Shown one piece after another: positions 1 through 64,000 of a DNA stretch of 64,000 nucleotides. The notes below the pieces were generated by a model. It had not been told where the DNA came from and ran no database searches. It saw only the letters and a list, made by a program, of their open reading frames with translations. The DNA comes from Methylophilus sp. (GTDB lineage Bacteria > Pseudomonadota > Gammaproteobacteria > Burkholderiales > Methylophilaceae), in NCBI GenBank assembly GCA_030696695.1, contig JAUYRP010000034.1, positions 248,001 through 312,000 of the forward strand, written 5' to 3'. A program made the translations under genes and the position numbers. Position 1 is the stretch's first letter; every line of letters begins with the position of its first letter.

Positions 1-367
1 CCTGAAGCAATGTGCGCAGATGCGCATTTTCGAGTTCTATCGTCTGCAAACGTTGCAACAGGACTTTGTGTTGCACAGCTTCTTGTTTGAGGGCTTGGTT
101 TTCATCCAGCAGTCGACCATGGGCGGTGAAATAGTGTCGGATATTCATGCCCCAGTCGCTAGGCGCTTGGGCAATCAATTCTAGCGGGTGGAGTGCAGCA
201 ATGAAGGTTTGACGAAATTGTGCGAGGTAGTTTAATCGCGAATCGACCGCCATCAAGACGATCGACAACGCGCAGAAGAACATCATGCGCGAAAAAGGGC
301 TGGGTCCACGAACAAAAAAAGCTGGGGATTCTTGCGGCTCTAGTTTTTGGTGTACACCCTTAAGCAT
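1..367 (-). CDS. mreC: Rod shape-determining protein MreC (N-terminal part, cut by window edge)
   Basis: MreC is the periplasmic scaffold of the elongasome, linking MreB filaments to cell-wall synthases. Reading the minus strand from the ATG at 367 gives an open frame to the window edge. It starts MLKGVHQKLEPQ and contains FFVRGPSPFSR, the motif typical of MreC N-termini. A single membrane segment follows (MMFFCALSIVLMAVDS), and then a heptad-rich region with NQALKQEAVQHK and LQTIELENAHLR, the coiled coil that precedes the beta domains. The gene lies 50 bp downstream of mreB on the same strand, the usual mreBC order. The C-terminal beta-barrel domains lie outside the window. Confidence 0.9.
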   Translation of the reverse strand, partial: MLKGVHQKLEPQESPAFFVRGPSPFSRMMFFCALSIVLMAVDSRLNYLAQFRQTFIAALHPLELIAQAPSDWGMNIRHYFTAHGRLLDENQALKQEAVQHKVLLQRLQTIELENAHLRTLLQ

Positions 368-417
368 GCCAGCACATGAATAAATTGAGTTGAGGAATCA
401 ATAGCACAGTTAAGCCG

Positions 418-1464
<1,047 letters not shown>

Positions 1465-1608
1465 TTATCCCGATATTGACGAATGTGATTCACATTTAAT
1501 CGTTTTGCACTTATAAGGTGTGAATTGAAACAAGGTATAATAGCTTAAATCACATCTAAATTTAAGATGTAATTGCAGATTGTTACAAACAAACGATAGA
1601 AAAACCGT

Positions 1609-1896
1609 ATGGCACTCAACATAGAAGATATCAAGCGAATTGCGCATTTAGCCCGCATTGAAATTAACGAACAGGAAGCGGCTTCCACGCTCACAAAACT
1701 CTCCGGTATACTTGGCTTAATCGAGCAAATGCAAGCCGTGAATACCGAGGGTATTGTCCCCATGTCGCATTCTCAAGATTTAGCGCAACGCTTGCGCGAG
1801 GATGTAGTGACGGAAGTCAATCAACGCGAGACTTTCCAAGCCATCGCCCCCATGACCGAACATGGGTTATATCTCGTGCCTAAAGTCATCGAATAA
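1609..1896 (+). CDS. gatC: Aspartyl/glutamyl-tRNA amidotransferase subunit C
   Basis: Small subunit of the GatCAB amidotransferase, which converts misacylated Glu-tRNA(Gln) and Asp-tRNA(Asn) into Gln-tRNA(Gln) and Asn-tRNA(Asn) in the cytoplasm. The 95 residues include the family features [13 protein letters not shown] near the start and a C-terminal [20 protein letters not shown]. It is the first gene of gatCAB, 12 bp before gatA. A TATAAT hexamer at 1536-1541 is a plausible -10 box, but no convincing -35 sits at 16-18 bp. Confidence 0.95.
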
Positions 1897-1908
1897 TAGT
1901 TTACATAT

Positions 1909-3408
1909 ATGATCAACAGTAGCTTAATTAACTCTAGCTTGACCCAGCTTAGCCATATGCTGGCAAGCAAACAAATCTCCAGTGTGGAAATGACACAAAG
2001 TTTCCTTGCGCGTATTCAACAATACAACCCCACCATCAACGCCTACATTGCGCTGGATGAAGAAAAAACCATGGCACAGGCTGCTGCTGCTGATGCAAGA
2101 ATTGCTGCAGGAAATGCCGAGCCTCTGACAGGGATTCCGTTTGCGCAAAAAGATATCTTTTGTGCCAAAGGTTGGAAAACCACGTGTGGCTCTAAAATGT
2201 TGGCGAACTTTGTAGCACCCTACGATGCGCACGTGATTAGCCAATTTGATGCCGCTGGTGCTGTGAATTTGGGCAAAACCAATATGGATGAATTCGCCAT
2301 GGGCTCATCCAACGAAACCAGTTATTTTGGTGGCGTGAAAAATCCTTGGGATTTTGACCGCGTACCTGGCGGCAGTTCTGGTGGTTCAGCAGCTGCTGTT
2401 GCGGCAAGGCTGTGTGCGGCGGCGACTGGCACAGATACAGGTGGTTCCATTCGTCAACCTGCTAGCTTGTGTGGATTTACTGGTTTAAAACCCACCTATG
2501 GCTTGGTGTCACGTTACGGCATGATTGCGTTTGCATCCAGCTTAGACCAAGCTGGACCGATGGCAAAAAGTGCTGAAGATTGTGCGCTGATGATGAACGT
2601 AATGGCAGGCTTTGATGCCCGTGATTCCACCAGCCTAGACCGCCCAAAAGAAGACTACACGCGCGGTTTAAATGCATTGTCTGGCGATCAGCCACTCAAA
2701 GGTTTACGGATTGGCTTGCCTAAAGAGTATTTTGCTGAGGGCTTGGATGCCAATGTGGCTAAAGTGGTGCAGGACGCCATCGCCGAATATCGCAAATTGG
2801 GCGCAGAAACCGTGGATATTTCACTGCCGAATAGTCAGTTGTCGATTCCTGTCTATTACGTGTTAGCCCCTGCTGAGGCCAGTTCAAACCTATCTCGTTA
2901 TGATGGCGTACGCTATGGCCATCGTGCCGCCGAGTATGACGACTTGATGGACATGTACATGAAAAGCCGTGCCGAAGGCTTTGGCGCTGAAGTCAAACGC
3001 CGTATTTTGATTGGCACCTATGTATTGAGTGCAGGCTATTATGATGCTTACTACCTCAAAGCACAGCAAATTCGCAGACTGATCGCACAAGACTTCACGG
3101 AAGCGTTTAAGCAATGCGACATCATTATGGGCCCCACCGCACCATCGACCGCATTCAAAGCAGGCGAAAAAGCTGATGATCCAGTGGCCATGTATCTGCA
3201 GGACGTCTATACCATTGCCACCAATTTGGCTGGCTTGCCGGGTATGAGTATTCCTGCTGGTTTCGCTGCTAACAGTGGTGACAAAACATTGCCTGTAGGC
3301 TTGCAAATTATTGGTAATTACTTTGACGAGGCGCGCATGTTGGATGTGGCGCATGCTTATCAATTAACGACGGATTGGCATACACAAATGCCAGCAGGGT
3401 TGGAGTAA
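1909..3408 (+). CDS. gatA: Glutamyl-tRNA(Gln) amidotransferase subunit A
   Basis: Amidase-signature subunit that hydrolyses glutamine and supplies ammonia to GatB. The 499-residue protein shows the Ser-cisSer-Lys triad: Lys81 in [11 protein letters not shown], Ser156 in the glycine/serine loop [14 protein letters not shown] and the nucleophile Ser180 in [16 protein letters not shown]. The N-terminus carries a short self-duplication ([10 protein letters not shown]), about five residues of possible start ambiguity. gatB begins 3 bp after the stop, so the two are probably translationally coupled. Confidence 0.96.
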
Positions 3409-3411
3409 CAC

Positions 3412-4857
3412 ATGGAATGGGAAGTCGTGATTGGGTTAGAAACCCACACCCAATTAAAAACAAATACTAAGATTTTTAGTGGTGCGTCTACTACTTATGG
3501 CGCAGAGCCAAACACACAAGCGTGTGAGGTTAGCATTGCCTTGCCCGGTGTGCTACCGGTGCTCAACAAACAAGCGGTGGAATGTGCGATTCAATTCGGT
3601 CTAGCGATTGATGCCGAGATTGCACCACGTTCTGTGTTTGCTCGTAAAAATTACTTTTATCCTGATTTACCCAAAGGTTATCAAATCAGCCAGTACGAGT
3701 TGCCAGTGGTGGGTAAAGGCAAGCTGACCATACAAGTACCCGCAGGCAAACACAGCGAAGCTTACGAAAAAACCATCCATATCACCCGTGCGCATTTGGA
3801 AGAAGATGCAGGAAAATCTGTGCATGGTGCAGTTGAGGGCATGTCTGGCATCGACTTAAATCGTGCTGGTACACCTTTGCTAGAAATTGTGACTGAGCCA
3901 GACATGCGGAGCGCAGCTGAAGCCGTGGCCTATGCAAAAAAATTACATGAACTGGTGCAGTGGATTGGCATTTGTGATGGCAACATGCAGGAAGGTAGCT
4001 TCCGTTGCGATGTGAATGTGTCAGTGCGCCCCAAAGGTACCGAAAAGTTAGGTACGCGCCGCGAAATTAAAAACCTCAACTCATTCAAGTTTATGCAGCA
4101 AGCCATTGAGTATGAAACGCAATGGCAAATCGATACGCTTGAAGATGGCGGCAAGATACAACAAGCCACAGTGTTGTTTAACCCAGATACTGGCGAAACG
4201 CGTGCCATGCGCTCGAAGGAAGAAGCAAACGATTATCGCTACTTCCCTGATCCTGATTTGTTGCCGTTGATTGTCACAGAAGAGGACAAAGCCCGGGTTA
4301 AAGCAACCATGCCAGAATTGCCAGAGGCGATGAAAGCTAGATTTGAAGCGGACTATGGTCTAAGCGCTTACGATGCTGCTGCGTTGACTGCCAGCCGTGA
4401 CATGGCAGATTATTTTGTTGCTGCCGTGCAAGCCGGTGCAGAAGCCAAGCCTGCAGCGAACTGGGTAATGGGCACACTCTCAGCAAAATTAAATGCAGAA
4501 GAAAAAGCGATTGCAGATTCGCCAGTCTCAGCACAGCAATTAGCGCAACTACTCAAACGTATTCAAGACAATACGATTTCCAACAACGCGGCTAAGCAGG
4601 TATTTGAAGCATTGTGGCTGGCCGAAGGTGAGGTAGACGAGATCATTGCATCCAAAGGCCTTAAGCAAGAGTCTGACAGTGGTGCGATAGAAGCGATTAT
4701 CGATGGGGTTTTGGCAGCAAATCCAGCCATGGTGGAAGAATTTAAAGCAGGAAAAGAAAAAGCTTTTAACGCTTTGGTGGGTCAAGCCATGAAAGCGTCT
4801 AAAGGTAAGGCAAACCCCGCACAAGTGAATGAGATTTTGAAGAAGAAATTAACCTAA
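3412..4857 (+). CDS. gatB: Aspartyl/glutamyl-tRNA amidotransferase subunit B
   Basis: Kinase and tRNA-binding subunit of GatCAB; it phosphorylates the misacylated carboxylate and accepts ammonia from GatA. The 481 residues begin [17 protein letters not shown], the GatB signature (VIGLExHxQL). They continue with [20 protein letters not shown] and the C-terminal helical YqeY-like tail ending [20 protein letters not shown]. It is the last gene of the operon and converges on the DUF4124 gene with a 25-bp gap; I see no strong terminator there. Confidence 0.97.
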
Positions 4858-4882
4858 ACGATTAGGTGGTCCTCTAGGGACA

Positions 4883-5515
4883 TTAATTTTGTTTAGGTGG
4901 TTTGATGGCGTTTTTGATGCTGTTGGGCGTATAGCCTTGCGCTTTAAGTTCTAGATAGCGTTGTTTGTCGTCGTCGTAACGCTGACGTAATTTCTCTATA
5001 TCTTGTTTTTTTGCCAAAATTTGACGGTCGGTCTCATTGATCTCATTTAGATTTTTCTGTTTTTCCTCGACCAGCAATTTGGGTATGGCTTGCTTGTTTT
5101 TGGTCAACGTGTCTATTTTGCTTTGGTTCTTTTGTTGGGTTTCTTGAAGATTGCTGCGCATTTGTTGCAGATTGGCTAACGAAAATTCATCAATTTTGGT
5201 GTTGCGATCACGTGCAATATCTATCTCATCAGCATTGCTATAAGATGCAAGTAAGGCTGCATCCTGCCTTGATTGCTGAGAAGCTAGCGCTTCTGCTTGC
5301 TGATTTATTTGAGGTGGTTGGATTTTTTTGATGGTCATGCCATCTTTGTTGAGCACGCTGGAGCGATCGGTGTCGGTGGGCATTGGCGCTTTGTCGCCAT
5401 AGTGCGTAATGCCGTCTTTATCCACCCATTTCACAATAGGCTTACCATCTGCATGGCTGTAGGTGGTGCTACTTAAAAGTGCGATACAACATACAACAGC
5501 TTTAATTATTTTCAT
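4883..5515 (-). CDS. Secreted DUF4124-type protein with coiled-coil tail
   Basis: Protein of unknown function. The ATG at 5515 gives MKIIKAVVCCIALLSSTTYSHA, a clear Sec signal peptide, so export to the periplasm is expected. The next segment, KPIVKWVDKDGITHYGDKAP, matches the DUF4124 pattern (K-W-x-D-x-x-G-x-x-H-Y-x-D). Residues from about 80 onward are rich in Gln, Lys and Glu with heptad-like spacing (LQQMRSNLQETQQKNQ, DIEKLRQRYDDDKQRY), probably a long coiled coil. It lies 14 bp downstream of pyrE on the same strand, a likely pyrE-DUF4124 transcript. A TTG three codons upstream (5524) is an alternative start. Confidence 0.7.
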   Translation of the reverse strand: MKIIKAVVCCIALLSSTTYSHADGKPIVKWVDKDGITHYGDKAPMPTDTDRSSVLNKDGMTIKKIQPPQINQQAEALASQQSRQDAALLASYSNADEIDIARDRNTKIDEFSLANLQQMRSNLQETQQKNQSKIDTLTKNKQAIPKLLVEEKQKNLNEINETDRQILAKKQDIEKLRQRYDDDKQRYLELKAQGYTPNSIKNAIKPPKQN

Positions 5516-5529
5516 GGTCGCCAAAGTAT

Positions 5530-6168
5530 TTAGACACAGTATTGTTGTCGATAGTGATCGACCTTATGCAAATACTGTGCCAAATCATGACTGTTTTCAA
5601 TATATTTGAGTAAATCCGAGAGCTTGGCGATGCTAGAAACAGGAATATTGTTGTTTTTTTCAACTTCTTGTACAGCAGATAACTCAGTCAGGCCTTTTTC
5701 TTGGCGGTCTAATGCAATACTCACGCCACAGGGTGTTGCGTGTTGTGATTCAATAAGCGTTACCGACTCGCGAATGGAAGTGCCCGCTGAAATCACATCA
5801 TCAATAATCAGTACGTTGCCTTGAATTGGAGAGCCCACTAAGGTGCCGCCTTCGCCATGGTCTTTCGCCTCTTTACGGTTGTAGGCATACGGATAGTTTT
5901 TGCCCTCACGTGCAAAAGCGATACTGATGGCGGCGACCAACGGAATACCCTTATAGGCAGGCCCAAACAACATGTCGAATTGAATGCCAGAAGCTTGGAT
6001 GCTTTTGGCGTAAAATTCGCCAAGTTTTAATAAACTTTCGCCATCGTTAAATAATCCCGCGTTAAAAAAATAAGGGCTTAGACGCCCCGCTTTGGTTTTA
6101 AACTCACCAAATCTCAACACCTGTTTTTTAACAGAAAACGCGATAAACTCTTGGCTAAAATCATTCAT
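5530..6168 (-). CDS. pyrE: Orotate phosphoribosyltransferase
   Basis: Transfers ribose-5-phosphate from PRPP to orotate, giving OMP in pyrimidine synthesis. The 212-residue protein has the PRPP-binding motif VLIIDDVISAGTS at about residues 119-131. It also has the PyrE loop YNRKEAKDHGEGGTLVG, which carries the catalytic Lys. I take the ATG at 6168 (MNDFSQEF) as the start, because the frame upstream of it opens only with a non-standard codon. It is divergent from the exonuclease III gene with only 23 bp between the starts, so the two promoters must overlap coding sequence or each other. Confidence 0.95.
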   Translation of the reverse strand: MNDFSQEFIAFSVKKQVLRFGEFKTKAGRLSPYFFNAGLFNDGESLLKLGEFYAKSIQASGIQFDMLFGPAYKGIPLVAAISIAFAREGKNYPYAYNRKEAKDHGEGGTLVGSPIQGNVLIIDDVISAGTSIRESVTLIESQHATPCGVSIALDRQEKGLTELSAVQEVEKNNNIPVSSIAKLSDLLKYIENSHDLAQYLHKVDHYRQQYCV

Positions 6169-6191
6169 TGGAATCAAAAAGAAAGTAAATA

Positions 6192-6965
6192 ATGCGCATT
6201 ATAACGTTGAATTTAAATGGAATACGCTCCGCGGCAAATAAAGGGTTTTATCCATGGTTGCAGCAAATGCAGCCAGATATTCTTTGCATGCAAGAGATCA
6301 AAGCACAAGCCACTGACATGACAGCAGAGATGCTCGCACCTGAGGGTTATCACGGGTATTTTCACTACGCAGATAAAAAGGGCTACAGCGGTGTAGGTAT
6401 CTACAGCAAGCAAAAACCTGATGCAGTAATTGAGGGCTTGGGGATTGCCGATATAGATGCTGAAGGCCGATATTTAGAGTGCCGTTTTGGTCACTTATGT
6501 GTCATTTCTTTGTACCTGCCAAGTGGCTCTAGTGGCGAAGAACGGCAACAATTCAAGTTTAGCGTAATGGCACGCTTCATGCTTCATCTAGAACAGCTGA
6601 TCAAGTGTGGTTATGAAGTAGTGATTTGCGGCGATTGGAATATTGCGCACCAAGAAATTGATTTAAGGAATTACAAAGGCAACAAGAAAAATTCTGGGTT
6701 TTTGCCAGAAGAACGTGCATGGATGACGGACTTGTTTAGTCGTGTTGGTTGGGTGGATGTGTATCGACGTTTGCATCCAAATACCACAGATGAATGCTAT
6801 ACCTGGTGGAGTAATCGCGGCCAGGCTTGGGCAAAGAATGTAGGTTGGCGTATTGATTACCAAATTGCTACGCCAGCATTTGCAGAAAAAGCCACACAAG
6901 CCAGTATTTACAAGACAGCACGCTTTAGTGACCATGCGCCACTGATCATTGATTACCGATGTTAG
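6192..6965 (+). CDS. xth: Exodeoxyribonuclease III / AP endonuclease
   Basis: ExoIII-family enzyme of base-excision repair that incises abasic sites and has 3'-5' exonuclease activity. The 257 residues start MRIITLNLNGIRSAANKGF, with the metal-ligand Asn in LNLNGIR. They continue with DILCMQEIKAQ (catalytic Glu), CGDWNIAHQEIDL (Asp/Asn pair), NKKNSGFLPEER and the terminal SDHAPLIIDY with the catalytic Asp-His. It is tightly divergent from pyrE. Confidence 0.95.
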   Translation: MRIITLNLNGIRSAANKGFYPWLQQMQPDILCMQEIKAQATDMTAEMLAPEGYHGYFHYADKKGYSGVGIYSKQKPDAVIEGLGIADIDAEGRYLECRFGHLCVISLYLPSGSSGEERQQFKFSVMARFMLHLEQLIKCGYEVVICGDWNIAHQEIDLRNYKGNKKNSGFLPEERAWMTDLFSRVGWVDVYRRLHPNTTDECYTWWSNRGQAWAKNVGWRIDYQIATPAFAEKATQASIYKTARFSDHAPLIIDYRC

Positions 6966-6994
6966 CTTAGGCTAAACGATAGAAAGGAGATGTG

Positions 6995-7828
6995 ATGTTA
7001 GAAGTGTTATTGAAATTTTTAGCCATTCTCATCATGCTCACCTTGTCTCCCTTTGCATTGGGCATTGCCTATGCAGAAGGCGATTCACTTACACGCAATA
7101 TCAGTGCGTTCTACTCAGATATTGATATGCAAATGAGTTTAGCCACCAAGCAAAATGCAACGGCCTGTGTGGACCAAGAATGTCTTGAGCGCAAAGCATT
7201 TGACGAACGGGTACACACGTTAGGGGCTAAGTTGGTCACTGCGGCTTATGCTGTTTATCCAGAATTACAAAAGAGAACGCCTAGCTTTCATTTTGATATT
7301 GTAGACAAAGTGAATGCCGCGACTGCGTCTACTGCCAATGGACGTATTATTGTGTTTAGGGGCTTGCAACAATTAGCCCTTGGAGATGAAGCGTTAAGTT
7401 ACGTGTTGGCGCGTGAAATGGGGCATGTGATTGGTCAGCACCATACGCAGAACATCACCACCAAACTGATGATTTCTGCAATCGCCAGCATCATTTTCCC
7501 TGCGTTAGCTATTGTCAGCGCCTCATCTACTGCGGCACAAGCGTCTACTGCCACGTCTTTAATTACTAGCGCAGCCTCTTCAGTCACTAGTTTTGTCGGG
7601 TCAGAAGTGGCGATCAAAAAAGCGAAGCCTAACCAATTGGCACAATCCGATAATATCGCTTTAAATCTCATGCTCTACCAAGCTTACGATATACAGATGG
7701 TGCTGGAAGACATCCCAGTGGATGATGCTTCAGATACCGCTTGGCTAAACGATTTACAATTAAGCGCAGTGAATCTAGAGAGTGCTATGCATGAGCAGAC
7801 CATGGATTTAGCAGCAGCGCCCATTTAG
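6995..7828 (+). CDS. M48-like metallopeptidase homologue with altered zinc motif
   Basis: The N-terminal hydrophobic segment (residues 5-26, ending GIAYAE) is a signal peptide or anchor. The middle resembles the M48/Ste24 peptidase core: TANGRIIVFRGLQQLAL, then DEALSYVLAREMGHVIGQHH. At the HExxH site the sequence reads R-E-M-G-H (residues 140-144), so the first zinc-binding His is Arg. The later M48 region that normally supplies the third (Glu) ligand is recognisable only as an alanine/serine-rich membrane-like segment followed by AIKKAKPNQLAQSDNIALNL. Peptidase activity is therefore doubtful. The ATG at 6995 has AGGAGA upstream. The stop overlaps the stop of the convergent DUF1223 gene by two bases. 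Confidence 0.6.
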   Translation: MLEVLLKFLAILIMLTLSPFALGIAYAEGDSLTRNISAFYSDIDMQMSLATKQNATACVDQECLERKAFDERVHTLGAKLVTAAYAVYPELQKRTPSFHFDIVDKVNAATASTANGRIIVFRGLQQLALGDEALSYVLAREMGHVIGQHHTQNITTKLMISAIASIIFPALAIVSASSTAAQASTATSLITSAASSVTSFVGSEVAIKKAKPNQLAQSDNIALNLMLYQAYDIQMVLEDIPVDDASDTAWLNDLQLSAVNLESAMHEQTMDLAAAPI

Positions 7829-8598
7829 GGACTACAAAATTTCAACGCCAGACTTTGGAATATTTCACCTGTTTGGCTGTTTTGCACAAATATCACAGCC
7901 CCACCATCGCGTTGTTGCCAAGCCTTGTTCAAAGTAAATTGCTTGTTGAATTCTAGTTGTTTATTCATTTGGTAAGCGCCAAAAAAATCTCGTACCACAT
8001 AGTCATGCTTTAATTCTTTGCCATTATTTTCACCTGCGTTGATCTTGCTCACCAGTGTGTTTTCATACAGGGCTATAAAAATATCGGATTGTTTGGCAAC
8101 GTCATTCTCTTGTGCACTGGCAATAGCATGCAATGAAATATCACCATTGCTGAGTGGAACAAAATCTAATTGAAGCTGTGCGCGAGCCAACTGCTGTTTG
8201 GATTTTTCTACCGCTTGGCGTAATCGGCTGTTATCCCAACCTTTAAAGTCTTTACCATTCAGCACAAACTGAGGCGTATACACAAATCCTGCAGCGTTAA
8301 AACCTGCCAATTTGCGCTGGCGATTGCTGTAATCTGCTTTGGAAAATCTATCCTGCCAGCCTATGTAGTTCCAGTAGTCGACATGAAATGCCAGAGGTAT
8401 GACTTTGATGGACTCTGTGTTCAATGCGCTCAACCACTTATCTGCAGGTGGGCAACTACTACAGCCTTCAGAAGTGTAAAGCTCTAGTAAAGGAACGATG
8501 TGTGTGCCACTTTTGGCTGTGCACTCTGCGGCGTAGGTTTGACCAATGTTGGAGAGTAATAAAGGAAGTGCAACGCTGTACACATGAATAAGGCGCAT
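7825..8598 (-). CDS. DUF1223 family secreted thioredoxin-fold protein
   Basis: Family of unknown function with a thioredoxin-like fold. The ATG at 8598 is preceded by AGGAG at good spacing and gives a signal peptide (MRLIHVYSVALPLLLSNIGQ, then TYAAE); longer frames upstream would overlap the transporter gene and are not supported. The CxxC-like motif GCSSCPPADKW (Cys46, Cys49) sits after a beta strand (VVPLLELYTSEG-like), as expected for DUF1223. FHVDYWNYIGWQDRFSKADY is a second conserved family stretch. A redox or stress role is likely, with the substrate unknown. It follows the AmpG-like gene on the same strand. Confidence 0.75.
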   Translation of the reverse strand: MRLIHVYSVALPLLLSNIGQTYAAECTAKSGTHIVPLLELYTSEGCSSCPPADKWLSALNTESIKVIPLAFHVDYWNYIGWQDRFSKADYSNRQRKLAGFNAAGFVYTPQFVLNGKDFKGWDNSRLRQAVEKSKQQLARAQLQLDFVPLSNGDISLHAIASAQENDVAKQSDIFIALYENTLVSKINAGENNGKELKHDYVVRDFFGAYQMNKQLEFNKQFTLNKAWQQRDGGAVIFVQNSQTGEIFQSLALKFCSP

Positions 8599-8648
8599 GC
8601 TGTTTCTCCTGACTAAAGTAATCATTAGTCGGAGGCCGTGACTTAAAC

Positions 8649-9893
8649 TTACAATGGTGCTTCGTTTTCCTTTAAGCTGTTCCAAGGGGCGATTTTGTAC
8701 AGCAGCAGCATGCCAGGGATGGCAAGTAAAAAACAGGCGATGTAAAAATTAAACCAGCCTAAGTGTTCCACCATAAAGCCAGTACCAGCATTGGCCACTG
8801 TTCTGGGCACCGCGGCTAAGCTAGTGAATAACGCAAACTGCGTCGCCGTATACAAAGGATTGGTAGTGAGCGCGATATAGGCAACAAAAGCGGCTGTACC
8901 AAGGCCTACGCCAAACGCTTCAAAACCTATGACCAAAGCCAGCACGACCACATCGTGCCCAACCACTGCCAGCCAAGCAAACCCCAAAATAGCCACCATT
9001 TGCACGATACCAAACAACCATAATGAGCGGTTAATGCCGAGTTGTATCATCCAAATGCCGCCTAAAATACCACCCGCCACACTTGACCAAAGGCCAGCAT
9101 TTTTGGCGACTAGACCAATTTCTGTTTTACTGAATCCCATGTCTAAATAAAACGGCGTAGCCAGTGCTGTCGCCATACTATCGCCTAATTTATACAGAAA
9201 AATAAAAGCCAGTATTGTGAGCGCAGCACGCACACCATTGCGTGCGATAAATTCATGGAACGGCTCCACAACCGCTTGTCTCAAAGTTTTTGGCGTGCCA
9301 TATTTCAGTGGTGGTTCTTTCACCACGATGGTCATGATGAGGCCAGGCAACATAAATAAAGCAGTGATTAAAAATACGCTATGCCAAGGCAAGTGGTCCG
9401 CCAATATCAATGAAATCGAACCTGGGACCAAGCCTGCAATTTTGTAGGCATTCACGTGAATGACATTGCCTAAGCCTAACTCGATATCAGGCAGTATTTC
9501 ACGGCGATAAGCGTCGAGTACGATGTCTTGGCTGGCACTAAAAAAAGCCACTACGGCCGCTAAATAAGCCACCGTCCAAATGTCTAGTTGCGCATGTAGA
9601 TATCCAAATGCTGGAATGCTGAAGAGTAACGCTAATTGGGTGATCAACAACCAACCACGTCTACGTCCCAAAGGCGGTGAGAAGCGGTCAAATAATGGTG
9701 CCCAAATAAATTTCCAAGTAAAAGGTAGGCTAATTAACGAAAATAAACCAATGGCTTTTAGGTCAACGCCTTCTGAGCGTAACCATGCTGGTAAAAGGCT
9801 AATTAAGATATAGAGAGGGAGACCTGAGCTAAAGCCCGTGAATACGCAAATCAGCATGCGTCTGTTAAATAATATTTCTTTAAATTTTCCCAC
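8649..9893 (-). CDS. ampG: AmpG-like muropeptide MFS transporter
   Basis: Inner-membrane permease that imports anhydromuropeptides for wall recycling, judged by similarity to AmpG. The 414-residue, 12-helix major-facilitator protein starts near RMLICVFTGFSSGLPLYIL, the AmpG N-terminal signature (FxSGLP). LGRRRGWLLITQLAL and ASQDIVLDAYRREIL (the SxQDIxxDAYR motif) are also characteristic. The start is a GTG at 9893. Other AmpG-like carriers share these motifs, so the substrate is inferred. Confidence 0.85.
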   Translation of the reverse strand: MGKFKEILFNRRMLICVFTGFSSGLPLYILISLLPAWLRSEGVDLKAIGLFSLISLPFTWKFIWAPLFDRFSPPLGRRRGWLLITQLALLFSIPAFGYLHAQLDIWTVAYLAAVVAFFSASQDIVLDAYRREILPDIELGLGNVIHVNAYKIAGLVPGSISLILADHLPWHSVFLITALFMLPGLIMTIVVKEPPLKYGTPKTLRQAVVEPFHEFIARNGVRAALTILAFIFLYKLGDSMATALATPFYLDMGFSKTEIGLVAKNAGLWSSVAGGILGGIWMIQLGINRSLWLFGIVQMVAILGFAWLAVVGHDVVVLALVIGFEAFGVGLGTAAFVAYIALTTNPLYTATQFALFTSLAAVPRTVANAGTGFMVEHLGWFNFYIACFLLAIPGMLLLYKIAPWNSLKENEAPL

Positions 9894-10036
9894 TCAAGAC
9901 ACTCATAGATTCTTAGTTTTGAGGGAGTACATTACCATATAGATAGCTTACTAATGAGATGCAAAGGTAACTATTTTAAATTCTCTCCACAACGATTAGT
10001 GATTGATAAGATGTCCATCAACAATGAAAAGGAATG

Positions 10037-10068
10037 AAAAAAGAGCCAAACCGTTTAAAGTTTGGCTC
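10037..10068 (-). terminator. Rho-independent terminator of the xoxF-cytochrome operon
   Basis: Inverted repeat GAGCCAAAC (10043-10051) / GTTTGGCTC (10060-10068). Read on the minus strand it is followed by TTTTTT (10037-10042). It lies about 65 bp beyond the cytochrome stop codon. The rest of 9894-10133 shows nothing else recognisable. Confidence 0.85.
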
Positions 10069-10133
10069 AAGCTCGGAGATCAATCCTAGAGAAGTTTAAA
10101 ACCGTACTATATCAATACTGATGATTGTTAAAT

Positions 10134-10460
10134 CTATAGAGATAAAATCCATTGTACGATCGTCTTAATATCATCATCTTTTACTTGCGGGCTATTCGCT
10201 GGCATGGGCATGTTGCCCCACGCTCCACTACCGCCAGCTTTCACTTTTGTGATGAGCTTAGACTCAGCGCTTTTATCGCCTTTGTATTTAGCGGCGACGT
10301 CTTTATAAGAAGGGCCAAGAATTTTTTGGCTGATACCATGGCAGGCTAAGCAACCACTTTTCTGAGCCAGTACCTCTGCTGGATTGACAGCGGCATAGGC
10401 AAGGTTACATCCAAGCGCAAAACAAGCGCCTAAGATGAGTCGATTCAATAACAGATGCAT
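10134..10460 (-). CDS. Small periplasmic c-type cytochrome (c551/c552-like)
   Basis: The 108-residue precursor has a signal peptide (MHLLLNRLILGACFALGCNL, then AYA). One haem site follows, CLACH (Cys37, Cys40, His41), with an axial Met in WGNMPMPANSP near residue 84 or 86. The size and the C-terminal IKTIVQWILSL helix fit class I c551/c552 cytochromes rather than the larger XoxG/MxaG type. It sits 15 bp after xoxF with AGGGGA before the ATG, so it probably accepts electrons from the dehydrogenase; this partner role is inferred from position. A terminator follows. Confidence 0.88.
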   Translation of the reverse strand: MHLLLNRLILGACFALGCNLAYAAVNPAEVLAQKSGCLACHGISQKILGPSYKDVAAKYKGDKSAESKLITKVKAGGSGAWGNMPMPANSPQVKDDDIKTIVQWILSL

Positions 10461-10475
10461 ATTTATTCCCCTAGA

Positions 10476-12344
10476 TTAAAGACTGAACACGTTCATTGCA
10501 CCACCACCGGGTGCTGCATTGTATTTCACCAACTCTTTATAACCACCTGCTGCGCCAAGGCCGTCTGTTTCGTTGGTTAAGCCCATATTCATCGCTACAC
10601 CTGCCCAACCGCCTACACCAGAAAGTACGCCTACGTATTGCTTACCTTTGTGTCCGTAAGTGATGAAATTGCCGACCACACCAGAGCCTACTTGGAATTT
10701 CCACAGTTGTTTACCCGTTTGCGCGTCTAACGCCTTTACCCAACGATCTAATGTGCCGTAAAACACCAAATCTGTTGATGTGACTAACGCGCCGCCCCAT
10801 GCTGAAAACTTCTCTTTGTTGTACCACTTCGCCTTACCTTTTAAACCGTCCCAAGCCATAAAGCCACCCATCACGCCATCAGGACCCGCAAACATAGTCA
10901 AGGTTGCGCCTACCCATGGTTGACCAGCTACGTATTTGGACTCAACAGGTTCATAGGTCATGCATACGTGGTTTAGCGGCACATAGAACATTTTATTTTT
11001 GGGTGAAAATGCAGCGGGCTGCTCATCCTTGACTCCCAGTGCAGAGGGGCAAATACCTTTGGCGTTGTAGTCCTGATGCGTGGAGTACTTGGGATCTTTC
11101 ACAGGAACGCCAGTTTTTAAATCCACTTTGGTTGCCCAGTTCACAAACGGATGCATTTTTTCAGCTACCAATAATGTGCCATTGGTACGGTCAAAGGTAT
11201 AACCAAATCCATTGCGATCAAAGTGCGAAGCCAGTTGTTTACCATTGGCTTCCCACAAGATAATTTCATTCATCCCATCGTAATCCCACTCATCATGCGG
11301 TGTCATCTGGTAGCCCCATTTTGCCTCACCAGAATCTAGATCACGTGCAAAAATTGTCATGGACCATTTGTTATCCCCAGGGCGAACATCAGGATTCCAG
11401 GTGCCTGGATTACCAGTGCCATAGTACATTAAGTTTAATTTTGGATCATATGAGTACCAACCCCAAGTCGGGCCGCCGCCATTTTGCCATCCATCTTTAC
11501 GCGCTTGCGGTTTTAGCCATGTTCTAACACCCAACTCTTTTTCTGGAAATTGCAACTTGTCGTGAGGGATATTTCTAAATGAACCCCCTTGTACGTTGCC
11601 ACCGTTTACATCTTCGTAAACAGACAAAGCGCTGTAGTGAGGATTGGCTTGGTTAAAGTCTTTACCAATTAATACCTCAGCATCAGGCCCCGTGCTGTAT
11701 GCACGCCAGAACAGTGAGCCATCTTTAATGTTGTAAGCTGAAATATGACAACGCACCCCAAACTCACCGCCAGAGCAGCCAGTAATGACCTTATCTTTAA
11801 ATACATGGGGTACATTCGTATTGGCTGCACCTGTTTTTGGGTCATTCACAGTCACATCCCAAATTTTTTGCCCTGTTTTAGCATCTAAAGCCACCAAGAC
11901 ACCATTGTTTTGCTGTAAGAATATTTTGCCATCACCATAACCCAAGCCTTTGTTGACATTGTCACAGCAAAGTACAGCTTGTACGTCAGGGCTTTGTTTT
12001 GGGAAATAAGACCAAAGTATTTTTTGATTATTGTTTAAATCCAATGCATATACATTGTTAGGGAATGCAGTATGGATATACATAATGTCGTTGATGACCA
12101 ACGGCGCACCCTCATGACCACGGTTAACACCTGTTGAGAATGACCATGCATATTTCAATTTGCCTACGTTGGATTTGTTGATTTGAGATAAGCGGCTGTA
12201 GCCAGTATTAGCGTAATCTTTACGTGCTTGCGCCCATTGGTTCTCGTCTTTCATGAGCTTGTCTAGTTCAGGATTCGCCATTAATGATGTACTCATCAAG
12301 CCGAAAATAGCGGCGCCTATCGCGCGCTTAAGCGTTTGGTGCAT
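10476..12344 (-). CDS. xoxF: PQQ-dependent methanol dehydrogenase, XoxF type (lanthanide class)
   Basis: Periplasmic quinoprotein that oxidises methanol (and often formaldehyde) with PQQ and a metal. The ATG at 12344 has GGAGGT four bases upstream and gives a signal peptide ending LMSTSLMA. Vicinal cysteines (126-127 in VLCCDN) and the metal ligands Glu194 (SGGEFGV) and Asn312 (YGTGNP) are present. HDEWDYDGMNE carries the catalytic Asp354 plus Asp356. The extra Asp two residues on is the established mark of lanthanide-dependent XoxF and ExaF enzymes; calcium MxaF has Ala there. The 622-residue length fits. The N-terminus resembles XoxF of Methylophilaceae, but alcohol preference cannot be read from sequence. 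A sigma-54 promoter lies upstream. Confidence 0.88.
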   Translation of the reverse strand: MHQTLKRAIGAAIFGLMSTSLMANPELDKLMKDENQWAQARKDYANTGYSRLSQINKSNVGKLKYAWSFSTGVNRGHEGAPLVINDIMYIHTAFPNNVYALDLNNNQKILWSYFPKQSPDVQAVLCCDNVNKGLGYGDGKIFLQQNNGVLVALDAKTGQKIWDVTVNDPKTGAANTNVPHVFKDKVITGCSGGEFGVRCHISAYNIKDGSLFWRAYSTGPDAEVLIGKDFNQANPHYSALSVYEDVNGGNVQGGSFRNIPHDKLQFPEKELGVRTWLKPQARKDGWQNGGGPTWGWYSYDPKLNLMYYGTGNPGTWNPDVRPGDNKWSMTIFARDLDSGEAKWGYQMTPHDEWDYDGMNEIILWEANGKQLASHFDRNGFGYTFDRTNGTLLVAEKMHPFVNWATKVDLKTGVPVKDPKYSTHQDYNAKGICPSALGVKDEQPAAFSPKNKMFYVPLNHVCMTYEPVESKYVAGQPWVGATLTMFAGPDGVMGGFMAWDGLKGKAKWYNKEKFSAWGGALVTSTDLVFYGTLDRWVKALDAQTGKQLWKFQVGSGVVGNFITYGHKGKQYVGVLSGVGGWAGVAMNMGLTNETDGLGAAGGYKELVKYNAAPGGGAMNVFSL

Positions 12345-12432
12345 GTATACCTCCAAAGTATCAATCTAATGAATTAAAGCGTTGTAATTTATAATCAGCA
12401 AGCAAAGTAAGTATGCCCACTCACTCCATATC

Positions 12433-12448
12433 GCAAGTCGCATGCCAA
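12433..12448 (-). promoter_or_regulatory. Sigma-54 (-24/-12) promoter upstream of xoxF
   Basis: On the minus strand 12448-12433 reads TTGGCATGCGACTTGC, matching the sigma-54 consensus TGGCAYG-N4-TTGC. GG (12446-12445) and GC (12434-12433) have the required 12-base offset. Transcription would start near 12421, leaving a 5' leader of about 77 nt before xoxF. The divergent neighbour encodes a sigma-54 activator, which strengthens the call. Confidence 0.82.
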
Positions 12449-12517
12449 TCGGAGCTGTCGATGGATTTATTTTAATAAGTACAATAAAAACAGATAGTTA
12501 CATGCGTATAAAATTTT

Positions 12518-12537
12518 TTGTAACATGGTTGTTACAA
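12518..12537. promoter_or_regulatory. Perfect palindrome, candidate enhancer site for the sigma-54 activator
   Basis: TTGTAACA-TGGT-TGTTACAA is an exact 8-4-8 inverted repeat about 80 bp upstream of the -24 box, where upstream activator sites of enhancer-binding proteins usually lie. Two weaker palindromes follow towards the regulator gene: ATTGT-GG-ACAAT (12543-12554) and AGTGT-GGTT-ACACT (12581-12594). All three have the TGT...ACA form, which suggests repeated sites for one dimeric protein. Confidence 0.6.
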
Positions 12538-12612
12538 TCGTCATTGTGGACAATAGTGTGTCAAAATTGATCGTATGTTCAGTGTGGTTACACTTTCAGA
12601 ATTGGTTTGAAA

Positions 12613-14574
12613 ATGAAAAATTTATCTAGCGCCAAAGCGCAAACAGCTGCCTTAGCCAGGCAAGAGTTCTTGACACTTGGTAGGGTACAAGAAGGGGCTA
12701 TTGCTGAAGCGATTGAGCGTTCATGGCGTCGATGCATAAGTAACGGTATGGATGTTGAAACACCGCAAGAACTCATGATGATCAGTGCGCAAGAGTTAGA
12801 GCAACGCAAAGCTAAAAATCATTTGTTGCTCACACATGCTGAGCCAGAGATGATGACATTGAGTGAGCAAATTGCACACACAAGAAGTCAAGTGGTGTTG
12901 ACGGATGCTGAGGGGGTGATATTACGTAGCATGGGTGATGTTATCGTCAATGACTCAGCGCAGCGTTCAGACTTATTGCCAGGCGTTTCTTGGAGTGAAG
13001 CGCATCGCGGTACAAATGCCATTGGTACCGCACTGATTGAACAGTCTGCAATATCGGTACAAGGTGTCGAACATTTCATGACACATCACCACGCCTTAAG
13101 TTGTTCAGCGGTCCCCATTTTTGGCGCGCATAGTGATTTGCTGGCGACCTTGGATGTCTCAAATGATTTGAGTGCGCCACAACAACACACCCTCGCATTA
13201 GTAAAAATGGCAGCACAAATGATTGAAAATCGTTTATTTAGAGCAAGCCATTACGCTGAAATAACCGTTCACTTCCATGCCAGGCCTGAGTTTATTGGTA
13301 CGCTTTGGGAAGGCATTGCCATGTTCTCATCGGATGGACAGTTATTGGCCATGAACCGTAGCGGGCAATTTCAGTTTGGATTGAATTTACAATCACGCAA
13401 TTTATCATTGCTTGATATGCGATTTGAGCATTTGTTTGATATGACGACCTCCACTCTGCTTAATCAAGTGTCTAATAACCACTCTTTAGCTTTCCCCATC
13501 CGATTGCATTCGGGCGCGCGGATATATGCCAAATTAGAGGTGAATAGCGCAATCACGCCCGCTCTTACCCCTTCTAACCCCATTAAGCGCAGTAGTGCGG
13601 CCAGTTTGGATATGCTCAATAGTGGTGATCCAAACATGGCACTGGCTATTCAGCAAGTCAAGCGTGTCATTAATCGTGACATCCCAATATTGATACAAGG
13701 TGAAACTGGTACAGGCAAAGAGCTGTTTGCACGGGCGATTCATGACGCAAGTTTGCGCCACAATAAGCCATGGATCGCTGTTAATTGTGCCTCATTGCCT
13801 GAGGGGCTGATTGAAGCTGAACTGTTTGGATATGAGGAAGGCGCATTTACCGGCGCTAAACGCAAAGGTAGTCCGGGCAAGATAGAGCAGGCTGATGGAG
13901 GCACATTGTTTTTGGATGAAATTGGCGACATGCCATTGCCTTTGCAGGCGCGCTTGTTGAGGGTGCTACAAGAGCGTGTGGTGACGCCTTTAGGTAGTAC
14001 CAAGTCTATTCCCGTTAACTTTACGTTGATTAGTGCGACCAACCAAAAGCTAAAGCAAAAAGTAGCCCTTGGTGAATTTAGAAGCGACTTGTATTACCGA
14101 CTCAATGGGCTCAATGTCAATTTACCTGCGTTGCGTGAACGTAAAGATTTGCAACAGTTGATATCCCTTATTTTACAGATCGAGCAAGTGAGTGATGCAG
14201 ACATTTCGCCACAGGCGAAAGCGATATTGGAGCAACACCCTTGGCCTGGTAACATTAGGCAACTGCATAATGTGATACGTACAGCACTAGCGCTAGCAGA
14301 TGGCACAGCCATAACGCCTTTGCACTTCACGGCGGATTTTATCGAAGAGTTTCAGACAGAACTGCCTCAAGAGAAACAGGGTGTAACAGATGTTGCATCA
14401 CCTCGTATGACTAAGCAGGTGACACTGCCACAGCAAGCCTTAAAACAAGTAGCTGATGATGCAATTAAAAATGGCATGCAACAGCATGCAGGCAATATAT
14501 CGGCACTGGCGCGTCAACTGGGCATTAGCCGTAATACGTTGTATAGAAAACTCAGACTACTAGGTTTGGCTTAA
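12613..14574 (+). CDS. AcoR-type sigma-54-dependent transcriptional activator
   Basis: Enhancer-binding protein. It has an N-terminal GAF-type sensor (about residues 70-205, with SWSEAHRGTNAIGTAL as in AcoR regulators), a PAS-like middle region (220-310) and an AAA+ domain with Walker A GETGTGKE (363-370). The sigma-54-contact loop GAFTGA lies at 410-415 and Walker B is GGTLFLDEIGDM. The C-terminus is a Fis-type helix-turn-helix (NISALARQLGISRNTLYRKL). I prefer the ATG at 12613 over the TTG at 12607; neither has a strong ribosome site. Its position opposite xoxF and a -24/-12 promoter imply that it activates xoxF in response to a small molecule bound by the GAF domain. It has no receiver domain. 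Its stop overlaps that of metW. Confidence 0.87.
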   Translation: MKNLSSAKAQTAALARQEFLTLGRVQEGAIAEAIERSWRRCISNGMDVETPQELMMISAQELEQRKAKNHLLLTHAEPEMMTLSEQIAHTRSQVVLTDAEGVILRSMGDVIVNDSAQRSDLLPGVSWSEAHRGTNAIGTALIEQSAISVQGVEHFMTHHHALSCSAVPIFGAHSDLLATLDVSNDLSAPQQHTLALVKMAAQMIENRLFRASHYAEITVHFHARPEFIGTLWEGIAMFSSDGQLLAMNRSGQFQFGLNLQSRNLSLLDMRFEHLFDMTTSTLLNQVSNNHSLAFPIRLHSGARIYAKLEVNSAITPALTPSNPIKRSSAASLDMLNSGDPNMALAIQQVKRVINRDIPILIQGETGTGKELFARAIHDASLRHNKPWIAVNCASLPEGLIEAELFGYEEGAFTGAKRKGSPGKIEQADGGTLFLDEIGDMPLPLQARLLRVLQERVVTPLGSTKSIPVNFTLISATNQKLKQKVALGEFRSDLYYRLNGLNVNLPALRERKDLQQLISLILQIEQVSDADISPQAKAILEQHPWPGNIRQLHNVIRTALALADGTAITPLHFTADFIEEFQTELPQEKQGVTDVASPRMTKQVTLPQQALKQVADDAIKNGMQQHAGNISALARQLGISRNTLYRKLRLLGLA

Positions 14575-15203
14575 ATTTGCTTTTTGTGAAGACGATACAT
14601 CGCCAAATTGCCTAGTAAGTTAGGCATGAAGTTCACCATATTGCCTTCGGTAATCACTTTGCGTTCGATGATCTCAATGTCGTGGTTTTGGCAAAACGCA
14701 TCAAAGTCGTGAATGGTACAAAGGTGAACGTTCGGTGTGTTGTACCATTCGTAAGGCAAGGTTTTAGACACAGGCATTTGCCCAAACAAAATTTGCGTGC
14801 GGTTACGCCAATAGCCAAAATTGGGGAATGTCACAATGGCTTCGCGTCCGACACGCAACATTTCTTTGACAATGCCTTCTGTGTTATGCATGGCTTGTAA
14901 TGTTTGCGAGAGAATCACCGTGTCAAACGATTGGTCCTCAAAGCCTGATAGACCCGATTCCAAATCCATTTGCAATACATCTACACCGTTTTCCATGGCA
15001 GTGAGCCAATTCTTGTCGTCCTTTTCAACACCATAGCCACGTATATCATGCTGGCGATGTAAATGGGTAAGCAGTTCACCGTCGCCGCAGCCTAAGTCCA
15101 GCACTTTTGCCTGCGGCTTCACCCACTGGCTGATTAAGGCAAAGTCTGGGCGGATTGTTGTGTTGTCTTTCATGGTGGTTGTGGGATGATTCATAAGACT
15201 CAT
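14571..15203 (-). CDS. metW: Methionine biosynthesis protein MetW
   Basis: SAM-methyltransferase-fold protein that works with MetX in methionine synthesis in many proteobacteria. The 210 residues have motif [16 protein letters not shown] and the MetW features [34 protein letters not shown] and [12 protein letters not shown]. It overlaps metX by 4 bp, the standard metXW arrangement, and is translated after it. The exact biochemical role of MetW is described as supporting or activating MetX. Confidence 0.93.
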
Positions 15204-16327
15204 ACTTTAATTTTTGCCAAATAACTACGCATAATGGCATGGTAATGTGGGTCTGGCATTAGGAACGCATCGTGACCATGCGCAGCAGTTACTTCAGCGT
15301 AACGCACGGAAATTTCATTGTCGAGCAATGCTTTAACAATTTCTTTAGAGCGTGCGGGAGAAAAACGCCAATCGCTGGTGAACGAAACCACCAAAAATTT
15401 GGATTTCACATTAGCAAGTGCCGCAGACAAGTTACCACCATGCGGCAAAGCGGGATCAAAGTAATCCAAGGCGCGTGTCATGCGTAAATAGGTATTGGCA
15501 TCAAACTCACCAGCGAATTTATCGCCCTGGTAACGCAAGTAAGATTCCATTTCAAATTCCACATCAAAGCTATATTTGATGGTGCCATCACGCAGTTTGC
15601 GGCCAAATTTTGCACCCATTACATCGTCCGACAGGTAAGTGATATGGCCTAGCATACGTGCAATACGCAAGCCGCGACGTGGCACTACGCCATGGTTGTA
15701 ATAATCACCGCCATGAAACTCGGGGTCAGTAATAATGGCTTGGCGTGCCACTTCGTTAAATGCCATATTCTGCGCGGTTAAATTGGGGGCAGACGCAATT
15801 ACCAGTGCGTGTCGGATGCGATCAGGAAACGCAATACTCCATTGCAACGCTTGCATACCACCCAAGCTACCGCCGATGACGGCTGCAAGTTGTTCAATCC
15901 CTAAGTAATCCATCAAACGTGCTTGGGAGTTCACCCAGTCTTCCACCGTGACTACTGGGAATGTTGCGCTATAAGGGCGATCTGTGGCTGGATTGGTATT
16001 CGATGGACCGCTACTACCATGACAGCCTCCCAGATTATTCACGCCGATCACAAAAAATTTATTAGTATCGAGTGGTCTACCTGGGCCGACTAAATTGTCC
16101 CACCAACCTGCGGATTTATCCGTCTCTTTATATTTACCAGCTACGTGATGATTGCCAGAGAGCGCATGACATACCAACACTGCGTTAGATTTATCCGCAT
16201 TCAGTTCGCCATACGTCTCATAAGTCAGATGGAATTGCGGTAAAACTTCCCCACTTTTTAACGTCAGAGGGACATCAAAATGGGCGGATAGCGGGGCAAC
16301 AAGGCCGACAGAGTTATTTTCAGACAT
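15200..16327 (-). CDS. metX: Homoserine O-acyltransferase MetX
   Basis: Alpha/beta-hydrolase-fold enzyme that O-acylates L-homoserine, the first committed step to methionine. The 375 residues contain [28 protein letters not shown] and the nucleophile elbow [13 protein letters not shown] (Ser154). The catalytic Asp/His region lies near the C-terminus ([23 protein letters not shown]). Family names differ over acetyl versus succinyl donor, and this cannot be settled here. It is paired with metW. Confidence 0.93.
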
Positions 16328-16383
16328 TTCGTGATTATACTATGTGATACTTTAAAAATTCATCTCTCATGCGAAAGGGTGCC

Positions 16384-16923
16384 ATGCAGAATATACAGAC
16401 ATTTCAATCCCATACGCCGCAAGTTGCGCAGAGGGTGTATGTGCACTCTTCGGCCACCATTATCGGACAAGTGCAGATTGGTGATGACAGCTCTATTTGG
16501 CCAAGTGTGGCGATTAGGGGAGACGTTAACTTTATTCAGATTGGTGCGGAGACCAATATCCAAGAACTCAGCAGTTTGCATGTCAATCATCGTTCACCAG
16601 AAGATCCACAAGGAGCGCCGCTCGTCATCGGCAATCGTGTCACCATTGGTCATATGGTCATTTTGCATGGGTGCACAATAGAAGATGAATCACTCATCGG
16701 CATGGGTAGTATTGTGATGGACAAAGCCGTGGTACAACGACACGTGTTACTTGCTGCAGGCAGTTTGGTGCCAGAGGGTAAAGTGCTAGAAAGTGGTTAT
16801 CTTTATGTGGGGCGGCCTGCAAAGCAGGTGCGAGCACTTACATCAGAAGAAATCATACACCTCAAACAATCGGCTGCCATGTATGTGAAGTTAAAGCAAG
16901 CTTATCTAGACGAGGCGGTTTAA
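16384..16923 (+). CDS. Gamma-class carbonic anhydrase family protein (YrdA-like)
   Basis: Left-handed beta-helix trimer protein of the gamma carbonic anhydrase family. The hexapeptide repeats are visible (SATIIGQVQIGDDSSIWPSV, TIGHMVILHGCTIEDESLIG). The zinc His ligands would be in LHVNHRSPED and TIGHMVILHG. The ATG at 16384 has AAGGG just upstream and is preferred over the ATG at 16369. Activity is uncertain, since many YrdA-type members show little measurable activity. It is divergent from metX and converges on the HAD gene. Confidence 0.88.
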   Translation: MQNIQTFQSHTPQVAQRVYVHSSATIIGQVQIGDDSSIWPSVAIRGDVNFIQIGAETNIQELSSLHVNHRSPEDPQGAPLVIGNRVTIGHMVILHGCTIEDESLIGMGSIVMDKAVVQRHVLLAAGSLVPEGKVLESGYLYVGRPAKQVRALTSEEIIHLKQSAAMYVKLKQAYLDEAV

Positions 16924-16928
16924 GAGTT

Positions 16929-17711
16929 TCAGGCTTGCTTCAACAATGTGGGAAGTGCAGCGACGCTGTCTAAGGTCACATAAGGATGCACCGCAGAGGC
17001 ATCCACGTACGCTTGCCGATATTTGCCCGTGCGCACCAAAGCACCTGCAATGCCTGCTGCTTGCGCACCACCGACATCGGCATCAATATCATCGCCTATC
17101 ATCAACACCTGCTCTGCTGTCAATTGCATATCTGCCAGTACGGCAGAAAAAAAGTCAACTGAGGGTTTGCCAATAATGGTCGCTTTGGTATTGGTGGCAT
17201 ACTCCAAACCATCTATAAATGCGCCAATGTCCATTTGCAACCCGTGCTCAGTTTGCCAAAAACGGTTTTTATGGATGGCAATAATGCGGGCGCCGCGCAT
17301 CACACACTGGAACACTTCATTCAGCATCGTGTAAGTCCACGCATTGCCAATATCGCCAATCACAATAAATTGTGCCTCCGTATCGGATTGGGTAAATTGG
17401 TTAAAGTCCTTCTTCACATCTTCAGCCAATAGCAGGCGGCATATCGGTGCGCCTTCCTGCTTCAGCAAATGCAAGGCAGCTTGTGGCGCACTAAAGATTT
17501 CGGATTGTGTGACTGCAAAGCCTAAACCCAGTAGCTTTTGTTGTAGAGAAAAAAGTGACAGGGTACTGGTGTTAGTCACGAAGCGGCAAATGTATCCCGC
17601 CTTGCGCAATTGCTGTACGGCTTGAATAGCGCCATCTACAGGCGTGTTGCCTACATAAAGCACGCCATCTAAATCAAACATAATGCCTTTGATCGCTGAG
17701 AAATCGGTCAT
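16929..17711 (-). CDS. HAD-IIA family hydrolase (NagD/LHPP-like)
   Basis: Haloacid-dehalogenase phosphatase of subclass IIA. Motif I is GIMFDLDGVLYVG (Asp13, Asp15), motif II RFVTNTS, and the motif III Lys is probably in TIIGKPSVDFF. Motif IV is VLMIGDDIDADVGGAQAAG. Length and cap type match the NagD and phospholysine/phosphohistidine phosphatase-like group; the substrate is unknown. The ATG at 17711 has GGAG six bases upstream, better than the ATGs at 17726 and 17723. It lies 45 bp downstream of the prmC start region on the same strand. Confidence 0.85.
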   Translation of the reverse strand: MTDFSAIKGIMFDLDGVLYVGNTPVDGAIQAVQQLRKAGYICRFVTNTSTLSLFSLQQKLLGLGFAVTQSEIFSAPQAALHLLKQEGAPICRLLLAEDVKKDFNQFTQSDTEAQFIVIGDIGNAWTYTMLNEVFQCVMRGARIIAIHKNRFWQTEHGLQMDIGAFIDGLEYATNTKATIIGKPSVDFFSAVLADMQLTAEQVLMIGDDIDADVGGAQAAGIAGALVRTGKYRQAYVDASAVHPYVTLDSVAALPTLLKQA

Positions 17712-17756
17712 AAGATTCTCCATCAATGCAATGGTGTATTAGATACCAATCATAGG

Positions 17757-18584
17757 CTAAACCTTGCCAAACGTCACGCGCTGAATGCCTGCTAAATCCA
17801 AGCCGTGACCAATCTCTTTAAAATGGGCTTGTGATAATAATGCAGCCACGGCTTGGGCTTGATCATAGCCATGTTCTAATAATAACCAGCCATTGGGGTT
17901 TAAATATTGAGGCGCTTGTTTGATGATTTTACGAATATCATCCAAGCCATCTACGCCAGAAGTAAGCGCTGACTTAGGTTCAAAACGAACATCCCCTTGC
18001 GACAAGTGCGGGTCATTCTCAGCAATATAAGGCGGATTGCTCACGATCACGTCAAAACGTTGATTGTTAAGCGCGCTAAACCAATGGCTATGTAAAAAAG
18101 TCACATTGGTAATGGCCAAGTGTTCTGCATTTTCGCGTGCGACAGCTAATGCGCTTTCAGAAAAATCGACAGCAGTAACATCCGCCAGCGGACGATTTTT
18201 GGCGATGGCTAAGGCAATTGCCCCTGTGCCTGTGCCTAAATCCAGCACTTGATAAGACGATTGTTGCGGGATGATGGCTAGTGCTTGCTCCACTAGCGCT
18301 TCAGTATCAGGTCTAGGAATTAATGTATCAGGCGTGACTTTTAAAGGCAGGCCAAAAAACTCACGTGAGCTCAAAATATGGGCAATGGGTTCTCCATTGA
18401 TGCGGCGCTGCAATAATGCGTCAAAGGAAGCGTATTGCTCTGGAGTGAGTGTGTCATCGGCGTGGGCGATTAGCCACGCATGATTAACGTTTAATAAGTG
18501 CTGGAGAAGTAGCCGCGTGTCGAGTGTTGCTTCGTCTGAGCTAAGCATAGAGGCTGCAACGGCAAGAGTGTTTCTGATATTCAT
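17757..18584 (-). CDS. prmC: Release factor glutamine methyltransferase PrmC
   Basis: Methylates the Gln of the GGQ motif in release factors RF1 and RF2. The 275-residue protein has the N-terminal helical domain, motif I VLDLGTGTGAIALAI and the diagnostic NPPY motif in FDVIVSNPPYIAEN. prmC normally follows prfA directly in the hemA-prfA-prmC cluster. Here a HEPN-type gene and a structured repeat lie between them, leaving a 1.0-kb gap from the prfA stop to the prmC start. prmC may therefore need its own promoter. Confidence 0.95.
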   Translation of the reverse strand: MNIRNTLAVAASMLSSDEATLDTRLLLQHLLNVNHAWLIAHADDTLTPEQYASFDALLQRRINGEPIAHILSSREFFGLPLKVTPDTLIPRPDTEALVEQALAIIPQQSSYQVLDLGTGTGAIALAIAKNRPLADVTAVDFSESALAVARENAEHLAITNVTFLHSHWFSALNNQRFDVIVSNPPYIAENDPHLSQGDVRFEPKSALTSGVDGLDDIRKIIKQAPQYLNPNGWLLLEHGYDQAQAVAALLSQAHFKEIGHGLDLAGIQRVTFGKV

Positions 18585-18666
18585 CTGTTATGCGCGTCTT
18601 TCCCTCTAAAGCTGGAATCCATTTTGTATTTCGTTGAATCACTAGGCCGGGGTTGCCCGGCGACAA

Positions 18667-18843
18667 GTTACTTTCTTATGCTTGTCCATAAGAAAGTAAC
18701 CAAAGAACACGACACCCCACTGCCGCTTCACCCTTCGGTCTTAGCGCCGCATCTGCGTGGTGACTGCGGAACTCACGCTTTCAGCGCTCAGACAGTCCTC
18801 GTCACCTTGCTTCTGCCGCTCGAGCCTCAGGCACAGCAAAGGG
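18667..18843 (+). repeat. Structured dispersed repeat, copy A
   Basis: Element of about 177 bp that fills most of the 18585-18888 gap between prmC and the HEPN gene. It opens with a perfect 14-bp stem: GTTACTTTCTTATG (18667-18680) and CATAAGAAAGTAAC (18687-18700), loop CTTGTC. ACACCCCACTGCCGCTT follows near 18713. GGTGAC (18759-18764) can pair with GTCACC (18801-18806), enclosing TGCGGAACTC, a small hairpin CGCT-TTC-AGCG and CTCAGACAGTCCTC. The element ends in AAAGGG. Copies B (29955-30156) and C (30431-30223, inverted) share the plan. The transcribed strand and function are unknown. Similar GTTACTTTC.../ACCCCAC repeats occur, from memory, in other proteobacterial genomes. Confidence 0.8.
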
Positions 18844-18888
18844 CAATAAACCATGGTCTACGACCGACATCTGCATTTAGGCAAGTTA

Positions 18889-19608
18889 TTATTCCGTGCT
18901 GTTTAACTGATTGAATGTAGCAAGTTGATCATCGTATAGTTTATTTAAGCTCTTAAGTCTGTCACTGACACACTTGAATATGTACAGAAAATCGTCACTG
19001 CCCATAATTTTAGAAGAGTATGTGCTGGCATCAAACAAACTACTGTACTTGTTAAGTATAAGAATAGCTCTTTTCAAAAGCTCCTCAAAGTCGCCAAATG
19101 TTAAGGGGTATATCTCCCCGAGAACCTTACCTTTGGCAGTATTTTTCGCATTTCTATGTGCGATGAGATTTCCACGGTGTATTGTCAAAGCCTTTACTAA
19201 ATGATCTGTGTCAGAGCACAGCAAAGCATCTTCGCTTAACTCTTTCAAGTTTGGAATACGATCTTCTTTAGCTAAATCTTCGAGATAAGGATTTTCTTGG
19301 TTTCTAGCTATAAAGCTCGTTTTGTCAAAAAGTGGTAGATTTTTCTCTATGGTTTTGAGAAAGCTAAACAGGCTCAGTGCATCCTTGTTTTGGTCATAAG
19401 CTCTAACCAAAAAGTGACGACTGGTAGTGAAATGTGAATCAATTGTTAGAGACCAAAATGTATTCGTTTCCGCAATTACATCAGGAAATTCATTACCTGC
19501 ATTTAGTAGGTCTCTATACATTTTGTAGTGAATATGCGCATTAATAATGTCGCTGGCTAGTGCTTTAAATAGCCTTAAAAATTCACCTTCATCACTGATG
19601 GAAATCAT
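18889..19608 (-). CDS. HEPN/AbiU2-like protein of unknown function
   Basis: The 239-residue, mostly helical, hydrophilic protein resembles the AbiU2 group of HEPN domains. It has a conserved Trp/His helix (TFWSLTIDSHFTTSRHFLVR), then AYDQNKDALSLFSFL, and the HEPN-type R-x5-H motif in IHRGNLIAH (Arg145, His151). HEPN proteins are often RNases in toxin or phage-defence systems; no partner nucleotidyltransferase or antitoxin is adjacent. The start ATG lies 5 bp after the prfA stop, so it is probably co-transcribed with hemA-prfA. It is visibly richer in A+T than its neighbours and separates prfA from prmC. These facts suggest acquisition. A second protein with the same pattern is at 29376-29930. 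Confidence 0.7.
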   Translation of the reverse strand: MISISDEGEFLRLFKALASDIINAHIHYKMYRDLLNAGNEFPDVIAETNTFWSLTIDSHFTTSRHFLVRAYDQNKDALSLFSFLKTIEKNLPLFDKTSFIARNQENPYLEDLAKEDRIPNLKELSEDALLCSDTDHLVKALTIHRGNLIAHRNAKNTAKGKVLGEIYPLTFGDFEELLKRAILILNKYSSLFDASTYSSKIMGSDDFLYIFKCVSDRLKSLNKLYDDQLATFNQLNSTE

Positions 19609-19613
19609 TTAAA

Positions 19614-20696
19614 TTAGTTATCTTCACCTAACGTCGCCAGCAAATCAGCCTGATGCTCTGTGGCTAGGGCATTAATCAACTCGTCCATATCACCTTCGGT
19701 AATCGCATCAATCTTGTACAAGGTGAGATTAATACGGTGGTCGGTAATACGGCCTTGCGGGTAGTTATAAGTGCGAATACGCTCTGAACGATCGCCAGAG
19801 CCAATCAAGTTGCGACGCTCACTGGCAATTTTGCTGTTTTGTTCATCCACTTGTTTGGCTTTGATGCGCGCTGCCAGCACCATCATGGCTTGTGCCTTGT
19901 TGGCATGTTGGCTACGGCCGTCTTGGCATTCCACCACAATGCCAGTAGGGAAGTGCGTAATACGTACGGCAGAATCGGTTTTATTAATATGTTGACCGCC
20001 TGCACCACTCGCTCTAAAGGTATCCAAGCGAATATCGGCAGGATTAATCACCACATCGCTCACTTCATCGGCTTCTGGCAGGATAGCGACTGTACAAGCA
20101 GAGGTGTGAATGCGGCCTTGCGTTTCAGTATCTGGTACGCGTTGCACACGATGCCCGCCAGATTCAAATTTCATTTTAGAATACGCGCCTTGCCCTTCAA
20201 TTTTGGCAATAATCTCTTTGTAGCCACCCACTTCGCCTTCGTTAGCCGTTAATACTTCTACCTTCCAGCGTTGGCGTTCTGCGTAACGGCTGTACATCCG
20301 GAATAAATCGCCTGCAAATAAGCCAGATTCATCCCCGCCAGTACCCGCCCGAATTTCCAGAATGATATTTTTTTCGTCATTGGGGTCTTTAGGTAGCAAC
20401 AGTTTTTGCAGTTCAAGCGCAATTTCTTCTAGCCTTTTTTTCCCACTCTCAATTTCTTCTTGCGCAAACTCTTTCATGTCTGGGTCGCTCAACATGGCAT
20501 GTGCTTCTTTAATGTCGGCTTCTGTTTGTACGTAAAGATGGTATTGCTCAACGATAGGTGTGATTTCTGCGTGTTCACGAGAAATTTTGCGGTAGTTGTC
20601 CATGTTGCTGGTGATGTCTTCGGATGACATCAAGCGGTTTACTTCATCTAGGCGCTCACTCAAACTGGCAAGCTTTTGTAATATAGAGGGTTTCAT
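19614..20696 (-). CDS. prfA: Peptide chain release factor 1
   Basis: RF1 terminates translation at UAA and UAG. The 360 residues carry the peptidyl-hydrolysis motif in [20 protein letters not shown] (GGQ, the Gln that PrmC methylates). The codon-recognition region includes the PxT tripeptide in [12 protein letters not shown] or, more likely given RF1 numbering, an upstream stretch near [10 protein letters not shown]. The C-terminal part contains [20 protein letters not shown], as in RF1. It is 11 bp downstream of hemA and 5 bp upstream of the HEPN gene. Confidence 0.95.
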
Positions 20697-20707
20697 GCTG
20701 ACTTCTT

Positions 20708-21967
20708 TTAAGATTTGATATTGTAGAGCTGTCTTAAGACGGATTCTAAGTGGGAGTGTTCTTGCCCGTGAGACTGATTGAGTGCATGGCTTGGCGCGTG
20801 CAAAAACTTGTTGGTGAGCGCGTTGCTCAAGGTTTCTAATACTTTTTCTGGGCTTTCGCCTTTTTGAATCATTTTCAGTGCTTTTTCTAATTCGGCTTGG
20901 CGCATTGCATCCACTTGATCACGCAGCGCTTTGATGGTGGGCACCGATTCACGTTTCTTCAGCCAGTGCATAAAATGCTCAACACGTGCAGCCACGATCA
21001 TTTCTGCATTGACTGCCGCTTCTTGGCGATTGCCCATGCCATCGGCTACCACTTGTGCCAAATCATCCACGGTGTATAAAAACACATCGTCCATCTCAGC
21101 TACTTCCGGCTCAATGTCACGTGGTACGGCTAAATCCACCATAAAAATTGGGCGATGACGACGCGTTTTAATGGCGCGTTCCACCATGCCTAATCCCACA
21201 ATCGGTAATTGGCTGGCGGTGCTGGTGATGACAATATCAAACTCTGCAAAGCAGTCAGGTAAATCATTTAGCAGAATCGCTTGCGCATTCAAGCCTTGCC
21301 CAGATAGCTTTTCTGCCAGCTGCGCACCACGCTCAATGGTGCGATTAGCAACGGTCATCGATTTAGGGCGCTGTGCCGCAAAATGGTCGGCACATAGCTC
21401 AATCATTTCGCCTGCGCCAATCAACAATACTTTTTGTTCGCGTATGTCCCCAAAAATACGTTGTGCCAGCTTAATGGCCGCTGCTGCCATCGATATAGAG
21501 CTGCCACCGATATCGGTATTGGTACGCACTTCTTTCGCAACTTCAAACGTACGTTGAAACAACTTGTGCAACATGGTGCCCAAGGTGCCCGCTTCATGCG
21601 CTACTTTCACGGATTGCTTGAATTGTCCCAAAATTTGTGGCTCACCCAACACCATGCTGTCTAAGCCAGAAGCCACGCGGAATGCATGCTTGACGGCTTC
21701 TTGATTGGAAAACGTGTAGGTGTAGGGTTGGACTTTATCCAGCGCGAGTTTATGGTAGTTGGCTAGCCAATCAATCACTGGTTCGGGGCGCTCAGATTGC
21801 ACGTAGATTTCTGTACGATTGCAGGTCGATAAGATGGCCGCTTCTGCCGCATTTTGCGCGGTCAGGTCACTCAAGGCATGGCGTAATATTTCACCATTAA
21901 AGGCAACATGTTCGCGAATGGCGATGGGAGCGGTGGTGTGGTTCACACCAATGGTATAAAGCTGCAT
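20708..21967 (-). CDS. hemA: Glutamyl-tRNA reductase
   Basis: Reduces Glu-tRNA(Glu) to glutamate-1-semialdehyde, the entry to tetrapyrrole synthesis; hemB is also in this window. The 419-residue protein has the active-site Cys49 in [11 protein letters not shown], the family signature [17 protein letters not shown], and the NADPH-binding domain with [16 protein letters not shown]. The first gene of hemA-prfA, it starts at an ATG (21967). A perfect 18-bp palindrome lies 55 bp upstream, a candidate operator. Confidence 0.96.
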
Positions 21968-22022
21968 GTGGCTATTTTACCAAGGCATTGATTGAAATAG
22001 GAAATGCCATCTTAATAAAGAC

Positions 22023-22040
22023 CAATGACAGCTGTCATTG
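22023..22040. promoter_or_regulatory. Perfect 18-bp palindrome in the hemA/rpe intergenic region
   Basis: CAATGACAGCTGTCATTG is an uninterrupted perfect inverted repeat. It lies 55 bp upstream of hemA and 211 bp upstream of rpe, in a 284-bp divergent region. The form suits a dimeric repressor or activator site. I cannot name the regulator. Confidence 0.55.
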
Positions 22041-22251
22041 TCGCGAGAAGTGGGTATTGGTGAAATAAGCATGCGTAATTTTGAAGGATTGGCTTATCTT
22101 AGGCAAGAAATAGCGTTAAAATAACAGATTATTTGATTTATAAATCAAGCTTATGTGATGATTTACAGTTGTAGACCGCATATTTGCCTGTAAGGTCATT
22201 TTAGTTTGTAAATCGCACATTACCCTTAATTACATTGACGGAATTATTAGC

Positions 22252-22959
22252 ATGGACAAAACCTTTAGAATTGCACCGAGTATCCTTTCAGCCAACTTTG
22301 CCAAATTAGGCCAAGAAATTGAAGATGTGATTAAATCAGGCACAGACATCGTGCACTTTGATGTGATGGACAATCATTACGTGCCTAACTTAACCATTGG
22401 CCCATTGGTATGCGAATCGATTCGTGAAATTTCTAAAAATGTAGGCGCACTGATTGACGTGCATCTAATGGTGAAGCCAGTTGACCGTATTATTCCTGAC
22501 TTTGCTAAAGCCGGTGCCAACATCATTACCTTTCACCCAGAAGCCTCTGAGCATATTGACCGTAGCCTGGCCATGGTACGCGATTTAGGCTGTAAATCAG
22601 GTTTGGTATTTAACCCAGCCACTTCATTAAGCTACCTTGACCACGTGATGGATAAAGTGGACATGATTTTATTGATGTCTGTGAACCCTGGTTTTGGTGG
22701 TCAAAAATTCATCCCAGAAACTCTGGAAAAATTAAAATTAGCACGTGCACGCATTGATGCCTACTACGAAAAAACAGGCCGTCAAATTTGGTTGGAAGTA
22801 GACGGTGGCGTGAATGCAGCCAATATTGCTGAGATTGCCAAAGCAGGTGCAGATACCTTTGTGGCCGGCAGCGCAATTTTTGGTTCGCCTAAAGATACTG
22901 ACCCTAACCGCTACGATACGGTAGTAGGTCAAATCCGTGCCTCATTAGCCACGGTGTAG
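22252..22959 (+). CDS. rpe: Ribulose-phosphate 3-epimerase
   Basis: Interconverts ribulose-5-phosphate and xylulose-5-phosphate. In a ribulose-monophosphate methylotroph it helps to regenerate the formaldehyde acceptor. The TIM-barrel protein of 235 residues has [30 protein letters not shown] (metal-binding HxD), [21 protein letters not shown] and VDGGVN, all canonical. It is followed after 48 bp by gph, the conserved rpe-gph-trpE order of betaproteobacteria. Confidence 0.96.
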
Positions 22960-23007
22960 TTTGAGCACGTGTAGTTTGTGGGTGTTGCCGTAGCAGGGAA
23001 CCATTCA

Positions 23008-23676
23008 ATGTCGCAATTTAAAGTCAGCGCATTGATGTTTGATTTAGATGGCACTTTGCTGAATACGGCACCACAAATTGCCGAGGCGGCAAATGCAATG
23101 TTGGTGGAATTAAGCTTACCAACATTGCCTTATGCGCAAATAAAAAGTTATATTGGCGAAGGCGCGCAGATGTTGATTCAGCGCTGTTTGGCCGGTGCGT
23201 TAAACGACACTCCTGACCCATCAGTGATGGCAAAAGCGCAACCTGTTTTTTTTGCGCATTATGCGAATAATGTGACCGAAAGTTTACCGTTTGATGGTGT
23301 GCAAGATGGCTTGGATGCGCTTAAACAACGTGATTTAAAACTGGCTTGCGTGACCAATAAACCTGAAAAGTTTACGCGTCCTTTGTTAGAGGCCAGTGGC
23401 TTGTCACCGTTTTTTGAGATTGTGGTATCAGGGGATACGCTGTCAGGTAAAAAGCCAGACCCTATACAATTGCATCACATTTGTGCAGAATTCGATGTGA
23501 TGGAGATGGAAGCGATGTTGGTGGGTGATTCCGCCACGGACATTGCTGCAGCGCAAGCCGCAGGCTGTTTTATCGTCACAGTGCCGTATGGATATAACCA
23601 AGGTAAACCCATAGACGAAAGCCAAGTAGATGCGATGATTCGAGACTTAACCGAATTGCCATCACTACTGATTTGA
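23008..23676 (+). CDS. gph: Phosphoglycolate phosphatase
   Basis: HAD-family phosphatase that removes 2-phosphoglycolate. Motif I is LMFDLDGTLLNTAPQI, motif II CVTNKPEKFTRPLLE, motif III SGKKPDPIQLHHIC, and motif IV MLVGDSATDIAAAQAAGC. The ATG at 23008 (MSQFKVSAL) with AGGGA upstream is preferred over the GTG at 22978. It stands between rpe and trpE, as in many betaproteobacteria. The 213-bp gap to trpE contains no open frame with a run of Trp codons, so a classical trp leader peptide is not seen. Confidence 0.92.
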   Translation: MSQFKVSALMFDLDGTLLNTAPQIAEAANAMLVELSLPTLPYAQIKSYIGEGAQMLIQRCLAGALNDTPDPSVMAKAQPVFFAHYANNVTESLPFDGVQDGLDALKQRDLKLACVTNKPEKFTRPLLEASGLSPFFEIVVSGDTLSGKKPDPIQLHHICAEFDVMEMEAMLVGDSATDIAAAQAAGCFIVTVPYGYNQGKPIDESQVDAMIRDLTELPSLLI

Positions 23677-23889
23677 AATTGATTTGAAATTTTTTTAATA
23701 ACTTAACTCACTTAAAGTGTATTGATATGTGTTCTCAACAGCGTAATTTTTCATTCCAGCCGCTCATAAGCTGGCGCAGTTCTTGGCGAAGCTAAGACAC
23801 GACTTGTTCATGTCTCATTAGCAGACTTTTCCATCGCATGTGATTGTGATGGGCGACCAAATTGAAAATTATGTAGAAAGTGTAGAACC

Positions 23890-25380
23890 ATGTTAACCAC
23901 GATTTCCCAGTTCGAATTCAATGCCTTGGCGGCACAAGGGTTTAACCGCATCCCGCTGGTGCTGGAAACCTTTGCCGACTTAGATACGCCGTTGTCCTTG
24001 TATCTTAAGCTAGCCAATCAGCCTTTTTCCTACCTGTTAGAAAGCGTGCAAGGCGGCGAGCGCTTTGGGCGCTATTCTATTATTGGCTTGCCAGCCAAAA
24101 CGCGCATAGTGGCACGTGGCCAACAATTGCAAGTGTTGCAGAATGACGTTGCCATTGAAACGCACGATGACATCAATCCCCTTGATTTCGTGAAAACCTA
24201 CCAAGCGCGCTTTAAAACGCCGCCTTATGAGGGTTTGCCACGATTTACAGGCGGCTTGGCCGGTTATTTTGGCTATGAGACCATCCGCTATATTGAAAAG
24301 CGCTTGGCGCATACCAACAAGCCTGATGTATTGGGCGTTCCAGATGTGTTATTGATGGTGTCAGAGGAAATAGCGGTCATCGATAACTTAAGTGGCAAGT
24401 TATATTTTATTGTGTATGCCAATCCTGACCAGACCGACGCCTACACCCAAGCGCTTGCACGCATTCAATCCCTGTTAGGTATGTTACGCAAAACAGTAGC
24501 GATTCCAGAATCGCTGCCTATGCCAAAAACAGAGGCAAAGTCTGAGTTTGGCGAAGATGCATTTAAAGCTGCTGTGAAAAAGGCGCAAGCTTATATTTTA
24601 GAAGGTGACATCATGCAAGTGGTGCTGAGTCAGCGTATGTCGCAGCCGTTTGCTGCACCCCCGCTCTCACTTTACCGTGCATTGCGCAGTTTAAATCCAT
24701 CTCCATACATGTTTTATTACGACATGGGCGATCACCATGTGGTGGGCGCTTCACCGGAAATTTTAGTGCGTTTGGAAGATGATACCGTGACCTCACGTCC
24801 GATAGCGGGCACACGTCCAAGGGGTAAAACCCGCGAAGCCGATATTGCGCTAGCGGCTGAGTTGCTGGCTGATCCCAAAGAGCGAGCTGAACACGTGCAA
24901 CTCATGGATTTAGGCCGCAATGATGTGGGGCGAGTGGCGCAAATTGGTACGGTCAAAGTCACAGACAATATGATGATTGAGCGTTATTCTCACGTCATGC
25001 ATATCGTAAGTAATGTGGAAGGTAAGCTCAAGCCTGGCTTAGATGCCATCGATGTCCTAAAAGCTACCTTCCCTGCAGGCACAGTGTCTGGTGCGCCCAA
25101 AGTGCGCGCCATGGAAATCATTGATGAGCTGGAACCCAGCAAGCGCGGTATTTACGCGGGTGCGGTAGGCTATTTAGGGTTTAATGGCGATATGGATGTA
25201 GCGATTGCCATTCGTACCGCGGTGATTAAAGACCACATGCTATATGTGCAAGCAGGGGCGGGTATAGTGGCAGATTCCGTACCGCAATCGGAATGGGAAG
25301 AAACCCAAAATAAAGCGAAAGCAGTGATTCGTGCTGCTGAATTAGTGCAAGCAGGGCTTGATAGCAAAGGTGAACAATAA
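23890..25380 (+). CDS. trpE: Anthranilate synthase component I
   Basis: Converts chorismate to anthranilate using ammonia delivered by TrpG. The 496-residue chorismate-binding enzyme has [16 protein letters not shown], the catalytic region [30 protein letters not shown] and [36 protein letters not shown] near the N-terminus is the Trp feedback-site region. The stop codon overlaps the trpG start (TAATG), so the two are translationally coupled. Confidence 0.97.
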
Positions 25381-25946
25381 TGTTACTGATGATCGATAAT
25401 TACGACTCGTTTACCTATAACTTAGTCCAATATTTTGGTGAACTTGGTCAAGATGTGCAGGTATACCGCAACGACGAAATTGATTTAGCCACGGTCGCTA
25501 AGCTAAAACCCCGCCATATTGTGATTTCACCTGGCCCTTGCACACCAAACGAAGCGGGTATTTCAGTACCGCTCATTCATGAGTTCGCGGGCAAGATTCC
25601 ATTGCTGGGCGTATGTTTAGGCCATCAAAGTATTGGCCAAGCGTTTGGTGGAAAGATTATTAAGGCCAAAACCTTGATGCATGGTAAAACCTCGCTGATT
25701 CACCATGAAAATGTAGGCGTGTTCCGTAACTTGCCTAACCCATATACCGCCACACGTTACCATTCATTGGTGATTGAGCGCGAGACGATCCCAGATTGCT
25801 TAGAAATCACGGCATGGACGGAAGACGATGAGATTATGGGCGTACGTCATAAAACCTTGCCGGTAGAAGGGGTGCAATTTCACCCAGAATCCATTTTGAC
25901 GGAACATGGTCATGCGTTATTAGATAACTTTCTGAAAGCGTATTAA
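25380..25946 (+). CDS. trpG: Anthranilate synthase component II (glutamine amidotransferase)
   Basis: Class I glutamine amidotransferase that supplies ammonia to TrpE and can also serve aminodeoxychorismate synthase. The 188 residues contain [32 protein letters not shown], the nucleophile region [15 protein letters not shown] and the His-x-Glu pair in [14 protein letters not shown]. Both ends overlap neighbours: trpE by one base, trpD by one base (TAATG). Confidence 0.97.
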
Positions 25947-26971
25947 TGAGCATCACATCTAAACTTGCATTGCAGCGGCTGATAGATCACGCCAATTTTA
26001 CGCATGAGGAAATGCTAGTCATCATGCAGCAAATCATGGGTGGCGAGTTTACGCCGATACAAATCGCTGGCTTTCTTTGCGCCTTGCGCGTGAAGGGTGA
26101 AACCGTGACTGAGATTGCCGCCGCCGCACAAGTAATGCGCGAGCTTTCCAGCAAAGTAGCCGTCACCGATACAAGCCATTTGATAGATACTTGTGGCACA
26201 GGGGGTGCGCCTAACAAAGCATTTAATGTGTCCACGGCGTCTGCCTTTGTGGCAGCGGGTGCAGGTGCCAGAATCGCTAAACATGGTGGACGAGCAGCGT
26301 CATCCAAAAGCGGTTCTGCCGATGTGCTGGAGGCTTTGGGCGTGAATATCAGCTTAACGCCAGAACAAGTGGCACGTTGCGTAAATGAAGCTGGCATTGG
26401 TTTTATGTTTGCTCCCAACCACCATAGCGCGATGAAATACGCGGCACCAGTACGGCGCGAGCTGGGCATCCGTACCATGTTTAATTTGCTGGGGCCAATG
26501 ACCAATCCAGCAGGGGCAAAGCGCCAAGTAATGGGGGTGTTCCACCGTGATTTGGTGCCTCTATTGGCGCAGACCTTACAACAATTGGGTAGCGAGCACG
26601 TGATGGTGGTACACAGTGCCGATGAAATGGATGAAATCTCATTTTCAGCAGATACTTTTGTGGCTGAACTGAAGGGTGGTCAAGTACAAGAGTACACGCT
26701 CAACCCGACGCAATTCGGCATGCCATTGCATGATATCAATAGTATTCGTGTTGAAAACGCACAACATTCTAGCGAGATTATTATTGGACTGTTGTCAGGC
26801 GAAACAGGACCTGCGCGAGACATCGTGCTGTTGAATGCAGGCGCAGCTATTTATGTGTCTGGTCTTGCAGGGGATTTACAAACAGGGATTGCACAAGCTG
26901 CGCACGCGATTGATTCTGGTGCCGCGCTCAATAAACTGCAACAGCTTAAGGTGCTGAGCCAGACCGCATGA
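25946..26971 (+). CDS. trpD: Anthranilate phosphoribosyltransferase
   Basis: Transfers phosphoribose from PRPP to anthranilate. The 341-residue protein has the glycine-rich PRPP motif DTCGTGGAPNKAFNVSTASA, AKHGGRAASSKSGSADVLE, and RTMFNLLGPMTNPAG, all characteristic. The terminal ATGA overlaps the start of the DUF3465 lipoprotein gene, which therefore sits inside the trp operon. Confidence 0.97.
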   Translation: MSITSKLALQRLIDHANFTHEEMLVIMQQIMGGEFTPIQIAGFLCALRVKGETVTEIAAAAQVMRELSSKVAVTDTSHLIDTCGTGGAPNKAFNVSTASAFVAAGAGARIAKHGGRAASSKSGSADVLEALGVNISLTPEQVARCVNEAGIGFMFAPNHHSAMKYAAPVRRELGIRTMFNLLGPMTNPAGAKRQVMGVFHRDLVPLLAQTLQQLGSEHVMVVHSADEMDEISFSADTFVAELKGGQVQEYTLNPTQFGMPLHDINSIRVENAQHSSEIIIGLLSGETGPARDIVLLNAGAAIYVSGLAGDLQTGIAQAAHAIDSGAALNKLQQLKVLSQTA

Positions 26972-27462
26972 AGCGCTTGATGCTGATTGCATTGACCATT
27001 TGTTTGGCGGCGTGTCTGCAAGCACCGCAAGATGACGCAGGTCTCAACCAACCGCAATCCGCAGTAGCGGTTAAAGACACCACGCAAACGCTTGATTTAA
27101 AGCCATTAAGTGGTCAACATCATTTCGATGTAAATCAGACAATAGTTGAAGCCTTCGAGCGCAAGCAAAGTGATGTATGGGTAGAAGGTGCGGGCGTTGT
27201 GACCAAACTATTGCCAGACGATAACAAAGGCTCAAGACACCAAAAATTTTTAGTGCGTATCAACGAAAAGCAAAGTTTGTTATTTGCACACAACATTGAT
27301 TTATCACCGAGAATTGATGCGTTAAAAGTGGGTGATCACATTGAGTTTAAAGGTGAGTATGTTTTTAATCCTAAGGGTGGCATCATCCACTGGACGCATC
27401 GTGACCCAAAGGGGCAGCATCAGGGTGGTTGGATTAAACATCTGGGAAACAATTACGAGTAA
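26968..27462 (+). CDS. DUF3465-type putative lipoprotein inside the trp operon
   Basis: The 164-residue protein has a lipoprotein signal: MKRLMLIALTICLAAC, a lipobox LAAC with Cys16, so it probably anchors to a membrane on the periplasmic side. The C-terminal half (VWVEGAGVVTKLLPDDNKGS, RHQKFLVRI, HNIDLSPRIDALKVGDHIEF, IIHWTHRDP) matches the DUF3465 pattern, resembling a small OB-like fold. Function is unknown. It overlaps trpD by 4 bp and precedes trpC by 53 bp, so it is co-expressed with tryptophan biosynthesis although nothing links it to that pathway. Confidence 0.75.
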   Translation: MKRLMLIALTICLAACLQAPQDDAGLNQPQSAVAVKDTTQTLDLKPLSGQHHFDVNQTIVEAFERKQSDVWVEGAGVVTKLLPDDNKGSRHQKFLVRINEKQSLLFAHNIDLSPRIDALKVGDHIEFKGEYVFNPKGGIIHWTHRDPKGQHQGGWIKHLGNNYE

Positions 27463-27515
27463 AAAATAAACTTTCGTGACCACGTTTAGAAAGTTTAATT
27501 TTGGATGAAAAAGTG

Positions 27516-28304
27516 ATGAGCGATATATTAAATAAAATCTTAGCCACCAAAGCCATTGAAGTGGCAGCAGCCAAAGCCAAAATCAGTTTGGAAGCTATTC
27601 AGCAACTGGCAACTGAACAAGCGTCACCGCGTGATTTTGTCGGCAGTATTCGCCAAAAAATTGCAGTAGGTAAATCCGCAGTCATTGCAGAGATTAAAAA
27701 AGCCAGCCCTTCCAAGGGTGTGATTCGTGCTGATTTTAAGCCTGCTGAAATTGCAAAAAGCTATGAATCAGGTGGTGCAGCCTGTTTGTCAGTGCTCACT
27801 GACGAGCAATATTTTCAAGGTTCGGCAGACTATTTAAAACAAGCACGTGCTGCATGTGAGCTACCCGTGTTGCGTAAAGATTTTATGATCGATGCTTACC
27901 AAGTATACGAAGCGCGTGCGATGGGGGCAGATTGTATCTTGTTGATTGCCGCCGCACTCAGCTTACCTAAAATGCAAGCGCTAGAAACCGTGGCGCATCA
28001 ACTAGGCATGGCAGTGTTGGTAGAAGTGCATAACGGCGAAGAATTGGAGTTGGCATTGCAATTAACCACCCCATTACTAGGCATTAATAATCGCAATTTA
28101 CGCACTTTCGAGGTGACATTAGATACCACGCTTGGTCTGCTTGGCCGTATTCCACAAGATAAGATTGTGGTGACAGAGTCAGGTATATTTACCAACGATG
28201 ATGTGGCCCTGATGCGCAAACATCATGTGCATACGTTTTTGGTAGGTGAGGCATTTATGCGTCAAGATGATCCTGGTCTTGAGTTATCTAAAGTGTTTGC
28301 TTAA
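27516..28304 (+). CDS. trpC: Indole-3-glycerol phosphate synthase
   Basis: TIM-barrel enzyme that closes the indole ring of CdRP. The motifs [65 protein letters not shown] and [12 protein letters not shown] are all present, including the catalytic Lys and Glu positions. The ATG at 27516 (MSDILNKIL) is preferred over the TTG at 27501. It is followed by hemB 9 bp after its stop, so hemB may be read from the same transcript. trpB, trpA and trpF are not in this window. Confidence 0.96.
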
Positions 28305-29309
<1,005 letters not shown>

Positions 29310-29375
29310 TTTAGTTGTAAATGCAAGTTTTAGAAGTATTCTCCAGCTGTTTTATTAACTTTTGGAGATATAAAA

Positions 29376-29930
29376 ATGAAGCCGTCTAAAGTACTACAAG
29401 ATATTGTTACGTCAGCAACAGGAGCGAAGTGTCATTATGATGTCTGGTGGGCGCTAGTAAGTGAGGCTAAGCCAAAATACATAAAGCTCATAAATAATCA
29501 CAGCGATTTTTTCCGTGCATCACAAGATGCTCATTACACAGCATTCTTTATTTACTTAGCCCATTTATTCGATAAACGCTCTGACTCTTCCTCAATGTCA
29601 AAATACTTAGAGTTAATTAAAGATAAAACAGACTCTGAGCGATTTCAAGAACTAGAAACTAGCTATTGTGCGTTATTTGATAGGGTTAACCCCCTTTTAA
29701 AAGTACGCCATAAGTGCATTGCTCATGTTGATGTAAAACTTTCAGAAAACGATATATTTGAAGAAGTTAATCTTACTTGGAATGAAGTTAGAAGAATCAT
29801 CAGTGATGTTGCTAATTTCGTTGAGCTTCTATCTGGAGCACCACACCAAGGTGCAACTGGAATTCCGCGAGATGGAAGGTTAAGTGAGGCTACCATGCAT
29901 TTATTAGAAACGCTTGTTAAAAATGGATAG
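29376..29930 (+). CDS. HEPN/AbiU2-like protein of unknown function
   Basis: The 184-residue helical protein has the same layout as the product at 18889-19608 but low direct identity by eye: a Trp-containing first helix (HYDVWWALVSEAKPKY), DAHYTAFFIYLAHLFDKR, SMSKYLELI, then the R-x5-H motif in VRHKCIAHVDV (Arg111, His117) followed by a helix (LTWNEVRRIISDVANFVELL). The pattern fits AbiU2-like HEPN domains, a group that includes abortive-infection proteins; RNase activity is an inference. GGAGATA precedes the ATG. It is A+T-rich, stands alone after hemB, and repeat copy B begins 25 bp after its stop. Confidence 0.7.
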   Translation: MKPSKVLQDIVTSATGAKCHYDVWWALVSEAKPKYIKLINNHSDFFRASQDAHYTAFFIYLAHLFDKRSDSSSMSKYLELIKDKTDSERFQELETSYCALFDRVNPLLKVRHKCIAHVDVKLSENDIFEEVNLTWNEVRRIISDVANFVELLSGAPHQGATGIPRDGRLSEATMHLLETLVKNG

Positions 29931-29954
29931 TAAGAACTTTTCGCCTCTAGGCGA

Positions 29955-30156
29955 GTTACTTTACTTTTGCTTGCTCAAAAGAAAGTAACCAAACAAAAGA
30001 GCACCCCACTACCGCTTGTTTCCTGCGCTGCTTCATAAAATTGGGAGGCTGCGGAACTCGCCCTAACAACCCACAAAAATCGTGGGCTGTCGCGGTGCTC
30101 AAACAAGTCCTCGCCTTAATCCCAATTTTACTGTGCTGCTCGGCGCAGCAGAGGGG
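29955..30156 (+). repeat. Structured dispersed repeat, copy B
   Basis: About 202 bp. The first stem pairs GTTACTTT-A-CTTTTG (29955-29969, one bulged A) with CAAAAGAAAGTAAC (29976-29989). Linker GCACCCCACTACCGCTT follows. A long-range stem pairs TAAAATTGGGA (30036-30046) with TCCCAATTTTA (30120-30130), 11 perfect base pairs, continued by GGC/GCC. Inside lie TGCGGAACTC, a hairpin CCCAC/GTGGG (30070-30086) and CTCAAACAAGTCCTCGCC. A 3' hairpin CTGCT/AGCAG and AGGGG close the element. Stem sequences differ from copy A while pairing is kept. Confidence 0.82.
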
Positions 30157-30222
30157 TATGGAAAACCATACGAGCACAAAAGGTAACTGAGTATTCTTTG
30201 GTGGGTGCTCATAGTTGTTTAA

Positions 30223-30431
30223 CCCCTTACATCACGCTGAGTAGCGTAGACAAAATAAGAGTAAGGCGAGCACCTGTCTGAATCCCGCAGTGGCTTGTGG
30301 CGTTTGCAAGCCACTAGGTTGAGTTGCGCAGCCGCTTATTTTGTTGAGCAACGCAAGGAAGCCGTTAGGCCGAGATGTGGGGTGCCGTTTTCTTGGGCTA
30401 CTTTCTTTTCAGGCAGTTAAAAGAAAGTAAC
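30223..30431 (-). repeat. Structured dispersed repeat, copy C (inverted relative to B)
   Basis: About 209 bp on the minus strand. The first stem pairs GTTACTTTCTTTT (30431-30419) with AAAAGAAAGTAGC (30409-30397), one wobble. GGCACCCCAC follows. A long-range stem pairs 30343-30335 with 30259-30251 (CAAAATAAG with CTTATTTTG, 9 bp). The inner hairpin pairs GTGGCTTG with CAAGCCAC (8 bp). Then come TTCAGACAGGTGCTCGCC, a hairpin ACGCT/AGCGT and AAGGGG. Together with copy B it forms a convergent pair, with 66 bp between the 3' ends that contain a GAGCAC/GTGCTC inverted repeat (30172-30210). No gene lies in 29931-30533. Confidence 0.82.
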
Positions 30432-30482
30432 TAGGTGTCGGGCTACCCTCGACGTATAACAATACTCTTTGAATTGGATTAT

Positions 30483-30506
30483 AAAAGCCCGCAATTGCGG
30501 GCTTTT
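30483..30506 (-). terminator. Terminator downstream of the cytochrome b gene
   Basis: AAAAGCCCGCAATTGCGGGCTTTT is a perfect GC-rich hairpin with flanking A/T runs, 28 bp beyond the cytochrome b stop. It could act in both directions. Confidence 0.8.
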
Positions 30507-30533
30507 CATGGGAGCTAGCTGGCAACCAGACAC

Positions 30534-31130
30534 TTATTTCAAAGTCATGCGCTGCATGGTGGTGTCTTTGTCGATAAACTTATGTTTCAGCGCGCCAAGT
30601 ATATGGATGATGATGACCAATAAAATAATCACACCGATGATTTCGTGCGCTTCTTTAAATACGTCACGCAGGCCAGCGTTATCTAAGCCAGGTAAAAACT
30701 CCAAACCAAACCATTTCACGCCATATTTGCTTAAGATAGCCATGATAATGCCGCTGACAGGTAGCGCTACCATCAACAAATATAATAGATGATGTGCACC
30801 TGTAGCTAGTTTGCGTTCTACCGCGCTGTAGCTGCTGAGTAATGCAGGTGGTTTGTGGGTGATACGCCAAAACACACGAAAAGCAATCAACGCAAGTAAG
30901 GTGATGCCGATGGATTTATGCAGATTAAAATAGAAGGTACGTGGACTGGCTTCTTCTGCTAATTGCCAAGTGTAAATGCCTAAATCAAATAAATCGTAAG
31001 CCATTTGTTTAGGGGCTTCTTTCGGTAGCTCGCTCATATACCAACCCAATGCAAACATACCAAAAATGGCGATGGCGATTAGCCAGTGCAGCACTACGGC
31101 GGTGTTGGTATAGCGATTATTTGTATTCAT
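30534..31130 (-). CDS. Cytochrome b561-family di-haem membrane protein
   Basis: Inner-membrane b-type cytochrome of the bacterial YodB/cytochrome b561 type, which exchanges electrons between quinone and a partner. The 198 residues have four hydrophobic segments with His residues suited to two haems: YTNTAVVLHWLIAIAIFGM (helix 1), YFNLHKSIGITLLALIAFRV (helix 2), TGAHHLLYLLMVALPVSGI (helix 3) and EAHEIIGVIILLVIIIHILG with LKHKFIDKD (helix 4). The C-terminal RMTLK is typical. It is divergent from the quinoprotein-relay hydrolase gene; the electron partner is unknown. Confidence 0.88.
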   Translation of the reverse strand: MNTNNRYTNTAVVLHWLIAIAIFGMFALGWYMSELPKEAPKQMAYDLFDLGIYTWQLAEEASPRTFYFNLHKSIGITLLALIAFRVFWRITHKPPALLSSYSAVERKLATGAHHLLYLLMVALPVSGIIMAILSKYGVKWFGLEFLPGLDNAGLRDVFKEAHEIIGVIILLVIIIHILGALKHKFIDKDTTMQRMTLK

Positions 31131-31254
31131 GCATTGCTCCTCGATATTATTATTCTGATGTGACAGCGGTCACACACAATTGTTGCCTGACACGCATAAT
31201 ATTAGCGTATTCTCAGGAATATACCGTAGGTAAAATCATTAAAGGGAAACATGC

Positions 31255-32178
31255 ATGACACGACTAGTAGCGTATTTATTGGCCTCGGTGCTGGCCGCTT
31301 GTGCACAAGCTGAAGTTAACCATGCCGCATTTTCTGTCGAAAATGTGGGGGATGGTATTTATGTGCATCATGGCGAGCACTTGGATATTGATACCGGCTA
31401 CCAAGGTGATATTTGCAACACCAGCTTTGTGGTAGGCAGCAAAGGGGTAGCGGTGATTGATACCGGCGGAAGTTTAAAAGTGGGTAATCAATTGCGCGAG
31501 GCTATTCGCAAGGTGACGGATAAACCTATTTTGTATGTCATCAATACCCATGTGCATCCAGACCACGTATACGGCAATGCCGCATTTTTAGTGGATAAAC
31601 CGCAGTTTGTTGGGCACGCAAAATTGAGCGATATGCTGCAGCTGCGCAAGGATGCTTATGACAAACTGAATAGCCAATATTTAGGTGCAGATGCAACAGG
31701 CACAGTGCAAGTACTGCCCACCATGCCAGTAAAAGCGGAGATAGCGTTAGATTTGGGCGATAGAAAGCTCACGGTAGTGCCATATACCGTAGCACACACC
31801 AATACGGATATCACAGTGATGGATAGCAAGGCCAGTACCTTGTTCACTGGCGATTTATTATTTATTGAGCGCACCCCTGTGGTGGAAGGCGATATCAAAG
31901 GATTGATTGCAGCGATTGACACATTGAAAACTTATCCTGCAACACAAGTGGTGCCAGGGCACGGTCCAGTGACGAAAGATTGGGTAAAGGCTTTAGAGAA
32001 TGAGCAACGCTATCTCAACGCCTTGTTGAGCGATGTGCGTACTGCGATTAAAAATGGCGATAGCATGGAAAAAACGATGGGCACTGCTGCGGCTAGCGAA
32101 CGAGACAAATGGCTATTGTTTGATATTGCCAACCGTAGGAATGTGAACACGATTTTTACAGCATTAGAGTGGGAATAG
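31255..32178 (+). CDS. MBL-fold hydrolase, quinoprotein relay system zinc metallohydrolase type
   Basis: Periplasmic metallo-beta-lactamase-fold protein of 307 residues with an N-terminal signal (LVAYLLASVLAACAQAE; the Cys in LAAC could also be a lipobox). Metal motifs are HVHPDH (in INTHVHPDHVYGN), a later His in VPYTVAHTNTDI, the Asp in LFTGDLLFIE and His in VVPGHGPVT. YQGDICNTSFVVGSKGVAVID and the overall layout match the subgroup named quinoprotein relay system zinc metallohydrolases, found beside PQQ enzymes. The link to the xoxF system is inference. AAAGGGAAACATGC precedes the ATG. Confidence 0.8.
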   Translation: MTRLVAYLLASVLAACAQAEVNHAAFSVENVGDGIYVHHGEHLDIDTGYQGDICNTSFVVGSKGVAVIDTGGSLKVGNQLREAIRKVTDKPILYVINTHVHPDHVYGNAAFLVDKPQFVGHAKLSDMLQLRKDAYDKLNSQYLGADATGTVQVLPTMPVKAEIALDLGDRKLTVVPYTVAHTNTDITVMDSKASTLFTGDLLFIERTPVVEGDIKGLIAAIDTLKTYPATQVVPGHGPVTKDWVKALENEQRYLNALLSDVRTAIKNGDSMEKTMGTAAASERDKWLLFDIANRRNVNTIFTALEWE

Positions 32179-32182
32179 CAGA

Positions 32183-32220
32183 TAAAAAAATAGGTGAACA
32201 TATTTGATCTATGTTCACCT
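32183..32220 (-). terminator. Terminator downstream of the DoxX-family gene
   Basis: AGGTGAACATA (32192-32202) and TATGTTCACCT (32210-32220) form an 11-bp stem with a 7-nt loop. On the minus strand it is followed by ATTTTTTTATC, a good U-tract. It is placed 17 bp after the DoxX stop. Confidence 0.85.
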
Positions 32221-32237
32221 GCTTGATGTGCGTGAAA

Positions 32238-32618
32238 TTACTTTTTGATGTTGTCTACGCTAAATGCTGTTTGAGGATAAGCGCCCAGTAATAACATGCC
32301 CCCCGCAATCCCTAAGTATAAAAAGAACACTTCTGGAAACATACGCCCAAGCACGAAGGCTAAGAATAGCGCCAACACCGCCAGCACACGTGCCGCGATT
32401 TTGGTTTTAAAACCGACTAGTAAGGCAATGCCACCCACTAATTGCACTAAAATCAACAAAGGCGCAAAAATACCCGGTAAGCCAAATTGCCCTAAGGTCA
32501 TTTGGTATTGTAAGTAGCCATCTGGATTGGAGGTAATGCTGCTTAGACGCAACAATACTAAGCCTAAAAACACGGATGCCAGCAACACTCTGGCAATGAC
32601 GGTTTGATAACTTTGCAT
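32238..32618 (-). CDS. DoxX/DoxD-family membrane protein
   Basis: Small four-helix inner-membrane protein of 126 residues. The DoxX pattern is recognisable: IARVLLASVFLGLVLLRLSS, LGQFGLPGIFAPLLILVQLVGGIALLVG, KTKIAARVLAVLALFLAFVLG and FFLYLGIAGGMLLLGAY. DoxX proteins are often linked to redox stress or quinone biology, but the role here is unknown. The ATG at 32618 (MQSYQTVIARV) follows AGGG and is preferred to starts further upstream. It is divergent from the GNAT gene. Confidence 0.8.
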   Translation of the reverse strand: MQSYQTVIARVLLASVFLGLVLLRLSSITSNPDGYLQYQMTLGQFGLPGIFAPLLILVQLVGGIALLVGFKTKIAARVLAVLALFLAFVLGRMFPEVFFLYLGIAGGMLLLGAYPQTAFSVDNIKK

Positions 32619-32720
32619 AAAAAACCCTATAAAATGTAAACAAAATGTAAGTGAGCATAATGCCTGCATGACCGATGAATTGCAATGTTAAGCCTCCAAA
32701 TGAATGTTAGAGACAGCAAG

Positions 32721-33158
32721 ATGACCGCAAATTATAGTATCGAACAACTGAATTGGCAGAGTCCTAAGCAAGCCATGCTCAAAGCTTTACGTGAGCAAGT
32801 GTTTATCATTGAGCAATCGGTACCCGAATACATTGAGTGGGATGAATATGACGCATCGGCCATCCATTTATTAGCCATTGATCACACACAGCACGCCATC
32901 GGGTGCGCGAGAATTTTGTTAGAAAAAGGGCGTGTTGGCCGCATGGGTGTGTTGAAAGAATGGCGAGGAAATGGGGTCGGTCATGCCCTACTCATGGAAG
33001 CGATTGCCATTTGCAAAGCGCATGGCTTACAACAATTGCAATTGTCTTCACAAACACATGCAATCCAGTTTTATGAAAAAGCAGGGTTTGTGGTCACCAG
33101 TGAGGCTTATATTGATGCCAATATTTGGCATAAGGACATGGTGCTGAAATGGGCATGA
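32721..33158 (+). CDS. GNAT-family N-acetyltransferase
   Basis: Gcn5-related acetyltransferase of about 145 residues. It starts with EQLNWQSPKQAMLKALREQVFIIEQ, the pattern of the ElaA/YjcF-type subgroup (RxxVFxxEQ). The acetyl-CoA loop is visible as VGRMGVLKEWRGNGVGHALL (V-x-x-x-R-G-x-G-x-G/A) and the terminal beta strands as AIQFYEKAGFVVTSEAY. The substrate is unknown. The start is uncertain: the ATG at 32721 (MTANYSIEQL) gives the family-like N-terminus, but an in-frame ATG at 32700 is possible. Confidence 0.8.
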   Translation: MTANYSIEQLNWQSPKQAMLKALREQVFIIEQSVPEYIEWDEYDASAIHLLAIDHTQHAIGCARILLEKGRVGRMGVLKEWRGNGVGHALLMEAIAICKAHGLQQLQLSSQTHAIQFYEKAGFVVTSEAYIDANIWHKDMVLKWA

Positions 33159-33182
33159 CTTTATGTTGCAGGCCTAAAATTG

Positions 33183-33188
33183 TATAAT
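33183..33188 (+). promoter_or_regulatory. -10 box upstream of the Fae-like gene
   Basis: Consensus TATAAT hexamer 64 bp before the Fae-like ATG. TTTATG at a 17-bp spacing is a poor -35 match, so activator dependence or an extended leader is possible. Confidence 0.45.
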
Positions 33189-33251
33189 GCCAGATTAGCT
33201 TTTGTGTCTCTCAAACTAGTTTCATTTCATATTCTTCATTAAGGAAAAACC

Positions 33252-33794
33252 ATGTCAAAAATCATTTTTAAAGCAGGTGAAGCCACCGTATTCAGCGAAG
33301 GCAAAGACGTTACTGCTGCCATGCCAGAAATTCTGATCGGTGCAGTGGATGGCCCAGTAGGCACTGCCTTTGCCAACATGATGGCGCAAACCAAAGGTCA
33401 CACTGCGATGTTCGCCGTGCGCGATATCAACCAATTGGTACGCCCAGCTTGCATGATGGTGCCAAAAGTAACACTAAAAGATTCACTCAATATTGAATTG
33501 TTTGGGGGCGTGGTGCAAGCAGGTGTGGCTGATGGTATTTTGGATGCTGTGATTGAAGGCATTATTCCAAAAGACCAAGTGAATGATTTGTGCATCATTG
33601 CTTTGTTGTGGATTGATCCGGGCTGTGCAAAAGAAGCTAACTTAGACAAAGCCGACCTTTACAAAAATAACTACGATGCGATTAAATTAGCACTCAAACG
33701 CGCATTGAATGATGAGCCTAGCATTGATGAGTTGATTGCAAACCGTCATAAAATCAAACATTGCATGTGGGAAGACAGCTGGGATCAAAAATAG
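33252..33794 (+). CDS. Formaldehyde-activating enzyme (Fae) paralogue lacking the usual active-site His
   Basis: Fae condenses formaldehyde with tetrahydromethanopterin in methylotrophs. This 180-residue protein aligns along the fold: KAGEATVFSEGKDV, PVGTAFANMMAQTKGHTAMFAV, RPACMMVPKVTL, ELFGGVVQAGVADGILDAVIEGIIP, and NNYDAIKLALKRALNDEPSIDEL. In true Fae the segment after the first strands carries a conserved catalytic His (VAHIDL); here the equivalent is VTAAMPEIL, and no His occurs before residue 49. It therefore looks like one of the diverged Fae homologues of Methylophilaceae, perhaps a formaldehyde sensor or an enzyme with another partner. TTAAGGAAAAACC precedes the ATG. Confidence 0.82.
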   Translation: MSKIIFKAGEATVFSEGKDVTAAMPEILIGAVDGPVGTAFANMMAQTKGHTAMFAVRDINQLVRPACMMVPKVTLKDSLNIELFGGVVQAGVADGILDAVIEGIIPKDQVNDLCIIALLWIDPGCAKEANLDKADLYKNNYDAIKLALKRALNDEPSIDELIANRHKIKHCMWEDSWDQK

Positions 33795-33869
33795 TCTGGT
33801 TGTAGTATTCCCTGCGCACAAAAATATTTGCTATGATGAATGTAATTGAGTGTTGCGGGGGAGACTGTC

Positions 33870-34100
33870 ATGACAGATCGTAATGTATGTATGGAAGCGT
33901 TCGAGCGTTTATGCGCTGATGTGAACACAGATAAAAAGTCAGAAATTAACAAAGAAGATTACTGGTTATTTGAGTTAGGTTTTCGTTCTGCGATTGAAGA
34001 GTTGTTGAATATTGCAGATACTGGCAATCAAACCCGTGAGTTTGTATCACCGCGATTTCAAATGCTCGCAGACCGCATATTACAATCTAGAATGCATTAA
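33870..34100 (+). CDS. Small conserved-looking hypothetical protein
   Basis: The 76-residue acidic, helical protein (MTDRNVCMEAFERLCADVNT...) is not recognised. The ATG at 33870 has a strong GGGGAG seven bases upstream, and a terminator follows 4 bp after the stop, both arguing that it is a real gene. It contains SEINKEDYWLFELGFRSAIEE and ends LADRILQSRMH. No signal peptide or membrane segment is visible. It may be read through from the Fae-like gene, 75 bp upstream. Confidence 0.65.
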   Translation: MTDRNVCMEAFERLCADVNTDKKSEINKEDYWLFELGFRSAIEELLNIADTGNQTREFVSPRFQMLADRILQSRMH

Positions 34101-34103
34101 ATA

Positions 34104-34132
34104 AAAAAGCCGACGTTTAGTCGGCTTTTTTG
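34104..34132 (+). terminator. Rho-independent terminator
   Basis: AAAAAAGCCGAC-GTTTA-GTCGGCTTTTTT, a GC-rich stem with a T6 tract immediately after the small hypothetical gene. The A-run on the other side makes it potentially bidirectional, serving the convergent DUF748 gene as well. Confidence 0.9.
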
Positions 34133-34163
34133 TGCGCGGTATTATTGATTATAAGTTTATTGT

Positions 34164-37100
34164 TTATTGTTTCTTGGTTTCGTTCGCTTCAACTTGCGCT
34201 ATATGTTTGTTCACGTCTAAACTCAGTTTGGTCAGCGTAGTATTGGCTTTTTTATCACTGGTTTTCTGCGTAACCGCTTTTTCAATACGCACCCGTTGCG
34301 TATCTATGCCAGCAGCCACTAATACCTCACGTATCGCTTCACCACGCGATTGCGCCAGTTTGGATAAATCGCTTTCTTTGACTTCGATGCCTTGCGTGAG
34401 TTTTTCTTGTGCCGCTTCATAATGCCCTGCCTCTGGCGTTTCAAATTTTTCTTTCAGGCGTTTGAGTAAGCCTTTATTGGTTAAATCATCATGCAGGCTA
34501 TCAATAGTTTTTTGTACTTTAGGGTTGGTTAAATCAATCGGCCCCGCTTTTTGGCCGGGTTCTAATTTCAAGCCCATTTCCTCGGCTACTTTTGTACGTA
34601 ACGTTTGGACTTGAATGGCACGTGTGTCTAAGGCGACATCATAGCTAGGCGTCACTGTGAGTGCTAAGCCCAAACGTTTGGCTAGCGCTTGGCTCACTGC
34701 TTTGAGTTTTTCTTGCTCCGGCGGCGCTAGGTTGGCTTCACCCGCATCAAATACAATCGCATCGAGGTTATCACCACTGCCACCAAACAGTTTGCCTAAT
34801 GCTCTAAATGGAGAGGTCACAATCTTGGTGAGGACGTTTTTAATAGCCTTCCATACAATGCTGCCATAGCTAAATTGTGGGTCATCTAAACTGCCAGAAA
34901 TGGGTAAATCTAAATCAATCACGCCGTCGCTGTCTTCCAAAATGGCGATGGCTAAATCCAGTGGTAAATCGGCCGCATCCTGACTTTCTACACGCTCGCC
35001 AAGCTGGAGTTTATTGATGACAAATTTGTTCTCGCCTGCCAATTGGCGTTGCTTGATTTTGTATTCCAAATCCACCGATAACTTGCCTGCATCTATCCTT
35101 CTTCCTGCAAACTTGCCAGAGTAAGGTGTGAGTCTGTTCATTTCTAAGTTAGTGAATGACAATTTCACATCGGTAAACTGCGTGGCCTGAAACGGCTGTA
35201 GAGAGCCACGGATTTTTGCTGCGCCGTATTCATCCACTTTACCGTCTAGTTCTAACTGTGCAGTTGCTTCAGGGTTGGTCGAAATGCTATTAATGACACC
35301 TGTGAGTGAGTGAATTTTTGTACCAAACTGCGGTATAAGTGAAAGGTCTGCAAACTCCAGTTCAGCATCTTGTATGCGTGTGGTTTCAATGTTGACTGGA
35401 AAAGCATCTTCACTGTTATCTGATGATGCTGGTGTTGAGCGCTCAGGCAGATAGGATTGTGCACGCTGCTTGTTTGTAGCGCCAGCTTGCGCTGCGATCG
35501 CGGCCGTCTGTACTAATCCGCTGCGCATTAGGTCATTGCCTAGCGGAGCATTGCTTTGTTTTGTCTGTATTGATGTTGCTGGAGGATTTTCCACAGGTGG
35601 CGGTGTGTTGTCGGAACTCCGCAAAATACGGCTGATGTTAGTCGTTTTATCTGCATAAATAATGAATTTACCCGTAGGTTGTTGCACTTTTAGTGCGCCC
35701 ATATGTAAGCGGTTGGGCGATAACGACAAGGTTAAATCATCACTGGCCAGTTGCTGCCAGGTTAAAAATGGCGCCTTAGTGGCCTCTTCATTCAGCGCTA
35801 ACTGTTGCACGCTAAAGCCACCCACAAAATTGAGATTGAACGCTTTTTGCTGCTGCATGGACACTTTGCCTTGGATATTCGCTGTGCCAGAAGCTAACTC
35901 CAACTTGGCTTGTTGGTTCAGATAAGGGGCAAACGGCTTAAACGCGGCATCTTTTAATTGAAGATTGAGCGTACTTTTAAACGGCGCTGGTGTGAGCGTG
36001 CCGTGCGTTTCAAAGCGCCCACCTTGCTTAATGCTAAAGCTTGCTTTTACGGGAACAGGCTTTGTCATTTGCAAAGAGAGATTGCGTAACTCTAAGCCTA
36101 ATTTTTCAATGTCGAGTAACACTGGCTGATTAGGCGTTTGGTCTTCAATATGCAGCTGACTGTTGTTCAAGGCTAGTTGGCCCAGATTCAATGCCCAATC
36201 AGATTTGTCTGCCTTATTGTTGTTGTTTGAGCTTGTTTTGGTGACAGTAGAGCCTTTGCTTTCTAATATTGTTTGCCAATTGAGTGCGCCAATGTTTGGC
36301 TGAATCACTTCGGTTTTTAATCCAGTTGCTACGATAGATTGAATGTTGACTTGTTGCTTACCGATCCCTATTTCACCTTCACTCAGTTGTATCTGGTTTA
36401 GTGTAGCTAACGGCTTTTTAGTGGTGGTGGATTTCAATACGATAGTATTCAACTGCGTTTGCAATTGTTGAATCGACCACTGTCCCTCTGGATTATTGAC
36501 GCTAAATCCAATGTCGATGTCTTGTACATCCAAGCTGAGTGGCTGGGTGAAACTTTGATCTTCTACATTCAGCTTCCAATCTTGTAATTGCACATTCGCC
36601 ACATTCACGCTAAATGGCGCTGTTTCTGCTGAGGCGGCCTCATCAGGAGAACTCTCTTCTGTGTTCTCTACTTCTGCTGTGGCAAAAGCGGTCTGCCAAT
36701 CCACCACTCCATCACGACCACGAATTGCAGAGATGGACCCTTGTTGCAATTGCACTTGCCCAATGGCGGCTTCATTCTTGGCTAAATCCAGCCCAATGTC
36801 TTGTACTGCGACATTGGGCAAAGCAAACAAAGTTTTTTCACCCTGTTGCAAACGTAAATCACTGCCCGTTATCGCCAACTGCGCAAACTGAAGTTGTGCT
36901 TGCTTGTTTTGCTCAAACGTCAGTTGCGGTAGCTTTGCAGTTAATTGTGCAAGTCCGATGGTGGTCGCTTGTGAGTTGGTTGCAGCGAGCGCTTTCACAT
37001 CGAGCACTATATTGCTAAGTACAACTTTGGGTTGATCATTAGGCATAGTGAAGTCATAAGCAAAGTGCGCCAGCAATTGCCCTTGTTGCAGTTTAAATGG

Positions 37101-37826
37101 TAACGCGGAGTCTTTCAGTACGCGCATGAGGCTAGCTAACGCCACGCCTTCTAATGCAATGTCGCCTTTAGAAGCGACAGGGTTCACGCCCATGTCACCC
37201 TTCCATTTAAACGTACCGCCATGGTCTGCAAATTTAGCCGCAATCAAATAGTCGCCGCGGTCTTTGGGTAAGGTAGAAAAGCCGTCTAACTCAAAATTAA
37301 GGGGGGTGAGGTCAGCTTGAAATGCCTTGTTACGATTTGCGTCTTTGTAAAGAATCTGCCCCTGATGAATCACCAAATGCTCAATTTGTACACGTGGCAT
37401 GGATTCGCTCGGCGGGCTTTTATCTTCATTTAGTTTGGCGATTAGCTCATCCCAATTCAGTTTGCCATTGGCATCAATGGCAATCACTCCTTTGGGTGCT
37501 TGAAGATTGATTTCTTTCAGTTTCCACGCCCAGTTGAAAATGCCGCTTAATTCCAAATCGACTTTGAGATGATCGAACCCGGCTAGTAATAAGCCTTGTT
37601 GGTTATTTAAGCGTAGCTTGTCTATTTCGACTTTGAAAATAAAGGGGTTGAAGCGTACTTGCTCCACGGAAGCCTGACTAGCCAATTGCTTGTTTGCAAT
37701 CCATGGCACGAGTTTTTTTGCGAGGGGATTCACTGCGATGAAGCTAAACAACACATAAAACACATACACCCCAAGCACTATTTTAGTGGGCTTTTTGAGC
37801 AGCCATTGTTTGAGTGTTTGTAGCAT
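34164..37826 (-). CDS. DUF748 / AsmA-like giant envelope protein
   Basis: The 1220-residue protein has one N-terminal membrane segment (KIVLGVYVFYVLFSFIAV) and a long periplasmic beta-rich body typical of AsmA/TamB-like bridge proteins, which are thought to move phospholipids between the membranes. Typical DUF748 stretches are ANKQLASQASVEQVRFNPF near the start, repeated VQLQDWKLNVEDQSF-like units, and LTPYSGKFAGRRIDAGKLSV with VINKLQLGERVES in the C-terminal third. The final 150 residues are charged and helical, resembling an OmpA-like tail (GIDTQRVRIEKAVTQK). It is the last gene of a minus-strand set with mutY upstream. Confidence 0.8.
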   Translation of the reverse strand: MLQTLKQWLLKKPTKIVLGVYVFYVLFSFIAVNPLAKKLVPWIANKQLASQASVEQVRFNPFIFKVEIDKLRLNNQQGLLLAGFDHLKVDLELSGIFNWAWKLKEINLQAPKGVIAIDANGKLNWDELIAKLNEDKSPPSESMPRVQIEHLVIHQGQILYKDANRNKAFQADLTPLNFELDGFSTLPKDRGDYLIAAKFADHGGTFKWKGDMGVNPVASKGDIALEGVALASLMRVLKDSALPFKLQQGQLLAHFAYDFTMPNDQPKVVLSNIVLDVKALAATNSQATTIGLAQLTAKLPQLTFEQNKQAQLQFAQLAITGSDLRLQQGEKTLFALPNVAVQDIGLDLAKNEAAIGQVQLQQGSISAIRGRDGVVDWQTAFATAEVENTEESSPDEAASAETAPFSVNVANVQLQDWKLNVEDQSFTQPLSLDVQDIDIGFSVNNPEGQWSIQQLQTQLNTIVLKSTTTKKPLATLNQIQLSEGEIGIGKQQVNIQSIVATGLKTEVIQPNIGALNWQTILESKGSTVTKTSSNNNNKADKSDWALNLGQLALNNSQLHIEDQTPNQPVLLDIEKLGLELRNLSLQMTKPVPVKASFSIKQGGRFETHGTLTPAPFKSTLNLQLKDAAFKPFAPYLNQQAKLELASGTANIQGKVSMQQQKAFNLNFVGGFSVQQLALNEEATKAPFLTWQQLASDDLTLSLSPNRLHMGALKVQQPTGKFIIYADKTTNISRILRSSDNTPPPVENPPATSIQTKQSNAPLGNDLMRSGLVQTAAIAAQAGATNKQRAQSYLPERSTPASSDNSEDAFPVNIETTRIQDAELEFADLSLIPQFGTKIHSLTGVINSISTNPEATAQLELDGKVDEYGAAKIRGSLQPFQATQFTDVKLSFTNLEMNRLTPYSGKFAGRRIDAGKLSVDLEYKIKQRQLAGENKFVINKLQLGERVESQDAADLPLDLAIAILEDSDGVIDLDLPISGSLDDPQFSYGSIVWKAIKNVLTKIVTSPFRALGKLFGGSGDNLDAIVFDAGEANLAPPEQEKLKAVSQALAKRLGLALTVTPSYDVALDTRAIQVQTLRTKVAEEMGLKLEPGQKAGPIDLTNPKVQKTIDSLHDDLTNKGLLKRLKEKFETPEAGHYEAAQEKLTQGIEVKESDLSKLAQSRGEAIREVLVAAGIDTQRVRIEKAVTQKTSDKKANTTLTKLSLDVNKHIAQVEANETKKQ

Positions 37827-37841
37827 AGGTCAATGTGGAGA

Positions 37842-38882
37842 TTAAGCGTTACGCAAGCTTATCAAAATTTTTCTAACAGGTGTGGGGATTGCCGCACCAA
37901 TTGCATCTTCGATAGGCAGCCAAATGGTATTGGGGATGCTAGCCTGCGGCAATTTGCTCACCACTTCTAGTGGTTGCGGCAGTATCTCTAATTTAAAATG
38001 GGTAAACGCATGTTGCAGTAAAGGGAGTGGTTCTTGCGCTTCAACCGTCAAGCCAAAGCGCGTTTGTACCACTTCAGTCGCAATGGATTGCATGTCCATT
38101 TCTGGCAAACTCCACAGTCCACCCCATATACCTTTAGATGGTCTTTTCTCCAACAGTATTTCTTGCCCATGCTGCAAAATCAGCATGGTGGTGTATTTTT
38201 GCGGGCTGATTTTTTTGGGTTTGGGCGTGGGTAGTTGGTGCACACGTTGTTGTGCATAAGCGAGGCAAGTGGTGTTGAGTGGACAAGCCGTGCATGCTGG
38301 TTTGCTGCGCGTACACAAGGTGGCGCCTAAATCCATGAGGCCTTGCGTATACGCCACCATGCCTGTTTCGGGCAGTAAAGACTCTGCCAGTACCCACATG
38401 GCTTTTTCAATTTTGGGCGAGCTCGGCCAGCCTTCAATCGCAAAATGACGGGCTAGCACGCGTTTAACGTTGCCATCTAAAATGGTTTGTACTTGGTTAA
38501 AGGCAAAGGCTGCAATAGCAGCCGCAGTGGAACGGCCAATGCCAGACAAGGTTTGCATGGTGGCAAAGTCCTGCGGAAATTCACCGTTGAATTCATCCAC
38601 AATGGTTTGTGCAGCATGGTGCAAATTGCGCGCTCTTGAGTAATAACCCAAGCCGCTCCAATGTTGCATCACTTCTTCTTGTTCTGCTGCGGCTAAACTT
38701 TCAATGGTCGGAAAGCGCATCATAAAACGCTGGTAATAGCCAATCACCGCGCTTACTTGCGTTTGTTGCAGCATGATTTCCGACACCCAAATAGCGTAGG
38801 CATTGTGCGTGTTTTGCCAAGGCAAATCATGGCGACCATGCTGCTGTTGCCAAGCAATAATACGTTGCGCGAAATCAGACAT
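37842..38882 (-). CDS. mutY: A/G-specific adenine DNA glycosylase
   Basis: Removes A mispaired with 8-oxoG. With the ATG at 38882 (MSDFAQRIIAWQQQHGRHDL) the protein has 346 residues. The helix-hairpin-helix region LSGIGRSTAAAIAAFAFNQ, the catalytic Glu in SEIMLQQTQVSAV and Asp in QGLMDLGATLC, and a 4Fe-4S loop (C-x6-C-x2-C-x5-C in CTRSKPACTACPLNTTC) are all present. A C-terminal NUDIX-like domain (MLILQHGQEILLEKRPSKGI) handles 8-oxoG recognition. A longer upstream frame exists but overlaps the peroxiredoxin gene; the start chosen overlaps it by only 8 bp. Confidence 0.95.
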   Translation of the reverse strand: MSDFAQRIIAWQQQHGRHDLPWQNTHNAYAIWVSEIMLQQTQVSAVIGYYQRFMMRFPTIESLAAAEQEEVMQHWSGLGYYSRARNLHHAAQTIVDEFNGEFPQDFATMQTLSGIGRSTAAAIAAFAFNQVQTILDGNVKRVLARHFAIEGWPSSPKIEKAMWVLAESLLPETGMVAYTQGLMDLGATLCTRSKPACTACPLNTTCLAYAQQRVHQLPTPKPKKISPQKYTTMLILQHGQEILLEKRPSKGIWGGLWSLPEMDMQSIATEVVQTRFGLTVEAQEPLPLLQHAFTHFKLEILPQPLEVVSKLPQASIPNTIWLPIEDAIGAAIPTPVRKILISLRNA

Positions 38883-39432
38883 GTTGTTGCAGCCAATCGA
38901 GGACTTGCGCCGCATTTTGGTCTGGCGGAAACACAGGGTAAAACGTGTGTGTAATCTTGCCATCTAGGGCAATCAGCGTGACACGTTTGGTCAAACGCAT
39001 CTGCTCCACTTCAAACGTAGGCAGTTGGAGTGCATTGGTCAATGCTAATTGTGCATCGCTAAGCAAAGCAAAAGGCAAGTGCAGACGCTGAGCAGCCTCA
39101 GTTTGATACGCTGTAGTTTGCGTACTTAAGCCAAACACTTGTGCGCCTAATTGTTGGATTTCTTGGTGATGATCACGAAATGCACAAGATTGTGGGGTGC
39201 ACCCTCGCGCGCCTGGAATATTATCCCAACCAGTAGGTAATGCTTGGTTGGGCTGGCCTGTCATCGGATAACAGTAAATGACTAACCAGCCTTTGATATG
39301 GCTAAGGTTGATGAGCGACCCATGCGTTGAGGTCAGCGTAATATCGGGTAAGGACGTGCCGACCAAGTGTTGGCAAGCACCATCGTCTTCGGGCACAGGC
39401 AAATTAGCTGGCAACGTATTGAGTGATTGCAT
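38875..39432 (-). CDS. Peroxiredoxin-like redoxin (AhpC/TSA fold)
   Basis: Thioredoxin-fold peroxidase homologue of 185 residues. LPDITLTSTHGSLINLSHIKGWLVIYCYPMTG is the standard Prx core in form. The expected peroxidatic motif appears as PGARGCTPQSCAFRDHHQEI, with Cys and a second Cys five residues on, like BCP/PrxQ enzymes. An unusual insertion (GQPNQALPTGWDNI) separates the YP strand from this Cys, so it belongs to an atypical redoxin subgroup. It overlaps mutY by 8 bp, so both oxidative-damage genes are probably co-translated. It is 16 bp downstream of the AsmA-family gene. Confidence 0.78.
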   Translation of the reverse strand: MQSLNTLPANLPVPEDDGACQHLVGTSLPDITLTSTHGSLINLSHIKGWLVIYCYPMTGQPNQALPTGWDNIPGARGCTPQSCAFRDHHQEIQQLGAQVFGLSTQTTAYQTEAAQRLHLPFALLSDAQLALTNALQLPTFEVEQMRLTKRVTLIALDGKITHTFYPVFPPDQNAAQVLDWLQQHV

Positions 39433-39447
39433 CAAACGGCCAACGGA

Positions 39448-42400
39448 TTAAAACTTAAATATTTTTTTAAGTGCTTCTTCTTTCGCCTGATCTTTTAGCG
39501 ATTTAGGTTCTTCCTTGGGCGCAGCATCGGAGGGCGCACTGCCATCTGTCGTTGAGCCAGCTTTGTCTGCGTCTGTAGTACCAGATTTAGATTTACTGCC
39601 GCCTAAAATGTTTTTCAAAGCTTCGCCTTTGTTTTCATTGCCCAATAACTCTTTTACTGCCTCGCCCTTTTCCCCGCCAACTTTATCCAGCAAGCTTGAT
39701 TTGGCAATTGCTGCACCAATCGCGGCAAAGTCCATTCCAAATTTTGGGCTGGCAAAGGTACCAGTAATTTTCACTGGAATCGCTAAGCCGCTGAGTTGGT
39801 CAAGATCTGCGCCGCCTTGGCCTTTGAGTGATTTCACAACGGTAGGCTTAGCCAAATAATTAATTTTTTCGTTGCCAATATCAATGTCACCTTTGCTATC
39901 GCCTTTCGCTAAACGCAAAATTGGCGCTTTCATGGCAAGGTCTTCGTTATGCGCCACACCGTTTTTAATAGTAAATGTCGCGGTGAGCTCACTAAAGTCA
40001 GTTTTCTTGTTTTTGTCGGCTTCTATCGCATCTTTAGATTTCAAGATATTGGCTTTGTTTTTTAAATCGCGGATGGTGCCAGCAATATCAATCCCTTTCA
40101 CTGCACCGTCTGCAAGATTAAGCGATGCGTTGCCAGCCAACGCCTTTTTTAATGCACTCACCGTACTTCCTTGTGTGGTGATATCCACATCGACAGAGCC
40201 AGTGCCCGCTAGCATATCGTTATTAATGGCATCGACTAGCAAGGGGCCAATCGAGATGTTTTTCATGGCTTGCTTAAAGGTAATCACAGGCGTTGCACGC
40301 GCATCCACTTTCAACGCGCCATTCATACTGCCTTGGTATAAGTTTGCCGCAAATGGTGACACATTCACCACGCCATTTTGTGCGTTAAGGCCAATGTTCA
40401 CGTTTTGGGTTTTTACGTTGGCGATTTTCAGCCAGCCAATTTTGGCTTCACCCGTGGCGTTAAACTTTTTTAGCGCACTCAAATCAATCGGCGTCTCTGC
40501 GCTACTGCTCGTTTGTGCTGTTTTTGTGGAGTTGGCGCTAGGCTCACTTTTGGTGATGTAACGGTCTGCATCCAACTTATCAATATTCACATTAAAGTTA
40601 AACTGCGGTTGGCTAAACTGGCTTACTCCTAAGCTCGCGTTAATTTGGCTGTCATCCACCTTAGCGTTAAATGGGTTTAAGCTCAGTTTTTCACCATTGG
40701 CATTGAGCTTAATATTGATATTGCTGGCTTTGGTCTTGCCGTATTTCAATTGCCCCACGCGAATACTGCCATCTGCATTCAACGCTTTAAGTGCGGATAA
40801 ATCCAATGGTTTACTAGGTGAATTGCTAGCCGCTTTGGTCTCTTTCGTGTTGCTTGATGTGCTGGCGACGTATCTGTCCAAATCCACTTGGTCCACATCA
40901 ATATCAAACGTGTACAACGGTTTGCTAAATTGGCTAATTGCAAAATTACCCTTAATGCGGCTGTCATCCACTTTTACGTCTAACCCAGTGAGCGAAAGTT
41001 TTTGGCCATCGCCTTTAATCGCAACGTTTAAACCAGTCACGCGGTAAGGGTCATAAATAATACTGCCGATATTTAATTTGCCATCCACCAACAGTGTTTT
41101 CAGCGCAGACAAATCTGCAGGTTGATTGCTGCCACTTGATTTTTTGGCAGCTGGTGCAGGCGCAGAAGTGGATTTACCCAGCAACTGATTGAGGTTGATT
41201 TTATCGGCACTTAAATTAAATTGAATGTTGGGCGTTTTAAAGCTGGTCACATCCACATTGCCGTTCAGCTTGGTCTCAGCCACTTTTAAATTAAATGTAC
41301 TATCTGCTTTTTCTTGTTTGATATCGGCATGTGCACCTAAATCAAACGTGCCTTGAATGGCGCCATTCGGCAAGCTTGGGTCTTGTATTTTCAATTTGCC
41401 AGCTAACTTTGGAATATCAAATACCAACGCTTCAATATTGCCTTTAAATGGAGATGAAAACTGACTGGTCACGATGCGTTTGCCTTGCGTCATGTTCAAG
41501 TCACCACTAATGCCACTGCTTTCTAGCGCTTTGGGTGAGCCTTTCATGTCCGCCAACACCATGTTCAATGCTAAGTCCCCATCGGCTTTTTTCTGCGTCA
41601 TATTGATGGTGATTTTTTGCGTGTTGACTTTGTCTTTTAAAATTTTCAGTGCAGGTGCATTTAGTGCAACGGTTTGTTTTGCACCATCAAAATCACCAGA
41701 TGCAGCTAATTTCAAACTATTCACTAAAAACTCTAATTTTTCAGTGTTGGCATCCACATCACCACTGGCTTTTACTTCTACATTTTTGCCGTTAAACATA
41801 TCGCCAGTCATCAGTGTATCTAAACCCGTCACTTTAAAATGGCTGGTCTCTGGGTCTACCAAGAAAAGACCTTTTATTTTTACATCAGCAACAATGGCTG
41901 GTTGGTTGGCATTCACTTTAAAGTCTGTGGCAATGTCCATCGGCTCGGCCAGCGCAATGCGGCCAGAGGTCAGGTTGAATTGGCTAATGGCATATTGCGC
42001 GTCCGATCCTTCGTCGGTGTAGCGCACTTCAGAGTTGGTGATCTTCACGCCCTGCACATCAAACTTAATTTGCTCAGATTCTGTTTCATCCTTGCTCAGC
42101 AGGTCATCAAAGTTGGTGGTGCCATCTTTGTATTTCACAATGTTTGCTTTCACGCCATCTACATAAATGGTATCAACCACGAGCTCTTTTTTTAGCAAGG
42201 GCAATACAGCCAGCGCCACTTTTGCACTGTTAATAGATGCAAATTCAGCAGTGCCTTTGTGCTCAGAAATCGCCACTTTACCTAAATCGGCGCCAATTTT
42301 TGGCCAGAACGAGAGCGTAATATCGCCTTCAATCGTCAGCGTGCGGTCTTTCTTTTCTTTCACCAAATCAATCACATGTTGCTTGTAATCGTTTGGGTTA

Positions 42401-42489
42401 AAGGTTGCTGCAATCACCACTACTAGTAACAGCAATAAAACAACCAAGCCGCCTATCGCATAAAGACTATATTTGAGATATTTATTCAT
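39448..42489 (-). CDS. AsmA-family protein with tandem internal repeats
   Basis: The 1013-residue inner-membrane-anchored protein has one membrane segment (residues 9-28, IGGLVVLLLLLVVVIAAT) and the AsmA N-terminal domain (NPNDYKQHVIDLVKEKKDRT, then LTIEGDITLSFWPKIGADLG). The C-terminal AsmA region includes [20 protein letters not shown] and LADGAVKGIDIAGTIRDLK. AsmA-like proteins are implicated in outer-membrane lipid balance. The centre holds three tandem units of about 105 residues beginning DLSALK at 459, 563 and 669. The tail is low-complexity and charged (KSKSGTTDADKAGS). Confidence 0.88.
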   Translation of the reverse strand: MNKYLKYSLYAIGGLVVLLLLLVVVIAATFNPNDYKQHVIDLVKEKKDRTLTIEGDITLSFWPKIGADLGKVAISEHKGTAEFASINSAKVALAVLPLLKKELVVDTIYVDGVKANIVKYKDGTTNFDDLLSKDETESEQIKFDVQGVKITNSEVRYTDEGSDAQYAISQFNLTSGRIALAEPMDIATDFKVNANQPAIVADVKIKGLFLVDPETSHFKVTGLDTLMTGDMFNGKNVEVKASGDVDANTEKLEFLVNSLKLAASGDFDGAKQTVALNAPALKILKDKVNTQKITINMTQKKADGDLALNMVLADMKGSPKALESSGISGDLNMTQGKRIVTSQFSSPFKGNIEALVFDIPKLAGKLKIQDPSLPNGAIQGTFDLGAHADIKQEKADSTFNLKVAETKLNGNVDVTSFKTPNIQFNLSADKINLNQLLGKSTSAPAPAAKKSSGSNQPADLSALKTLLVDGKLNIGSIIYDPYRVTGLNVAIKGDGQKLSLTGLDVKVDDSRIKGNFAISQFSKPLYTFDIDVDQVDLDRYVASTSSNTKETKAASNSPSKPLDLSALKALNADGSIRVGQLKYGKTKASNINIKLNANGEKLSLNPFNAKVDDSQINASLGVSQFSQPQFNFNVNIDKLDADRYITKSEPSANSTKTAQTSSSAETPIDLSALKKFNATGEAKIGWLKIANVKTQNVNIGLNAQNGVVNVSPFAANLYQGSMNGALKVDARATPVITFKQAMKNISIGPLLVDAINNDMLAGTGSVDVDITTQGSTVSALKKALAGNASLNLADGAVKGIDIAGTIRDLKNKANILKSKDAIEADKNKKTDFSELTATFTIKNGVAHNEDLAMKAPILRLAKGDSKGDIDIGNEKINYLAKPTVVKSLKGQGGADLDQLSGLAIPVKITGTFASPKFGMDFAAIGAAIAKSSLLDKVGGEKGEAVKELLGNENKGEALKNILGGSKSKSGTTDADKAGSTTDGSAPSDAAPKEEPKSLKDQAKEEALKKIFKF

Positions 42490-42517
42490 TGCATCTCCCT
42501 AAAATGGATGCCCAACA

Positions 42518-43345
42518 TTACTGCACTGACCAGTTCACTAAGCCTGTGTAGGCAGTCACCAACACAATCACACCAAAAGCGATGCGATACCACGCAAAAA
42601 TTGTAAAGTCGTGATGGCTTACATAGCGAATCAACGCACGCACCGCAATCATCGCGCTAATAAACGCAAAAATGAATCCTACAATCCAAGCACCTAAATC
42701 ATCCATGCTAATGAGTGCGCTGTCTTTATACATGGAGTAAATAGAGGCAATGCCTAAGGTTGGGACTGCAAGAAAGAAGGAAAATTCGGCCGCTGCTTTG
42801 CGCGATAAGCCAAAAAACAAGCCGCCGATAATGGTAGAACCAGAACGCGACATGCCAGGAATTAATGCAACCGCCTGCGCAAACCCTAACTTTAATGCGT
42901 CAATGGGTTTGATATCGTCTACCGTTTCAATGGTGATAGTATGTTGACGTTTTTCTGCCCATAAAATAATCAGCGCGCCCACAATAAACGCAATGGCAAC
43001 TGGCACTGGCTTAAACAAAACGGCTTTAATTTGGCTACCAAACGTCAAACCTAAAATCGCCAGTGGTAAAAATGCAATCGATAAATTGATGATTAAACGG
43101 TTGGCAATCGGGTCACGCCCAATGCCGGCAAATGTACTCACAAAGCGCACACGATACTCCCATACCACCGCTAAAATCGCCCCTAGCTGAATCGCAATAT
43201 CAAATACGCCACGTTTTTCGTGATCCATAAAATCAAGCAAGTCGCCCGCCAAAATCAGGTGACCAGTGCTAGAGATTGGCAAAAATTCAGTTGCGCCTTC
43301 TACAACGCCCATGATGGCCGCTTTTAGCAATAAAAGTATGTCCAT
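42518..43345 (-). CDS. uppP: Undecaprenyl-diphosphatase UppP (BacA family)
   Basis: Integral membrane enzyme that recycles undecaprenyl pyrophosphate to the monophosphate carrier for wall synthesis and contributes to bacitracin tolerance. The 275 residues carry both signatures: GVVEGATEFLPISSTGHLIL near the start (catalytic Glu region) and ALIPGMSRSGSTIIGGLFFG with the essential Ser/Arg. Eight hydrophobic segments are apparent. It is 28 bp upstream of the AsmA-family gene on the same strand. Confidence 0.96.
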   Translation of the reverse strand: MDILLLLKAAIMGVVEGATEFLPISSTGHLILAGDLLDFMDHEKRGVFDIAIQLGAILAVVWEYRVRFVSTFAGIGRDPIANRLIINLSIAFLPLAILGLTFGSQIKAVLFKPVPVAIAFIVGALIILWAEKRQHTITIETVDDIKPIDALKLGFAQAVALIPGMSRSGSTIIGGLFFGLSRKAAAEFSFFLAVPTLGIASIYSMYKDSALISMDDLGAWIVGFIFAFISAMIAVRALIRYVSHHDFTIFAWYRIAFGVIVLVTAYTGLVNWSVQ

Positions 43346-43400
43346 GTTGCCCTTATTTTAAAGATGAATACAGGTTGTAATGATGAATAAAGGAATAAAT

Positions 43401-43421
43401 AAAGGGGCAACGCGCCCCTTT
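43401..43421 (-). terminator. Possible terminator after the YidB-like gene
   Basis: AAAGGGGC-AACGC-GCCCCTTT, an 8-bp stem just beyond the stop codon at 43434. The T-tract is short, so it is a weaker candidate. Confidence 0.5.
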
Positions 43422-43433
43422 GTTAACACTACT

Positions 43434-43823
43434 CTACTTTAACATGCCGAGTACGGTCGACAATACATTGCCTGATTCCGCAGGCACTTCGCCATTCGGG
43501 GTGAGCTTATCTACAATAGCAGGCAAGTGTTCTGCAATTTGCGCACTCAAGCTATTGGCATCTATGCCAAATTTAGCGGCCATTTCTGCCAATGTGCCGT
43601 TGCCTAATACACCAGCAATTTGTTCAGCGGTAATCGGTAGGTTTTCGCCTTTGCCCACCCAAGATGCCGCTTGTTCTGCCAAGCCGCCTTCTTTAAATTT
43701 TTCTAACACGCCATTTAAGCCACCGTGCTGGTTTAGCATATCCATCGCTACTTGTGCCATGGCACCTTTTTCACCCAATACCTTATCCAGCATCCCACCG
43801 GCCAAACTATCAAACAATCCCAT
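43434..43823 (-). CDS. YidB/DUF937-like protein
   Basis: The 129-residue soluble protein matches the YidB-type pattern: MGLFDSLAGGMLDKVLGEKG at the N-terminus, GGLNGVLEKFKEGGLAEQAASW, VGKGENLPITAEQIAGVLG and ALAEMAAKFGIDANSLSAQ-like sequence, and the conserved LPAIVDKLTPNGEVP. Function is unknown; homologues are widespread and cytoplasmic. It lies between the pseudouridine synthase gene and uppP on the same strand. Confidence 0.8.
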   Translation of the reverse strand: MGLFDSLAGGMLDKVLGEKGAMAQVAMDMLNQHGGLNGVLEKFKEGGLAEQAASWVGKGENLPITAEQIAGVLGNGTLAEMAAKFGIDANSLSAQIAEHLPAIVDKLTPNGEVPAESGNVLSTVLGMLK

Positions 43824-43861
43824 CTATTGCGTCCTCTATTGTTGTTGATTCATTTTTAGTT

Positions 43862-45175
43862 TTAAAAGCGCTCATCTTCACGCAGATAACGCCACTCACC
43901 CACAGGTAATTTGCCCAAGTTTACGCTACCAATGCGTATACGTTTTAAACCCACCACATGCAGGCCAACCATCTCGCACATACGTCTAATTTGCCTTTTT
44001 TTGCCTTCTCTTAGCACAAAGCGCAATTGGTCTTCATTTTGCCAAGAGACTTTGGCAGGTTTAAGTTTAACGCCATCTAAACTTAAGCCAAAGTTAAGCT
44101 TTGTTAAGCCGTCTGCGCTTAATTCGCCTTCTACCCGCACCAAGTATTCTTTTTCAACAGTAGAATCTTCACCAATCAAATGGCGCGCCACTCGGCCATC
44201 CTGTGTGAGCACTAACAAACCTGTAGAATCAATATCCAAGCGGCCTGCTGGCGCTAAGCCTTTTAAAAATCCGCGTTGGAACATTTTTTGGGTAGTGTCT
44301 TCTTCCCATTGGTTTTCTGGGTGCACCAACACAATGGCGGGCTCGTAACCATCTTCGGCTTGTCCGCTCACATAGCCCACAGGTTTGTGCAAGAGTATCG
44401 TCACATGTTCAGCTTGATGTTCATGCGCATAACCACTAATCACAATCTCCACATCGGGTGCCACACGCGTACCCAGTGTTTCAATAATCTCGCCATTTAC
44501 TTTTACCCAGCCGTTCACAATCCACTCGTCTGCCTCGCGGCGTGAGCACAAACCGCGCTCCGCCATTAATTTAGATAAACGTGGTAAATCGTCACTTACC
44601 GTGGTTGATTTGTATGCTGCCTTTGCCGCTGCGCCAAAAGTAGGTGCATTTGCATCAAACCCATCACGCACTTTGCCACCACGGCGTGGTGCTTGGCGGT
44701 ATTGTGGCTCATCACGGTTGGGGCGGGGTGTGGTGCGCGTATCTATATTTGGGGTTCTGGCAGGTCTTGCTTCTGCTTCCTCTGGGCTTCTTGCTGGGCG
44801 TGCATTGCTCTCTTCCCGCAAGGTGCCGTCATGTCTATGGTTGCGTTGGCGCGCACCATCTGGTTTGGCTGAGCCAACTTGTTTAGAAGAACTCGGGCCT
44901 CTGTTGCTAGTGTATTGCGCATCACGGTTCTTTGGGTTTCCATCACGCGCTGGTTTATTAGCAGGTGTTTTTGCAGTGCTGTTACGTGGTGCTTCTTCGG
45001 TCATTTCAGACCTAATCACTGGCTTAGGTGGCGCTTTTGTGCGGTCACGTTTTGCTGGGTCTGCACGACGTACAGGCGCTTTGCCAGCAGATGGCGTATT
45101 AATAGGTTTTTTGCTGAGTTTAATCGTTGTCAAAATTTGGCTAACACGTGTTGAGTAATGTAGGTATTTTAACAA
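43862..45175 (-). CDS. Ribosomal RNA pseudouridine synthase (RsuA/RluB/RluF family) with long basic N-terminus
   Basis: Isomerises a uridine in rRNA. An S4 domain (LSKLMAERGLCSRREADEWI, then VKVNGEIIETLGTRV) at about residues 195-245 precedes the catalytic domain, with the active-site Asp in PAGRLDIDSTGLLVLTQDG and the closing RQIRRMCEMVGLHVVGLKRI. The S4-plus-catalytic layout and the length of the loop suggest RluB or RluF. About 190 residues rich in Arg, Pro and Thr come first, probably disordered and RNA-binding. The 5' end is uncertain: the frame opens at TTG (45175), another TTG is at 45133, and no ATG or ribosome site is evident. Confidence 0.85.
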   Translation of the reverse strand: MLKYLHYSTRVSQILTTIKLSKKPINTPSAGKAPVRRADPAKRDRTKAPPKPVIRSEMTEEAPRNSTAKTPANKPARDGNPKNRDAQYTSNRGPSSSKQVGSAKPDGARQRNHRHDGTLREESNARPARSPEEAEARPARTPNIDTRTTPRPNRDEPQYRQAPRRGGKVRDGFDANAPTFGAAAKAAYKSTTVSDDLPRLSKLMAERGLCSRREADEWIVNGWVKVNGEIIETLGTRVAPDVEIVISGYAHEHQAEHVTILLHKPVGYVSGQAEDGYEPAIVLVHPENQWEEDTTQKMFQRGFLKGLAPAGRLDIDSTGLLVLTQDGRVARHLIGEDSTVEKEYLVRVEGELSADGLTKLNFGLSLDGVKLKPAKVSWQNEDQLRFVLREGKKRQIRRMCEMVGLHVVGLKRIRIGSVNLGKLPVGEWRYLREDERF

Positions 45176-45391
45176 AATTAAACGGTAAGCCCTTAATTAA
45201 TCGTCGTTCATTTCTAGCGCACCGATCTAGTTAGGTTTTTTATACTACATGCGCTTAAAACTAGAACGTTGACGTTAATCAAGCTTAATCTGAGTGATTG
45301 TGCTTAAATGGATTAAGGCAAAGCATCCATAGCGTTTGGATGCCAGCCTACGCATAAACACATTGCTGTTAACAAACGAAAAGAGTGTTAT

Positions 45392-46372
45392 TTGTTATCC
45401 ATTTTTACAGACTTAGCCAATTGGATTGTCTACGAACTGTTAGGCCTTGTTCAAACCACCAAGGTGGGTGATGCGTTGCACTTTTTTATTGAGGACACCA
45501 CTAAAATATTTGCACTTTTAGCGGTGATGATTTACCTAATTGCCTTAATCCGCTCATCGCTAAACATTGAAACAATACGCGCTTTCTTGGTAGGTAAAAA
45601 CAAAGTCCTTGGCTATTTATTAGGGGCGTTTTTTGGGGCAATCACGCCTTTTTGTTCATGTTCGAGCATTCCCGTGTTTTTGGGGTTTACCTCGGCGGGT
45701 ATTCCAGTGGGCGTAAGCATGGCATTTTTATTAACATCGCCCTTAATTAACGAGGTGGCAGTATTGCTGCTGGTCAGCTTGTTGGGTTGGCAATTTACGC
45801 TTATATATATTGCTGTTGGGTTGATTATAGGCATTGCTGGTGGCGCGTTTTTGGACTTGATCCATGCCGAAAAAATGCTACAACCCTTTGCCATGAAAGC
45901 TTATGAAAACAAACCAAATGCCACAGTTAGGTTGTCATCCGCCACAGCATTAACCATGCGTGAGCGTCATACGTTTGCAGTAGCTGAGTTGAAAGATATT
46001 TTTCAACGGGTTTGGATATGGGTATTTGTGGGGGTAGGCTTGGGTGCGTTACTGCATGGTTTTGTCCCCGAAAACTGGTTTGCAGCCAACTTAGGGCATG
46101 GTGAATGGTGGTCAGTGCCGCTTGCGGTATTGGTTGGTATTCCGCTTTACTCTAACGCAACGGGTGTTATCCCCATTATGGAAAGTTTACTTCTAAAGGG
46201 CTTACCGATAGGCACAACCTTGGCGTTTTGCATGAGTACTGTAGCGGCTAGCTTTCCTGAATTTATATTGCTTAAACAAGTAATGCAATGGAAGCTCTTG
46301 GTGATTTTATTTGTGACACTACTGGTTTCTTTTACATTGGTGGGTTGGATTTTAAATATGACGGTTATGTAA
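45392..46372 (+). CDS. Permease of the UPF0718/ArsP-like family
   Basis: Inner-membrane protein of 326 residues with about eight hydrophobic segments. The family mark is GAITPFCSCSSIPVFLGFTS, containing the conserved Cys-Ser-Cys. FLLTSPLINEVAVLLLVSLLG and NWFAANLGHGEWWSVPLAVL with IPLYSNATGVIPIME are repeated halves of the same fold. ArsP members export methylarsenite, but many homologues have unknown substrates, so arsenic is not claimed. The start is a TTG at 45392 with AAGAG upstream. The CxxC protein gene begins 14 bp after its stop; no ArsR-like regulator is adjacent. Confidence 0.82.
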   Translation: MLSIFTDLANWIVYELLGLVQTTKVGDALHFFIEDTTKIFALLAVMIYLIALIRSSLNIETIRAFLVGKNKVLGYLLGAFFGAITPFCSCSSIPVFLGFTSAGIPVGVSMAFLLTSPLINEVAVLLLVSLLGWQFTLIYIAVGLIIGIAGGAFLDLIHAEKMLQPFAMKAYENKPNATVRLSSATALTMRERHTFAVAELKDIFQRVWIWVFVGVGLGALLHGFVPENWFAANLGHGEWWSVPLAVLVGIPLYSNATGVIPIMESLLLKGLPIGTTLAFCMSTVAASFPEFILLKQVMQWKLLVILFVTLLVSFTLVGWILNMTVM

Positions 46373-46386
46373 GCAAAGGGCAAAAC

Positions 46387-46620
46387 ATGAAACAATTTAA
46401 GGTGTTAGGGTCGGGGTGTGCAAAGTGCGTTAAAACGGCAGAAATGCTTGAACGTATCTCTCAAGAACTTGGCGTGCCTGTAACGGTTGCAAAAGAAACC
46501 AACGTAGAAGTGATTATGGGCTACGGTGTGATGAGCACGCCGGCAGTTGTGTTGGATGAGGTATTGGTACATTCAGGCTCTATTCCTAATCGGGACCAAA
46601 TTGAAACTTGGTTAAAGTAG
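46387..46620 (+). CDS. Small thioredoxin-like redox protein (CxxC)
   Basis: The 77-residue protein MKQFKVLGSGCAKCVKTAEM has a CxxC motif (GSGCAKC) on the thioredoxin/glutaredoxin-type fold, and VMSTPAVVLDEVLVHSG, which contains the cis-Pro. It matches the short thioredoxin family often encoded beside UPF0718 permeases. A role in delivering or reducing a thiophilic substrate for the permease is inferred. The true start is the ATG at 46387; the longer frame runs into the permease gene. Confidence 0.85.
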   Translation: MKQFKVLGSGCAKCVKTAEMLERISQELGVPVTVAKETNVEVIMGYGVMSTPAVVLDEVLVHSGSIPNRDQIETWLK

Positions 46621-46653
46621 CCGTAATTTAATAGGTGTACTAAGTTAAAAACT

Positions 46654-46679
46654 AAAAAAGCCAGCAAACGCTGGCTTTT
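46654..46679 (+). terminator. Terminator after the permease/thioredoxin pair
   Basis: AAAAAAGCCAGC-AAAC-GCTGGCTTTT. Nearly the same hairpin recurs at 49538-49561 and 50183-50207, so it is a favoured terminator type here. Confidence 0.85.
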
Positions 46680-46727
46680 AAATATTGCAGTCAAAAGTGC
46701 GTTAAGTTCTCCAAGAATGCTCTCAAT

Positions 46728-46844
46728 ATGCATAAAGACCTGTTTGACCGCATGCTATTAGCGCTAACTGCAGTAGAAGGGATAACATTGGTGACAGCGG
46801 ATAGTGTGGTGGCGTGGTATCCAGTCGCGGTTGTTAAGGTTTGA
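46728..46844 (+). pseudogene. C-terminal remnant of a PIN-domain (VapC-like) toxin
   Basis: An open stretch reads MHKDLFDRMLLALTAVEG, then ITLVTADSVVAWYPVAVVKV and a stop. This is the end of a PIN/VapC toxin (compare the family pattern H-x-D-P-F-D-R-x-L-I-A-Q-A, EG-x-x-L-V-T-x-D, Y-x-V). The preceding catalytic parts and any antitoxin gene are absent; upstream in frame is terminator sequence. It occupies the 302-bp gap before the methyltransferase gene, otherwise empty apart from the terminator. Confidence 0.7.
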
Positions 46845-46922
46845 ATTTGAGATGCTGCTTATTAAAGGTTTCTTATCGAAGTTAACGTGAGAATATATTG
46901 ACTGGAATAAAACAAGGGCGTA

Positions 46923-48233
46923 ATGTCCGTATTTATACCCAGAAAATGTAAGCGCATGGCAATTACTCTACATACCACATATGATAACGACGCTGCTTGG
47001 AATTACCTCATACAAGCCCGTAAGCATTTCACACAAGCGCAAATTGCAGAAAGTTTAGAAATTGACCAGCGGACAGTTCGCCGTTGGGAGTTGCGTCAAG
47101 TTCCCATCAAGAGTTATGCAATTCCCGCATTACAAGGAATGTTACCCTTTGAGCATGCAGCAGCTAATGTTGACGGGTTTAAATTTATAGATTTATTTGC
47201 AGGTATAGGTGGCATTAGAACAGCTTTTGAGGGGATTGGTGGTCAATGTGTATTTACGAGTGAATGGGACAATTACGCTCAAAAAACTTATCTGCAAAAT
47301 TTTAATGGGCATCACACAATAGCTGGCGATATCACTCAAATAGATGCCAATCAAATACCTGACCATGACGTTCTTTTAGCTGGTTTTCCTTGCCAGCCAT
47401 TTTCAATTGCGGGAGTAAGCAAAAAAAATTCACTTGGTAAGGAGCATGGCTTTAAAGACGCTACCCAAGGAACGCTATTTTTTGATGTGGCAAGAATTAT
47501 TGAAGCTAAACAACCACGTGCATTTTTATTGGAAAATGTAAAAAATCTAGTTTCTCACGACAAAGGCCGTACTTTTGACGTAATAAAGCGCACCTTAGCA
47601 ACGGAGTTGGGTTATCACATTTATTACCGTGTGATAGATGGTGCACACTTTACGCCTCAACATCGTGAGCGCATTATTATCGTTGGATTTAAAGACCCGG
47701 TAAATTTCGATTTTGATGCGATACCATTGCCAACAAAAGGCATAAAAAAACTAAAAGACATTTTGCATAAATCCGATGGTACTGAACCCATTTTGCAATG
47801 GGATGAGAGCCGATTTTTTGATCACAACAACAATAAAGTACAAGCTAAATTCACTTTGACAGATAATCTGTGGACCTACCTTCAAAAATACGCAGAAAAG
47901 CATCGTTTAAAAGGTAATGGCTTTGGTTTTGGATTGGTAACGGGTGAGAGTGTTACTCGCACTTTGTCTGCTAGGTATCACAAAGATGGTTCTGAAATAT
48001 TGGTCTATCAGGGTGTAGATAAAAATCCCCGTAGGCTCACTCCGCGAGAGTGTGCAAGACTAATGGGTTTCCCAGACACGTTCAGGATTCCAGTTTCGGA
48101 CACGCGAGCTTATAGGCAGTTTGGTAATTCTGTCGTGGTTGATGTAATGAGTCACGTTGCCAAGCTCATGCAGCCTATACTCGAAACAGATCATTTTGAA
48201 CCCGAACTGCCTTTGATTTATAAAACAGCTTAA
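46923..48233 (+). CDS. Type II DNA (cytosine-5) methyltransferase with N-terminal HTH
   Basis: C5-cytosine methyltransferase of 436 residues that protects DNA from the adjacent nuclease. Motif I is FIDLFAGIGGIRTAF (88-102), motif IV AGFPCQPFSIAG with the nucleophile Cys157, motif VI FLLENVKNL, motif VIII QHRERIIIVGF, and motifs IX/X RRLTPRECARLMGFPD and QFGNSVVVDVM. Residues 36-58 (FTQAQIAESLEIDQRTVRRWE) form a helix-turn-helix, as in EcoRII-type enzymes that repress their own gene. A CCWGG- or CCSGG-like target is suggested by the partner nuclease family but not proven. AAGGG precedes the ATG. Confidence 0.93.
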   Translation: MSVFIPRKCKRMAITLHTTYDNDAAWNYLIQARKHFTQAQIAESLEIDQRTVRRWELRQVPIKSYAIPALQGMLPFEHAAANVDGFKFIDLFAGIGGIRTAFEGIGGQCVFTSEWDNYAQKTYLQNFNGHHTIAGDITQIDANQIPDHDVLLAGFPCQPFSIAGVSKKNSLGKEHGFKDATQGTLFFDVARIIEAKQPRAFLLENVKNLVSHDKGRTFDVIKRTLATELGYHIYYRVIDGAHFTPQHRERIIIVGFKDPVNFDFDAIPLPTKGIKKLKDILHKSDGTEPILQWDESRFFDHNNNKVQAKFTLTDNLWTYLQKYAEKHRLKGNGFGFGLVTGESVTRTLSARYHKDGSEILVYQGVDKNPRRLTPRECARLMGFPDTFRIPVSDTRAYRQFGNSVVVDVMSHVAKLMQPILETDHFEPELPLIYKTA

Positions 48234-49532
48234 ATGATAAATAGTATTTCTGACTTGCTTGCAAGATTTTCCCAACTTGGTGCAATTAATGTCTTCTGTA
48301 AACCTTTGGCAGAAAACGATAACAGTAAGCAGCAAATATATTTAGGTGGAAGTTTTGATGTGGTTCAGATATTTCCATTTCATGGCATAGATGCAATAGA
48401 AAATGGAAAAAACAGCACATATAAGGCAAAACTAGAGTTTTTCTGGATTGACGAATTTATTAAGGAGCAGGCTTCTGGTGCTCAACTAATACTTTATCCG
48501 CAATATCCAGAGGTTCGATTATCAGGATTCTTAAAAGGCTGTAAAACTGCACCAAGTGAATTAATGAAGCCAGTAACGGCGAGTAACAGAAAGTTTAATA
48601 ATGGTTTAGATGGGCGTGTACTCTTTTTTGCTGTAACAAAAAATCGAGAAACATTGGCGTACTTAGCGCCTGCTCAGAGTTTATTGGCAAACGAGTTTAC
48701 AAATAAGATTGGTGACTATGAGAAGCAAGGGGTACTTTACAACCTGCCACTGCATGATAAGGATTCTAGAGTAATTTTGTTGGAGAAACTAGCTGAAATA
48801 CGTAATTTTGGATGGCAGCCCTCTGTAAAGCTAAGTAAGACTGGTGAATTGAAACCATACAATGCGAGAAATGGAGGGGGGTATACTTTAGAGGCATTGC
48901 TCGGAATAGTACCTAATGGAAGATCAGAACCGGATTTTATGGGTTGGGAAATCAAGGGATACAGCAGCGATAGAGTAACCTTAATGACACCTGAACCAAC
49001 AGGGGGGATATATGGTGAAAGTGGGGTTGAGGTTTTTGTAAGAAGGTTTGGTAAGCCTAGTGGAAACGATACCCTGTATTTCACTGGCATACATAAAGTA
49101 AACAATACAAACAACTCTACTGGTTTAACTATGGTTATAAGCGGCTTTAATCCTGCAAAAGGAATGATTGAAGATGTTAATGGAGCGGTGGAGTTGCGAA
49201 CTAATTCAGGCGTGTGCGCGGCATCTTGGTCGTTTGAAGGATTGCTAATGAAGTGGAATAAAAAACATGCCCAAGCAGCTTATGTGCCCTATAAAAGCAA
49301 TGAGATAGAGCCTCCCGCTTATCAGTATGCAAGCCCAACCTTAATGGGTGAGGGAACAAATTTCAATTTGTATCTTAGTGCATTGTCTGCTGGCTTGGTG
49401 ATATTTGACCCAGCATCAAAGGTAATGAATGCAAGCACCTTAAAGTCTAAAGTTAAGGCGCGCAGTCAATTTAGAATGCCTGTAAAACAATTAGCTAACT
49501 TATATCAAAAGTTTGGACCGGTAGAGTTTTAG
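48234..49532 (+). CDS. Type II restriction endonuclease, MvaI/BcnI-like
   Basis: The 432-residue protein starts immediately after the methyltransferase stop (TAA-ATG). The C-terminal half fits the MvaI/BcnI family: GGGYTLEALLGIVPNGRSEP, then DFMGWEIKGY with the PD-(D/E)XK-type residues Asp234, Glu239 and Lys241, followed by TLMTPEPTGGIYGESGVE. MvaI and BcnI are monomeric nucleases cutting CCWGG and CCSGG and are about half this length. The extra N-terminal ~190 residues are a separate domain, perhaps for DNA recognition or effector binding. Cognate specificity is inferred from family only. Confidence 0.85.
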   Translation: MINSISDLLARFSQLGAINVFCKPLAENDNSKQQIYLGGSFDVVQIFPFHGIDAIENGKNSTYKAKLEFFWIDEFIKEQASGAQLILYPQYPEVRLSGFLKGCKTAPSELMKPVTASNRKFNNGLDGRVLFFAVTKNRETLAYLAPAQSLLANEFTNKIGDYEKQGVLYNLPLHDKDSRVILLEKLAEIRNFGWQPSVKLSKTGELKPYNARNGGGYTLEALLGIVPNGRSEPDFMGWEIKGYSSDRVTLMTPEPTGGIYGESGVEVFVRRFGKPSGNDTLYFTGIHKVNNTNNSTGLTMVISGFNPAKGMIEDVNGAVELRTNSGVCAASWSFEGLLMKWNKKHAQAAYVPYKSNEIEPPAYQYASPTLMGEGTNFNLYLSALSAGLVIFDPASKVMNASTLKSKVKARSQFRMPVKQLANLYQKFGPVEF

Positions 49533-49537
49533 AGTAG

Positions 49538-49561
49538 AAAGCCAGCAAATGCTGGCTTTTT
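49538..49561 (+). terminator. Terminator after the restriction gene
   Basis: AAAGCCAGC-AAAT-GCTGGCTTTTT, 6 bp after the nuclease stop. It is shared with the convergent GlcG-like gene side. Confidence 0.85.
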
Positions 49562-49583
49562 ATTTACAACAAATCAACTCTTA

Positions 49584-50018
49584 TTAAGTTCTCCAAGGGT
49601 GTTTTGGCATATCGCATTCACCACAACGCGTAGCACCTGCTACGGCTACAATATGGTCATTTTCTACCGTATCACCACTCACGCCTACGGCACCAATCAA
49701 GTTGCCTTCTTTATCCACAATCGGCACGCCACCGGGGAATGTAATGAGGCCATCGTTAGAATGCTCAATGCCGTAAAGCGGTGAGCCGGGAATAGAAAGT
49801 TTGCCAATTTCACCAGAGGGCATTGCAAAGTAGCATGCTGTTTTGGCTTTTTTAATGGCAATGTCGCTACTGCCCACCCAAGCATCGTCCATACGTGCAA
49901 ACGCTTTGATGTTGCCGCCAGAATCAAGTACAGCGATACACATTTTTACGCCTAGTTCGACTGATTTTTTTACTGCGCTATCGACAATTTGTTGTGCTTC
50001 TTCGAAGGATACATGCAT
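49584..50018 (-). CDS. GlcG/HbpS-like (DUF336) protein
   Basis: Small alpha/beta protein of 144 residues of the GlcG/HbpS family, some members of which bind haem or cobalamin. Family features: [20 protein letters not shown] at the N-terminus, [60 protein letters not shown]. It ends [12 protein letters not shown], with two Cys (CGEC) near the end that could bind a metal or haem. GGAG precedes the ATG. The function in this organism is unknown. It is near PQQ/methanol genes only at long range. Confidence 0.82.
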
Positions 50019-50182
50019 TCATTTCTCCAATATTATTGTGTTAAAACGAGGTGAAGCCCCGCTATAAGTACGAGTTAAATAAACCCGATAAGTTGCTAAT
50101 TCTTAAAAGAGCTTAACAGGTTTGGGTGTTTAAGGGGTTTGTTCTTTATCAAGCCAACAGTACTTTGGAACATGGGAAAAAC

Positions 50183-50207
50183 AAAAAGCCAGCAGAGCTG
50201 GCTTTTT
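50183..50207 (-). terminator. Terminator downstream of thiC
   Basis: AAAAAGCCAGC-AGA-GCTGGCTTTTT, symmetrical A and T tracts. It lies 52 bp past the thiC stop and may act both ways. Confidence 0.85.
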
Positions 50208-50258
50208 AGTTTCTAACAGATACCCACTGGCGTGGGAATGGTAACGCAATATAAAAAA

Positions 50259-52250
<1,992 letters not shown>

Positions 52251-52469
52251 TTATTTTTGATGATTCGTTAAAAATAAATAGGGTTGCATATAAAAGCAGA
52301 CCCCTAGCAATCATTGAAATGTACGCGAAAAGTCGTTGAAAAGCAAGAATTTACATTAAAGAATACGATTGATTGGCCGTAATCAAAATGGTGTGGGGTA
52401 GATACTTTTTCAGTAAAAAATGATATAAATACACTTGTACAAAAAACCTATTATTCGTATTCAACATCT

Positions 52470-52610
52470 ATGATTTTAATTGCCATTTATTACTTGTTAG
52501 CCATTGCAGTGCTAACGTTGCATTTCACCGGCCACCTAGAGCGCTGGGGAATGGAGTGGTTGGTATTTGTATTTGCCGCAACCGTATTCCCAGCTGTGCT
52601 TTACCTCTAA
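52470..52610 (+). CDS. Possible 46-residue two-helix membrane peptide
   Basis: MILIAIYYLLAIAVLTLHF, then TGHLERWGMEWLVFVFAATV and FPAVLYL, gives two hydrophobic segments joined by a short polar turn. It sits alone in the 530-bp region between the thiC riboswitch and the SDR gene; 52301-52469 otherwise shows nothing I recognise. No good ribosome site precedes the ATG, so the evidence is composition only. Confidence 0.4.
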   Translation: MILIAIYYLLAIAVLTLHFTGHLERWGMEWLVFVFAATVFPAVLYL

Positions 52611-52684
52611 TTACTGTCCACGCTTTAGTTGTAACAGTAACTTCTCTGACTATAGAGTTAGCGTCATTCGTGAATCAACGCTTT

Positions 52685-53491
52685 TTAACTTTTTGGCTTA
52701 ATCAAAAATTCTCGTGCAAGCGTAGTTTGTTTATGTAGGCCAATATTCACAATGCGCGGGAACATGCCATTAAGCCAAGCAAATAAGCTTTGTGGCTGAC
52801 CAATAAATAACTCTTGTTGCTCTTGTTCTAATGCTTTCACAATCAACTTAGCCACTTTGTCTGGCTTATCTACTGCATTGCCTGATTTTTTCCACATTGC
52901 ATCTACATTGGGTGCATTCATCGGCGTGTCTATTCCCCTAGGTGCCACATAAGTGACACCAATCTTGGTGTTGACCAATTCACGCCTTAACGACTGTGAA
53001 AAGCCATGCACCGCGAACTTGGTAGCGCAATAAGTCGCAAAATGTGGAAAGCCTAGTGAACCGAAAATAGAACCAACAAACACAAAATAGCCTTTGTTGG
53101 CAGACAGGAAATCCGGCAGTGCCGCACGCGTGAGTTGAATGAGCGCAGTGACATTGGTATTCACCATCTCAGCGATGCGCGCGTCACTTTGGTCTTGTAG
53201 CTCAATAAAATCGAGCACACCCGCATTGTTGATGAGGATATCAATATAACCAAGTGTGGCCTTTGCCTGTTGAATCAATTGAGTGCTGGCGCCTTCCTCA
53301 CTTAAGTTTGCCACTAAGCAATGGGCCGAGCCTCCTGCTTTTTGTACTTCATCTTTCAGTGCGCTCAGCTTTTGCGCATCACGCCCGACTAAACCTAGAA
53401 TCGCGCCTTTGCTGGCAAGCAGCAGAGCAATCTCGCGTCCCAAGCCACCTGTGGCGCCTGTGAGCAAAATACGTTGTTGTGATAATTGCAT
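52685..53491 (-). CDS. Short-chain dehydrogenase/reductase
   Basis: NAD(P)-dependent SDR of 268 residues. It has the glycine-rich site LLTGATGGLGREIALLLASK (TGxxxGxG), DILINNAGVLDF (NNAG) and the catalytic Ser with YCATKFAVHGFSQSLRREL (Tyr-x3-Lys). The C-terminal portion ends ARKTT-like sequence (LHKQTTLAREFLIKPKS). The ATG at 53491 with AAGGGAAAC upstream is preferred over the frame opening at 53506. It is the last gene of a four-gene minus-strand cluster and starts 18 bp after the oxygenase gene's stop. It probably reduces or oxidises the product of the other enzymes. Confidence 0.88.
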   Translation of the reverse strand: MQLSQQRILLTGATGGLGREIALLLASKGAILGLVGRDAQKLSALKDEVQKAGGSAHCLVANLSEEGASTQLIQQAKATLGYIDILINNAGVLDFIELQDQSDARIAEMVNTNVTALIQLTRAALPDFLSANKGYFVFVGSIFGSLGFPHFATYCATKFAVHGFSQSLRRELVNTKIGVTYVAPRGIDTPMNAPNVDAMWKKSGNAVDKPDKVAKLIVKALEQEQQELFIGQPQSLFAWLNGMFPRIVNIGLHKQTTLAREFLIKPKS

Positions 53492-53509
53492 GGTGTTTCC
53501 CTTCATCTA

Positions 53510-54181
53510 TTAAGCCATGGTGCGGGCAGCAACTTCTCTAAATACATCGCCGTAGAGTTTGTAGAACATTTTTGCAGCATGAATCACCATGGCTTGGTCT
53601 TTTTCATCTGTAATTTGGTTCATCAAGCTCTCGTAAAACGAAACATGACTGATATCCAAAGAGCCATGCGATAGCAAATAACTAAACGCTTTTTTAGGTA
53701 AGTTTAAGCTCGTCATTAGCTTTTCACCTGCTTGCGTGGCCACCGCAGTGCTAGTGCCTTCTAATACCAAGACCATGCCAAAAAATCCTACCGGATTCAC
53801 GCGGTAAATCATGTCATAAGCATACGCCACCATCAACTCTGTCGCTTGGCTGGCGCTGGTGTCTGCATAACTAGAATTGCGCACTGCTTCTTTATCAGCA
53901 CCACACACTTCAATATCATTGAGCACCCACTCCTGGTGCCCCATTTCCTCTTCGATATATTCGCCAATGGCGGTACGCAGCCATTCGTATTGACCACCTA
54001 AGCGACCACCGCAAGCCATGAGCAAGGGTGTGGTGTGTTTGACATGATGATACGCTTGGGTGAGAAACGCAATATAGGTTTGGAGAGAGATGTTGCCAGC
54101 TCCACCTTGTTGAATGAGTGGTAATTGCATGAGCGCATTGCGCTCTTGCTCGGTGGCTGCTAACAGTTGATCATAAAATGC
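53510..54181 (-). CDS. Haem-oxygenase-like di-iron oxygenase family protein
   Basis: The 223-residue all-helical protein is of the TenA/HO-like fold, closest in pattern to iron-containing redox enzymes (haem-oxygenase-like domain). Possible iron ligands appear in FLTQAYHHVKHTTPLLM, YIEEEMGHQEWVLND (E-x2-H) and the final helices LLSHGSLDISHVSFYESLMN and VIHAAKMFYKLYGDVF. Related enzymes (UndA, BesC, SznF type) cleave or hydroxylate activated acyl or amino-acid substrates. The ATG at 54181 follows AAGGAATAAGC. The AMP-ligase stop is only 5 bp upstream, so the genes are tightly coupled and likely act on the same substrate. A TenA thiaminase-type role is an alternative. Confidence 0.75.
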   Translation of the reverse strand, partial: AFYDQLLAATEQERNALMQLPLIQQGGAGNISLQTYIAFLTQAYHHVKHTTPLLMACGGRLGGQYEWLRTAIGEYIEEEMGHQEWVLNDIEVCGADKEAVRNSSYADTSASQATELMVAYAYDMIYRVNPVGFFGMVLVLEGTSTAVATQAGEKLMTSLNLPKKAFSYLLSHGSLDISHVSFYESLMNQITDEKDQAMVIHAAKMFYKLYGDVFREVAARTMA

Positions 54182-54186
54182 CATGC

Positions 54187-55689
54187 TTATTCCTTTTCTG
54201 CATAAAGTGCTTGAATGTCGTGTTGATATGTTTGCCAAATGGCATCGCGCTTAAGACGACCATTGGGCGTGAGTTGACCGTTGTTAACGCAAAATGCAGC
54301 CTGGCTACTTAACCAATGGCTGACGCGCGCATAATCGGGTAATTGGGCGTTAACGGCGGCAATACTTGCATTCACAGCAGCGGCATCAGCTTCTGGAAGT
54401 GCTGTAATGATGGCCACATTCCAAGGTCTGGCCTCGCCAAATACACAGGCTTGTTGAATGCTGGGTAAATGTGTGAGTTCACGCTCTACCCACTCTGGCG
54501 ATACATTGCGGCCAAATGATGTGATGAACATGTTTTTTTTGCGGCCTTGAATAAACCAAAAGCCGTCTGCATCGCAGTAGCCAATATCACCTGTGGCCAT
54601 CCAACCATCATCGCTAAAGTTGGCGGCTTCGTGCGTGTAGCTAATAAAATTAGCACCTTTAATCCATATTTCATTGTCATCGGCCAAGCGCATGCTTATG
54701 TGTGGCAGAGGCCTGCCCACACTGCCTAATTTTTGGCTAGATGGAGTGTTCAGTGTGACCACGGAAGCACTTTCTGATAGTCCATAGCCTTCATACACTG
54801 GTAAACCGATTGCAGCAGCACGTTGTAATAAGCCAGCAGATACATGCGCGCCACCTACTGCCACAAACTTTAAATGAGAGAGTGCTGCAGCATAAGACAA
54901 TGCGGCTTCAGATTCACATAATTTAATGAGTGCGTTGAGCAACTCTGGAATGAGTATCACGGTGCTGGCTTGGCTTGTTGCCAGCGTGGAAAATAGTTTT
55001 TTTACATCAAAACTACTCCCCACAAAGCCCACGGTTTCTGATGGGTAAATATGAATAGTTGCGCCGGCGATTAAACTTGCATAGACGCCGGCAACGTTCT
55101 CCAACAGCGTCGACAGTGGCAATATGCATGCGTGGCGATCTTGCGGGGTAAGTTGCACTTGGGTAGCAATTGCTTGCGCAACTTCTAACATGGCTATTTC
55201 ACTTAAACATACACCTTTGGGCGCGCCAGTGGTGCCTGAGGTGTAGGTGATTTTCGCAGTATGTTCGGGTAGCGTTGCTTGTGCAAAATCTAATCGATAT
55301 TCAACTAAAGCTGTGTTTGCAATCATCACACTCGATTTTTCTGCAGTGTGTGTTTTGAGCAAGCTATCAAAGCGCACAGTTTGGTCGGTGATGAGTACAT
55401 TGATGCCAGCATCTTGCATGGCATGCAGCAATTGCGCATCTGAAAAAAAGCTAGGGAGCGGCACTTGTACTAGCCCAAGTTGTAATGCTGCAATATCCAA
55501 CACTACCCATGCAGGTTGATTGTTCATGGCAATTGCAATGCGTGTTTGCGCGGGATACTTTGCTAAATGCTCACTGGTTTTCTCAATAGCATCGTTTAAA
55601 TTGCGATAAGTAAGCGCGTATGACATGCCTTGCAACGCAATATGGTGCGGGCGTTGCTGTGCATGCTCAGTAATATAAGTAGATATCAT
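54187..55689 (-). CDS. AMP-binding acyl/aryl ligase
   Basis: ANL-superfamily adenylating enzyme of 500 residues. It has the P-loop-like TYTSGTTGAPKGVCLSE, YEGYGLSESASVVTLN, GDIGYCDADGFWFIQGRKKN and a C-terminal NGRLKRDAIW with the catalytic Lys. Domain order is that of fatty-acid or long-chain acyl ligases without a carrier domain. The substrate is unknown. It follows the haemolysin-family gene after 108 bp and leads directly into the oxygenase gene. The ATG at 55689 has no strong ribosome site. Confidence 0.85.
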   Translation of the reverse strand: MISTYITEHAQQRPHHIALQGMSYALTYRNLNDAIEKTSEHLAKYPAQTRIAIAMNNQPAWVVLDIAALQLGLVQVPLPSFFSDAQLLHAMQDAGINVLITDQTVRFDSLLKTHTAEKSSVMIANTALVEYRLDFAQATLPEHTAKITYTSGTTGAPKGVCLSEIAMLEVAQAIATQVQLTPQDRHACILPLSTLLENVAGVYASLIAGATIHIYPSETVGFVGSSFDVKKLFSTLATSQASTVILIPELLNALIKLCESEAALSYAAALSHLKFVAVGGAHVSAGLLQRAAAIGLPVYEGYGLSESASVVTLNTPSSQKLGSVGRPLPHISMRLADDNEIWIKGANFISYTHEAANFSDDGWMATGDIGYCDADGFWFIQGRKKNMFITSFGRNVSPEWVERELTHLPSIQQACVFGEARPWNVAIITALPEADAAAVNASIAAVNAQLPDYARVSHWLSSQAAFCVNNGQLTPNGRLKRDAIWQTYQHDIQALYAEKE

Positions 55690-55797
55690 GGGGAAATTAA
55701 ATGGTCTTTTGCATCATGTTTGGGCTAGCGGAAGCCGGTCTGCACGCTGTATGTCGATGATGGAAATACAAGCGTGCCAGTGACCAATCCGCCAGCG

Positions 55798-56442
55798 TTA
55801 TAAAGGCGCTGCTACGCCACGAATAGCCACTATTTGTGGCAAATGGCGGTAGTAAGATCCCCATTGACTTAGTGCTTCAGCAGACAATCTGGCTGGATCA
55901 GCAGGTGTGAGCGCATACACATCGCGACCTGCTTTGATCAAGCCATTTTGCAAACTATGGTGTGCGGTGGCAACGGCCCACTCAATGCCAATATCTAGAC
56001 TATGTTGAATCACATGTGCAATGAGCACACCTGCGTTACGAGGATTAGCCACAGCTAAATTGCCGATACAGGTAATTTGATTGCGCAGGATATTCCGCCC
56101 CAAGCGTTGTGTGAGCAGTTCATCAATCGGTATATCAATATATTGTTCAAGAAACAAAGTCTCCATGGCGGCAGGGCGCAAGCCGAATGCAGCCATTAAC
56201 ACACCATTGCTGTCGCGTAGCGCGACCAGATGTGGCATGAATTCGGTGATATTGGCGCCATAGACTTGCGCAAACACGGTTTTAATAAACCCCTCTACTT
56301 CTGCGCGGCAAGGTGCATCTTGTTCAACGGCATGCGCGCTGATTTCACTGATTTGATAACGCTTTGATTGCGCAAATTCTCTCAGTTGATACGCAGTTTC
56401 TGCGGTGTAAATAGGTTGTGCTGTACTGGTAGTAGATAGCAT
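55798..56442 (-). CDS. Thermostable-haemolysin-family protein (GNAT-like acyltransferase fold)
   Basis: The 214-residue protein fits the thermostable haemolysin family (PF12261 type), whose fold belongs with acyltransferases and acyl-homoserine-lactone-type synthases. Family features: EVEGFIKTVFAQVYGANITEFMPHL-like N-terminal helices (split as AEVEGFIKTVF and YGANITEFMPHLVALRD), LMAAFGLRPAAMETLFLEQY, CIGNLAVANPRNAGVLI and EWAVATAHHSLQNGL. The ATG at 56442 follows AAAGAG. Despite the name it has no signal peptide or pore-like segment, so I infer acyl transfer, not haemolysis. It is the first gene of the cluster. Confidence 0.75.
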   Translation of the reverse strand: MLSTTSTAQPIYTAETAYQLREFAQSKRYQISEISAHAVEQDAPCRAEVEGFIKTVFAQVYGANITEFMPHLVALRDSNGVLMAAFGLRPAAMETLFLEQYIDIPIDELLTQRLGRNILRNQITCIGNLAVANPRNAGVLIAHVIQHSLDIGIEWAVATAHHSLQNGLIKAGRDVYALTPADPARLSAEALSQWGSYYRHLPQIVAIRGVAAPL

Positions 56443-56699
56443 CGCTTTACTCTTTAAATGGTATTGATTTACGTATTGCAAAGCGTATGCCAGATATTTA
56501 TATCTATTTAAATCAACCGCTTATATAAATCACCAGCTTAAGGTAATGCAAAAATTGCAGGGTTATGCTGTGATAAAAAAATGATTCCTGCAAAAAACGT
56601 AGGAAAAGGTCAGGCATCTCACTCAGGGTAACGCGCTACTTTGCGGCTGGTATGGAATGCTTTACACCCTAACTCGCTGATAAAAAACATGAATTTCTA

Positions 56700-58559
56700 A
56701 TGTATCTAACAAACTTCGTGTGGATTCATCAATCTGGCATATCCCTTGCAAACAGATGCCTTCATGGCCGCATTAGCTGCAAACGTTTCTATAGGAAGGT
56801 AATCCCAATTTTGATTTTCCAACGCACTTACCCCGTGATACCCAAAAAGCATTTTGAATCCAGCCAACCAGTTGGGGATAAAAATAAGCACGCCATATTT
56901 TGGACTTATGCGCTATTTTGGTATTTGACAGGTTTTACCCAATTGCTGGTGGGTTTAACACGCACTGGCTCATTCGAGGGTTTTAAGGATTCCACCATCA
57001 CTGCGTTGTTATGGCTAGTACCTGTTTTGCTGTTGCCTAAGCACGCCAAAAAAATTGCAGGTATCACTGGCATATTCATCTGGCTCATGGCATTGCCGGG
57101 GTTTGGTTATTTTCTGGTGTATCGACAAGAGATGACGCAAAGCCTGATCTTTATTATCTTTGAATCGAACAAATCTGAATCCACAGAGTACTTTCAAAAC
57201 TACATCTCGTGGGGTATTGCACTTGGCTTTGTGCTGTTTAGTATGGTGCCAGTGTATTTATGGTCAAGGATAACCGACATTCAGCTTAAGCAACGGTCAC
57301 GGTACGTGATTGTTGCGACTATCTTGACCTTGATATTTGCCTCGCCTGCCTATAAGGCAACGCAGGAAAATGGTTTGCATTTAGCGTTTAAAACTATCGA
57401 TAGGCATTTTGCAGTTTCACCGCCTTGGCAATTGTTTTTAGGCTATTGGCACTATCAACAAGAACTGGCTGAAATTGAGCAAAACCTACTGACGTTTAGC
57501 AAAATTCCACCATTGCAGCACTTAACTGAACAGCCCAAACCCTTGCCTACCACAATAGTGCTGGTGATTGGCGAGTCTACCAATCGTTTACATATGGGGC
57601 TATATGGCTACCACCGCGACACCACCCCCAAACTCAGTAGTATTCAAGACGAATTAAAAGTATTTAAAAACGTATTTGCTTCTAGGCCAAACACAATAGA
57701 GAGCTTGGAGCAGGTGCTGACATTTGCTGATCAGCAGCATCCGGATTTGTATAAAACAAATCCCTCAATCATTGCCATGATGAAGCAAGCCGGTTATCGC
57801 AGTTACTGGATTACCAATCAACAAACATTAACAGCCAGAAATACCATGCTGACAACTTTTGCCAAACAGGCAGATGAACAGATATTTTTAAATACGTCAC
57901 GTCGGCAAAATGCATATAGCTATGATGAAAAAGTGCTAGCGCCGTATGCAGATATACTCAATAAGCCCGATGAGAAAAAGCTGGTTGTGGTGCATTTGCT
58001 AGGTACGCATATGAAGTACGACTATCGCTACCCAAAAGCCTATGATTTTTATCATGATGCAAAAGGCTTGCCAGCTGGTTTAAATGATCATCAGATTCAA
58101 ACCATCAACGCTTATGACAATGCAATTCGCTATAACGATATGGTGGTCTATGAGCTCATCAATCAACTCAAACTGCAAAACCAGCATAGTTTGCTATTTT
58201 ACTTTTCTGACCACGGCGATGATGTATTTGATTCGCCATCGCATGATTTTCAAGGCAGAAATGAAGGGCGCCCCACCTATGCCATGTATGCCATTCCGTT
58301 TTTGGTGTGGAATTCACCCAACTGGTCACATGCGGATTTGCTACAACCATCTGAAATTTTAAATCGTCAGTTCGACAATGCAGATTTTATCTATACCTTT
58401 TCAGAACTGGTAGGTTTGGGCTATGAAGGCTTTTTACCGCATGAGAGTGTTGTGAATGCGGGGTTCCTAGAAGACGCAATCATGGTGGGTAATCCCTATA
58501 CAAAATCACTGCAGCAGTTGGCTGAAACTAAGCATTACCCAAGCCATCACGTGAATTAA
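56700..58559 (+). CDS. Phosphoethanolamine transferase (EptC/CptA-like)
   Basis: Inner-membrane alkaline-phosphatase-fold enzyme that transfers phosphoethanolamine to an envelope lipid or LPS core. After N-terminal membrane helices (HAIFWTYALFWYLTGFTQLL, ALLWLVPVLLL, GIFIWLMALPGFGYFLV, YISWGIALGFVLFSM) comes the catalytic domain. It contains VIGESTNRLHMGLYGYHRDT (metal-binding Glu), FASRPNTIESLEQV carrying the likely Thr nucleophile region, VHLLGTHMKYDYRYP and YFSDHGDDVFDSP. Motifs resemble EptC/CptA. The first 45 residues are not membrane-like, so the true start may be internal; a TTG near 56810 with AGGAAGG upstream is an option. eptA-like follows 3 bp later. Confidence 0.82.
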   Translation: MYLTNFVWIHQSGISLANRCLHGRISCKRFYRKVIPILIFQRTYPVIPKKHFESSQPVGDKNKHAIFWTYALFWYLTGFTQLLVGLTRTGSFEGFKDSTITALLWLVPVLLLPKHAKKIAGITGIFIWLMALPGFGYFLVYRQEMTQSLIFIIFESNKSESTEYFQNYISWGIALGFVLFSMVPVYLWSRITDIQLKQRSRYVIVATILTLIFASPAYKATQENGLHLAFKTIDRHFAVSPPWQLFLGYWHYQQELAEIEQNLLTFSKIPPLQHLTEQPKPLPTTIVLVIGESTNRLHMGLYGYHRDTTPKLSSIQDELKVFKNVFASRPNTIESLEQVLTFADQQHPDLYKTNPSIIAMMKQAGYRSYWITNQQTLTARNTMLTTFAKQADEQIFLNTSRRQNAYSYDEKVLAPYADILNKPDEKKLVVVHLLGTHMKYDYRYPKAYDFYHDAKGLPAGLNDHQIQTINAYDNAIRYNDMVVYELINQLKLQNQHSLLFYFSDHGDDVFDSPSHDFQGRNEGRPTYAMYAIPFLVWNSPNWSHADLLQPSEILNRQFDNADFIYTFSELVGLGYEGFLPHESVVNAGFLEDAIMVGNPYTKSLQQLAETKHYPSHHVN

Positions 58560-58562
58560 GTA

Positions 58563-60209
58563 TTGCGACAATTGATTATGCTTTTTACTCTAAAATCTCT
58601 AGGGCATCGCCTTTTGCACCGCATATCACTTCACGCCGCGATCATATGGGTGAGTGTGTTTTTAATGCTGTTCGCCAACCATGCACTGTTTAGTGATATT
58701 GTGCGCATTTATCCACTCTCTAGTGTGGAGTTGCCATTTTTAATCTCTATAGCGCTGTTTTTTACTGCGCTTACTACGCTGTTTTTAATATGGATTACGT
58801 ATGGACGCGCCAGCCGCTGGGTACTTGCAATCGTGTTGGTCTTATCGTCTCAGGCTGCCTACTACATGGATCAGTACGGCGTGATTGTGGATACCGTGAT
58901 GCTGGACAATATCCTGCATACCAATCCACAAGAGTTTGCTGGCTTAGTCAGTTTGCAACTGCTGGCATACACAATTTGTTTGGGATTAATCCCTGCTTGG
59001 ATAGTGTTGAAGTATTCCCCACGCGTGCAATTCAGCAAGGCAGAATTGTTAAGCAAGCTCAAATTGACTGGTGTGTTACTGGTCTTGTTAGTGTGCGTGG
59101 TAGCGCCGTTTACTGCACATTACGCGTCATTTATTCGAGAGCATAAAGTAGCGCGTATGTATGCTAACCCCACATTTTTTAGCTACTCCGTCATCAAATA
59201 TGTTGTATTGGCCATGCAGGCTACAGAGGTCAAAACGCTTACCAAGGTAGCGCAAGATGCTGTGGAGGCAGACATACACAAGCACCATGAGCTGATCATT
59301 ATGGTGGTGGGAGAAACCGCAAGGGCGGACCGCTTTTCTCTGAATGGGTATCACCGCCTCACCAATCCACGGTTGCAAAAAGAGGATGTCGTGAGTTTGC
59401 GTAATGTAACATCGTGTGGCACATCCACTGGGATATCCGTGCCATGTATGTTCTCTGTATTAGGGCGTAAAGCGTTTGATAAAGAAAAAGCCAAGCACAT
59501 GGAAAATGCTTTGGATGTGTTATCGGACAATGGCGTAGAAATTTTGTGGCGTGACAACAACTCTGATTCTAAAGATGTGGCGACACGCATGCACTATGAG
59601 GATTTTAAAACGCCCACTTTTAATACGGTGTGTGATGCTGAGTGCCGAGATGTGGGTATGCTTAAAGGTTTAGATGCAATGATTGCCTCTAAAAAAGACA
59701 AAGATATTTTAATTGTGCTGCATCAAATGGGAAACCACGGGCCAGAGTACTACCGACGTTATCCAAAAGCATTTGAGCAATTTACGCCCACCTGCAAAAG
59801 TGGTGAACTGAGCACTTGTTCACAAGAAGAGGTTGATAACGCATATGACAATGCGATTTTGTATACCGATTATTTTCTTTCAGAAGTGATTCGCTTTTTA
59901 CAAAAATACGACAATACCTACGAAACAGCGATGCTCTATGTAAGTGATCATGGCGAGTCGCTTGGTGAGCATGGTTTTTACCTGCATGCTGCGCCCTACA
60001 TGATTGCGCCGAAAGAGCAAACGCATGTGCCAGCGATTGTATGGATGGGTAAACATTTTGATTATAGGCTAGATCAACTTAAGCCATTTCAAGATTACCC
60101 ATTGAGCCATGATGATGTATTTTGTACGCTATTGGTGGCCTACGAACTTGCCTCAAAAACCTGTGATACAAAACTACCCATGCTGATGGCGAATCAAGAC
60201 ATGCATTAA
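58563..60209 (+). CDS. eptA: Lipid A phosphoethanolamine transferase (EptA family)
   Basis: Membrane enzyme that adds phosphoethanolamine to lipid A, lowering negative charge and polymyxin binding; MCR proteins belong to the same family. Five N-terminal helices precede the catalytic domain with MVVGETARADRFSLNGY (metal Glu), the Thr nucleophile in SCGTSTGISVPCMFSVLG, QMGNHGPEYYRRYP, SDHGESLGEHGFYLHAAPYM and ALKEQ-like APKEQTHVPAIVW. Paired Cys are present for disulfides (DAECRD, PTCKSGELSTC). The start at 58563 (MRQLIML) may be replaced by the ATG at 58578. It is coupled to the EptC-like gene. Chromosomal origin and activity are not tested here. Confidence 0.92.
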   Translation: MRQLIMLFTLKSLGHRLLHRISLHAAIIWVSVFLMLFANHALFSDIVRIYPLSSVELPFLISIALFFTALTTLFLIWITYGRASRWVLAIVLVLSSQAAYYMDQYGVIVDTVMLDNILHTNPQEFAGLVSLQLLAYTICLGLIPAWIVLKYSPRVQFSKAELLSKLKLTGVLLVLLVCVVAPFTAHYASFIREHKVARMYANPTFFSYSVIKYVVLAMQATEVKTLTKVAQDAVEADIHKHHELIIMVVGETARADRFSLNGYHRLTNPRLQKEDVVSLRNVTSCGTSTGISVPCMFSVLGRKAFDKEKAKHMENALDVLSDNGVEILWRDNNSDSKDVATRMHYEDFKTPTFNTVCDAECRDVGMLKGLDAMIASKKDKDILIVLHQMGNHGPEYYRRYPKAFEQFTPTCKSGELSTCSQEEVDNAYDNAILYTDYFLSEVIRFLQKYDNTYETAMLYVSDHGESLGEHGFYLHAAPYMIAPKEQTHVPAIVWMGKHFDYRLDQLKPFQDYPLSHDDVFCTLLVAYELASKTCDTKLPMLMANQDMH

Positions 60210-60253
60210 AAACACTTGATCCGTTTAGCAACTACAAGATTTAGTAGTCTACG

Positions 60254-60757
60254 CTACTTGCAACTTAGATGATCTGGCGTATCTGCCGTGATTTGGCCTT
60301 GCACAATCCAGAGGATACTTTGGACGCGGCTATCCAAATGGCAGGCATCGACATAACCAATGCTGCCTTTGGTATCGGCTACATAACGTATCATGGCTTC
60401 TTCTGATTGCACGCTTCGAGGCGGTCTTATCCCATGAAAGTACAGCTCATTCCAATAATCAGTTTGTGCTTTGGGTAAGTTACTAAGCACAACTTTTGAA
60501 AAGAGTAAGCGCAGTGGATGTTCGGCGTGTAAATTGGCAGGTTGCATACGCTGTCCCCCTTGCCAGTACTCTTTCTTACGCCAATAAATGAGCCTTAGTT
60601 CATTTGGAGCAAGGCTATTCACGGGGGCAATGTCTGCATTGTTTGAAACGATCACTGCAATCACAGGCACCTCATCTGCATAGGCTGGCATGCTGAATAA
60701 GCCCCATGCCAGCAGGCTGATACAAACACTCAATAACGGTAATATTGAGCGAAGCAT
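60254..60757 (-). CDS. Small PstS-like periplasmic binding protein
   Basis: The 167-residue secreted protein (signal: LPLLSVCISLLAWGLFS, then MPAYA) resembles a truncated phosphate-type substrate-binding protein. The core VIVSNNADIAPVNSLAPNEL, LRLIYWRKKEYWQGG, LRLLFSKVVLSNLPKAQTDYW, FHGIRPPRSVQSEEAMIRYV and GSIGYVDACHLD matches the short PstS-like family found next to porins and sensor kinases. It is half the usual PstS size, and no ABC permease genes adjoin it, so sensing is more likely than transport. It overlaps the porin stop by one base and is read with it. Confidence 0.8.
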   Translation of the reverse strand: MLRSILPLLSVCISLLAWGLFSMPAYADEVPVIAVIVSNNADIAPVNSLAPNELRLIYWRKKEYWQGGQRMQPANLHAEHPLRLLFSKVVLSNLPKAQTDYWNELYFHGIRPPRSVQSEEAMIRYVADTKGSIGYVDACHLDSRVQSILWIVQGQITADTPDHLSCK

Positions 60758-61749
60758 TAAAACAGCACCGCAAATGTACTGATAAAGCCGCGCGGTGACT
60801 CTGGTAACTCTCCACTGCCACCCACAAACTCAAACTTTAACAGCTGATTTGGCTTGAGCCGCTTGGTCGCACCTAGCAACCAGCGCTCGGCGCTACCCGT
60901 GTTGGGATGGTTAAACGTTTCTACGCGAGTCAGCCAATACCACTCATTGCCCATATGGTAGGCACTTTGCAAATATGCTCCGCTACCGCCATCATTGCCT
61001 TTATTGGTGATGCGATAGAACCCTTCTCCGCTAAGCTCCCAATTACCTAAATGCGTCACAAAATCTAAGCCCAGCATGCGATAGGTGGGGGAAAGCGGCT
61101 TGTCTTCTTGCAGGCTGGCAAGGGTCATGCCAATGTTGATGGGAGCGTTTAACGCAAAGCGCGCGCCATTCACATGCTTGTAGATGGTTTCATTATCATC
61201 TCTAATCTGGTCTTTGAGGCCTTCTGCAAAGAATGTATATTCAAATGCATAATCTTTGTAGGGCACGCTGCCGTAGAGCATGAGACCATTCACTGAGCTA
61301 GGGAAGAGTAAACGTGTGGTAATCGGGCGTGTAGATGTCCACACCAAGGGTGCAGCATGAATCAGGTTCCATCGACCGGCGGGCGTTAAAAAACGCCCTG
61401 CGCGTAAATTAAGTTTTTCAGAAAGATTGTAATCAAAATAAAATCGTTCTAAGTCAAAATAAGCATCACGCGTGGTCAGGCCTTGGTTGCTATTCCATTT
61501 AAGCGGTTCTTCTAATTCAAATTCGCCAAAAAATTTAAAGCGGCTGTCATTCTCCCAAGTCAAAATTAAACTGACTTCATTAACAAATGCATTCGCGGTG
61601 CCAGTGCGTGGAATTTCAACGCCTGCGCTGCTGTAACCACCCAGTGCAAAACTATCCCAGAAATTGCTGTTGTCTTCTGCCCAGGTTGGCTTGCACAGGC
61701 ACAGCAGGCTGGTTACACTGGCAATCACATATATGAATCGTTTGAACAT
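60757..61749 (-). CDS. Outer-membrane beta-barrel (porin-like) protein
   Basis: The 330-residue protein has a signal peptide (RFIYVIASVTSLLCLCKPTW, then AE) and many amphipathic strands with aromatic girdles: FWDSFALGGYSSAGVEI, FKFFGEFELEEPLKWN, AYFDLERFYFDYNLSEKLNL, GWELSG-type WELSGEGFYRITN, YWLTRVETFNHPN. It ends RGFISTFAVLF, a C-terminal Phe as expected for Bam substrates. The family is not identified more closely. It precedes the PstS-like gene and is divergent from the sensor kinase, suggesting a regulated uptake or sensing unit. A nested hairpin (CCATCCA/TGGATGG, 61773-61802) lies upstream. Confidence 0.78.
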   Translation of the reverse strand: MFKRFIYVIASVTSLLCLCKPTWAEDNSNFWDSFALGGYSSAGVEIPRTGTANAFVNEVSLILTWENDSRFKFFGEFELEEPLKWNSNQGLTTRDAYFDLERFYFDYNLSEKLNLRAGRFLTPAGRWNLIHAAPLVWTSTRPITTRLLFPSSVNGLMLYGSVPYKDYAFEYTFFAEGLKDQIRDDNETIYKHVNGARFALNAPINIGMTLASLQEDKPLSPTYRMLGLDFVTHLGNWELSGEGFYRITNKGNDGGSGAYLQSAYHMGNEWYWLTRVETFNHPNTGSAERWLLGATKRLKPNQLLKFEFVGGSGELPESPRGFISTFAVLF

Positions 61750-61831
61750 AAAAAAACCTCAAAATTGGGCGTCCATCCAGCGTTACGCTGACGCATGGAT
61801 GGCTAGTGCAGATTGTCTCATTTAACCTTTT

Positions 61832-63490
61832 ATGCCAAAAGCACTTTCGATTAAACAGTTACTATTACTCGCATTTGTACTGGCAGGGTTATTGCCTGCC
61901 ATGCTGGTGAGCTTCTTAAGTTTTAACCAGGCGAGTAACGCGCTTAAAAAAGAAATCCTGCATGACTTACAAACCTTGAGTACTACAGTGGCAGCAGGCG
62001 TCGAGCGCATGATGTTTGAGCGTTTGCAAAATGTACATTCATGGAGTCAGCTTGGCTTAATGCAGGAAGTCACGATAGGCGATGTGGATAAGCGCTTATC
62101 CATTTTCTTAAGTGAGTCTCAAAAGGCATACCACCAAGAGTACCGCGCATTGCATGTCCTGGATTTGCAACGTCGCGTAGTGGCTTCAAGCCACGCCGGT
62201 CAAATTGGGCAGACATTATTGGCGCAGCCAAATTGGTTTACCGTGGACATTGGTCAGCGTCATTTGCAGCTATCCACAATTCAAGATGATGTGCTCATGA
62301 TTACCCAAGCCATTGAGGATAGCTATACACAGCAGCCGGTTGGTTTTCTGGTGGCTGAATTTAATTGGCGTATTGTTAAAAAACTGCTCAACGATGCGGT
62401 GAATCAGCAAGCTGCTGCAGTGCTATTTGATCAATCTCAACAAGTGCTTGCCTCGTCCAGCAACAGGTCAAATGTTGGCTATGCACTCCATGTAAGCAGT
62501 GCATTAAAAGGCAATGTCAATTTGCCAGGCTGGACTGTACAGATTGAACGCGCACACTCTGTGGCCGTCGCGCCCGTGCATCGCTTGGCTTATATATTCT
62601 TAGCATTACTTGCAGCCACTTTATTGTTTGCCTTGTTTTTGGTTCGCCCAATTGGCCGTGCCATCACGCAACCTGTCGAGCGCTTAACTGAGTTTGTGCG
62701 TAGTTTTGGTCAGGCGTCACAAGCATTACCGCCTAAAGCAGGTCCGCCAGAGTTGCAAGAATTGACACAAGCATTTGAAAAAATGATTCAGGATTTAGAA
62801 AAGTCACAAGACAACTTAACACGCGCTGCCAAGTTAGCTGTGGTGGGAGAGATGGCAGCGGCCATGAGTCACGAAGTACGGACGCCTTTAGGTATATTGC
62901 GCTCTTCGGCAGATCTATTGTTGCGTGAGCCTGCATTGACAGCTGATGGACGTGAAGTGCTAGGCTTTATTATTTCTGAAACCGAGCGCCTGAATAAATT
63001 AGTCAGTACCTTGATTGATGCTGCTAAACCGCGTACCCCCAACTTTAATCCGATTGATTTAACGCAGTTGATTTACCACGTGGTTGCATTGTTGCAAAAT
63101 CAAGCGCAAGCAAAACAAGTGCACATTGGCTTTACGCAAAACGAAGTCATGACGATATGGGCAGATCAAGACCAAATGACGCAAGTACTGATGAACTTGT
63201 TGATTAACGCCATTCAGATTTTGCCTGAACATGGCATAGTAGAGATACATCTGGATAAGCAGGAAAGCAACATGGTGCTTTCAGTCTCTGATAACGGACC
63301 TGGTATACGCGTGCAAAATCAGGCACAAGTATTTGAGCCGTTCTTTACCCAGCGTGCAGGGGGTGTGGGCTTAGGGTTGGCTGTGGTGAGGCAAATTGTA
63401 CAAAGCCACCATGGAGAGATAACGTATCGCAATAGCGCATTGGGTGGCGCAGAATTCACTATCGTGTTGCCCATTTCGCAAGCTTCTTAA
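61832..63490 (+). CDS. Two-component sensor histidine kinase
   Basis: Membrane kinase of 552 residues. Membrane helix 1 is at residues 8-28 (LLLLAFVLAGLLPAMLVSFL). A periplasmic sensor of about 210 residues of dCACHE-like type follows (SFNQASNALKKEILHDLQTL, PNWFTVDIGQRHLQL). Helix 2 is RLAYIFLALLAATLLFALF, then a HAMP linker (RPIGRAITQPVERLTEFV). The dimerisation His is in MSHEVRTPLGILRSSADLLL, the N box in LMNLLINAIQ, and G boxes in SVSDNGPGIRVQ and GGVGLGLAVVRQIVQSHHG. The response-regulator gene starts 23 bp later. The ligand is unknown; the PstS-like and porin genes opposite are the likely targets or sensors. Confidence 0.92.
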   Translation: MPKALSIKQLLLLAFVLAGLLPAMLVSFLSFNQASNALKKEILHDLQTLSTTVAAGVERMMFERLQNVHSWSQLGLMQEVTIGDVDKRLSIFLSESQKAYHQEYRALHVLDLQRRVVASSHAGQIGQTLLAQPNWFTVDIGQRHLQLSTIQDDVLMITQAIEDSYTQQPVGFLVAEFNWRIVKKLLNDAVNQQAAAVLFDQSQQVLASSSNRSNVGYALHVSSALKGNVNLPGWTVQIERAHSVAVAPVHRLAYIFLALLAATLLFALFLVRPIGRAITQPVERLTEFVRSFGQASQALPPKAGPPELQELTQAFEKMIQDLEKSQDNLTRAAKLAVVGEMAAAMSHEVRTPLGILRSSADLLLREPALTADGREVLGFIISETERLNKLVSTLIDAAKPRTPNFNPIDLTQLIYHVVALLQNQAQAKQVHIGFTQNEVMTIWADQDQMTQVLMNLLINAIQILPEHGIVEIHLDKQESNMVLSVSDNGPGIRVQNQAQVFEPFFTQRAGGVGLGLAVVRQIVQSHHGEITYRNSALGGAEFTIVLPISQAS

Positions 63491-63513
63491 CATCACACAA
63501 TGAAAACGACATC

Positions 63514-64000
63514 ATGGATGCTTTAAAAACAATACTTGCAGTAGATGACGAGCCCAATATGCGTCGGCTGTTGGAGATCAGTCTACGTCAGGCTGGATAT
63601 AAGGCTTTGGTTGCTGAAGACGGCAAGCAAGCGCTTACTATTATCCACACGCAAAATGTCGATTGTGTAGTAAGTGATTTACATATGCCTGGCATGAACG
63701 GGCTCGCATTGTTACAGCAGATTAGGCAAACATCGGAACGATTGCCATTTATTATGGTGACTGCCCAAGGTGAAATTCAAACTGCAGTAGAGGCCATGAA
63801 ACTAGGGGCTGCTGATTATATTCAGCGCCCATTTGAATTAGAAACACTAGAAATGGCAATCAGCAAAGCGATTTCTAACAATAGGATTGCGCTCGAAAAC
63901 AGCTATTTAAAAGCAGACCAACAACCCGCAGAGAATGGGTTGATAGGGCAAAGTAAAGCCATGTTCGTATTAAAGCAAATGATTCAGCAAGTGGCGCCAG
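63514..64000 (+). CDS. NtrC-family response regulator (N-terminal part, cut by window edge)
   Basis: The visible 162 residues start MDALKTILAVDDEPNMRRLL (acidic pocket DDE) and continue with VVSDLHMPGMNG, containing the phosphoryl-acceptor Asp, VTAQGEIQTAVEAMK (Thr/Ser) and ADYIQRPFELETL. They then enter the sigma-54 AAA+ domain (NGLIGQSKAMFVLKQMIQQV). The invariant Lys of receiver domains (K-P-F) is Arg here. The rest, including the GAFTGA loop and Fis domain, lies outside the window. Its partner is the histidine kinase just upstream, and it probably activates sigma-54 promoters. Confidence 0.9.
   Translation, partial: MDALKTILAVDDEPNMRRLLEISLRQAGYKALVAEDGKQALTIIHTQNVDCVVSDLHMPGMNGLALLQQIRQTSERLPFIMVTAQGEIQTAVEAMKLGAADYIQRPFELETLEMAISKAISNNRIALENSYLKADQQPAENGLIGQSKAMFVLKQMIQQVAP

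Follow-up and report, generated by a model that had tools for sequence, protein, structure and literature searches.

A dispersed bacterial repeat with a fixed frame, exchangeable cores and a predicted triple-helix pseudoknot

Structured repeats in a Methylophilus genome raise the question of whether such sequences are structured RNAs, hairpin-based mobile elements or recombination targets. The window, a stretch of 64,000 nucleotides from contig JAUYRP010000034.1, was described in the original prediction as holding three copies, A, B and C, whose stems differ in sequence while pairing is kept. The quoted stems are all read in the sequence: CTTATG/CATAAG and GGTGAC/GTCACC in A, CTTTTG/CAAAAG and TAAAATTGGGA/TCCCAATTTTA in B, and CAAAATAAG/CTTATTTTG in C. 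The inner hairpins of 4, 5, and 8 bp are present as well. The copies are not three independent ones, since B and C are the convergent halves of one dyad element of about 513 bp (29941-30453 by alignment, with a blast extent of 523 bp in locus L005), and A is a solo half unit (18646-18843). The units are also longer than predicted, because an outer hairpin, H0, precedes the first stem in each half.

The halves can be laid out as a series of defined parts. In copy A, sequence reading, folds and alignment place H0 at 18646-18661. Next come the long stem S1 (18667-18680 with 18687-18700, loop 18681-18686), a candidate third-strand segment (18702-18709) that mirrors the S1 arm at 7 of 8 positions with one T-to-C exception, and the putative pseudoknot strand S2 (18711-18714), whose partner is the loop at 18683-18686. 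Sequence reading and alignment give a closing stem, ACCCC (18714-18718) with GGG (18841-18843), and a core within the same interval (18714-18843), and a long-range stem is read inside the core (18759-18764 with 18801-18806). From S1 onward these features are assigned to the minus strand, the one on which the structure is predicted. Half B (29941-30157), also on the minus strand, has H0 at 29941-29954, S1 at 29955-29969 and 29976-29989, S2 pairing between 29973-29976 and 29999-30002, and a closing stem of ACCCC (30003-30007) with GGGGT (30153-30157). Half C is inverted (30223-30453, plus strand), with the closing stem and core followed by S1 (30397-30431) and H0 (30437-30453).

The copies fold better than shuffled sequences and recur elsewhere in the host genome. 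On the strand described in the original prediction, here called the strand as read, RNA folding gives a z-score of -2.94 for A, -3.66 for B and -2.89 for C, and shuffles fold as well in 0, 1, and 0 of 200 cases; these energies leave pseudoknots out of account. The pattern GAAAGTAACN{0,30}ACCCCAC has two matches in the window versus 0.00 expected. In the host genome (2.98 Mb, 34 contigs) the searches made bring up a further pair of complete elements and a half with an internal deletion, all located on the contig of the window. Half units are about 200 nt long, and full elements are about 550 bp.

The stems covary, and whole hairpins are exchanged between copies. Alignment of 48 distinct Methylophilus halves (3 of 51 had odd lengths and were dropped beforehand) gives a structure of 57 pairs in which 95.2% of 2730 cells pair and 20 of the 57 pairs show two-sided changes. 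The covariation score is 0.197, versus 0.091 for shuffled sequences and 0.036-0.064 for slid structures, and as the structure was drawn from the same sequences it is favoured over the slid ones. Further pair types number 29, below the 34.9 of the shuffled sets. Types of stem P2 and hairpin P3 occur in many combinations, so part of the covariation is due to exchange of whole modules, and one-sided intermediates also occur. The idea that structure is under selection holds up on the covariation, the pseudoknot and the mirror relation described below, but reading the A, B and C stem differences as stepwise covariation does not, since much of that difference is whole hairpin modules exchanged. The right halves of L002, L063, and L064 have extra hairpin inserts inside stems, for example of the GGACTTTCGTCC type, and they look as if cores grow by nested insertion.

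Template switching has to be weighed as a source of such stems. It is reported to generate and preserve hairpins and to account for asymmetric base-pair frequencies (PMC8794818), so nested stems alone are no proof of selection, and arm complementarity alone could be kept in this way. The repeats might then be functionless palindromes whose arms are complementary through template switching (quasipalindrome correction) during replication, with the covariation a mutation artefact. Replacement of modules as wholes, both arms together, fits this account, as does the published record of hairpin maintenance and asymmetric pair frequencies. However, it predicts neither a relation between segments that is mirror instead of Watson-Crick complementary nor the same frame across phyla, and the one-sided intermediates also speak against it. 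We regard it as unlikely.

The loop of S1 appears to form a pseudoknot with the spacer. After removal of repeats and of copies without ACCC, 144 parsed copies leave 87. In 81 of these, at least 4 bp form between the S1 loop and the spacer that immediately precedes ACCC, while permutation gives a mean of 40.5 and a maximum of 53 in 500 trials. Pairing of at least 5 bp is found in 52 of 87 copies versus a permuted mean of 16.5. Outside the genus the pairing is found in 57 of 62 rows (permuted mean 27.0, maximum 36); these rows represent 59 loci and include none from Methylophilus and three from other Methylophilaceae (L092, L181, and L184). The segment tested for S2 extends into the arm, and a few of the matches (4 of 62 rows) are for this reason plain A/T runs. 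Within the genus, one loop-spacer pair is C-G in 35 halves, T-A in 12 and T-G in 1. Pairing between loop and spacer is thus kept through compensatory change, as predicted for an H-type pseudoknot. The conserved blocks that were described as single-stranded take in both the segment with which the loop of the first hairpin pairs and the candidate third strand.

The spacer also mirrors the 3' arm of S1. At least 7 of 8 positions match in 60 of 87 copies (permuted mean 18.1, maximum 31 in 2000) and all 8 in 43 of 87 (permuted mean 5.9), while an unreversed comparison of arm and spacer gives 2 of 87. When arms and spacers are collapsed into 25 classes, 20 reach 7 of 8, versus a permuted mean of 5.1 and a maximum of 12; the permutations leave the relatedness of the copies in place. 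One strand therefore appears to carry a pyrimidine-purine hairpin followed by a mirror third strand, the arrangement of an intrastrand triplex.

The geometry of S1 is kept while its base changes. A scan for hairpin, S2 and an ACCC-like block, with the GTAAC anchor left out, finds 276 matches (138 distinct) in 3.0 Mb of partly overlapping loci and 1 in 0.53 Mb of shuffled sequence. Among the 45 distinct matches without GTAAC/TAACC, 20 are in register with a 5-bp base followed by a 1-nt turn (permuted mean 3.4, maximum 9), and six out-of-register geometries give 0 to 2 fits. The register is thus maintained although the base of S1 varies, the variants being GTAAC, TAGGG, GTACC, TCGAC, GGGGC, and GAACC.

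The mirror relation follows a code. In copies preselected for at least 6 of 8 mirror positions, A in the arm corresponds to A in the spacer in 513 of 522 cases, G to G in 111 of 112, and T to C in 8 of 8, and arm C is mixed (G 4, C 3, A 2). Among the 99 of 138 distinct matches that reach the same threshold (the other 39 are left out of this count), arm T again corresponds to spacer C in 10 of 10 cases at three positions. Before selection for the mirror, arm T has C in 4 of 11 cases, G in 5 and A in 2; the G cases are one Methylophilus stem type (five rows), and the A cases are two rows with bulged arms. On the complement, T-to-C puts G across from an inverted U-A pair, and in pyrimidine-motif triplexes such inversions are reported to be read by G (Griffin and Dervan 1989).

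Several observations suggest that the complement of the strand as read is the one under selection. In 44 rows of the strand as read, with 4 of 48 left out as chimeric or as having other modules, there are 89 A.C and 16 G.T cells; an A.C opposition read on one strand corresponds to G.U on its complement. In unique modules of P2 and P3 the counts are 22 A.C and 4 G.T. The cells are unevenly placed, with 54 of the 89 A.C at two pairs near the end and 14 of the 16 G.T at one of these. For S1 across taxa the counts are 52 A.C and 1 G.T, but these represent just 6 and 1 distinct contexts (p = 0.06). A stricter mismatch scan of other taxa, with 4 A.C, 2 G.T and 38 other mismatches, does not separate the strands. 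Of 82 copies from outside Methylophilaceae, 55 have at least two GGA-loop hairpins on the complement, compared to 2 on the strand as read and 1 in shuffled sequences. Methylophilaceae, a group that in this count includes L092, L097, and L181-L184, have them in 0 of 50 copies. Contrary to the complement reading, L427, L447, L453, and L454 (from two genomes) have the GGA motif on the H1 strand. Overall the structured strand appears to be the opposite of the one described originally. Gammaproteobacterial cores, for example those of L065, L073, and L109, also repeatedly show a single A.G or A.A opposition at a fixed position of the inner hairpin (TTTCGA.../...GCGAAA).

The strand bears on the type of triplex and on the molecule. 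The order on the complement is S2, pyrimidine loop, S1, S2', S1', so that the loop would run parallel to the purine strand of S1. This orientation suits Hoogsteen triples of the U.A-U and C+.G-C types. On the strand as read, a DNA triplex of the purine motif fits the mirror relation equally well, but the wobble asymmetry, the GGA loops and the T-to-C cases led us to replace this idea with a triplex of the pyrimidine motif on the complement. According to PMC4666352, RNA has intrastrand triplexes of the pyrimidine type but cannot form purine-motif ones, so that a purine-motif triplex on the strand as read would need to be DNA. We infer that the triple helix forms and that the molecule is RNA, not single-stranded DNA.

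The element is dispersed throughout Methylophilus. An element query matches all but one of the 22 genus genomes (21 of 22), and the repeat is intergenic, dispersed and about 550 bp long. In G007, taken to be Methylophilus sp. 42, a 611-nt query has 26 matches that each span the greater part of it, and the units are mostly convergent pairs. A strict pattern finds up to 53 half units per genome (53 in G008, 49 in G017, and 24 in G005), while the reversed pattern finds none in any of the 22. The strict pattern occurs in 57 of 150 genomes of the family, and the reversed control has one match in each of three genomes outside the genus. The Methylophilus elements have the termini TTTCGCC...GGCGAAA, which are terminal inverted repeats as in MITEs. 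Since the copies align end to end and have these inverted ends, an origin as a dispersed mobile element, one of the options named at first, is favoured. The original view that this is more than a plain MITE is right in one respect, as the two halves agree only in part of their sequence but have the fold in common. The element resembles MITEs in being non-coding, dispersed, bounded by inverted ends, and present or absent at a site. It differs in that the halves are more alike in fold than in sequence and modules are nested and swapped; no target duplication is recognizable in the flanks examined.

Related copies occur in other phyla. The comparable ACCCCAC repeats that the original prediction mentions in other proteobacteria are real and are found by pattern search. 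A longer pattern is present in 10 of 398 genomes of the phylum (control 0), and a pattern search of genome contigs returns at least 116 stretches. Among the matches listed, 70 of 127 have the S1 hairpin, and these include Dyella, Xanthomonas, Rhodanobacter, Azotobacter, Thiobacillus, and Methylotenera, as well as MAG records labelled Alistipes, Cystobacterineae, and Oscillospiraceae. A 961-kb replicon of Ilyobacter (Fusobacteriota) has blast matches at 20 places, and the two copies whose sequence was read across the whole frame have S1, S2, and ACCCC with a matching GGG. At another Ilyobacter locus (L424, 44594-44992) a gene for an IS3-family transposase adjoins a truncated S1-like hairpin, which could be an IS inserted into a copy. 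Related hairpins are also seen in MAGs from several phyla (L095, L101, L104, L111, L129, L139, L144, and L153), some of them probably from termite guts to judge by isolate names, hinting at transfer between phyla or at binning error.

Occupancy of individual sites varies between species. The site orthologous to L045 is occupied in G007, G017, G016, G008, and G005 and empty in G010, G002, and G003; in a ninth genome, G015, it is split over contigs. The inner modules at this site differ between species and the core has been replaced, and a nested second H0-S1 is common to G016 and G008. No junction or target duplication is resolved here, as the flanks of the empty sites are too diverged. A second presence/absence test with two close genomes gave no clean empty site, and no target-site duplication is recognizable in the G007 flanks. 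In the window, a release-factor gene (prfA type) is separated from prmC by copy A together with an HEPN_AbiU2 gene, whereas in G012 and G013 the release-factor gene and prmC are adjacent. Four G007 elements (L045, L052, L054, and L060) have a recurring GGTNATTCTTT-like motif about 22-36 bp outside one H0, which perhaps belongs to the element. Another short palindromic repeat, of the CATTCCGGC...GCCGGAATCC type, is seen beside elements L285, L293, L252, and L135; Methylophilus has it, and Dyella has a version of it that is rich in G+C.

No resident gene recurs as the mobilizer. The copies could be folded single-stranded DNA ends recognized in trans by an HUH/Y1 transposase (RAYT or IS200-like). 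Hairpins at both outer ends, dispersal between genes and inverted pairs would suit such a system, and a purine-motif triplex on the strand as read would need DNA (PMC4666352). Against it, fewer than half of the genus genomes (10 of 22) have a Y1_Tnp (PF01797) match; none was found in G008, G017, G005, or G000, and in G016 the match was below the cut-off only. Nor is there a Y1 family among 72 neighbours in other taxa, in the best 25 of 39 families. A transposase of this kind therefore seems improbable. REP/BIME sequences are likewise intergenic palindromes, often in inverted pairs, but REPs are 20-40 nt (PMC4666352) and the element is 0.2-0.5 kb with an inferred triplex pseudoknot; REP/BIME goes with RAYT, and a Y1 gene was not found in several copy-rich genomes here.

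Other vehicles were considered. Reverse transcriptase (RVT_1, PF00078) is found in 6 of 22 genomes of the genus, and it was rejected as a resident mobilizer, as it is not in G008, G016, or G007. G008, with the most pattern matches, has neither Y1_Tnp nor RVT_1 by these searches. Integron attC sites were rejected, as their consensus GTTRRRY is not matched by GTTACTT. The Methylophilus element has no match in plasmid and phage collections, and a stretch of the Dyella locus L065 has none in plasmids. Among viral contigs, 120 stretches were returned and 3 of the 80 loci examined have the hairpin, so carriage by phages was dropped.

Neighbouring genes were examined for a functional link. In G007, 12 of 20 sites are between convergent genes, and of the 40 genes that flank the sites 30 are oriented toward the element (one-sided p 0.001). 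This bias would fit bidirectional 3'-end elements (terminators) of the flanking genes, and H0 with the T-rich S1 arm scores as terminator-like in B and L045. However, 38 loci in other taxa with both neighbours have no orientation bias (9 convergent, 20 tandem, 9 divergent), insertions that avoid promoters would give the same bias, and no long T run follows H0, which makes terminators very unlikely. No promoter-like sites were found in three elements scanned. In other taxa, where the scan covered 72 of 81 neighbours, there is no recurrent partner gene next to the copies, and the most frequent of the best 25 of 39 neighbour families is seen in 2.

The HEPN_AbiU2 genes are context outside the repeat. 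One is next to copy A in the same insertion (18889-19608, minus strand), and the other ends 10 bp before half B (29376-29930, plus strand); they have no blast similarity to each other and no match in PADLOC. Both such genes found in the window thus abut a copy, as they would if the repeat were the RNA partner of a toxin, an RNA antidote. Against this, tblastn with the two proteins finds none beside the other copies then collected, three other copies in the host genome have other neighbours, and PADLOC gives no support. A toxin gene beside the RNA in most copies, as in type III-like toxin/RNA systems, was not found, and this pairing is extremely unlikely.

Part of the core in some gammaproteobacterial copies is a known motif. 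TwoAYGGAY (RF01731), which is named in a list in PMC2864571, matches above the gathering threshold in L081, L187, and L200, 3 of the 14 loci given to Rfam, and these matches lie in the core. Rfam finds no TwoAYGGAY in the window, only a TPP riboswitch (RF00059; 52172-52315, minus strand, 61.7 bits), and copy A at a relaxed threshold together with the 14 loci gives no family for the Methylophilus copies. A class-wide search finds TwoAYGGAY in 12 of 185 genomes, several times as inverted pairs. In a strict scan the pseudoknot is beside 8 of 30 TwoAYGGAY loci, four of which have it on the strand that carries GGA, and the other 22 are without the pseudoknot frame. The likeness is the double GGA-loop hairpin, common in gammaproteobacterial copies; the TwoAYGGAY alignments inspected (L187) span this hairpin only, and the Methylophilus copies are without it.

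These matches raise the possibility of a regulatory RNA family that has become repeated, such as one that titrates CsrA/RsmA. Its basis would be the two or more GGA-loop hairpins on one strand of the 55 copies outside Methylophilaceae, the three RF01731 matches, and the CsrA binding proposed for TwoAYGGAY (PMC4333381). It is set against the lack of two such hairpins in all 50 Methylophilaceae copies, the variation between species in copy number and in occupancy of the one site tested, and the small number of TwoAYGGAY loci with a pseudoknot beside them. We consider this origin quite unlikely.

The nearest described relatives, closest in kind, are the BoxC/PIT intrastrand-triplex repeats. BoxC/PIT/TM_ECO repeats are intergenic and dispersed in many proteobacteria, combine on one strand a Y-stem and an R-stem with another R segment whose order is mirrored, and vary greatly in copy number among relatives (PMC4666352). 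BoxC itself is a 37-nt G/C-rich motif, and the available text of that source does not mention a pseudoknot (PMC4666352). Unlike BoxC, the predicted triplex here is A/T-rich, has a 5-bp base and a 1-nt turn, would be knotted by S2, and sits in an element of 0.2-0.5 kb with exchangeable cores. The BoxC pattern CCCTCNCCCN3-6GGGNGAGGGN3GGGNGAGGG has no match in the window. Among 456 loci, 7 contain it as a motif of its own in the neighbourhood, and in 5 of 8 cases an S1 hairpin lies no more than 300 bp away. These five are L073 (4115), L135 (2815), L172 (5045), L177 (273), and L161 (4014), and four of them are on the same strand as the S1 hairpin.

The fold has a further analogue, and the literature gives no account of the element. 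Telomerase-type H-type pseudoknots have major-groove U.A-U triples. They resemble the predicted structure in topology and strand polarity; the element differs in being bacterial and repeated and in its inferred C.G-C and G.U-A triples, and homology is not claimed. A literature search with six repeat strings found one string, in unrelated papers only. Topic searches returned no account of the element, and as they left subscription literature mostly outside, an earlier description is possible. Nothing specific to the element is in the available text of PMC2267715. The R178/R200 repeats of P. fluorescens are on record (PMC2718517).

Comparison of the sequences establishes a widespread dispersed element with a fixed frame, swapped cores, a compensatory predicted pseudoknot and a candidate third strand in mirror order. 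The best explanation as a whole, to which we give an even chance, is that the copies are halves of a non-coding, non-autonomous dispersed element with an RNA triple-helix pseudoknot. The fixed frame comprises H0, S1, the spacer, and the ACCC...GGG closing stem, and within it is an exchangeable hairpin core. On the complement each half would read core, closing stem, H-type pseudoknot and H0. S2 would be stem 1 of the pseudoknot and S1 stem 2, and the pyrimidine-rich connecting loop would lie in the major groove of S1, parallel to the purine strand, where it would make triples of the types U.A-U and C+.G-C and also, at some inverted pairs, G.U-A. The knotted, triplexed end may protect or mark the copied strand of a selfish element that spreads by means of machinery supplied in trans. 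The cores would be cargo swapped by template switching or gene conversion, with CsrA/RsmA-type hairpins in many gammaproteobacteria and others in Methylophilus, and they might acquire a use, such as CsrA/RsmA binding. More tentatively, and with less confidence, the copies may belong to a cross-phylum class of elements in which an RNA triple-helix pseudoknot is the constant frame for persistence and spread, possibly via RNA, and interchangeable structured cores, including CsrA/RsmA decoys, are the cargo.

Mirror covariation is an unusual form of evidence, as it points beyond pairing to a third strand. Stem covariation in repeats may stem from module exchange or template switching, and tests of mirror relation and wobble asymmetry are offered here to tell selection from these processes. 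The third-strand reading can be tested with short oligonucleotides. The triple-helix tertiary motif is best known from telomerase and viral RNAs. If the reading is correct, such a motif would be conserved across bacterial phyla in elements without a known enzyme, and TwoAYGGAY would gain a genomic home in some gammaproteobacteria.
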